From positions 1 to 37,550 of the forward strand of contig CAIYZV010000322.1 of assembly GCA_903930765.1 (NCBI GenBank): a stretch of DNA of 37,550 nt, in the 5' to 3' direction. Positions 1 through 37,550 of this stretch are shown piece after piece (the first letter of the stretch is position 1; the number at the start of each line of letters is the position of its first letter). Source of the DNA: an uncultured Pirellula sp. GTDB lineage: Bacteria > Planctomycetota > Planctomycetia > Pirellulales > Pirellulaceae. The notes beneath the pieces are model-generated. The model made no database searches, was not told where the DNA came from, and worked only from the letters and a program-made list of their open reading frames with translations. Made by a program: the position numbers and the translations under genes.

Positions 1-197
1 AATTGGATGTGCAAGAGCCGATTTCGGTCCAAGCGATCGACACGGTGGGGGCTGGGGATGCGTTCTCGGCCGCATTGATTATGGGGATCCTCAACCGCGT
101 TCCGCTATCGGAATCCCATCGACGAGCGGCCCTGGTCGCTGCTTATGTCTGCACCCAGCGAGGTGCGGTACCTCCTCTGCCCCAAGGGCTTTTTTAG
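1..197 (+). CDS. PfkB-family carbohydrate kinase, C-terminal end (5' truncated)
   Basis: Only the last 64 or so codons are in the window; the reading frame is open from the left edge to TAG at 195-197. The fragment contains DTVGAGDAFSAAL, the C-terminal PfkB/ribokinase signature whose Asp is the catalytic base and whose GAGD forms the anion hole for phosphate transfer to a sugar. The tail has the alanine-rich helix and QRGA segment usual at the end of fructokinase- and ribokinase-like proteins. The substrate cannot be told from this piece. It lies 57 bp upstream of mnmG on the same strand and may be co-transcribed with it. Confidence 0.85.
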   Translation, partial: LDVQEPISVQAIDTVGAGDAFSAALIMGILNRVPLSESHRRAALVAAYVCTQRGAVPPLPQGLF

Positions 198-254
198 GAC
201 TTATAAAAAAGGCTCGGCCGGATAAAATGCCTGAGAAACGCGAGTGCCTCAGGA

Positions 255-2120
255 ATGATCAACAGATACGAATACGACATAGTGGTGGTTGGGGCCGGGC
301 ATGCCGGCACAGAAGCGGCTGCCGCTGCGGCACGTGTTGGCGCACGCGTCGCACTTCTGACCGGGAACCTCGATACGGTCGGGCAGATGAGCTGCAACCC
401 AGCGATCGGTGGGGTTGCCAAAGGCCAGATCGTTCGAGAGATCGATGCGCTCGGTGGATTGATGGGTGAGACGATCGATCGCACGGGGATCCAATTCCGG
501 CTGCTCAATAGCCGCAAGGGGCCTGCGATGCACTCACCCCGGGCTCAAGCCGATAAGAAAGCGTATCAGTTCGAAATCAAACGCCAGATCGAAGAAAACC
601 CAAACATCGATCTGTGCCAGGAACTGGTCGAAGAGATTCTCACCGAGACCGTCGATGGCCAACAGCGCACTGTCGGTGTGCGTGTCCGCGGCGATGCATG
701 CTTCCTCGCTCGCGCTGTGGTTCTCACGACGGGTACGTTTTTGCAAGCCATCATGCACACCGGGGAAGCGAAGACACCAGGTGGCCGGGCCGGAGAAGGC
801 ACAACCTCCGGCATCAGCCAATCGCTCCACCGCTTGGGTTTTCGAATCGAACGCTTCAAGACCGGGACACCTGCTCGCCTCAACAGTCGGACGATTGATT
901 ATTCGAAAACCGAGATCCAGCCAGGGGACGAGGTACCTCAGCCATTCTCATTCATGACCGATGCGCTGCCCCATCCCCAAATGCCTTGTTGGATTACGTA
1001 TACCAACGAACAAGTCCACGCGTTGATTCGGGCCAATCTCCATCGCGCGCCCATGTACACCGGCCAGATCCGCTCGTCGGGACCTCGCTACTGCCCGTCG
1101 ATCGAGGATAAAGTGGTTCGGTTTTCCGACAAGGACAGGCACCAACTGTTCCTGGAGCCTGAGGGACGTTCGACGCAAGAGGTCTATGTCAACGGGATTT
1201 CCACATCCCTTCCCCGGGATGTTCAAGACCAAATGTTCAAGCTCATACCGGGGCTTGAGAAGGCGCAGATCATGCGATACGGGTATGCGGTCGAGTACGA
1301 TTTTTGCCCGCCCGACCAACTCTATCCTTGGCTGGAAACCAAAGCGGTCCAAGGGTTGTACTTTGCCGGGCAGCTCAATGGGACCACTGGCTACGAAGAG
1401 GCTGGCGCGCAGGGACTGGTCGCGGGTGCGAGCGCGGCGCTGCGACTGAAAGGGCAGGATGGCCTCATTCTGAAGCGCGATGAGGCCTACATCGGTGTGC
1501 TCGTGGATGATCTCGTTACATGCGGTGTGGATGAACCTTATCGCATGTTCACGAGCCGCGCCGAATACCGCATGATGTTGAGACAAGACAACGCGGATCG
1601 TCGCTTGACACCGATCGGTTACAAACTCGGGTTGGTGTCTGAGGATCGGTACCGCCGATTCATTGAAAAGACGGAATGCATTGAAGCGGCACGCCGAGCT
1701 GTGGCGGCCCTTCGGATCGGTGATGTTACCGGCGACCGATTTTTGAAACGAAATGAAGTCACATGGAAGCAACTTCACGAGATGTTTCCGGAATCACTCG
1801 CCCAATTCCCGGAAGAGATCGGTTTGCAGGTCGAGTACGACACGAAGTATGCGGGGTACATTTCGCGACAGCAGGTTCAGGTAGAACGGCAGCAGCGAAT
1901 GCTCGATAAGCAAATTCCAAAGAACTTTGATTACGGAGCTATCGTCAGTTTGCGGAATGAAGCGAGGCAAAAGTTTTCTCGCATTCGTCCCTTGAATTTG
2001 GATCAAGCTGGCCGAATCAGCGGGATCACTCCTTCGGATGTCGCTTTGGTTTTGGCCTACCTCGAAAATCCGAGATTGCGAAATCTGGCGCAGGCGGAAA
2101 AAGAGGATGGTGCCGAGTGA
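255..2120 (+). CDS. mnmG: tRNA uridine-5-carboxymethylaminomethyl(34) synthesis enzyme MnmG (GidA)
   Basis: MnmG works with MnmE to install the (carboxymethyl)aminomethyl group on the wobble uridine of some tRNAs, using FAD and a folate-derived carbon. At 621 residues it is the normal family length. Visible are the FAD-binding GAGHAG (residues 13-18), [13 protein letters not shown] with the first conserved Cys, [12 protein letters not shown] with the second conserved Cys, and the second family signature [16 protein letters not shown]. The ATG at 255 places the Rossmann strand at the expected distance from the N-terminus. No mnmE is in the window. The stop codon overlaps the GTG start of the next gene by four bases, so the two are probably translationally coupled. 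Confidence 0.97.
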
Positions 2121-3418
2121 ATTTGGACGCGATCATCGTCGGTGCAGGGCTTTCTGGATTGATTGCAGCCAGGAAATTGATCCGCGCGGGCCGAAGGGTC
2201 CTCGTGCTCGAAGCATCGGATGAAGTGGGGGGCCGAATCCGGACTGACTCCAGGAACGGTTTCCTATTGGACCATGGCTTTCAAGTTTATTTGACCGGCT
2301 ATGAAACAGCCGCACGCGAATTGGACTTGAACCGGTTGCGGTTGAAGTCATTTTCAGCGGGTGCGCGAGTCCGCGTGGGCCGAAGTTGGTCCCTCGTTAC
2401 CGATCCCAGTCGCTCCTCTGTGTCAAACGTTCTTTCGGATGCAATCCAAACATCGCTTTCGACGGTCGCTACGATTTCCGACAAGTGGAAACTGCTGGGG
2501 TTTCGGAATGGACTGATGAAGAAACATGTCGATGAGGTTATGGCAACTCGTGACATACCGAGCGTCGATCGGTTGCGAGAGATCGGGTTTTCGAACTCCA
2601 TCATCGAGCAGTTCTTTCGTCCCTTTTTTGGAGGGATTTTTTTAGACCGGTCACTAAGCATTCCTTCATCGAGGATGGAGTTTATTTTCAGGACCTTCAG
2701 CAAAGGTTTCGCAGCGTTGCCTGCGGAGGGGATGCAAGCCATCCCGATGCAGGTGGCTGAAGAGATTCCGAACGCCTCCCTCCGTTTGCGAGCGACCGTT
2801 GCCAAGGTCCAACCGGGGAAGGTAGTTTTGGCGGACGGTACCCAATGGAATGCCCCGTCGATTGTGATCGCCACCGAAGAGCCGACGGCGTCGAAGCTGT
2901 TGGGAGTGAAATCAAGTAAAAGAGATGGACCACCCGTTGCTTCGACAACCTGTTTCTACTTTTCCATCGATCGTGCGGCGAAGCATGTGCCGGTGTTGAT
3001 GCTCAACGGGAACCCTTTCGGTCGCATCCATCATGTGGCCTTTCCGAGCGATGCGCAATCCAGTTACGCTCCATCCGGAAAAGCGTTGCTGAGCGTGAAT
3101 CTTGTGGGAGAGCAGGATTTGGTCTCTGACGAACTATTGGCGGCAGTTCGAAGGGAACTGGTCGAATGGTTCGGCTGGGAGGCTGAGCTTTGGCGGCACG
3201 AGCAAACGTACTCGGTGCCGTTTGCGCTCCCGCGCCCAAGTGGTGAATCGATTTCTTCGTCAGTGTCCCCCCAGAAGCCTAATCCCGTGATCGGTGAGGG
3301 ACTTTATCGTTGCGGTGATTATTGCGATGTCACGGGAGTCGGATACGCGGGGAGCATCGAAGGTGCGATTCGGAGCGGTTTAGCCGCTGCAGATTCCGTG
3401 TTGCATCAGCCGAGATGA
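2117..3418 (+). CDS. FAD-dependent oxidoreductase of the amine oxidase / phytoene desaturase superfamily
   Basis: This 433-residue flavoprotein has the dinucleotide-binding [13 protein letters not shown] near residues 9-21, the following [12 protein letters not shown] segment typical of amine oxidase and protoporphyrinogen oxidase relatives, and a C-terminal FAD-contacting region ([18 protein letters not shown]). There is no signal peptide, so it should be cytoplasmic. The substrate is not evident; carotenoid desaturase-like, protoporphyrinogen oxidase-like and polyamine oxidase-like roles are all possible. The GTG start at 2117 overlaps the mnmG stop (GTGA), which supports this start and coupling. 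Its 3' end overlaps the convergent flavoprotein gene by 13 bp. Confidence 0.85.
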
Positions 3419-4674
3419 AGCCCGGCGGTATGTCCAGTGCTCCAGGCGGCTTGGAAATTGAAACCGCCGATTGGTCCGTCAAGGTCGAGGATTTCGCCGG
3501 CAAAGTATAGTCCGGGGTGTTTGCGGCTTTGCATGTCTTGAAAGTTCACTTCTCCAAGTGCAACGCCACCCGCGGTCACTTCGGCTTTCGGATACCCTCG
3601 CGTTCCCTGGATCGGTACTGAGCAGCCTTTGATCGTCTCGAGGATTTGAGTCCGGAGTTTGCGAGGTAGCTCTGCCATATGTGGGTCGTGCACTGCGCCG
3701 AGCTGACCGAGGATGGATACGGCTAACCGTTTGGGGATCTTTTGACTCAGAACGGTCGAGATCGCTCGGTTGCTTTTGTGCGATTCATCGAGAAGCCACT
3801 GCTCGCATTGGGCGAGAGACTCTTTAGGAAGGAGGTCGATCCTCAGGGATAATTGGTCCTTTTCATCGCGATCGGAAAAGCACCGCGATACATTCATCGC
3901 GGTTGGGCCGCTGCAGCCTGTATGTGTCCAAAGGAATCCACCTCGCGACGCATTCCGTTCGACTTTGATGACCGCTCCGTTTTCGGAGGCGAGGTGCGCC
4001 GTGACCAAGGCATCGTCCAAGGTCAGGCCGCTCAGTTCATGGACCCATGTTGCGTTGGAAACCAAAGGGGTCAGCGCTGGGCGGAGTGGGACGATCGAGT
4101 GTCCCATGGCTTCCGCCCATGCATACCCATCTCCAGTCGTTCCGCATTCGCGATAGCTAAGCCCTCCTGTCGTTATCAAAACCGTCTTGGACCATAGCTC
4201 GAACGAGGAACTGATGGTGTGTGCCGTGACGTCAAATCCTTCACCGGAGCTAGAGGGGCGCACCGAATCCACCGCACAACCAGTGATCAGCTCGGCCCCG
4301 TGCCTCGCCAATCGGCGAACCACGGCATCGCGAACATCGATCGCATGATCGCTCACTGGGAAAACCTTACCTGTTTCTTCGACTTTGGTAGCGACCCCTT
4401 CGGCTTCAAACTCGCGCACGACGTCTTGCGGGGATAATCGGCTGAGTACGGAGAGAAGAACGCGTCCTTGTTTCCCGAACGCTTCGGCGATTTTTCGATT
4501 GTCGCAGTTATGGGTAATGTTGCATCGGGTCCCACCCGACATCAGAATTTTCACCCCTGCCTTATTGTTTTTTTCCAGCACCAAAACGTGTTTGTTGCGT
4601 TCTGCTGCGGTACCTGCTGCCCACAATCCCGCAGCGCCACCTCCGACGACGATCGCGTCCCATCGTGTTCTCAT
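3406..4674 (-). CDS. BaiN/YhiN-type NAD(P)/FAD-dependent oxidoreductase (HI0933 family)
   Basis: The protein (422 residues from the chosen start) begins with [17 protein letters not shown], an FAD-binding Rossmann motif, and continues with [14 protein letters not shown], a hallmark of the HI0933/YhiN/BaiN family. The C-terminus carries the matching [17 protein letters not shown] signature. Family members are flavoproteins of mostly unproven function; one is described as a reductase in bile-acid dehydroxylation. The frame is open further upstream to 4839, but ATG at 4674 puts the Rossmann motif at the N-terminus, and the extra 55 residues look like untranslated sequence. It converges on the preceding flavoprotein gene with a 13 bp overlap at the 3' ends. 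Confidence 0.9.
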
Positions 4675-4856
4675 TTTGTATCGCTTCGTCGATTGATTCG
4701 TCGAGTAAGTGGATTCGTCGCCTGCGTCAGCCTCCAAGTTTAGCTTGAGTTGGACAGAAGATCGAAGGCACTTTTGGGATTTTCGAATCGTTAGGTTCGA
4801 TATGGAAGATGCCAAAACGTGCTCGGACTTTGCATGCACGCAGAGAGCGGCTTGGC

Positions 4857-4862
4857 TATAAT
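4857..4862 (+). promoter_or_regulatory. Candidate -10 box upstream of the Gfo/Idh gene
   Basis: A perfect TATAAT lies 80 bp before the ATG at 4943, in the space between two divergent genes. No good -35 hexamer is found at 16-18 bp; the nearest TTGCAT is about 21 bp away. It is supported only by the -10 match and its position. Confidence 0.4.
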
Positions 4863-4942
4863 GTCAGGCTCGATATATCCTTGAAGTAGCGACCAAGGCT
4901 TCCATCATCTTTCACTTTGGCAAACGACGAACGAAACTCACC

Positions 4943-6301
4943 ATGGAACGACGGAATTTTTTAGGGTCTAGCCTTGCGGCAAGTGGTGCCCTTCTCGCAA
5001 CGTATCGAAATACCGTGGCTGCATTGCAAGACGCACCCACCAAGCGAGTTGGTTTGATCGGTACCGGTTGGTATGGCAAAGCGGATCTGTTTCGACTGCT
5101 GCAAGTCGCACCGGTGGAAGTGGTGTCTCTCTGTGACGTCGATAGCAAGATGGTCACCGAGGCTGCGGATATGGTGAAGGAACGTCAGAAGTCTGGCAAT
5201 CGGCCTCGGACCTATGGGGATTATCGCAAGATGCTCGCCGAGAAAGATCTCGACATCGTATTGATCGCGACCCCGGATCATTGGCATGCGTTGCCGATGA
5301 TCGAGGCGGTGAAAGCGGGTGCCGACATTTACGTCCAGAAGCCGATCAGTGTGGATGTCGTCGAAGGCCAAGCCATGTTGGCTGCGGCACGCAAGTACAA
5401 GCGGGTTGTGCAAGTGGGAACCCAACGCCGCAGTACGCCGCATTTGATCGAAGCAAAGAAAAATATTATCGATGCTGGACTGCTCGGAAAGATTTCACAT
5501 GCGGAGATTTATTGCTACTACCACATGCGGGCGAGGGAAAACCCACCCGATCAAGCACCACCGGAGAATCTCGATTACGAGATGTGGACCGGTCCTGCTC
5601 CGATGCGTCCCTACAACAAACTCGTGCATCCCCGTTCGTGGCGGGCATTCAATGAGTATGGAAATGGAATCCTCGGTGATATGTGCATCCATATGCTCGA
5701 TACAGTCCGATGGATGCTGGATCTCGGCTGGCCTACGGAAGTCAATTCCAACGGCGGTATCTATGTCGACAAAAACTCCAAGGCGAACATATCCGACACT
5801 CAAACGGCCACCTTTCAGTTTCCCGAGCTAAACGTCGTCTGGACGCATCGCACCTGGGGAGATGCACCCGATCCTGCGTATCCGTGGGGCGCGACCCTTT
5901 ACGGTGAACGAGGAACGCTCAAAATGAGTGTGATGAGTTATGACTTTATTCCTCGAGGTGGCGATGCCAAACCCATTCACAAGGATGTGGCTTATGAGTT
6001 GGATCAGTATCCTGAGGACAAAACCGAGAAGGATCTTGAAAAGCACGTTGCCCCGGCCATCCGAGTCCATATGCTCGATTTCTTAAAGGCGATCACCGAG
6101 CGAGGCAAACCGGTAGCGGATATCGAACAAGGTCATATTTCGACAGCTGCGTGCATCCTAGCCAATTTGTCGATGCAATTAGGACGATCGTTGCGCTATG
6201 ATCCTGCCAAGAGCATCGTGATCGGTGATGAACAAGCCACCTCGATGCTTCGCCGTCCATACCGAGCTCCGTGGACGCATCCAGAAGTAGACTCGGTTTA
6301 A
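4943..6301 (+). CDS. Gfo/Idh/MocA-family oxidoreductase with Tat signal peptide
   Basis: This is a 452-residue NAD(P)-dependent dehydrogenase-like protein that probably acts outside the cytoplasmic membrane. The N-terminus MERRNFLGSSLAASGALLA is a twin-arginine signal. The mature part starts with a Rossmann fold (VGLIGTGWYG, residues 37-45) and has QKP at 132-134 in place of the usual EKP, a substitution I regard as common among planctomycete paralogues. The DMCIHMLDTVRWML segment fits the active-site helix of the family's C-terminal domain. Tat export fits a protein that must fold around its nicotinamide cofactor before export. The substrate is probably a sugar or sugar derivative but cannot be named. 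Planctomycetes carry many paralogues of this type. Confidence 0.92.
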   Translation: MERRNFLGSSLAASGALLATYRNTVAALQDAPTKRVGLIGTGWYGKADLFRLLQVAPVEVVSLCDVDSKMVTEAADMVKERQKSGNRPRTYGDYRKMLAEKDLDIVLIATPDHWHALPMIEAVKAGADIYVQKPISVDVVEGQAMLAAARKYKRVVQVGTQRRSTPHLIEAKKNIIDAGLLGKISHAEIYCYYHMRARENPPDQAPPENLDYEMWTGPAPMRPYNKLVHPRSWRAFNEYGNGILGDMCIHMLDTVRWMLDLGWPTEVNSNGGIYVDKNSKANISDTQTATFQFPELNVVWTHRTWGDAPDPAYPWGATLYGERGTLKMSVMSYDFIPRGGDAKPIHKDVAYELDQYPEDKTEKDLEKHVAPAIRVHMLDFLKAITERGKPVADIEQGHISTAACILANLSMQLGRSLRYDPAKSIVIGDEQATSMLRRPYRAPWTHPEVDSV

Positions 6302-6310
6302 GTAGTAGGC

Positions 6311-6339
6311 CCGGTGTGAGTAGAGCCGGTGTGAGTAGA
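6311..6339 (+). repeat. 15 bp tandem duplication after the Gfo/Idh stop codon
   Basis: The 14-mer CCGGTGTGAGTAGA occurs at 6311-6324 and again at 6326-6339 (period 15), starting nine bases after the stop codon at 6301. A decayed third unit may follow from 6340. It lies in the 275 bp space before hisB, which shows no other clear feature. Confidence 0.8.
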
Positions 6340-6576
6340 CCGGCACTCGCCTGGGGCAAGGTCGACAAGTGGCTCGTCCAGCCGATTTTTCGTTATTATC
6401 GGCACCTTACCAACCTCCTGAGAGCCAAATATTGCCTCGAACGAGGCATCCAAGAGGTCGATTCAAGTCTCCTGGATGACTCGGTCGAATGGGCGCGTGT
6501 ACACTACAGGAACATTCATCGTGCCTAAAACTTGGACACACACGGCTACCGAATCACCATTATCTCAAAAGTACCC

Positions 6577-7170
6577 ATGACACCATCTCGCACCAGCCAG
6601 CTTGAGCGGAAAACCGCAGAAACGCAAATCGCATTGCGTTTGAACCTCGACGGAACTGGCAAAAATTCCATTCGAACCGGAGTTGGATTTCTCGACCATA
6701 TGCTGGTTCTCTTCGCGAGGCATGCCCTTGTGGATTTAGAAGTGCATGCCAATGGCGACCTCGAAGTCGACGCGCACCACACGACCGAAGACGTCGGTAT
6801 TTGCTTGGGACAAGCCGTTCGCGAATGCTTGGGTGACAAGGCTGGTATTCGCCGTTACGGGCATATGGTCCTCCCCATGGAAGAAACGTTGGTAACCTCA
6901 GCCATCGACTTCAGTGGGCGATCCTACTTGGTATTCCAAGCCCCCATGCCTTCGCCGAAGATCGGAGACTTCGATAGCGAGTTGATCGAGGATTTTTGGC
7001 AGGCTTTCGCGTCGAACGCGCAGTGCAATTTGCATATTTTGCTCCATTACGGCAGAAATACGCACCACATCGCCGAAGGTATTTTCAAGGCCACGGCGCG
7101 TGCGGTCCGCATCGCATCAGAGATCGACCCCCGTCAAACCGGCATCCCGAGTTCCAAAGGAGTTTTGTAA
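6577..7170 (+). CDS. hisB: Imidazoleglycerol-phosphate dehydratase
   Basis: HisB removes water from imidazole-glycerol phosphate to give imidazole-acetol phosphate in histidine synthesis. From ATG at 6577 the protein is 197 residues, the usual length of the monofunctional enzyme with no fused phosphatase. It shows the Mn-binding family motifs: GVGFLDHML early in the protein and [11 protein letters not shown] in the first half, with the second repeat ending in [17 protein letters not shown]. The frame opens 45 bp upstream at 6532, but those residues have no counterpart in the family. No other his gene is nearby. The DUF885 gene starts on the base after its stop codon, so the two are likely co-transcribed. 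Confidence 0.96.
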
Positions 7171-8997
7171 ATGACTAGATCGTTTGTTTTTTCTTCGGTG
7201 GCGACTGCGGTCGGGGTAGTTGGGCGTCTGTTTATCGGACGTCTTTTTATCGGGGGCCTGTTGATTGGTGGCTTGCCGGTAGGAGTGTGGATGGGAGCAG
7301 GGGTGGTCATGGCGCAGGATACGGCGCGTCAGGACGCTCGGGTCGCCGAGCGTTTTCAAGAATGGATCGATGACCAATGCGTTCGTCATCCCATGTTTGC
7401 GACGTATTTGGGGAACCACGACTACGATCATTTGCTCGATGACCTCTCCCCGAAGGCTCGTGAGGAGGATGTTGCGAACGACAAAGCCGTACTGAAACGG
7501 CTTGAGCAGGACTTCGATCTTGCGAGTCTCTCTCGAAACGCTCAAATCGATCTGGAGATCTGGAAGCACTTTCTCGAGTATCGCGTCTGGCAATCAGCGA
7601 ATTCGAATGACTACGCCAATGATCCGCGGGTGTATTTGACGTATGCGTCCGACAGTGTATTCACGTTGCTCACCCAATCGACGCTGCCGCAGCATCGCAA
7701 CGTGGAAAATGCAGCATCGCGGATCGGAAAAATTCCTGCCATCGTCGAGGCGGCAAAACTTTCGATCGGCGAGCCACCGCAAATCCTTACAGAGATCGCC
7801 ATCAAACGAACCGATGGTGCGATCTCTTTTTATGAAAGCGATATCTTCACGCTCTCTGGCGAAGCTCCTCAGTTGAGTCAGCTGCAGGGGCCATGCCGCA
7901 GCGCGGTGGCGAGTTTGAAGGAATACAAACGATTCCTCGAGCAAGAGGTCCTGCCTCGGTCGAAAGGGAGTTGGAGAATCGGCAAGGAAAAGTTTGCTAA
8001 GAAACTGGAGCTTGAACTCGACGCAGGGCTTACCGCAGATGAGGTCATCGCAGCGGCCAATTCCGAGGCGGATCGGGTTGAGCGTGAGATGTACTATGTG
8101 GCTAAACAACTTTGGTTTTCGGTGTTCCCTGGAGTCACGTTGCCCCCGGATGACGAAGCCGGACGGCGCGACACGGTCCGCCAAGTATTGAGCGAGCTCG
8201 GTAAGGAGCACGGCCAGTCGGATACGTTGGTTCGGGATGCGAAGCGAACCGTTGCTGCCATCAAAGAGATGATCACGCAGAAAAAGATCTTGACGTTGCC
8301 CGAACCCGATCAGTGCGACATCATCGAAATGCCCGAGTTCCAACGAGGATTTTCCGCGGCGTATTTAAACCCGGCGCCGGCACTCGATCCCAATGCGAAA
8401 AGCTTGTATGCCATCTCGCCCCCACCGTCCGATTGGCCTACAGAGCGTCAAGAGGCGTTCTTCAAAGAGTACAATAAGTACATGCTTCAGGTTCTCACCA
8501 TCCATGAAGCCTATCCTGGCCATTATGTCCAATTGGACTACTCCAACAGGAGTCCATCTCCGATCCGAAAGATTCTTTCGTCGGGAGTGTTCGCCGAAGG
8601 CTGGGCGGTTTATACCGAACAGATGATGCTCGATCAGGGATATGGCAATGGCGATCTAGCGTTGCGTTTGCACCAGCTCAAGTTCTACCTCAGGGCTGTA
8701 CTCAATGCGATTCTGGATCATTCGATGCATTGCACCGACATGACCGACGATCAAGCCATGCAGTTGTTGGTGGGGCGCGGTTACCAAACCGAAGGAGAAG
8801 CCTTTGGTAAGGTTCAGCGGGCGAAGCAGAGTTCGTGCCAGTTATCGACCTATTTCGTCGGCCGAACGGCTTTTTACCGATTGCGGCAGAATGTACAGCG
8901 AGCTCGCGGTGATGGGTTTGAGCTCGGTCCATTCCACGAACAAGTGCTCAACTGTGGAACGATTCCGGTGAAGTACCTGCCGGAACTTGTGAAGTAA
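7171..8997 (+). CDS. Secreted DUF885-family putative zinc metallopeptidase
   Basis: A 608-residue exported protein whose N-terminus is hydrophobic and then reaches VVMAQD, a probable signal peptidase site near residue 49. The diagnostic DUF885 motif HEAYPGH (residues 445-451) resembles an HExxH-like zinc site, and AEGWAVYTEQ (Glu near 476) supplies the likely third ligand. DUF885 proteins are regarded as gluzincin-type metallopeptidases, but substrates are mostly unknown. The hydrophobic leader contains four imperfect five-residue repeats (GRLFI, GRLFI, GGLLI, GGLPV) encoded by a 15 bp tandem repeat. ATG at 7171 directly follows the hisB stop. A later start would shorten the leader without touching the domain. 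Confidence 0.9.
   Translation: MTRSFVFSSVATAVGVVGRLFIGRLFIGGLLIGGLPVGVWMGAGVVMAQDTARQDARVAERFQEWIDDQCVRHPMFATYLGNHDYDHLLDDLSPKAREEDVANDKAVLKRLEQDFDLASLSRNAQIDLEIWKHFLEYRVWQSANSNDYANDPRVYLTYASDSVFTLLTQSTLPQHRNVENAASRIGKIPAIVEAAKLSIGEPPQILTEIAIKRTDGAISFYESDIFTLSGEAPQLSQLQGPCRSAVASLKEYKRFLEQEVLPRSKGSWRIGKEKFAKKLELELDAGLTADEVIAAANSEADRVEREMYYVAKQLWFSVFPGVTLPPDDEAGRRDTVRQVLSELGKEHGQSDTLVRDAKRTVAAIKEMITQKKILTLPEPDQCDIIEMPEFQRGFSAAYLNPAPALDPNAKSLYAISPPPSDWPTERQEAFFKEYNKYMLQVLTIHEAYPGHYVQLDYSNRSPSPIRKILSSGVFAEGWAVYTEQMMLDQGYGNGDLALRLHQLKFYLRAVLNAILDHSMHCTDMTDDQAMQLLVGRGYQTEGEAFGKVQRAKQSSCQLSTYFVGRTAFYRLRQNVQRARGDGFELGPFHEQVLNCGTIPVKYLPELVK
7222..7281 (+). repeat. 15 bp tandem repeat inside the DUF885 signal peptide
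   Basis: Four consecutive 15 bp units at 7222-7236, 7237-7251, 7252-7266 and 7267-7281. The first two differ at two positions and the last two are more diverged. They encode GRLFI, GRLFI, GGLLI and GGLPV, lengthening the hydrophobic core of the leader. Confidence 0.75.
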
Positions 8998-9020
8998 CCG
9001 ACGGTTTGCGGCGGCTCACA

Positions 9021-9041
9021 GGAACTTGCTAGCTGAGTTCC
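9021..9041. terminator. Inverted repeat between convergent genes, possible weak bidirectional terminator
   Basis: GGAACT at 9021-9026 pairs with AGTTCC at 9036-9041 across a 9 nt loop. It sits between the ends of the DUF885 gene (+) and the Verruco-Plancto gene (-). No T-tract follows on either strand, so termination is only a guess from position. Confidence 0.25.
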
Positions 9042-9142
9042 ATTCGGGAAATTATCCGCTTGAGAGGATCCTCGCGCAGATCCAAACCATGAAGCAGCCC
9101 CAAATCGCGAGGGCGATAGAGGCTGCAAGGAAACGGGTGCGA

Positions 9143-9559
9143 TCATTCGGAGCTGGCATCGTTGGCGAGCTCAAATCGAGGCATGAATGCGGAATCGAAA
9201 TCGTATTGGTCGTCGAAGTCCTCTCGACGATCGGATTTGCTTTTCCGCATCTCTTTGATCCGGATTAGGTTGTAAACAATCTCGCCGAAATCCCCAGTGT
9301 TGTGGATACCCCAACTGTTGAGTACGGTTTTCGCCATGTAGCCGTATTGTTCCAACGCATATTCGCGAATGGCTTGGCAAAGTTGCTGACCTGTTAAATG
9401 GTGGTCGGCTTTGCCTTCTTCACCTTCGGTTGCTTGAGGCGGCATTTTCATGATCCGCTGAGCGTAGGCGAGGCTTTCGCGGACGAACTGGTACGCTTCG
9501 AGCTGGTATCGCTGGTCTTGTTTCAGCAATTCGACCATCGCCATCACATGTTCATTCAT
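9143..9559 (-). CDS. Verruco-Plancto-restricted conserved protein (Minf_1886-type)
   Basis: This 138-residue soluble protein matches my recollection of a small conserved family restricted to Planctomycetes and Verrucomicrobia (Minf_1886 family, the Verruc_Plancto-restricted model). Recognisable stretches are YQFVRESLAYAQ, HLTGQQLCQAIREYALEQYG and SWGIHNTGDFGEIVYNLI. There is no signal peptide or membrane segment, and the C-terminus is acidic. No function is known to me. Its ATG shares one base with the stop of the upstream ricT-like gene (TGATG), which indicates translational coupling and hints at a shared process. Family identity is from memory of sequence patterns. Confidence 0.85.
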   Translation of the reverse strand: MNEHVMAMVELLKQDQRYQLEAYQFVRESLAYAQRIMKMPPQATEGEEGKADHHLTGQQLCQAIREYALEQYGYMAKTVLNSWGIHNTGDFGEIVYNLIRIKEMRKSKSDRREDFDDQYDFDSAFMPRFELANDASSE

Positions 9560-10374
9560 CAGGGTTCGACTCCACGTTTGATCACCGAGAGACAGTCATC
9601 GGCGGAAATCAAGATTCGGCGATTGTCTTCGGTGGAGACCAGCAGTTGGTGAGCTAGCAACTCCACGGCAATTACTTTAGCACGTCCATCTTTCGTCACA
9701 ATGTCGCTTCCCGCGGGTGGGAGCTTCTTGACGAGCTCCTCGTAGTGATCGTGCTCGTACCGGAGGCAGCACTTCAATCGCCCGCATCGGCCGGAAATTT
9801 TATTCGGGTCCAAGGTTGCTTTTTGGAGTTTTGCCATGCGCATCGAGACCGGCGGCATTTCGGAGAGATGCGTGTTGCAACAAAGGGGCTTGCCGCAATC
9901 CCCGTAATCCCCGAGGAGTTTGGCTTCATCTCGAGCGCCGACTTGTCGCATCTCAATCCGCGTGTGGTATTTCGCGGCGAGTTTCTTCACCAATTCGCGA
10001 AAGTCGATACGATCGTCCGCGGTGTAGTAGAGCGTCAACTGCTCGCCACCGATTATTCGTTCGACATCGACCAAGTCCATTTTCATCCCCATGCCTTCGA
10101 TGATTGACTTGCAATCGTCAAAGTCCTTGGGGATCGCATTTTGGAGTCGTAGACACTCCTTTTGATCTTCCTCGGAAGCGAGGCGTTGGATCGAGCCACT
10201 GGAGAGATTCGCCGAGGCGGCCGCGTTGGCTTCCGTAATTTCGATGAGGACTTCTCCCCGTTCCAAACCTCGGTTGGTTCGGGCGATAACGATGTCCCCG
10301 CGTTTGTGCTCCGCGCGTGCATTCATCGCGTACAGCGAGCGATTGATACCGCAGCGAACAACATAACGCGACAT
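9559..10374 (-). CDS. PSP1 / RicT (YaaT)-family protein
   Basis: The 271-residue protein has the PSP1 C-terminal domain. Cysteines at 160, 165, 166, 197, 202 and 203 (GDYGDCGKPLCCNTHL and GRCGRLKCCLRYE) are the conserved set of the RicT/YaaT family. In Bacillus RicT forms a complex with RicA and RicF that carries Fe-S clusters and affects RNase Y-dependent mRNA maturation, sporulation and competence. No ricA or ricF is seen here. The start at 10374 lacks an obvious Shine-Dalgarno sequence. The gene is tightly coupled to the Verruco-Plancto protein downstream and 91 bp from the RDD gene upstream. Confidence 0.92.
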   Translation of the reverse strand: MSRYVVRCGINRSLYAMNARAEHKRGDIVIARTNRGLERGEVLIEITEANAAASANLSSGSIQRLASEEDQKECLRLQNAIPKDFDDCKSIIEGMGMKMDLVDVERIIGGEQLTLYYTADDRIDFRELVKKLAAKYHTRIEMRQVGARDEAKLLGDYGDCGKPLCCNTHLSEMPPVSMRMAKLQKATLDPNKISGRCGRLKCCLRYEHDHYEELVKKLPPAGSDIVTKDGRAKVIAVELLAHQLLVSTEDNRRILISADDCLSVIKRGVEP

Positions 10375-10465
10375 GGAGAGGATTTTGAAAAAAAGGAGGG
10401 GAGAAGTAGGAATCGTCCCGCATCATCTTACCCGCAATCTTTCTCGATGGGTATCTCGAGAGCTT

Positions 10466-11065
10466 TTAGGGGGTCAGGTCGATGACCGTTGTGTTGGCGA
10501 TCAGGTCGTGGATACAGCGACGGTCCTCTCGGAGGACGTAGAAGCTATCGACGATAAAATAGATCAAGCCGATGCAAGGTAGACCGGCGATCAGCCCGTT
10601 GACGAACACTCGGAGGACGCCGCAACTGAGGAATCCAGCCGGCGCTCCCGTTTCAAAATCGACGACCTGGGTGTTGACGAAGTACTTGCCAAGCGTCTGG
10701 CTGCGAGTCACGAGGAGCACGATTTGGAGGATAAAAAGAGCCAAACTGCCCAGGATTATGATCGCCCATCCCGCCACCAAGAGGGAGGCGGATGCTGGAT
10801 CCATTTCGACCTCGGCGCCTCCTGCTGCTGCGGACTGATTAGCTACATTGACCACGGCAATAATCATCGGAATGATCGCTGGAACCACGAATAGCAATGG
10901 TACCAATGTGTCGATAAGCCAGCCGAGGAACCGCTTGCCAACGCTGGCGAGTCGCAAGACTTTACCCTCGCGCTGCCGTTCTTCCATGCCGTAACCGGCG
11001 GTGCTCGCCTGATAGGGATTGTTCGCCATGGAGAAGGCATCATTGGGGTTGTTGGTATTCGACAT
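10466..11065 (-). CDS. RDD-family membrane protein
   Basis: The protein is 199 residues with a hydrophilic N-terminus of about 35 residues and then the RDD domain. SVGKRFLGWLIDTLVPLLF has the conserved Arg and Asp in the first membrane helix. A second helix pair follows (AGWAIIILGSLALFILQIVLLV), then SQTLGKYFVNTQVVDFETG, typical of the segment after helix three, and a last hydrophobic segment ending in FYVLREDRRCIHDLIANT. RDD proteins are inner-membrane proteins of mixed or unknown role, some implicated in ion transport. The neighbours, cysC upstream and ricT downstream, do not point to a specific function. Confidence 0.9.
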   Translation of the reverse strand: MSNTNNPNDAFSMANNPYQASTAGYGMEERQREGKVLRLASVGKRFLGWLIDTLVPLLFVVPAIIPMIIAVVNVANQSAAAGGAEVEMDPASASLLVAGWAIIILGSLALFILQIVLLVTRSQTLGKYFVNTQVVDFETGAPAGFLSCGVLRVFVNGLIAGLPCIGLIYFIVDSFYVLREDRRCIHDLIANTTVIDLTP

Positions 11066-11145
11066 ACGATCACCTGTTTTCGCGATAAGAGTTGTTGCGA
11101 TTAGACGTTTCTGTTGGGAGTGTGGTCACCCGGACTGGTAGGCAC

Positions 11146-11826
11146 TCAAGGGCCGGACACGATCCCGTGCTTTTGGAGCATTTTTAATACTTGTTCCGCG
11201 AGTTCGATCGGAGTGGCTGAGCCACCCTGCAATTCGAGTTCAGGAGCCACTGGGGCTTCGTAGGGATCCGAAACACCTGTGAAGTTGGGGATTTTTCCAG
11301 CCAATGCCTGCTGGTAGAGCCCCTTCGGGTCTCGTTGCATGCACACCTCCAACGAGGTGTTTACAAAGACTTCGAAGAAGGGTGTCGATTCTTGGCTCTG
11401 GTCTTGATTTGTGACCCAATTTCGAACGCGATCCCGGTCCCTACGGTAAGGGCTGACGAAAGCCGTCAAGCAAATCAATCCTGCGGAGGCCAGCAATTGT
11501 GTTACCGCACCAACCCGGCGAATGTTTTCTTCGCGATCCTCAGGAGAGAAACCAAGCCCAAAGCGATGGGCGAATGCCTCGCCATGAATCGGGGATAACA
11601 TTTGCGGTGTCGCGCATAGCCCGTGCCGGATGTTGTCACCGTCGAGTAGGTACGAATGAGCACCGCGCGCGACGAGAAGTTGGTCAACCGCGTTTGCGAT
11701 GGTGCTTTTTCCGGATCCGCTCAAGCCGGTAAACCAAACGACACACCCGCGTTGGCCCAGTTTTTCGGCGCGCTGTTGGCTGGATACCGAGGCTTGGTGC
11801 CAGACGACTTTGGGATCCGTAGTCAT
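11146..11826 (-). CDS. cysC: Adenylylsulfate (APS) kinase
   Basis: CysC phosphorylates adenosine 5'-phosphosulfate to PAPS, the sulfate donor for assimilation or sulfation. The 226-residue protein has the P-loop GLSGSGKST, the substrate-binding LLDGDNIRHGLC, FVSPYRRDRDRVR and the conserved lid region DPKGLYQQALAGKIPNFTG followed by SDPYEAP. All catalytic motifs appear intact. It stands alone: no ATP sulfurylase (cysN, cysD or sat) lies nearby. PAPS might serve sulfate reduction or sulfotransferases, relevant in a group rich in sulfated-polysaccharide metabolism, but this is inference. ATG at 11826 is followed quickly by the kinase domain. Confidence 0.95.
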   Translation of the reverse strand: MTTDPKVVWHQASVSSQQRAEKLGQRGCVVWFTGLSGSGKSTIANAVDQLLVARGAHSYLLDGDNIRHGLCATPQMLSPIHGEAFAHRFGLGFSPEDREENIRRVGAVTQLLASAGLICLTAFVSPYRRDRDRVRNWVTNQDQSQESTPFFEVFVNTSLEVCMQRDPKGLYQQALAGKIPNFTGVSDPYEAPVAPELELQGGSATPIELAEQVLKMLQKHGIVSGP

Positions 11827-11833
11827 ATCATCT

Positions 11834-11878
11834 TGTAGCCGTAAGGAGTGTAGCCGTAAGGAGCGTAGCCATAAGGGA
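11834..11878 (-). repeat. 15 bp tandem repeat upstream of cysC
   Basis: Three consecutive 15 bp units, TGTAGCCGTAAGGAG at 11834-11848 and 11849-11863 (identical) and a diverged third at 11864-11878. It lies eight bases upstream of the cysC start codon, between the TerB-like gene and cysC. In one minus-strand frame it would read PYGYAPYGYTPYGY, but that frame overlaps the TerB-like gene and I do not call it a gene. Confidence 0.85.
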
Positions 11879-12000
11879 TTGGTAAAGGGAACCAGTTGTG
11901 CAAGGCTACGCGGGAATAGGTTGGCAACCGACCGGAACAGGAGCCGACCACTTCGTAGCGGACGAGTCCGTTCCCTGACTCGATCATCGCCAATCTCGAG

Positions 12001-12570
12001 CTATTCGAAGTGCAGTGCGGTTCGGATCCGCACCAAGGCTTCTTGTTCGGGTTTTGAGACGGCTCCCCACCCGAGCAGCCCGCCGCTCGCCTCTGCGATT
12101 TCATGAATTTCCGCCATCAGCGTTTGCTTGAGCGATTGCCCTTCGCTGCTCTGCAACGCACCGAACATTGTATCGGCGTAGGTTTCCCACGCGGAGAACA
12201 TCTCGTCGGTTGGTTTTTTGGTGAGCCACGTCTCGAGGAGTTCATCTGCCGCAGAACCCCGTTGGATGTACTTCGACGCGATTGCTCGGACCGCCGTAAT
12301 TTCTCCTGTGTCTGCTTTGCCGTCAGCCCATGCTACTGCGATCAATGGGAAAACACGCATCGCCGCCAAGGATGCTGGCGTAACCCCGAGCTTCAAAAGG
12401 GACTCCAACACTTTGGTGTCGTGGATGCCAGTTGTCTCTCGGATCTTCGAGATCGCATTTTCTTCACCTAGCTTTTGCTTGAGCCCATCGATGAGCTTGG
12501 AATCCAAATTGGAGAAGAATGCATTTTCCAGGGATCGACCTCGGTTCTGGAGTGCATCGGAGTCAGGCAT
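12001..12570 (-). CDS. TerB-like (tellurite resistance family) cytoplasmic protein
   Basis: From ATG at 12570 this is 189 residues, all helical in appearance, with no signal peptide or membrane segment. The stretch MRVFPLIAVAWADGKADTG resembles the acidic helix-turn of TerB-fold proteins, which probably bind metal. Such proteins are linked to stress or membrane-associated signalling, not proven tellurite resistance. The frame extends to 12621, but those 17 residues add nothing recognisable. It is the most upstream gene of a minus-strand series (TerB-like, cysC, RDD, ricT, Verruco-Plancto protein), separated from cysC by 174 bp that include a 15 bp tandem repeat. Confidence 0.7.
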   Translation of the reverse strand: MPDSDALQNRGRSLENAFFSNLDSKLIDGLKQKLGEENAISKIRETTGIHDTKVLESLLKLGVTPASLAAMRVFPLIAVAWADGKADTGEITAVRAIASKYIQRGSAADELLETWLTKKPTDEMFSAWETYADTMFGALQSSEGQSLKQTLMAEIHEIAEASGGLLGWGAVSKPEQEALVRIRTALHFE

Positions 12571-12983
12571 AGCAGCATCAATTCCTTTAATTCGGCCGTT
12601 GGTATGCGAGGCGAAGGCCACGCGGAAATAGTAACCGCAGTAATATACACTCGAAACCGCGGCGGTAACTAGCGGACATACGACTCGGAAGGATTACGCA
12701 ACCTGAGAATTCATGTTCTAATCCTTGGGATGGTACGCTGATCGCGGAAAAGCTTGGCGACCACCGATCCACCCAAGGGGGCTCGGCACACGGTACACCG
12801 GCTGACACGGTTGGAAGTGGGTTCTTTTTCGGAAACCAACACCGCCGACTGCAATCGCCTACCTGGCCAACCAGGAATTATCGATCGCCAGACTTTTCGG
12901 GAGCCCCCCAGTAAATAGCACCCAGTAAATACCACCCAGTAAAAAACCTTCACCGTTGAATCCCTAAAACTGCGACTGAAAAA
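12571..12983. other. Intergenic region between divergent TerB-like gene and leuC
   Basis: This 413 bp space should hold the divergent promoters for the TerB-like gene and leuC. I see no convincing -35/-10 pair, no Leu-codon-rich leader peptide that would suggest attenuation, and no T-box. Open frames crossing it on the minus strand run antisense into leuC and look non-coding. The one clear structure is the 14 bp tandem repeat at 12907-12948. Confidence 0.6.
12907..12948 (+). repeat. 14 bp tandem repeat upstream of leuC
   Basis: Three head-to-tail units starting CCCAGTAAA at 12907-12920, 12921-12934 and 12935-12948. The first two differ at one position and the third drifts to an A-rich end. 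It ends 35 bp before the leuC ATG, where it could lie in the 5' untranslated region or the promoter. Confidence 0.8.
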
Positions 12984-14405
12984 ATGACAACTGCACCGGC
13001 CAAGCCCCGGACGATGTTCCAGAAAATCTGGGACAACCATGTGGTTCACCACGAATCTGGCAAACAAGCAATTCTGTACATCGATTTGCATTTGGTACAC
13101 GAGGTAACCAGCGCTCAAGCGTTCGAGGGTTTGCGTTTGGCGGGACGCCGGGTGCGAAGACCTGAGAAGACGATCGCGACACCTGACCACAATGTGCCAA
13201 CCACCGATCGGTCCCTCCCGATTGCCGACCCCATTGCTCGGCAGCAAGTCGATACGCTTCGGCAGAACTGCAAGGAGTTTGGCGTTCGACTTTACGATTT
13301 GAACGATACCCATCAAGGTATTGTCCACATCATCGGACCGGAACTCGGGTACACGCAACCCGGGATGACGATCGTTTGTGGGGACTCCCACACCGCGACA
13401 CATGGTGCTTTTGGTGCTTTGGCGTTCGGAATTGGAACGAGCGAAGTCGAGCATGTGTTAGCGACACAGACGCTCTTGCAATACACCCCGAAAACCTATG
13501 AATTGCGCATCGATGGGGAATTAGGGCCTGGCGTCACTGCCAAGGATTTGATTTTGTACTTGATCGGCAAGCTGACCACCTCCGGCGGAACGGGGTATGT
13601 TCTGGAGTACACCGGCGAGGTGATCCGCAAACTGAGCATGGAGGAGCGGATGACGGTTTGCAACATGTCGATCGAAGCGGGAGCACGAGCTGGTATGATC
13701 GCGCCTGACCAAACCACATTTGACTACCTTCGTGGCCGTCCATTTGCTCCGAACGATTTTGACCGAGCGGTCGAGATTTGGAGGAATCTCCCCTCCGATT
13801 CGGGAGCTACCTACGATCGTGTCGATCTCTATCAAGGCCGAGATATTGAGCCGCAGATCTCCTGGGGTACGAATCCTGGACAAGTCATCTCGGTTAACCA
13901 ATCGGTTCCTCGTCCGGAGGATTTCGCGGATGAGACGGAGCGGAAATCGACCGCGAGCGCCTTGGAATACATGGGGCTCAAGGCCGGTGTGCCTTTGACG
14001 GAAGTTTCTATCCAGCGCGTATTCATCGGCTCGTGCACCAACGCTCGAATCGAAGATCTTCGAGCTGCGGCAAAGGTCGTAAAGGGGCATCGGGTAAGTA
14101 GTGCCGTCAATGCCATGGTGGTCCCGGGGAGCGGACAAGTCAAACGGCAAGCAGAGTCGGAGGGCTTGGACCGAGTTTTCCGCGAAGCGGGATTCGATTG
14201 GCGCGAGGCTGGTTGCAGTATGTGTTTGGCCATGAACCCAGATCGCCTGGAGCCAGGCGAACGTTGCGCGTCGACCTCCAATCGAAACTTCGAAGGCCGC
14301 CAAGGCAAAGGTGGGCGGACCCACTTGGTATCCCCCGCGATGGCCGCCGCCGCCGCCATCTCCGGTCGATTCACCGATATCCGGCAGTGGGACTACCGCG
14401 CTTAA
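12984..14405 (+). CDS. leuC: 3-isopropylmalate dehydratase large subunit
   Basis: LeuC, with LeuD, isomerises 2-isopropylmalate to 3-isopropylmalate in leucine synthesis using a [4Fe-4S] cluster. The 473-residue protein is full length. The three cluster cysteines are in [13 protein letters not shown] and [11 protein letters not shown], and the aconitase-family stretches [20 protein letters not shown] and ATPDHNVPT are intact. Start ATG at 12984 gives the normal N-terminus ahead of [10 protein letters not shown]. It belongs to the bacterial LeuC type with a separate small subunit, encoded 121 bp downstream. The upstream space has a 14 bp tandem repeat. Confidence 0.97.
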
Positions 14406-14526
14406 ACGGGACGAACCAGCTTAAGCATCGAGCTTAAACATAGAGCGTCCGAGCGAGTCTTCTTGAACCAAGCCAAAACCAACATCCTGCATAACGAGAA
14501 ATTGCGAAAACCAATTCTAAAAGTCC

Positions 14527-15123
14527 ATGAAACCATTCACTAAACTCACCGGTACTGTCGCCGCCATGGATCGGGCTAACGTCGACACCGATCAAATCAT
14601 CCCCAAGCAATTCCTAAAGCGGATCGAGCGCTCTGGGTTCGGCCAATACCTGTTCTTCGATTGGCGGTTCCATGAGAATGGCGCAGCGAACCAAGGATTC
14701 GAACTCAATCTGGCCCGGAACTCCGGTGCGACGATATTGATCGCCCGCAGAAACTTCGGTAGCGGTTCGTCCCGCGAGCACGCCGTATGGGCGATCGAGG
14801 ATTATGGCATCCGTTCGATCATCGCTCCTTCGTTCGCCGATATTTTTTACAACAACTGCTTTAAAAACGGTGTGTTGCCAATCACGCTTAGCGAACAGCA
14901 AGTCGAGGAATTGTTCCAACGCCACGCAGACGATGAACGTTACGAACTAACTGTCGATCTTGAGAACTGCACGATCTCAGATGGCAAAGGATTCGTGGCT
15001 TCGTTTGAAGTAGAACCGTTTCGAAGGCACTGCTTGCTCCATGGACTCGATGATATCGGCATGACGCTCGAGCATGAAACTAAGATCACGGCCTTTGAAG
15101 AGAGTCATCCGGTTTTGAAATAG
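14527..15123 (+). CDS. leuD: 3-isopropylmalate dehydratase small subunit
   Basis: LeuD is the swivel-domain subunit that completes the LeuC active site. At 198 residues it is the usual length. [12 protein letters not shown] near the N-terminus and [15 protein letters not shown] carry the substrate-binding loop residues, followed by [16 protein letters not shown], all typical of LeuD. The 121 bp gap after leuC shows short GCTTAA-type repeats at 14400-14437 but no evident terminator, so one transcript is likely. No leuA or leuB is in the window. Confidence 0.97.
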
Positions 15124-15189
15124 GCATGCAGAACTCGAAAGAAACCGATACCTATTGTTCGCCGCGGCTGCAGTAGTGGGAGGAGTGCT

Positions 15190-15618
15190 ATGGGATCAAC
15201 TCGCATTTTCCAGGCCGTTCCTGTCTTGCAGGTGGCCGATGTGGCTGCAAGTGCGCATTGGTACCGGAATACGCTCTCTTTCGATGCGGATCCATTTCCT
15301 GCCAAGCCGCCTTATCAGTTCGCGATCCTTCGGAATGGGGATACGGAATTGATGCTCCAGCGAGCCGAAAAACCGGCCTCGAGAAATCCTGTCCCCTACC
15401 GTTGGGATGTCTATCTTAGGCTTGAAGGAGGAAGGATCCGAAAGCTCTATGAAGAGCTCTCGGAATTGGTGATCGTCGAAGGAGGACGCATCCAACGACG
15501 GCTTGAACGCATGTTTTACGGCTTATGCGAGTTCGAGATTGTCGATTTGGACGGATACGCCATTTGCCTTGCGGAACCACTTCGGAACGATTCGGATTTG
15601 CCAACACCGGAAGTCTAA
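15190..15618 (+). CDS. VOC (glyoxalase / bleomycin-resistance fold) family protein
   Basis: The 142-residue protein begins FQAVPVLQVADVAASAHWY, the first beta-alpha element of the VOC fold, and ends with a second module (LCEFEIVDLDGYAICLAEP) where the GYxI/CxAE pattern and terminal Glu fit the VOC metal-binding position. Members include dioxygenases, glyoxalases and antibiotic-binding proteins; this one cannot be assigned. The ATG at 15190 is preceded by GGGAGGAG at 15178-15185, a strong ribosome-binding site that settles the start. It is 66 bp downstream of leuD and may share its transcript. Confidence 0.8.
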   Translation: MGSTRIFQAVPVLQVADVAASAHWYRNTLSFDADPFPAKPPYQFAILRNGDTELMLQRAEKPASRNPVPYRWDVYLRLEGGRIRKLYEELSELVIVEGGRIQRRLERMFYGLCEFEIVDLDGYAICLAEPLRNDSDLPTPEV

Positions 15619-15649
15619 GTCGCTCAGCTAATCTAAGTCGTTCAACGAA
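15614..15649. repeat. 18 bp tandem duplication across two convergent gene ends
   Basis: Two imperfect 18 bp units at 15614-15631 and 15632-15649, both beginning TCTAAGTCG. The first contains the stop codon of the VOC gene (+) and reaches the stop codon of the signal peptidase gene (-); the second encodes the last residues of the signal peptidase (LNDLD). Confidence 0.65.
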
Positions 15650-16971
15650 TCGGTGCGGACGCGGGTTCCCGGTGGAAGCGATTCCGTCTGCCGGAGGAGG
15701 CTGTCCAAATCATTCCGTTCGGGAATGACAATGCCGCGCATTTTTTGTGCCTCGATCCTCGTGGAGGCATCCCCAGCGCCTCGCGAATCCTCTGAGATGG
15801 AGACGTTATCGCCGAGCACCACAAATCCATCCGCGGATCGGAAGCGTTGGGAATCGGAGTCGCGATAGCCGCGATAGACGATCCCGCGGTACACCAAGCA
15901 GCGATCGATGGCAGGTTCTCCTTGGAGCGTTTCCATAAAAACAAGTGGAACGTTCGGTGGATCTGTTGAACGCTCTGAGATCAAATCTACGTTGGGTTGG
16001 CCATCAGCAGATTCTGGTTCAGCAGGTTTGAGCACTCGGCCGATCGAATCCCAAGGTAGGGAATAATGATCACCGACGTGAAGTATGCCGTCGATGGATA
16101 GGATTGTCAGCCATTGCGAACTCCAACCGCGATGGTGGGGGTTCGGTGCCACTGAAATGCCGTTCACCCAAAGCTCGGTGGATTCACCGGACGCGATTTC
16201 TAAGTCGCAAAAATATCGACGACTCTCAGGTGCTATGTCGACTCCGGATTGGATCCATCGCAGCCTCAATTTCCACTTGCCATCGATTGCTCCGAGTCGA
16301 AGTGAGACTCCGTAGTTTTGCGCTGGGACGTAGGCATGGCTGTCATGAGCGTTGATAGGAAGATTGTTTTGAAGCGGAGCGTGTATCGATTTAAGGAATT
16401 GATCGAGCGAAGCGGATTGGTTGCCGGCCGACCAATGTCCCATGAGTACGGCTTGACGTAGGAACTGATCCGGTGTCGGTGAGATGAGTTTATCGTTGAC
16501 CCATAGTTGTCCATCGCGGATTGCAACATCTTCGTATGGAAGCCCTACAACCCTTTTCACTTCACGAGGTTGGTCGTTTGCCGTGTTGATGATGACGGTA
16601 TCAAAGCGTTGGATCGGCGAACGGTTCCACCGAAGTGTGCGGTAGGCAATGCGTTGACCGGATGCGATGATGGGTGGGTCTGGTGGTTCTAGCTTTCGGT
16701 TGCAGCCCATGCACCGGACTTCGAAACGAGGGTTCCAGCTATCGACCGCCCAACGATTGGAGAAGTTGCATTCGGGGCAATCGATAACGATACGCGGCCC
16801 CACTAGGGTCGGTTCCATCGAACTGCCCGCTATCTCTGCCAGCAACGGCTCAGATGCTTTGCGTAAGAGCATTAGCCCTGCTAGGGTGACGGCCAAGCAT
16901 AAAAAGACCAGCAGTCCCGTGGACGTGTAAATAAACCAGCGACTCGATCGAACTGGCGGTGGAAGCATCAT
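15628..16971 (-). CDS. Signal peptidase I (S26) with Cys4 insert and large extra domain
   Basis: This 447-residue membrane protease-like protein has one N-terminal membrane helix (about 12-36) and then the S26 core. GSSMEPTL has the catalytic Ser at 51, EVKRVVGLPYEDVAI has the catalytic Lys at 139, and VVLGDNVSISEDSRG (387-397) is the conserved box E. Two insertions are unusual. CPEC (65-68) and CMGC (87-90) form a probable zinc ribbon between Ser and Lys. About 220 residues (roughly 160-380) of beta-rich, Trp-containing sequence separate the Lys box from box E. It should cleave signal peptides, though specialised substrates are possible. The start overlaps the stop of the upstream PQQ propeller gene (ATGATG with TGA), so they are translationally coupled. 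Confidence 0.88.
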   Translation of the reverse strand: MMLPPPVRSSRWFIYTSTGLLVFLCLAVTLAGLMLLRKASEPLLAEIAGSSMEPTLVGPRIVIDCPECNFSNRWAVDSWNPRFEVRCMGCNRKLEPPDPPIIASGQRIAYRTLRWNRSPIQRFDTVIINTANDQPREVKRVVGLPYEDVAIRDGQLWVNDKLISPTPDQFLRQAVLMGHWSAGNQSASLDQFLKSIHAPLQNNLPINAHDSHAYVPAQNYGVSLRLGAIDGKWKLRLRWIQSGVDIAPESRRYFCDLEIASGESTELWVNGISVAPNPHHRGWSSQWLTILSIDGILHVGDHYSLPWDSIGRVLKPAEPESADGQPNVDLISERSTDPPNVPLVFMETLQGEPAIDRCLVYRGIVYRGYRDSDSQRFRSADGFVVLGDNVSISEDSRGAGDASTRIEAQKMRGIVIPERNDLDSLLRQTESLPPGTRVRTDSLNDLD

Positions 16972-18293
16972 CGAGAGCCGATTCGATAGAGTCCACCTTC
17001 CGTCCGAATGACCCAGTCGTTGTCGATAGTCGCATAGGAGGCGAAGGCCCGGCCTGGAAGTTGATTTCGGCTCAGTTCTTCCGGTTGTTCATCGATCCTC
17101 AACACGATCGCTTCGCCACTTTCGCTTTGAAGAAAAACCAAGTTCCCATTGATCGTCGGCGACGCGGAGTAATTACCCCCGATGCGTTTCTGCCAGAGCT
17201 TTTTCCCGTCCGTCGCGCGAACGCCCGTCGCGATACCACCATCGCTCACCATCACCAGTTGATCTCCGACCGGTGCAAAAGATGGAGTGTTTGGGATTCC
17301 TCCCGAGAGGGTCCATCGCACATGCGAATCGGTAACATCACCCGTCCCTGTTGGATCGATGGCTAGGAGTTTTGGGGCCATGTAGCCCGTACTCAAGTAG
17401 ACCAGGCCTTGGTGGAAGAGTGGACGAGGAATGAGCGAGAAACCGTCGTAACGGACCGACCACAGTACGTTTCCCGTATCTGGATCGAGCGACTGCACAA
17501 TGTCGGAGCCTGGAGAGATGATTTGAGATTCTCCGTTCACTTCGATGAGTTGTGGCGTTGCGAATGAAAAAGGTCGCTCGCATTGGATGCCCCGCGGAGT
17601 TCTCCAGACTTCGCGACCCGTTTTTTGGTCGAGGGCGACCGTGTACGAGGCATCGGCCCCATCGCAGGTGAAGACCACCAGTTCCCCAGCGAGAATGGGG
17701 GAACCTCCATTTCCATGGACGGGTGCGTAGACATGATCTCGGTTTTTCCAGATCACCGCTCCGTCGAGGTCGGTGCATGCGGTGCCTTGGTGCCCAAAGT
17801 GCAGGAACAACCGATTGCCCTGCACGACCGGTGTCGGGCTGGCATGGGAGTTCTTGTTATGAATGCTCGGAGCCTTCGCGTCCTGCTCAAAAATCGTCTT
17901 CTCGAACTGAGTTTTTCCGGACTTGCCATCGATGCATATCAACGCCAACGACTTCGAGTTATCGGGATTTTTCTCTGCCGAGTCATCGTCGCATGCGGAG
18001 GTCAAAAAGATGCGATCACCCACGATCACCGGGGATGACCATCCCAGCCCTCGGACGGGGGCGAACCAAACGATGTTCTTTTCTTGGCCAGGTTCTGCGG
18101 ACCACGCAATAGGGAGTTCAGGATTTACCACCATGCCATTCTGCAATGGTCCACGGAATTCGGGCCAATCCCCATGGCAACGGGAACTCGAAGCTCCGGT
18201 ACCTAGTGAGAAGCCGACTAGCGAGACCATAGCAATGAGAATGGTCTTCCAGTTGTGATACCACGGTCGGAGCGGGGTGCTCTTTCGCGACAT
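16968..18293 (-). CDS. Exported PQQ-like beta-propeller repeat protein
   Basis: A 441-residue protein from ATG at 18293. After a basic N-terminus, ILIAMVSLVGFSLGTGASS forms a signal peptide or anchor. The mature part starts GDWPEFRGPLQNG, the WPxFRGP entry motif widespread in planctomycete PQQ-like propellers. Blade repeats with the pattern hydrophobic-DxxTGxxxW recur (DQKTGREVWRT, DPDTGNVLWSV, RATDGKKLWQK). These proteins usually lack evident catalytic quinone-binding residues and may act as scaffolds or sugar-oxidation relatives. The open frame reaches 18818, but the upstream part overlaps the divergent SMP-30 gene and has no signal. It is followed immediately by the signal peptidase gene. 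Confidence 0.9.
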   Translation of the reverse strand: MSRKSTPLRPWYHNWKTILIAMVSLVGFSLGTGASSSRCHGDWPEFRGPLQNGMVVNPELPIAWSAEPGQEKNIVWFAPVRGLGWSSPVIVGDRIFLTSACDDDSAEKNPDNSKSLALICIDGKSGKTQFEKTIFEQDAKAPSIHNKNSHASPTPVVQGNRLFLHFGHQGTACTDLDGAVIWKNRDHVYAPVHGNGGSPILAGELVVFTCDGADASYTVALDQKTGREVWRTPRGIQCERPFSFATPQLIEVNGESQIISPGSDIVQSLDPDTGNVLWSVRYDGFSLIPRPLFHQGLVYLSTGYMAPKLLAIDPTGTGDVTDSHVRWTLSGGIPNTPSFAPVGDQLVMVSDGGIATGVRATDGKKLWQKRIGGNYSASPTINGNLVFLQSESGEAIVLRIDEQPEELSRNQLPGRAFASYATIDNDWVIRTEGGLYRIGSR

Positions 18294-18449
18294 TTCTCGC
18301 GACGCTCGCTTAAAAGCCAGAGACGTAGCAACCGATGCATTGAAGGTTGGCTTTTCACATCGAGTCGTCGAGAGTTGTGTCCCAGGATGCGGAGCGAGCA
18401 TGTATATTGGTCTCATCAGGTGAGTTCTGTGTTTCGAGGAATTGTTTCG

Positions 18450-19412
18450 ATGAATGTTGTGCAAATGGCTGTCACTAGAATTTGGCTTCAGTGTGTTGTA
18501 ATCGCGATTGTAACAAGTGTTTCGTTTGCAAACCTCGGGCGCGAGCAACGCTCTCATGCGCAGGAAAACAAAACTGCTTGGGTGACGCTGAATGAAGATG
18601 CCAAGGTAACCTTGGTCGCCGAAGGATTCAAGTTTACTGAGGGGCCCACGGTCAATTCGGAAGGAGAGGTTTTCTTCACCGATCAGCCCAACGATCGGAT
18701 TGTGAAGTGGGGAAAGGATGGCAAGGTTGCTGATTTTCTGAAGCCTGCGGGGAGAAGCAACGGAATGTACTTTGCCCCCAATGGCTTGCTGATCGCTTGT
18801 GCGGACCAAGCCAATCAAATGTGGGAGATATCAAGCGATGGAAAGCACCGGGTATTGTTTGAGGGTTTTGAAGGAAAGAATCTAAATGGTCCCAATGATG
18901 TTTGGATCGATGCCAATGGTTCGATGTACTTTACGGATCCGTACTACCAACGACCATGGTGGACCCACCAGAAGCCGCCGCAAGCCAAACAATCGGTTTA
19001 CAAAGTGGATCGCGATGGATCGAATATTGTTTGCGTCGACGATGCATTGGTCCAGCCCAACGGTATTATCGGAGACTCGAAAAAACGTATTCTGTATGTG
19101 GCAGATATCCGCGATCAACGCACGTACCGTTACAACATCGCAGCCGATGGTAGCTTGCTCGACCGAAGCGTATTCTGCAGGCAAGGTTCCGATGGGATGA
19201 CGATCGACGCGGCAGGCAATGTCTATTTGACGGGATCGGCAGGTGTCTACGTTTACAACGAGGCCGGGGTATTGATCCAAACCATCCAAGTCCCTAAGCC
19301 TTGGACGGCCAATGTTTGTCTTGGCGGGAAGGATCGCAAAACTCTTTTTATCACCGCTTCAGATTCGGTATATACGATCGAAGTCAAGCATTCGGGGGTC
19401 GGCTCCAAATAA
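18450..19412 (+). CDS. Secreted SMP-30 / gluconolactonase-family protein
   Basis: A 320-residue six-bladed propeller protein with an N-terminal signal peptide (IWLQCVVIAIVTSVSFA). Family features include FTEGPTVNSEGEVFFTD with the metal-binding Glu, LNGPNDVWIDANGSMYFTD with Asn and Asp, QPNGII, and SDGMTIDAAGNVYLTG with the probable catalytic Asp. Members hydrolyse sugar lactones or other esters with Ca or Zn. The exact substrate is unknown; its secretion suggests use of external sugar acids. ATG at 18450 is preceded by GAGGA at 18435-18439. The open frame begins earlier (18255), but that part overlaps the divergent PQQ gene. Confidence 0.9.
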   Translation: MNVVQMAVTRIWLQCVVIAIVTSVSFANLGREQRSHAQENKTAWVTLNEDAKVTLVAEGFKFTEGPTVNSEGEVFFTDQPNDRIVKWGKDGKVADFLKPAGRSNGMYFAPNGLLIACADQANQMWEISSDGKHRVLFEGFEGKNLNGPNDVWIDANGSMYFTDPYYQRPWWTHQKPPQAKQSVYKVDRDGSNIVCVDDALVQPNGIIGDSKKRILYVADIRDQRTYRYNIAADGSLLDRSVFCRQGSDGMTIDAAGNVYLTGSAGVYVYNEAGVLIQTIQVPKPWTANVCLGGKDRKTLFITASDSVYTIEVKHSGVGSK

Positions 19413-19435
19413 GGGGCTTCTAAGGAAACCTCGGG

Positions 19436-22243
19436 TTATTCAGGAGTATCGATTGGTGCGGTGCTGGTGCTGATTGGTAGATCGCGGTTTTGGGTGGGCA
19501 TGATGCGTTCGATGGTCAAATCGGTCACGGCGGCTTGAACGGAGCCTCGCGTCTCGAAATAGAGTTCCAGTCCATCGTCGCGGGTGACCATTCGGAACAA
19601 GCTGATTCGGCGCCAAGTGCTCTCCGAGCGATCGTAGCTTGAGATCAATTGTCCCAAAGATTCACCACCGCAGTTGTCGCAAACGAGCAGACCGCTTTGG
19701 GATTGGTCTACGGGTGAGGAAATTTGCACGAGTCCTTCGATGTGGACTAACGATCCTGCTGGAAACCGCATGCGAGGACTCGTTACGCGCATCGACGCGC
19801 CGGCATAGCCACTCGGAATCGGTTGTCCGGTTCGGCTCGATGCCGACAGAAACATTGTCGGGAAGCCTCCCGGGCCCACTTCGGGAGTTATCTTGATTTG
19901 GCTATCGACAAGTTCCGCAAGGCGATGGTCGCTGCGCCATCCTGCTGTGTTCCAATTCTCAAGGTTGGAAAATGGGACGCCAGGTAAATCCGTGCGCTGC
20001 CATGTTCTCCCCTGAAGCACGCGGTCGAGTTCCCAATGGAGAGGAAGCGACAAGGGGGAGGCGATGAGCGGGCTTGAGGAACTGCTTTCGAATTGCCCCG
20101 ATGCGGTTTGCCACGAAGAACGAATCACTCCTTGGGAGAGCAAACTCGCAAGTTCTGCGGCTTCACAGGCGCGCGCCAATTCGGAGCGGGATAGAAAATT
20201 GCCTGCCGCCCGCTGGGCGGATTGTGCTTGTCGGATTTGCTCCCACGCCGGATCTGAGGCGGGAAGCTGCCTGGCGACCAGAGTCATTTGGGCGATTTGC
20301 AAGATCTGGGATGCGGTGTCGATACGACCTTCGACAATGGCCGGCCCCAATCTGGAAAAAGTATTTCGCAAATACGTGATCGGACCGTTGTCGACCACCG
20401 AGACAATTTGCTCCACCAATCCAGGGCGATCGATCGTCACCACCATGCCACCAGGGGTCGCTTGGGTGGCGCAGCGTTGCAAATCGCAATGGGTGATTCG
20501 ATAGACTTGACGCGGTTGACCAGAGACAGGAAGTGTGATCGAAATCCGCTCGGGCGCGGGAGCCGGACTGCAGATTTGATCGGAAGGACCGGCTGCCACG
20601 ATCAAGACCAATTGGCTGTTGGGAGTGTCAAGAATGGAGGCGGCATGATCGGGCGAGTTGACTTGGATGGAACGCCATTGCGATTCCCCCGCTTGAATCC
20701 AAGGCATTAGTAGTTCCACCTCACGGTTGAGGTGCGTGTAGGAGTCAGCTCGCGCGACCGCGGTTTCATCACCCGCATCGAGGGGTGCTGGGGAGCGAAA
20801 GATCCATCCTCGAGATCCGTGCATAATGCTACGGATGAGTTGAAGGCGAGCTTGGAGGCGATCGTGGTCGGGCAATTGCCATTGTTCATAACCCAAGAGT
20901 CGCGAAGTCATTGCACGCTGAGCAACCCATTCGCTTGATAGTTGAGTCCAGATCGAAGTCAGTGGTGCACCCCGTCCTGCGATAGGCCTTAGGTCGGACG
21001 CGAGTATCTGCGAGGACTCCTGGCTCGATCGAACGGTGGTCGCGAGTGGGATCGGAACCGAAATCCAGTCGCTCAAGCGGCTATAGGCACCGTACATTTC
21101 CCACGCTTCTCCGATCAGAGGCCGCGTCATGGTGCGAGGGTAGCGCGACATCAACGCTACCCGATCGCGCGCGCTGTCCAATTGCGATTCATTCAGCGCC
21201 AAACCTAAGAGCCATGCATTCACGTTTTTGTACTGGTCGGCTTGAGCTTCTGTGGGTACCAAATTGGGCGGAGGCATGATCAACCCCATCCCCGTCTCAG
21301 AGGCTTGTTCGATGACAAGGGGATCATTGTTCTGGGATGTTAGGACACCATTGAAGCCGAGCGATTGCAGGTACGCTAAACTTTCGCCTTGGTGTTGGAT
21401 CCAACGGGGAACACCGGTTTGGATCGTGCGAAGTTGTTCCGCGGTGGGGGTATCGGTGGCCCGCAGTCTCCCCCGCTCGTCGATGGTTTCGGCCATGACG
21501 CCTGGCGCGATCATGCCATCGACCACCAAATCGTCAACTTGGAGTTTGGTGGCCCCTGGCAAGCCAAACACGTTGAGGATGACACCATCGACGTAGGGTT
21601 CGCGAAGATCGACTTCGGGACCGAATCGACGCCTCAGAAACCGTTGCCGATCCTCAACCATCGGAATGATGTTGGATATGGACGAGGTGGACCAGCGTCC
21701 AGCCCCATCATGCGCGGTCCCGAGAATGACTTCAGTTAGCGGAGCGTGCGTGGCGGGGTGCCGAGCGTGTGGAAAAATGATCCTGAAGCCAATCCGCATG
21801 CCGCTTTGCGCGCTGCGGATCCGAATGGTTGCGTTGAGTTCCGGAATAATCGCGCATGGTTCGATCGGGTAAACGAGGTAGACAAACGAACCGTTTCCAT
21901 GAGCCAATTCAACGGTTTCCACGCCAGGCTCGCCTCGCTGCGGTTTCCCAAAAACCGCTTGGGCGTCATCCTTCCACAATCGAAAGCGGGGTTCGCCGCC
22001 GTCGAATGCGTCGATGTGCTGGGATTGGCAAGTAGCCGAAAGCAGGGCGACTTGAACAAAGATCGCAACTAGAACGATTTTCCAGAGGTCGCGAAAACGA
22101 GCAAAGGTAGGGCGTTTTCGCTCCCCGTTGGAGTCTTCCTTCGAGGCGCGCACGAGCGGAAACTCTTCTGCAGTCGTACCAAGTGGACAACGTGTCGAGT
22201 TTGTGCAACAAAAATGAAAAAGTATGTGGAGATGAAGCAACAT
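19436..22243 (-). CDS. Large exported protein of unknown function, possible TIM-barrel-like core
   Basis: About 935 residues from ATG at 22243, chosen because AAGG lies nine bases upstream. The frame is open to 22336 (a TTG), and a GTG at 22153 is also possible. A hydrophobic segment (WKIVLVAIFVQVALLSA) followed by a mature-looking region indicates export. The first third looks like a beta-sandwich. The middle (LQSLGFNGVLTSQNNDP, LIRSIMHGSRGWIFRSP) has the rhythm of a glycoside-hydrolase-type barrel, without recognisable catalytic acids. The C-terminal 200 residues resemble a carbohydrate-binding sandwich. I know no named family; these domain suggestions are inference. It converges on the SMP-30 gene with a 23 bp gap and is divergent from the small gene at 22521. 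Confidence 0.65.
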   Translation of the reverse strand: MLLHLHILFHFCCTNSTRCPLGTTAEEFPLVRASKEDSNGERKRPTFARFRDLWKIVLVAIFVQVALLSATCQSQHIDAFDGGEPRFRLWKDDAQAVFGKPQRGEPGVETVELAHGNGSFVYLVYPIEPCAIIPELNATIRIRSAQSGMRIGFRIIFPHARHPATHAPLTEVILGTAHDGAGRWSTSSISNIIPMVEDRQRFLRRRFGPEVDLREPYVDGVILNVFGLPGATKLQVDDLVVDGMIAPGVMAETIDERGRLRATDTPTAEQLRTIQTGVPRWIQHQGESLAYLQSLGFNGVLTSQNNDPLVIEQASETGMGLIMPPPNLVPTEAQADQYKNVNAWLLGLALNESQLDSARDRVALMSRYPRTMTRPLIGEAWEMYGAYSRLSDWISVPIPLATTVRSSQESSQILASDLRPIAGRGAPLTSIWTQLSSEWVAQRAMTSRLLGYEQWQLPDHDRLQARLQLIRSIMHGSRGWIFRSPAPLDAGDETAVARADSYTHLNREVELLMPWIQAGESQWRSIQVNSPDHAASILDTPNSQLVLIVAAGPSDQICSPAPAPERISITLPVSGQPRQVYRITHCDLQRCATQATPGGMVVTIDRPGLVEQIVSVVDNGPITYLRNTFSRLGPAIVEGRIDTASQILQIAQMTLVARQLPASDPAWEQIRQAQSAQRAAGNFLSRSELARACEAAELASLLSQGVIRSSWQTASGQFESSSSSPLIASPLSLPLHWELDRVLQGRTWQRTDLPGVPFSNLENWNTAGWRSDHRLAELVDSQIKITPEVGPGGFPTMFLSASSRTGQPIPSGYAGASMRVTSPRMRFPAGSLVHIEGLVQISSPVDQSQSGLLVCDNCGGESLGQLISSYDRSESTWRRISLFRMVTRDDGLELYFETRGSVQAAVTDLTIERIMPTQNRDLPISTSTAPIDTPE

Positions 22244-22386
22244 CCCTCGCATCCTTGCAAAAGGTGACGCAAGTCTTTCTTGTATCAAGACTTGCGACGC
22301 GTTTCCAGGTCGGTTCGCGTTGCGTTCTGGCAACAAGCTGTGACGGCTAGAAAAAAGCTGTCAATCGTGCCGATTTTCCTAAGTCC

Positions 22387-22415
22387 TTGACTGGCATAGA
22401 TTTACCAAGCATGTT
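22387..22415 (+). promoter_or_regulatory. Candidate sigma70-type promoter for the small gene at 22521
   Basis: TTGACT at 22387-22392 and CATGTT at 22410-22415 are separated by 17 bp, predicting a start near 22422 and a leader of about 100 nt. The -10 box is only a fair match. It overlaps the left arm of the inverted repeat at 22413-22484, so if the promoter is real that repeat acts in DNA and not as an RNA stem. Confidence 0.4.
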
Positions 22416-22484
22416 AGGACATCACGGGTGTGCTTCGGCACCGAAACTGCAATTCTTTAATTTCAGTTCGAGGCAAGTCCTAAC
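22413..22484 (+). other. Possible structured element upstream of the small gene
   Basis: GTTAGGAC (22413-22420) and GTCCTAAC (22477-22484) form an 8 bp inverted repeat. Between them lie GTGC-TTCG-GCAC (22430-22441), a C(UUCG)G tetraloop hairpin, and a second hairpin with arms AACTG and CAGTT (22445-22449, 22464-22468) plus an inner AATT/AATT pairing. As RNA this would be a three-way junction 36 nt before the ATG. An 8 bp repeat at this distance is common by chance, so support is moderate. Confidence 0.3.
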
Positions 22485-22520
22485 CCGCACAGTCCTTCGC
22501 AATTGAGCCCAGGAGACATC

Positions 22521-22853
22521 ATGAGCCAAGCCGCACAATCGACCGACAACCTTGTCAATGATCTTCCAAGCGAGTTGGTAGATCTCCAAAAGGTGATCGA
22601 TACACTTCCCGTCGATCAACGCCTCTTGGTTCAGCCCGTGTTCCAACGTGTGGTTGAGAGCACCAATCGTCGCCGCAAGATCCTTCAATTGGTCCAAGAA
22701 TCGATCGGCCAACTCCGGTTGGACATGAAGTACTTAGTCTTCGACTTGGAAGCTACCCGACGCGAGCGAGATTCTTTTCAGAAGCAAATCATCGATTTGA
22801 TGGGTGAAGGAGCTGAAGGCGACGAAGGCAACCCATCGAACGACGACCGCTAA
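22521..22853 (+). CDS. Small conserved-looking helical protein of unknown function
   Basis: This 110-residue protein has no signal peptide. Residues about 15-100 are predicted mostly helical with heptad-like spacing (LVDLQKVIDTLPVDQRLL, RRKILQLVQESIGQL, RLDMKYLVFDLEATR) and the tail is acidic (GEGAEGDEG). ATG at 22521 follows AGGAGA at 22511-22516, a clear ribosome-binding site. I recognise no family. Good coding character, a candidate promoter upstream and a strong terminator about 210 bp downstream suggest a single-gene transcript. An RNA- or protein-binding coiled-coil role is possible but unproven. Confidence 0.75.
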   Translation: MSQAAQSTDNLVNDLPSELVDLQKVIDTLPVDQRLLVQPVFQRVVESTNRRRKILQLVQESIGQLRLDMKYLVFDLEATRRERDSFQKQIIDLMGEGAEGDEGNPSNDDR

Positions 22854-22916
22854 ACATTCCCCTCAACAAATCCCAATAGACTGGGAAAACGAGTCCATTC
22901 CACTTGGGCTTGCACC

Positions 22917-23043
22917 GTGCCAAAACGTTCCGGATTGCATTAAGGTTTCACGAGTTCGCCAGCTCTGAAGCCTGAGTTCCCCCCTCGAACTTGCCCTTGC
23001 TGCGATCAAAAATCGTGGCGAGACCATCCGGATAACGTTGCAC
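22917..23043 (+). ncRNA. Candidate structured RNA or 3' UTR element before a terminator
   Basis: GTGC-AACGTT-CCGGAT segments at 22917-22935 can pair with ATCCGG-AACGTT-GCAC at 23026-23043 (16 pairs, with a 3 nt bulge on the left and a 2 nt bulge on the right). Inside are an 8-pair helix, 22951-22958 with 22986-22993, capped by a further 5-pair helix, and a hairpin 23001-23017 with a CAAAA loop. The element ends 20 nt before a strong terminator. It resembles none of SRP RNA, RNase P RNA or tmRNA as I know them. It could be an independent small RNA or the 3' UTR of the small gene. Confidence 0.35.
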
Positions 23044-23062
23044 ATTCCAGTTGAATTGCACC

Positions 23063-23104
23063 AAAGAGCCGGCTCGGAACCTCCGCCTGAGCCGGCTCTT
23101 TTGG
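23063..23104 (+). terminator. Strong intrinsic terminator
   Basis: AAAGAGCCGGCTC at 23063-23075 pairs perfectly with GAGCCGGCTCTTT at 23089-23101 (13 bp, 13 nt loop), followed by TTTTGGTTT on the plus strand. It ends transcription from the small gene or from a small RNA before the kinase gene. The A-run on its 5' side would also allow weak function on the other strand. Confidence 0.85.
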
Positions 23105-23323
23105 TTTGATTCGAGCATGTTTTTGGCATACTCTTTTCTAGGTTTGCCCTACGATACCTTGAGGTTGAGAGCATTCTCGATCACCATAGAGAGGGTTTAC
23201 AAGGGTAGGCTTTTCACCCGAAATGCCTCACGCGTCGAAACCGTGAGGGTTACCCTGCTGTCCAATGCGGCGGCGGGTTTGGCCTACTGGTCTGGATTTA
23301 CACTCGCTGATTTCCGCAAATCG

Positions 23324-23357
23324 CACCTCTCACCTCTCACCTCTCACCTCTCACCTC
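23324..23357 (+). repeat. Heptanucleotide tandem repeat CACCTCT, about 4.9 copies
   Basis: Four exact copies of CACCTCT at 23324-23351 followed by CACCTC. It ends 54 bp before the ATG of the kinase gene, a distance at which copy-number change could move promoter elements. Confidence 0.9.
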
Positions 23358-23411
23358 GACATCGGGGCGGGAGGCTACTGAACCGATACACCCAACACGC
23401 TGATAGCCACC

Positions 23412-24908
23412 ATGGAGTTCACGCCACAATCGTTAATGCAACGCTGCATCGATTTGGAGCTGGCGACGCCCGCTCAAATCGATCGCTTGTGGGCGGATCT
23501 GCGCACCAATCAGATATCCCTAGAGGATACGAAGGGGCTTTTGCTGCGGAAAGGCGTTCTTACCAATTTCCAGTTGGATCGGATGTTGACCGGTGAGAGA
23601 CTCGGTTATTACTACGGACCATACAAAGTCCTGTACATGATCGGCGCCGGTACGTTTGCTCGCGTTTTCCGCGCGGTGCACCGCGATTCTGGAAAAGTTG
23701 TGGCGATTAAAGTGTTGCGGCGGCGGCACCGGGACCAAGTGGTTCAGATTGAGCAGTTCCTGCGCGAAGGCCGCATGGGACTCGAGTTGCGGCATCCCAA
23801 CATCGTGACGATCTATGAAATCGTCAATGATCCGCGAGCTCCTTATCTGGTGATGGAGTTTGTCGAAGGAGAAACGCTCCGCGAGATTCTCAAGATTCGC
23901 GGCAAATTCGATCCGCAGGAAGGATTGAAGATATTGCATGACATTGTCTCGGGGTTGGATTTCGCGTTCCAGAAGGGGATCACCCACCGGGACTTGAAAC
24001 TATCCAACGTCTTGGTGCATTCGAGCGGCCGCTGCAAGTTGGTGGACTTTGGTTTGGCTGCGCTTGCGGATACTTCGTCTCCAGAAGCGATCGCGGATTG
24101 CCCGAGCGCGCGAGCGATCGATTATGCGGCGCTTGAGCGTGGAACAGCTGTGCGGAAAGGGGATCCTCGCAGCGATATCTACTTCGTCGGCTGCATGTTC
24201 TACAACGTCCTCTCTGGCAAGACCCCGTTGACGGAAACCCGAGACCGTTTGATGCGTTTGAACGTGACTCGGTTTATCGATGTTCCACCCTTAGGTGAAG
24301 TCGCACCGGGACTGCCGGAAAGTCTCTTGCTGATCTGTTCCAAGGCGATGGAGTTCGCTCCGGACAAACGGTATCAATCCCCAAGCCAGATGTTGGTCGA
24401 TATCGAGAAAGCCATGAAGCAACTTCAAAATCCGGACGAAAACCGTGTTGAGGGAGCTGGACGAGGGGCTTCGGTGGAAGCCTACGATGCGGAAGAAATC
24501 AAGGAGGGGATGGGCAAGACGGTGATGGTCGTCGAGAGCAAAGCCGAATTGCAGGATTTGTTGCGTGAAAAGTTGAAGAAGCGGGGTTACCGAGTTTTGG
24601 TTTTTAGTGACCCCGAGCGGGCAACCGCAAAGTTTTCTCCCGATGAAGCGTCCGCGATCGATTGCGTTGTCTTGTGTGCCGTGGATTTGGGGAATGAAGC
24701 CCTTGAAGCGTTTAATTTCCTAGCCGAACAGGAGCATACCAAGCATATCCCTGTTATCATGCTGGTGGATCCAAAGCAGCAGCATGTCATCCGGGGGGCG
24801 AATACCTCGAGCAAGCATGTGCTGTTGCCGATGCCGCTTAAGGTTCGTGCATTGAGACAGGCGCTGGTTCGGTTGATCAACAAGCCTGCTGACTCCGTCG
24901 CGAGCTAG
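23412..24908 (+). CDS. Ser/Thr protein kinase fused to a degenerate receiver domain
   Basis: A 498-residue soluble protein in three parts. Residues 1-70 form a helical region (VLTNFQLDRMLTGERLGYYY) of the type preceding many planctomycete kinases. The kinase domain (about 71-335) has the glycine loop GAGTFARV (78-85), VAIK with Lys100, Glu119, HRDLKLSN (192-199), DFG (212-214) and DIY with Asp256, so it should be active. Residues 368-490 have the strand-helix rhythm of a CheY-like receiver (VMVVES, CVVLCAV, IPVIMLVDPK, VLLPMP), but the phospho-acceptor Asp is replaced around Cys422 and the acidic pair and conserved Lys are altered. There is no membrane segment, unlike the PknB layout with a C-terminal anchor. 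Confidence 0.93.
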   Translation: MEFTPQSLMQRCIDLELATPAQIDRLWADLRTNQISLEDTKGLLLRKGVLTNFQLDRMLTGERLGYYYGPYKVLYMIGAGTFARVFRAVHRDSGKVVAIKVLRRRHRDQVVQIEQFLREGRMGLELRHPNIVTIYEIVNDPRAPYLVMEFVEGETLREILKIRGKFDPQEGLKILHDIVSGLDFAFQKGITHRDLKLSNVLVHSSGRCKLVDFGLAALADTSSPEAIADCPSARAIDYAALERGTAVRKGDPRSDIYFVGCMFYNVLSGKTPLTETRDRLMRLNVTRFIDVPPLGEVAPGLPESLLLICSKAMEFAPDKRYQSPSQMLVDIEKAMKQLQNPDENRVEGAGRGASVEAYDAEEIKEGMGKTVMVVESKAELQDLLREKLKKRGYRVLVFSDPERATAKFSPDEASAIDCVVLCAVDLGNEALEAFNFLAEQEHTKHIPVIMLVDPKQQHVIRGANTSSKHVLLPMPLKVRALRQALVRLINKPADSVAS

Positions 24909-24947
24909 TTCCTCGCTTCGATCGTTCTTTTGACGGGAGTCGTCCGT

Positions 24948-26798
24948 ATGGTGCTGTATCAACGGGGCCTGACTTTTTGTTTTGGTGTGCTTTGTTTTAG
25001 CGTTTGCTGCCTGCTTCCTGCAACTCGAGTTTGGCCGCAGGAGAGTCCATCGCAGTCGTTGGAAGTTGCCAGCGATGTTGAGTCGGCGAATCCGCGAGAT
25101 TGGTTGCCGGACTCGACGGTTCTCTACGCCCAAATCGCTCCAGTTTCCGAGTGGATGGAACACCCACTGCGAGAATGGTTGGTCGAAACCGAAGCTTTCA
25201 AAAAGATCTGGCGTTCCCCCGAAGTCATGAAAGCGCGAGGGGGGATCACCGTCGCCGAGTTCGCGATCGGGTACAAGCTGGACCGGCTTTTGAGAGACAT
25301 CACCGAAGGTGGCGTCTATGTCGCGATCGATCGTGAGACGAAAGGCATTGTGGTATTGACGAAAACGAAGGGAGAGGAGTGGCTCTCGAAGTACCTTGAA
25401 AAAGCCCTCGACTATGTCCGCAAGGACGCCAAGTCCAAGAACCAACCGGAACCGATCGAGTCGGCTCAGTATCGAGGGATCGAAGGGTATAAATTTCAAA
25501 CTGGTATCTTCGCTGCTATCGGGCCATGGCTCATGATCACCAATCAAGGTGATTTAGCAAAGGCGGTTATTGATCGTACCGTTGACCCCGGATTGCCGAC
25601 GCTGAGGCAAGCTCGTTGGACCGCAATTGCGGATGCGACTTGGTTGCGTGACGCGTCGGGGACAAGTCAAGATCGAGGTACTGCGACTGCGAGCCGTTTG
25701 GTGAACTTTGAAGTCGATTTGGCGACAGTGCGTTCGGTCATTGGTCAAAATGATTTGTTCAGCGAGCAGGCTAAGGATTTCGGGGCCGAATTGATTCTCG
25801 GCGGAGTGCTTTCCGTTCTACGGAACGCACCGGTGGTTGCTGGTAGCCTCGACATGGACGCATCGGGTATTTCGATCGCGTTGAATGCGCCGTCGGAGGA
25901 GCAGTGGTTCGCCGAATCTCGCGAGTACTACGTCGGCCCTTTGGTATCCGGGCGAGCTCCCGCCGCCCTGAAGATCGACAGCATCGCAACGCTCGGGACT
26001 TACCGAAATCTCTCGGAGATGTGGCTGCGTGCTGGCGATCTGTTCAACCAAAATGTGAATGATCAACTTGCTCAAGCCGACAATACGTTGACCACGTTGT
26101 TCTCCGGCAAGGATTTCGGCACCGATATCCTTGGGGCTATTGAACCGGAGCTTCAGTTGATCGCGAAGCAGCAATCCTTTCCCGAAGATGGGCTTCGTCC
26201 AACGGTGCAACTCCCCGCGTTCGCCTTTGTGGCAAAATTAAAAAAACCGGAAGTCATGCGTCGCGAATTGAAGAGGATATTCCAAAGTTTTGTAGGTTTC
26301 TTGAACATTACCGGTGCGCAAGAAGCCCAGCCTCAGCTTGATTTAAGCATGGATCGCGTGGGTGATAACCCAATCTATTTCGCCGAATATATCCGCGATG
26401 CGGATCGGCCTTATGAGAATGGACTCCCGATTCAGTTCAACTTTAGTCCAACCCTCGCATTCCTCGGTGATCACGTGATTCTCGCGAGCTCCGTCGCGCT
26501 GGCCCGTGAACTGCTCGATGAACCTTTCTCACCATCGGAGGCAGACGTAAGCCCCACGGATGTGCATACGTTGTTCCGTGTGGATGCTCAGGCATTACAA
26601 GCGATTCTCGAATCCAACGAGAATGCAATGATCACTCAGAACATGCTTGAAAAAGGCCACAGTCGCGCGGAGGCTAAGCGCGAGATCGAAACGCTGCTGG
26701 GGATCCTGAGTTTGTTCAGAAGTGGTACCGTGGAAATGTCCTTTCAAAACAAAGCATCCCTATCATTGCGAGTCGACGCAATGATCGAGCCCAAGTGA
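24948..26798 (+). CDS. Secreted protein of unknown function, 616 residues
   Basis: From ATG at 24948 the protein begins with a clear signal peptide (GLTFCFGVLCFSVCCLLPATRV). The mature N-terminus reads DWLPDSTVLYAQIAPVSEW, a pattern seen in secreted proteins that start LPxDT/S...Y, loosely like DUF3352, though I cannot confirm this. The rest mixes short strands and helices, with repeated statements such as IGPWLMITNQGDLAKAVID and LGDHVILASSVALARELLD that suggest an internal duplication. No catalytic motif is seen. TTG at 24930 is an alternative start six codons upstream. It is 39 bp after the kinase and 35 bp before the DUF1800 gene, so a shared transcript is plausible. Confidence 0.75.
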   Translation: MVLYQRGLTFCFGVLCFSVCCLLPATRVWPQESPSQSLEVASDVESANPRDWLPDSTVLYAQIAPVSEWMEHPLREWLVETEAFKKIWRSPEVMKARGGITVAEFAIGYKLDRLLRDITEGGVYVAIDRETKGIVVLTKTKGEEWLSKYLEKALDYVRKDAKSKNQPEPIESAQYRGIEGYKFQTGIFAAIGPWLMITNQGDLAKAVIDRTVDPGLPTLRQARWTAIADATWLRDASGTSQDRGTATASRLVNFEVDLATVRSVIGQNDLFSEQAKDFGAELILGGVLSVLRNAPVVAGSLDMDASGISIALNAPSEEQWFAESREYYVGPLVSGRAPAALKIDSIATLGTYRNLSEMWLRAGDLFNQNVNDQLAQADNTLTTLFSGKDFGTDILGAIEPELQLIAKQQSFPEDGLRPTVQLPAFAFVAKLKKPEVMRRELKRIFQSFVGFLNITGAQEAQPQLDLSMDRVGDNPIYFAEYIRDADRPYENGLPIQFNFSPTLAFLGDHVILASSVALARELLDEPFSPSEADVSPTDVHTLFRVDAQALQAILESNENAMITQNMLEKGHSRAEAKREIETLLGILSLFRSGTVEMSFQNKASLSLRVDAMIEPK

Positions 26799-26833
26799 CA
26801 TCAATGACCCGCGATTGAATTGGTCAAAGTACG

Positions 26834-28240
26834 ATGAGCGAAAAACGAATCGATGACACGCATGCCCGTGTTTCACAAAAGCTTTCCGAAATCGATCCTG
26901 AGATCGCTTGGCAGGCATGGCAACCGTCTCCAGAGATTCCGTGGAATGCTGAACGGGCACGGCTCTTGTTCCGCCGAGGAGGCTTTGGAGCGAGTCCCGA
27001 GGATTTAGAATACGCACTCAAGCATTCGTCGAGCCAAGTCGTCGATCGGATGCTCGGGGCAGGGATGGGCAAGAAGAACGAGGAGTTCGAACGGGAGTCA
27101 AGCCAAATCGCGTCGTCGGTTCGCGCGGGTGGGGATGCGGAACGGTTGGGCGCGTGGTGGTTGCATCGGATGATGCATTCGCCGAGCCCGTTGGTTGAGA
27201 AAATGACGTTGTTTTGGCATGGTCATTTCGCGACTGGCGCCGATAAAGTCACCGATTCTGAGTTGATGTACGCGCAGAATCAATTGTTTCGAAAGCATGC
27301 GTTGGGGGACTTTCGAGAATTGGTCCACGCAATCTCTAAAGATGCCGCGATGCTGATTTACCTCGATAGCGAGAGCAATCGGAAAGCGCACCCCAATGAA
27401 AATTACGCTCGCGAACTCATGGAGCTGTTTTGCTTGGGGGAAGGGAATTACTCCGAACAAGACGTCCAGGAGTTGGCCCGTTGCTTTACTGGCTGGGAGG
27501 TCCGTCGAAAGATGTTCCGATTCAATCCTTACCAGCATGACTCCGGGATGAAGTCGTTGCTCGGCAGCGAGGACATCGAGTCGGGCGAGACAGCGATCGA
27601 CGTCGTACTGAGGCATGCGGAGATGCCGTTTTTTGTTGTAGACAAGCTGTTCCGCTTTTTAGTCTGCGATGAGCCCCGGCCTTCCAAGTCATTGCTACAG
27701 CCTTTGGTGAATCGATTCATCGAGTCGGGATATAAAACGGAGTCGGTGGTGCGCCAGATTTTGGAGAGCGAGTTGATGCTATCGTTATGGCCCGTCGGAA
27801 AGAAGATTCGATCGCCGGTGGAGTTTGCGGTGAACCTGACTCGGGGCCTTGATGCCACCACCAATCTCGATCGCTTGGCCAAGGCATTGAAGCCCTTGGG
27901 TCAAGCGTTGTTTTTCCCCCCAAATGTCAAAGGCTGGGATGGTGGGCGGGCGTGGATCAACTCCTCGACCTTGATTGGGCGATCCAATTTTGTCGTTGAT
28001 CTCTTGGGGGATGGCAACACCCGATTCCATGGAGGTGCGTTGGATGAGTGGGTGAAATCACAGCGTATTTCCTCGTTGGATGGCTGGATGGAGTGGTTAT
28101 CCGATTCCCTTTTGGCGATACCTTTAAAACCTGATGAACAGCTTCGATGGAAAGAGCAGATTACGTCGAGCACCAATGCCAATCACTGGCGAGCAGCCTT
28201 GATCACCCTTTCCAGAAACGCAAAACTTCAGCTTTCGTGA
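26834..28240 (+). CDS. DUF1800-family protein
   Basis: The 468-residue protein shows the family's main motifs: LLFRRGGFGASPEDLE near the N-terminus, the central MTLFWHGHFATG, and HPNENYARELMELFCLGEGNYSE with EYARE/LMELF-type residues, followed by ELARCFTGW. I see no N-terminal signal peptide, though many relatives have one. The function is unknown; DUF1800 genes are almost always next to DUF1501 genes, as here, with a 69 bp gap. Together they are widespread in planctomycetes and in some proteobacteria, where a role in envelope or polymer metabolism has been suggested. Confidence 0.93.
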   Translation: MSEKRIDDTHARVSQKLSEIDPEIAWQAWQPSPEIPWNAERARLLFRRGGFGASPEDLEYALKHSSSQVVDRMLGAGMGKKNEEFERESSQIASSVRAGGDAERLGAWWLHRMMHSPSPLVEKMTLFWHGHFATGADKVTDSELMYAQNQLFRKHALGDFRELVHAISKDAAMLIYLDSESNRKAHPNENYARELMELFCLGEGNYSEQDVQELARCFTGWEVRRKMFRFNPYQHDSGMKSLLGSEDIESGETAIDVVLRHAEMPFFVVDKLFRFLVCDEPRPSKSLLQPLVNRFIESGYKTESVVRQILESELMLSLWPVGKKIRSPVEFAVNLTRGLDATTNLDRLAKALKPLGQALFFPPNVKGWDGGRAWINSSTLIGRSNFVVDLLGDGNTRFHGGALDEWVKSQRISSLDGWMEWLSDSLLAIPLKPDEQLRWKEQITSSTNANHWRAALITLSRNAKLQLS

Positions 28241-28309
28241 AGTTGCGATTTGATTGCTAGAAGAGTTTGATTCGGTGGAGCTTTAATCGGCGGAGAAATG
28301 AGGAGTTCA

Positions 28310-29605
28310 ATGAAGCGTAGAACATTCGCAACGGGAGCTATTACTGCAGCTGCAGGCTTGGCAATCGATTCGACCTGCCAAGGCCGTTGGATGCGGACTT
28401 TGGCGTCTGAATTGCATGCGCGAGCATCCTCGCTCTATCGATCCGATCGGGTGGTGGTCGTGATTCAATTGTCGGGGGGGAACGACGGGCTCAATACCGT
28501 AATTCCGCATCGACACGAGTTGTACCGTAAAGCCCGTCCGAAATTGGGGGTTTCCTCAAGCGATGTGATTGAGGTCACAGACGGTTTGGGGCTTCACCCG
28601 TCCCTGAAATCCTTAGACCGGGTTCTATCAGATGGTCGGTTGAGTATCGTTCAAGGGGTTGGGTACGAGTCACCCAATCGTTCCCATTTCGAGTCGATGG
28701 ATATCTGGCAGTCCTGCCGGCACAAAAAAGATCGCGCTCCATCGGGATGGATAGGTCGCTGGATCTCGGAGTATCAAGCCTCCGAGCGTCCGGATTCGCT
28801 CGGTGTTCACGTCGGGGCCGAGTCGTTACCAATGGCATTTTTAGAGCGAGGTGTCCAAGTCCCATCGGTTGCATCGCTGGAGCAAATGAGACTGAAAGCC
28901 AAGGTGGAGCAAGTTGGTTCCACGGACGTTGGTGGGGACGTCGCATCCTCACTGATGAAGGGAGACGAGCGAGGTGCATCCGAAGGAGAGGATGCCGAGT
29001 TGGGGCTGTTAGGGTTTGTGGAGACGAGCACCAGCGCAGCGATTGCGGCGAGTGAAAGGCTCGAGATGACATTGGCCCAAACTACGGCGCCTACCGGTTT
29101 TCCATCCAGCCGTCTCAGTGAAAAGCTGCAAGTGATATCCCGATTGATATTGGCGGGTGTAAGCACGCAGATTTATTACGTAACGCTGGATGGTTTTGAC
29201 ACACACGCGAATCAACCTGCAGCGCACGAAGCGCTGTTGCGACAATGGTCCGAAGCGGTCGCTGCATTTACCGCCAGGATGAAAGAAGCAGGACACGAGG
29301 ATCGTGTGCTGGTGATGACATTCAGTGAATTCGGTCGGCGAGTGGCTGAAAATGCGAGTCTCGGAACAGACCACGGCGCGGCGGCGCCGATGTTTCTCGC
29401 AGGCCCAAAACTTCCAAATTTGCTGGTCGGAGATCATCCCAGCTTGAGCGATTTAGACGATGGTGACCTCAAGTTTGGTATCGATTTTCGCGCAGTGTAT
29501 GCCGCGGTGATTGAAGATTGGTTGGGGACATCGAGTTTAAAGTCGCTCGATGGCGATTACCGCCAATCTGCCACCGGATTGCAGTTATTTGCGAATCGAT
29601 CCTGA
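28310..29605 (+). CDS. DUF1501-family protein with Tat-like signal
   Basis: A 431-residue protein with an alkaline phosphatase/sulfatase-like fold. VVVVIQLSGGNDGLNTVIPH near the N-terminus, SHFESMDIWQS, DGFDTHANQ and EFGRRVAENASLGTDHG near the C-terminus are DUF1501 signatures, with Asp and His residues placed like metal ligands. The start MKRRTFATGAITAAAGLA has a twin-arginine motif and alanine-rich core, so Tat export is likely. ATG at 28310 is chosen over 28298 because AGGAG (28301-28305) precedes it. It follows the DUF1800 gene and is 43 bp before the deacetylase-family gene. Confidence 0.93.
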   Translation: MKRRTFATGAITAAAGLAIDSTCQGRWMRTLASELHARASSLYRSDRVVVVIQLSGGNDGLNTVIPHRHELYRKARPKLGVSSSDVIEVTDGLGLHPSLKSLDRVLSDGRLSIVQGVGYESPNRSHFESMDIWQSCRHKKDRAPSGWIGRWISEYQASERPDSLGVHVGAESLPMAFLERGVQVPSVASLEQMRLKAKVEQVGSTDVGGDVASSLMKGDERGASEGEDAELGLLGFVETSTSAAIAASERLEMTLAQTTAPTGFPSSRLSEKLQVISRLILAGVSTQIYYVTLDGFDTHANQPAAHEALLRQWSEAVAAFTARMKEAGHEDRVLVMTFSEFGRRVAENASLGTDHGAAAPMFLAGPKLPNLLVGDHPSLSDLDDGDLKFGIDFRAVYAAVIEDWLGTSSLKSLDGDYRQSATGLQLFANRS

Positions 29606-29648
29606 TTGACTAATTGCAATGATTTCACAAGTTGAGCGAGGCTGAACG

Positions 29649-30596
29649 GTGCTCCTATACTCCAGTGATCTGTTTGAGAAGCATGATACGGGTACTCACC
29701 CTGAATGCGTGGCTCGCATTCAGAACGTGAATGCGATGCTCAAAGAAAAAGGTTGGGACGATCGATGTGTTCGACCCAGTTGGATGGCAGCGAGTCTTGA
29801 GCAATGCCGACGAAATCACGACAGCGAGTATTTGGAGCAACTGCATCGGTGGAGCCGCGAGAATGCGGGGCGTGTTGAATCCGATACGTTGGTGTCTACG
29901 GGATCGTGGGATGCCGCAATGGTCGGGGCTGGCGCTGTTTGCGACGCCGTGGATCGATTGTGGGCCAAGCAAGACAAGGCAGCGTTTTGTGCGATTAGGC
30001 CTCCCGGGCATCATGCGCTCAAAGACGCGCCGATGGGCTTCTGCGTCTTGAACAATGTATCGATTGGGGCTCTGCATGCCCGATCGCTCGGGTTTGAACG
30101 CGTGCTCATTGTGGATTGGGATGTGCATCACGGGAATGGTACGCAGAACTCCTTTTGGACCGATCCTCTCGTTGGGTTTGTCTCGATCCATCGCTTTCCC
30201 TTTTATCCGGGGACAGGGACGCGGGAAGAGCGAGGCGCAGGGGCTGGGTTGGGAACGACAGTCAATATTCCTGTACCCGCAGAGACTCCTGCTAAAGATT
30301 TTTTGGCCATGTTAGCGGACGAGACAGAGCGACTCGCGAAGGCATTGAAGCCTGATATTATCTTTCTCAGTGCGGGCTTCGACGCCCATCGCGCCGATCC
30401 TGTGGGTGGGCTGACGTTGGAGTCGGAGCACTACGAAGAAGCGGGCCAGTGGATTGCGCAATTGGCCAATGACTATTGCGGCGGACGATTGGTGTCCTTG
30501 CTCGAGGGGGGATACCACTTGCAAAAGATGCCAGAGTGCGTCGATGCGCACTTGGCTGGTATCACTAAGGCAGCGTCGTCATCGTCACCGGAGTAA
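29649..30596 (+). CDS. Histone-deacetylase-family (acetylpolyamine / acetoin-utilisation type) hydrolase
   Basis: A 315-residue zinc amidohydrolase of the arginase/deacetylase fold. HPECVARIQNVNAML marks the entry region. IRPPGHHALKDAPMGFC has the two active-site His residues, VLIVDWDVHHGNGTQ carries the metal-binding Asp and His, and LSAGFDAHRADPVGGLTL carries the second Asp. In bacteria such enzymes act on acetylated polyamines or similar small amides, or on proteins. The GTG start at 29649 follows GAGG at 29637-29640. Its 3' end overlaps the convergent VWA gene by 32 bp. The catalytic set appears complete. Confidence 0.94.
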   Translation: MLLYSSDLFEKHDTGTHPECVARIQNVNAMLKEKGWDDRCVRPSWMAASLEQCRRNHDSEYLEQLHRWSRENAGRVESDTLVSTGSWDAAMVGAGAVCDAVDRLWAKQDKAAFCAIRPPGHHALKDAPMGFCVLNNVSIGALHARSLGFERVLIVDWDVHHGNGTQNSFWTDPLVGFVSIHRFPFYPGTGTREERGAGAGLGTTVNIPVPAETPAKDFLAMLADETERLAKALKPDIIFLSAGFDAHRADPVGGLTLESEHYEEAGQWIAQLANDYCGGRLVSLLEGGYHLQKMPECVDAHLAGITKAASSSSPE

Positions 30597-31743
30597 AAAC
30601 GCCATCATTCTCGTCGGCGATAAGCTTGAGAGTCATAAATCCAACATTGCTATGCAGGAGTACCGTATGGATAGGAATCAGGGTTCGATCCTTTCCTTGG
30701 TCGTCAATTTCGTGATTGTAAATCTGAAGCTCACTCAGAGTGTTGTCACGGATCTCACCGTCTGACAGCAAGAAGATTGCGTCTGGTTTCAGTTGCATCG
30801 CAATTCCGATCGATGAGGCGGGCAGCGTATTGCTACCGTGATTGATGGAACCGACCCACTGATTCAGTCGGTAGATGTTGTCCTTGGTTGGCTGAAGGAA
30901 TTTGCCGGTTGGCGGAAGTTTCCCGAACATCGGATGGGCTTGCGAATCGAAGCTGATGACGAAGAACTCTTGGTCGGGAGACAGGCTCTGGATCGCGCGA
31001 ATCAGTTCCCGTCTCAGCGTGGCCCAGCGTGTTCCTTGAAGCATGGATTTCGAACTGTCGATGACGAAGACAAACCTATGCCCGGCTGCGTAGGTGCCAA
31101 AGAAGGACGCACCAGGTTTTGCATAATCCACTTTGCCGCGTCCTTGGGACGCACCGTCGTCGATTCCGTCACCACTCGCCGCTCCATCCGCGAAGATCGC
31201 TTCGGACGCTTCTGCAAACGCACTGCTTTGCAAATTGGAAGGAAGGTTGTTCGAGGCATTCACGGATTCAGCAGCCACGAGCGACTTAGGAATGGCAATC
31301 TCCAATGCTTCGGTCGATGGAGTGGAAGGCGGGGGAGCTCCCGCGTCGGATGCGGCCGTTTTCGATGCGATTTCAAATTGGGTCAGTTCCTCGGAAACCG
31401 AGTCTCCGCTGTCGGACAAGCTCAAGGAGAAGTTCGACAGCTTTCCTCCCGACCCGACCAGCATCATCAGGGACATTGAGACGAGAAGTGCCAAGTGAAC
31501 GCAGAGGCTCGTCGTGAAGGCGGATATCGATTGAACACTTTTCCTAGATAGACCATGGCGTGGGGATGACTCGGCTGCGGAACTCGATTGCGAAACTTTT
31601 GATGATTCGATCACCGCGGATTCGATCACCGCGGATTCGATCACCGCGGATTCGATCACCGCGGATTCTTTCATCGCGGATTCTTTCATCGCAGTGTTCG
31701 CAGTAGCCTGCTTCTTCGCCGTAACTGGCATGATGTGGTTCAT
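30565..31743 (-). CDS. Membrane-anchored VWA-domain protein with N-terminal AVIES repeats
   Basis: A 392-residue protein. The N-terminus has two MKESA-like and four VIESA-like repeats (residues about 19-47). One membrane helix follows (about 75-97), then a Ser/Ala/Pro-rich spacer and a C-terminal von Willebrand factor A domain. The MIDAS motif DSSKS is at 229-233, Thr306 lies in GSNTLPAS, and LLSDGE has Asp at 328, so metal binding looks possible. VWA domains mediate metal-dependent protein contacts. The layout of short cytoplasmic N-terminus, one helix and extracytoplasmic domain matches its larger neighbour, seven bases upstream on the same strand. The 3' end overlaps the deacetylase gene by 32 bp. 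Confidence 0.85.
   Translation of the reverse strand: MNHIMPVTAKKQATANTAMKESAMKESAVIESAVIESAVIESAVIESSKVSQSSSAAESSPRHGLSRKSVQSISAFTTSLCVHLALLVSMSLMMLVGSGGKLSNFSLSLSDSGDSVSEELTQFEIASKTAASDAGAPPPSTPSTEALEIAIPKSLVAAESVNASNNLPSNLQSSAFAEASEAIFADGAASGDGIDDGASQGRGKVDYAKPGASFFGTYAAGHRFVFVIDSSKSMLQGTRWATLRRELIRAIQSLSPDQEFFVISFDSQAHPMFGKLPPTGKFLQPTKDNIYRLNQWVGSINHGSNTLPASSIGIAMQLKPDAIFLLSDGEIRDNTLSELQIYNHEIDDQGKDRTLIPIHTVLLHSNVGFMTLKLIADENDGVFTPVTMTTLP
31606..31695 (-). repeat. 15 bp tandem repeat, six units, coding
   Basis: TTCGATCACCGCGGA is repeated exactly at 31606-31620, 31621-31635, 31636-31650 and 31651-31665. Two diverged units follow at 31666-31680 and 31681-31695. Each unit adds five residues (VIESA or MKESA) to the N-terminus of the VWA protein. 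Confidence 0.95.
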
Positions 31744-31749
31744 TGGCGG

Positions 31750-33339
31750 TTACGGAGTAGGTTTCTGGAAGGGTGACTTCTGGGGACGCGGGATGAAGCG
31801 ATAGGTTCCCTCGTTTTCCGAAGCGAGCGTTCGCATGCTTTTTTCAAACTCGTCTCGAAAAAAATGGATGACATGGATAGGTACCTTGGGTCCTCCGTCG
31901 GATAGAAAGTCTTTCGATCGATTCATCTCACGGACCTTCGCCGTCCAGTCGTCGACTTTGGTGTCGCCGTCGAAAAGTAGGAAAATGCCATCGGGTTGCA
32001 TCGCGATTGCGGCCTGGAGTGCATCGATAGGAGGGCGTCCATCCTTTTGAATCCTAACTTGCCCGATCCATTCCATGGTCTTGCTCAGATTTTCTGGATT
32101 TGCTGGAATCGGGCGAGTTTCGGCATCCTGGCCCCGAAAAGTCATCGATTCGAGTTCCCCACCAAAAAAGGAAATGTGGAACCGTTGCTTCGGCTTCATG
32201 GAACTGAGGGAACGAATGATTTGATCCTTGGCCGCTTCGAAAGCCTTGTCGCGTCGCATGCTGGGGGAGCTATCGACGACATAGACGAAGGTATTTCCAA
32301 CCGCTTTGGAGCCGAAGAACTCCGCTCCTTGCAAAAGTTTTGTCCCTGCCGACATAGCGGATTGAGATTGCCCAAACATGGAACTGGCCAAGGTCTCAGC
32401 AGTCATAGGGGGTGGGCCGACCGCCAATTTCTCGAGTGACGATGCGACTTGAGGGTTTTGAACGAGTTCGGAAGGGGGAGTCCATTCGGGCGTTGGGATC
32501 GAAGTGGACTCCATCGCATCGAGGCTCGTCGGGGATTCCAGGGGTGTTTCGAGGATAACGTCATCGGTTTCAATGCTGGAAGCAGAGATGGACAACACGG
32601 CGCTGGGGCGTGTCACCGCGATGACCCAAAAGCTGAATAGAACCAGTAAGCAACCATGCACCAAGATGCTGACCCAGATATCTGGTGATGCGATTCGGCG
32701 ACGCTTTGTTTTCGGATTAGGCTTTGCGAGGCTCTCTCGATGGAGCGTCTTGCTAGGTCGATTTCTAGGATCCGGTGCGCGATCTGTTTTGGCGGCAGGG
32801 CTATTGGCATTGGGGGGCGACCAATGGAGTAGCCTTTCTTTTGCTGCGAGTTCCATCACCGCCCAGGGGCTCGATGTGGTTGAGGTTTTCCAAGGGTAAC
32901 CAGCAGCGGCATCGAATGTGCCGAACAAGCCTCCTGGAAGGGACGGAGATGCGATATGTTCGTGAGATCGGTCGTTGCGATGGTGGGTCAGATCCGGAGA
33001 TTCCGGAGATTGGGTGTATCCCGGTTGTTTGGGGGCCAACTCGACGGTTGTTGCAACCATCAAATTGCTGACGGTTCCATGCGAATCCAGCGTTGAGGGA
33101 TCGAGCGGGGAAGAGTGGATTGGTGTCGTGGTGGGAGCGATACGTTGGTCCAACCACACCCGGAGCCTCGAATCGTTTCCTTGTTCGGCTTCTGAGATAG
33201 CTTCGAGCAGGGTTGCGTAGGCGGCGCGGTACCTGGCCGCTTGTTCTTGGTATTGCAAGGTTGCCAATGCGAGTCGGCCTCGTTCGAGGAGGCCTCGGTC
33301 GAGTTCTCGCATTGGATCCTTAGTTGGTGAGTTAGCCAT
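31750..33339 (-). CDS. Membrane-anchored VWA-domain protein, paralogue of the downstream gene
   Basis: A 529-residue protein from ATG at 33339 (GTG at 33345 is possible). Residues 1-60 are helical (LDRGLLERGRLALATLQYQ), followed by a long low-complexity, Ser/Pro/Thr-rich region. One membrane helix (about 222-242, VSILVHGCLLVLFSFWVIAV) precedes a second spacer and a C-terminal VWA domain with DSSPS at 356-360 and LLFDGD. The position equivalent to the MIDAS Thr falls in GRPPIDAL without a Thr, so metal binding may be weakened. The stretch EFFGSKAVGNTFVYVVDSS aligns with SFFGTYAAGHRFVFVIDSS of the next gene, showing common ancestry. The two genes are separated by 6 bp. Confidence 0.85.
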   Translation of the reverse strand: MANSPTKDPMRELDRGLLERGRLALATLQYQEQAARYRAAYATLLEAISEAEQGNDSRLRVWLDQRIAPTTTPIHSSPLDPSTLDSHGTVSNLMVATTVELAPKQPGYTQSPESPDLTHHRNDRSHEHIASPSLPGGLFGTFDAAAGYPWKTSTTSSPWAVMELAAKERLLHWSPPNANSPAAKTDRAPDPRNRPSKTLHRESLAKPNPKTKRRRIASPDIWVSILVHGCLLVLFSFWVIAVTRPSAVLSISASSIETDDVILETPLESPTSLDAMESTSIPTPEWTPPSELVQNPQVASSLEKLAVGPPPMTAETLASSMFGQSQSAMSAGTKLLQGAEFFGSKAVGNTFVYVVDSSPSMRRDKAFEAAKDQIIRSLSSMKPKQRFHISFFGGELESMTFRGQDAETRPIPANPENLSKTMEWIGQVRIQKDGRPPIDALQAAIAMQPDGIFLLFDGDTKVDDWTAKVREMNRSKDFLSDGGPKVPIHVIHFFRDEFEKSMRTLASENEGTYRFIPRPQKSPFQKPTP

Positions 33340-33475
33340 TCGCACTCTGAGTTCGCAATGAACGATTGGGGCCTACATCCCAGGGTAACCACCTAATTCT
33401 TGGGGATTCGAGTCCAAAGAGCAAGCAGCAAAGTAGCGAGAAATCGGTGGCGAATGCTGCGATTTGGTGGGAAGC

Positions 33476-34186
33476 CTAGGGGGGCGATAGCTTTGATTTT
33501 AGAAGGGACCGGCGAGAATCTATGCGATCGATGGTTGCTTGTTGTTGGGTCACGATGGGAAGTTGGTCGAGCCAGTTGATCAGTTCGTTGACTGCTGTTT
33601 CGTCACCGGTTTTCTTCCAATCAAGGCATTGAGTGATTGCAGATTGGGCGGTGATCTCAAACAGGGTTTCCTCGAAATCGTTGGGATTCTTCGCGTCTTC
33701 AGCAGCTTCCAGGAGATCTGGAATCGGGAAATAGAACTCCTTGAGAGCGAGTTGCTGCACAAATGGCCATAGAACCGTTGCGAGGCTCGGGTTTGCGTTG
33801 GACCATGCTCCCCAATAATCGGCTCGGTCGGCATTGGTTTGCTTGAGTGCCTCGACAAGGGTGCTCGACGGATGGGTCTCGGAACGGCCAGCGAGGGTGG
33901 TGACGTGCCAAACCGGTGCGCCGGATATCGTCTTGAGATGCTTGAGGACATCGGTTTGGGTGACGGACACAGCGGGTCCCAATGCCGTTTTCGTGAGGAC
34001 GATTTTCGTGCCAGGAACTCGACTGTAAGAAAACGTTCGCGTTTGAAAATTGTTCGGGCTGAACTCGGTACCTTGAATCAAGGCCGTCGAGAATAAAAAC
34101 ATGAGTCCACCGAAAAAACACACCACAAGAATGAGCAGTATCGGGATTAGATACGAGTTTCCGGATTTCTTTTTGTGCTGGTTCAT
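33476..34186 (-). CDS. Single-pass membrane-anchored protein of unknown function
   Basis: A 236-residue protein from ATG at 34186. MNQHKKKSGNSYLIP is a basic N-terminus followed by the membrane helix ILLILVVCFFGGLMFLFSTAL, after which a soluble region is predicted outside the membrane. The frame is open to 34579, but the upstream 131 residues are antisense to scpB and have no recognisable content. The extracytoplasmic part has a helical C-terminus (WLDQLPIVTQQQATIDRID) and no motif I know. It is upstream of the VWA pair on the same strand with a 136 bp gap, so a functional link is possible. It is divergent from scpB. Confidence 0.65.
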   Translation of the reverse strand: MNQHKKKSGNSYLIPILLILVVCFFGGLMFLFSTALIQGTEFSPNNFQTRTFSYSRVPGTKIVLTKTALGPAVSVTQTDVLKHLKTISGAPVWHVTTLAGRSETHPSSTLVEALKQTNADRADYWGAWSNANPSLATVLWPFVQQLALKEFYFPIPDLLEAAEDAKNPNDFEETLFEITAQSAITQCLDWKKTGDETAVNELINWLDQLPIVTQQQATIDRIDSRRSLLKSKLSPP

Positions 34187-34418
34187 GGTGCCTTTGAACG
34201 GCGGAGGCAACGGGTGGCAAGCAGTCAATAGCTCAAGTTTTTCTGCAACAGCGATACAGAGTTTAACATTTCCTTGCGTTTCGAGGCGGACTTCTTCGAC
34301 CGCACCGGAACATTCAGGGACTTGCACGCGGACCCGCGATGGGCATGATGAAGCGATCCCGCCTTCCGCTCGACGTGCCGCGGTGGAAGCCGTTTTCCGG
34401 ACCCTATGGAGTTTTCCA

Positions 34419-35042
34419 ATGGCCCCATCGAAGAAAAACGCGACGTACTCCGAGTCGCAGGCTCGGGAGGTAGAAGCCGTCCTTTTTCTATCGCGAGAAC
34501 CGATTTCTGCGAGGAAAATTGCCGCGTTAACGGGACTTCCCGATCCCACCGCCGCTCGTTCGATGATCGAGTTGCTCAATGCAAAGTATGACGCGGGCGG
34601 GCGGGCATACCGGGTCGAAGAAGTCGCCGGTGGATTGCAACTCCTTACGCGGCAGCAGTTTGCGCCTTGGTTGCGGCGATTGGATCTGGTTCCGCAAGAG
34701 CAAGTTTTGAGTCATGGAATGCTGGAAACGCTGGCGATAATCGCTTACCGACAACCGATTGTCCGGGCGGAAATCGAGGCCATTCGCGGCGTGAACTCGG
34801 ATGAGGTGCTGCGGCAGTTGATGCAGCGAGATTTGGTAAGGATTGCGGGTCGTCACGAAGAATTGGGCCGTCCCTATCTTTATGAGACAACCCGTCAATT
34901 CTTGCAACAATTTGGGCTTCAATCGCTCGACAATCTCCCACGAGTCCAAAAGATTCGGGCGGCGGAAGCCGAAATTGCCAATCGACGAAGCGACCCAGTT
35001 TCCGGTGCCCAGATCCCGTTTGGAAGTTCGGAAAAAACTTAG
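34419..35042 (+). CDS. scpB: Segregation and condensation protein B
   Basis: ScpB joins ScpA and SMC in the bacterial condensin complex that organises and segregates the chromosome. From ATG at 34419 the protein has 207 residues, within the family range. REVEAVLFLSREPISARKIA is the first winged-helix segment, and MLETLAIIAYRQPIVRAEIEAIRGVNSDEV is the highly conserved family core, followed by LGRPYLYETTRQFLQQFGL. The frame is open upstream to 34101, but that part overlaps the divergent gene's 5' region and lacks family similarity. No scpA or smc is in the window. Confidence 0.95.
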   Translation: MAPSKKNATYSESQAREVEAVLFLSREPISARKIAALTGLPDPTAARSMIELLNAKYDAGGRAYRVEEVAGGLQLLTRQQFAPWLRRLDLVPQEQVLSHGMLETLAIIAYRQPIVRAEIEAIRGVNSDEVLRQLMQRDLVRIAGRHEELGRPYLYETTRQFLQQFGLQSLDNLPRVQKIRAAEAEIANRRSDPVSGAQIPFGSSEKT

Positions 35043-35161
35043 GTTTTCGTGAACCTTGAGTTGACCGCTAGCACATCGCGCCGAAATCGTTAGAACAGTA
35101 GAGTTGGTAACAGGTTACAAATCGGTTTTTCGTCTCCAGGAATTGTCTCGAAAGAAGCAAG

Positions 35162-35578
<417 letters not shown>

Positions 35579-35696
35579 TCGTCCTGCCTAACCTCATTTC
35601 GATCCGTGGATTATTCTCAACCGTAGAACTCCACAGGTTGGTTTTGCGTGAAGTAGCGGTTGTCTCGCTGACCAACACATTGGCTTATTGATTGTG

Positions 35697-35728
35697 AACC
35701 CCGTGTGGTCTCTCGCACGGGGTTTTTT
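35697..35728 (+). terminator. Intrinsic terminator after the acidic protein gene
   Basis: AACCCCGTG at 35697-35705 pairs with CACGGGGTT at 35716-35724 (9 bp, 10 nt loop), followed directly by a T-run to 35728. It separates the acidic gene from the hemX-hemA operon, which begins 41 bp later. Confidence 0.85.
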
Positions 35729-35769
35729 GTTGAAGAAAGTTAGAAACACAAGACCGAGGTGACGCTTGC

Positions 35770-36723
35770 ATGCCAAACGCAACGTGTTTCTTAATTGGGT
35801 ATTCGTTGGTATTGATTTCAGAGTGGGTTCGTTTCGCGTCGCGAGGTGAGCAGTCCGCTCGCTGGGCGACTCGAGTTACGTTGGGGCTGTTCGCGGTTTC
35901 GCTGATAACGCACACGCTCTACTTGTTGGATAGGGTCCAAACCTCGACCGCATCGGGTGATGGTTTCAAGCCGTTTGCAACGTGGCACGACTGGGTTATT
36001 TTGCTCGCTTGGGGTATATCGCTATCGTTTGCATTCATGATGTGGCGACGAAGCGACAAGCAGATCGGTTTGTTTGTTCTTCCCTTGATTCTACTTCTGC
36101 TGGGCTTAGCGATCGCAGTTCCCGTTGCTTCGCCAATCGCTGGCGTTGCCAGCACTGTATCTTTTTGGAGATTGGTGCATTCGGCGGCGATGCTTATCGG
36201 TACTGTGCTGGTGGCCATCGGATTTGCTGTGGCGGCGATGTATCTGGTGCAAGCTCGACGGTTGAAGCAACGGGTTGCCGGCGGTAACTCCATCCGCCTT
36301 CCGTCGCTTGAGTATCTCCAATCGACGGGGCGGAATTGCATACTAGGTAGCGCCGCGGCGATTGGCTTTGGTGTGGTCAGCGGTGCGATTATGAATTTGA
36401 CTCGCGACGGTCAAGTCGCATGGACAGACCGAGGGATTATTTTCACTGGCGGTCTATTTGTTTGGCTTTGTATTGCGGCGATTGCCCAGTGGGTTTCTGC
36501 AAATCGCGGGCGAGGTGAATGGACTGCGATGATGAGTATCCTGTCGTTCGTCATCGTGGTGATCGTACTGGCAATGGTGGTCACGGCACCTCACGGAGCG
36601 GGTGAGCAAGCGCCTGCAGTACCAACCGTTGAAGGTAAGCAAGTGGATGTTCGCTATCCGAGGCAATGCGTCGCTTCGTCGGTTTGTGTCCAAGTAGGGA
36701 CCGGACCAAGGGGGCTTGCATGA
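35770..36723 (+). CDS. HemX/CcsA-family multi-pass membrane protein (cytochrome c assembly family)
   Basis: A 317-residue integral membrane protein with about eight hydrophobic helices. HSAAMLIGTVLVAIGFAVAAMYL is characteristic of the cytochrome c assembly (CcsA/CcmF/HemX) family. The tryptophan-rich haem-binding WWD motif of true CcsA haem lyases is not evident; only a short WTDRG stretch is seen. With hemA directly downstream this favours HemX, which in Bacillus affects the level of glutamyl-tRNA reductase. The C-terminal 30 residues are hydrophilic and unusual. ATG at 35770 follows GAGGTGA at 35756-35762. The stop overlaps the hemA start by four bases (ATGA), so the two are translationally coupled. 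Confidence 0.85.
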   Translation: MPNATCFLIGYSLVLISEWVRFASRGEQSARWATRVTLGLFAVSLITHTLYLLDRVQTSTASGDGFKPFATWHDWVILLAWGISLSFAFMMWRRSDKQIGLFVLPLILLLLGLAIAVPVASPIAGVASTVSFWRLVHSAAMLIGTVLVAIGFAVAAMYLVQARRLKQRVAGGNSIRLPSLEYLQSTGRNCILGSAAAIGFGVVSGAIMNLTRDGQVAWTDRGIIFTGGLFVWLCIAAIAQWVSANRGRGEWTAMMSILSFVIVVIVLAMVVTAPHGAGEQAPAVPTVEGKQVDVRYPRQCVASSVCVQVGTGPRGLA

Positions 36724-37550
36724 AATTACGGATGATTGGCTGCAGCCATCACGGTACGCCGTTGGAGATACGGGAGCAGGTCGCTTTCGGAGCGGAGCAA
36801 CTCGAACCCGCCTTAGTGGGATTGCGGGAAAAGTTCCCCGATTGTGAATCGGTCCTTCTCAATACATGCAATAGGGTGGAGTTGTACGTTGGGCATGAGG
36901 AAGGCACGAGTCTACCGCCATGCGACGAGTTGGTCGAATACGTGGCGGACTTTCATCGAATCGATTCCCGCGTCTTCCGGCCTCATTTTCAATCGCGTGA
37001 AGACAAGCATGCTGCGGAGCATCTGTTCAGCGTGGTTAGCAGTATCGATTCGTTAGTTGTTGGCGAGTCGCAAATCGCCGCGCAAGTCAGCGATGCGTAC
37101 GAGCGTTCGCGGAAAGGGGGATTTGCTGGTCCGACCATGCATGCTCTTTTCCAGCATGCCAACATGGTTGCCAAGCGCGTGACAAACGAGACCGAGATTC
37201 ATCGACGACGGATCAGTGTTCCGAGCGTGGCGGTAAGCGAGATCGCTTCTGAATTTTTCGAGCGATTCGAGGATAAGCGAATCGTCGTAATTGGAAGTGG
37301 TGAGATGGGAGTCGAGACCCTGCAGTACTTGATCGATGCAGGTGCTTCCAATATCGATGTGATCAATCGTTCCATGGAGCGGGCTTCGACGGTGGCCAGC
37401 CGTTTTTCGGTGCGTGCACAACCGTGGGATCGGCTCGAATCGTTGCTGATTGGCGCTGATCTCGTCGTGAGTACTACGGGAGCGACAGAACCTGTGGTCA
37501 CCGAGATTCAGATGAAGAACGTGCTCAGCCATCGGCGAAAGGGGAATCTG
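36720..37550 (+). CDS. hemA: Glutamyl-tRNA reductase, N-terminal part (3' truncated)
   Basis: HemA reduces glutamyl-tRNA to glutamate-1-semialdehyde, the first committed step of tetrapyrrole synthesis by the C5 route. The frame from ATG at 36720 stays open to the right edge, giving 277 codons of roughly 420. It starts MKLRMIGCSHHGTPLEIRE. LLNTCNRVELY carries the active-site Cys at residue 50, GESQIAAQV is the next family block, and VVIGSGEMG begins the NADPH-binding domain. The upstream gene overlaps by four bases. The C-terminal dimerisation helix lies outside the window. Confidence 0.96.
   Translation, partial: MKLRMIGCSHHGTPLEIREQVAFGAEQLEPALVGLREKFPDCESVLLNTCNRVELYVGHEEGTSLPPCDELVEYVADFHRIDSRVFRPHFQSREDKHAAEHLFSVVSSIDSLVVGESQIAAQVSDAYERSRKGGFAGPTMHALFQHANMVAKRVTNETEIHRRRISVPSVAVSEIASEFFERFEDKRIVVIGSGEMGVETLQYLIDAGASNIDVINRSMERASTVASRFSVRAQPWDRLESLLIGADLVVSTTGATEPVVTEIQMKNVLSHRRKGNL

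Follow-up and report, generated by a model that had tools for sequence, protein, structure and literature searches.

A zinc-ribbon-like insert, probably at the rim of the substrate cleft, in a type I signal peptidase of an uncultured Pirellula sp.

Main finding

The window (the whole stretch of 37,550 nucleotides analysed, from contig CAIYZV010000322.1 of an uncultured Pirellula sp.) encodes an S26 protein, on whose identity Pfam, the NCBI equivalog model and the predicted fold agree. The ORF is probably a type I signal peptidase in intact form and represents the shorter member, 'B', of a planctomycete S26 pair, and the Cys4 insert between its catalytic Ser and Lys would, as part of the same reading, be a rim of the substrate cleft built around structural zinc. 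Judging from the sequences compared, the ribbon is of old origin in planctomycete bacteria and widespread among them. Bacterial viability depends critically on signal peptidase I, which is also an antibacterial target (PMC4704075). No description of the ribbon in a planctomycete signal peptidase was found in the open-access literature; most subscription papers lay outside the scope of the search.

Classification and features

The features of the gene and its upstream neighbour are summarized in Table 1. The ORF starts with ATG and scores above the cut-offs of PF10502 in Pfam (45.8 bits vs 22.9) and of TIGR02227, the NCBIfam signal peptidase I equivalog (52.8 vs 47). Each of the 20 sequences in the congener alignment matches the equivalog model with E 0.01 or better. 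A first reading of the letters alone (the sequence-only reading) had named the catalytic Ser51, Lys139 and a GDN/SxDSR box; all were confirmed in the 447-aa ORF, and S51, K139, G387-D388-N389, S393, D395 and R397 are invariant among the congeners. The topology usual in the S26 family presumably places the catalytic domain outside the membrane, where signal peptides would be removed by the usual Ser/Lys mechanism. A single membrane anchor, as in the window protein, is also present in Staphylococcus aureus SpsB, whereas Escherichia coli LepB has two membrane helices.

Table 1. Features of the signal peptidase gene and its upstream neighbour in the window
Feature	Coordinates	Strand	Basis or remark
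Signal peptidase I, paralogue B	15628..16971	(-)	447 aa; two inserts in catalytic domain
N-terminal transmembrane helix, residues 11-39	16855..16941	(-)	AF2/DSSP helix H11-39
Catalytic Ser51 (GSSMEPTL)	16819..16821	(-)	invariant in congener alignment
Zinc-ribbon-like insert, residues 59-104, between SMEPTL and GQRIAY strand	16660..16797	(-)	absent from solved SPases in profile alignment; two hairpins in model
First knuckle CPEC (Cys65, Cys68)	16768..16779	(-)	invariant in order-level alignment
Second knuckle CMGC (Cys87, Cys90)	16702..16713	(-)	invariant in order-level alignment
Catalytic Lys139 (VKRVVG)	16555..16557	(-)	invariant in congener alignment
Predicted beta-sandwich insert, about residues 168-365, ConA/galectin-like by fold, at LepB domain II position	15877..16470	(-)	model + fold comparison
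GDNVSISEDSR box, residues 387-397	15781..15813	(-)	congener alignment
PQQ-type beta-propeller gene, upstream of SPase	16968..18818	(-)	PF13360 84.6 bits; neighbours in 18 congener loci

The AlphaFold2 model of the protein has a mean pLDDT of 77.4. Its S26 core fold was compared with solved signal peptidases by VIA-align, on which the fold statements mainly rest, the Foldseek list holding no match below E 0.001. The best fold match is SpsB (PDB 4WVG-4WVJ; Z 11.7), followed by LepB (S26A; PDB 1B12, 1KN9) with a Z of about 9. SpsB has the same pocket leucine (Leu41) but lacks both the ribbon and a large domain between Lys and the GDN box. LepB shares the Ser/Lys dyad, the GDN box, the core fold and the presence of a large beta insertion that separates Lys from the GDN box; it differs in that its SMMPTLL leads to the next strand with no insert, and in having a domain II other than the ConA-like sandwich predicted in the window protein.

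The region between Lys and the GDN box had been described as about 220 beta-rich residues. Its beta-rich character is confirmed by the predicted structure, and its length is slightly greater, 247 residues. Residues 168-365 (approximate limits), taken within the full-length model, gave middling Z values of 8-8.8 in VIA-align against the beta-sandwiches of GH32 C-terminal domains, sialidase lectin domains and galectins, and a ConA-like fold of this predicted segment is taken as a lead.

The zinc-ribbon-like insert

CPEC and CMGC lie between the Ser and Lys boxes at residues 65-68 and 87-90, as had been noted from the letters, and a Cys4 zinc-ribbon-like element in the presumably extracytoplasmic S26 catalytic domain is supported by sequence and by predicted hairpins. 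None of C65, C68, C87 and C90 varies across 20 diverse sequences of the order, drawn from both paralogues. The identical spacing, CxxC-x18-CxxC, is kept in close homologues, namely in 17 of the 18 congeners in which the Ser box is present; the exception (L028/L081) reads TNSSSQ...CQYTS. Because the four Cys are invariant in the order and their spacing is kept in congeners, the Cys4 pattern is not due to chance. Each CxxC is placed in a turn between two strands in the AlphaFold2 model: E60-64 and E71-75 flank CPEC, and the short strands 85-86 and 93-94 flank CMGC. This predicted layout of two hairpins is zinc-ribbon-like.

Matches of the relatives' inserts to known zinc-ribbon families mostly fall below the cut-offs. 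The isolated single-ribbon inserts of relatives gave sub-threshold matches to Zn_ribbon_4/5 (best Zn_ribbon_4, E 4.5e-06), the window's own insert matched zinc-ribbon families with E 0.039 at best, and the Cys4 part of the order-level profile matched PDB 7zok with E 0.0026. The MJ0042-type zinc ribbons (Zn_ribbon_4/5, PF13717/PF13719) resemble the insert in their two CPxC knuckles and similar spacing; the window ribbon differs from them as an internal insert in a membrane-anchored protease, and it falls below the family cut-offs.

Position beside the substrate cleft

When the profile of insert-bearing proteins is aligned to solved signal peptidases, the alignment splits into two pieces around the ribbon, with SMMPTLL in the piece before it and the following strand in the piece after. 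No ribbon is present in the solved enzymes so aligned. The ribbon starts two residues after the pocket leucine (Leu56 here; LepB Leu95, SpsB Leu41) and ends before the next strand. In LepB, Leu95 belongs to the S1 subsite and Ile101 to the S3 subsite (PMC2259416); in SpsB, Leu41 flanks S3 (PMC4704075). We infer that the ribbon is placed at the edge of the S1/S3 cleft, and that the insert forms part of the rim because it starts two residues after the S1/S3-pocket leucine.

From this position, the insert may serve as a rigid rim or exosite by the cleft for contact with substrate, translocon or membrane. The four Cys would hold a single structural zinc and so make the two hairpins stiffer, the metal acting as a scaffold and not as a switch. 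A role of the ribbon in docking or in substrate choice, the latter also suggested by the sequence-only reading, would be plausible. A ribbon beside the specificity pockets throughout a bacterial lineage, together with its natural metal-free versions, provides material to ask what limits signal-peptide choice.

Loss of the cysteines

Ligands are lost in 16 of the insert-bearing sequences in the tree. Ligand state changed at least seven times on the best tree, which was built without the insert, and four of these changes are required by branches with strong support; because the tree was built quickly and some of its long branches meet, the exact counts are soft, and they give no direction. Loss is the suggested direction because the insert resembles zinc ribbons, and about seven lineages would thus have kept the insert and lost the Cys. 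There is precedent for zinc ribbons that lose metal chelation (PMC5906684). The planctomycete S26 inserts can be seen as a natural series in which zinc ribbons become metal-free hairpins.

The replacements were read by eye. In Cys-less sequences the first pair takes the form [DSN]xx[TS] (DEETG, SDQTG, DQTSG, SEQSG, SPTTG, DPATG, NSSS, SPNTG), and the second is mostly [DS]P[LM][TY]. Both CxxC pairs are gone in 15 ORFs. Partial cases include the C-C-C-H variants ICENFH, ICDGFH and ICDNFH, and outside the multi-Cys L243 no clear case was seen in which one pair is intact and the other entirely absent. Since the pairs are lost as a unit and His can replace a Cys, one shared metal site fits better than two disulfides. 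It is accordingly unlikely that, in an oxidising periplasm, the four Cys are paired in two disulfides or provide one redox-active CxxC and hold no zinc: the presumed extracytoplasmic location and the use of CxxC as a redox motif speak for such bonds, but the joint losses, the lack of single-pair cases apart from L243, the C-C-C-H variants and the zinc-ribbon family matches, mostly sub-threshold, speak against them.

Genera g35/g36 combine a Cys-less long copy with a short copy, in the same genome, that retains Cys4; because both types occur in one genome, the difference between them does not come from the cell environment. The Cys-less L081 was predicted with the same ribbon strands, from an alignment that held Cys-bearing relatives and is hence biased. 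The sequence-only reading had proposed a redox or zinc switch, an idea that is weakened by these lineages, several of which have Asp/Ser/Asn plus Thr/Ser in place of Cys and keep the insert, one of them beside a Cys4 paralogue. A switch by which zinc or redox state turns the protease on or off would suit an insert that adjoins the active-site cleft, but it is very improbable given that all Cys were lost repeatedly in nature with catalytic residues and insert retained, and that one genome combines a Cys-less paralogue with a Cys4 copy. The patterns of replacement would fit a single structural metal site that can be dispensed with, and they argue against an obligatory redox or zinc switch.

The shape of the rim seems to matter more than the metal, because lineages that replaced all four Cys kept the rim. 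It is hardly credible that the insert has no function and is just a neutral passenger. Its spacer does vary widely in sequence and in length (14-48 residues between the pairs), as a passenger's might, but throughout the class the insert is retained and its ligands are invariant, and even after metal loss it persists with non-random replacements.

Distribution

By its named relatives the window belongs in or near Pirellula. Only two S26 proteins were found in the window genome, the 447-aa copy in the window and, on another contig, a 649-aa copy whose Ser-to-Lys interval contains CDDC...CPLC. Matches were found in 25 of 26 genomes of the genus, and the order-level profile matched all 59 genomes of the class that were sampled. 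Two CxxC are present in every class-level locus of the first round; later class loci include Cys-less copies. A ribbon peculiar to the window gene is ruled out by the second paralogue, the congeners and the class-wide matches. The sequence-only reading had called such a ribbon unexpected in an extracytoplasmic protease. Across the class the insert proved to be general, and in the phylum it is common.

Many families of the phylum sample match through the ribbon, and others only after the ribbon position. Among 193 ORFs with a recognisable Ser box, CxxC-x(14-48)-CxxC is present in 167, an altered insert or a very long spacer in 22, and no insert at all in four (L165, L166 twice, L168). Families f25, f39 and f45, and f29 by a separate parse, are without ribbon and still have the long Lys-to-GDN region where it was measured. 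Canonical short S26 proteins are also without ribbon. Outside the phylum the comparison covered solved structures, plasmids, phages and one scan of viral contigs: every plasmid and phage match begins after the ribbon position, and the viral scan gave no match.

Some homologues carry more than one ribbon. Families f50 and f71 have extra ribbons; one of these follows the VFKYP-type strand and precedes NYIKR, close ahead of the catalytic Lys. Three or four CxxC occur in f33 and in others. Besides the first ribbon, L152, L153, L158 and L159 have another, separate Cys4 ribbon that directly precedes the catalytic Lys; L158/L159 reach six CxxC in all. A further set of S26 homologues (L232, L245, L101, L229, also L228) has long hydrophobic N-terminal regions and a ribbon or a trace of one. 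Their catalytic residues are mutated, Ser to Gly or Ala and Lys to Gln or Ser, and they are probable pseudo-signal-peptidases by sequence.

Paralogues and gene neighbourhood

The 649-aa copy (L001 1174-3123) is the canonical long signal peptidase of the genome, paralogue A. It resembles B in ribbon position and in its long insert between Lys and the GDN box, and differs in the length of this middle region (441 residues vs 247 in B) and in belonging to a separate class-wide clade. The tree contains two such clades, long A and short B, with SH-aLRT of 99 and 98. The B clade of the genus has a long stem branch (1.2). In Pirellula, B lies directly behind the PQQ-propeller gene wherever a congener locus extends far enough to include the upstream region (L065-L083); in the window the propeller gene overlaps the start of the signal peptidase gene by 4 nt.

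Tandem S26 genes, two or three on one strand, are present in 23 loci, two of which (L166 and L168) are ribbon-less pairs. These ribbon-less planctomycete S26 proteins also have a long Lys-to-GDN region. Same-strand tandem signal peptidase genes were seen in many genomes of the class (L183-L213, e.g. L193, L201, L207), with three in a row in L201.

The B copy may possibly be a dedicated processing enzyme in which ribbon and beta-sandwich pick out a subset of the substrates; in Pirellula this may be connected with the coupled beta-propeller gene. The two supported class-wide clades, in tandem in much of the class, would agree with this, as would the move of B behind the PQQ-propeller gene in the genus and its long stem branch; the ribbon is, however, present in both copies and alone does not distinguish A from B. 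Such specialization is compatible with the preferred reading of a signal peptidase with a structural-zinc rim. An extension of that reading is offered tentatively: the ribbons might be exosites at the S1/S3 rim, multiplied at two separate loops in some lineages and several times converted to metal-free copies, with A and B dividing the secretome between them.

On the other side of the signal peptidase gene, positions 12984-15618 (+) of the window hold leuC-like and leuD-like genes (isopropylmalate isomerase subunits) followed by a glyoxalase-like ORF, all named by eye. This group is convergent with the signal peptidase gene, and its order is kept in the two closest congeners.
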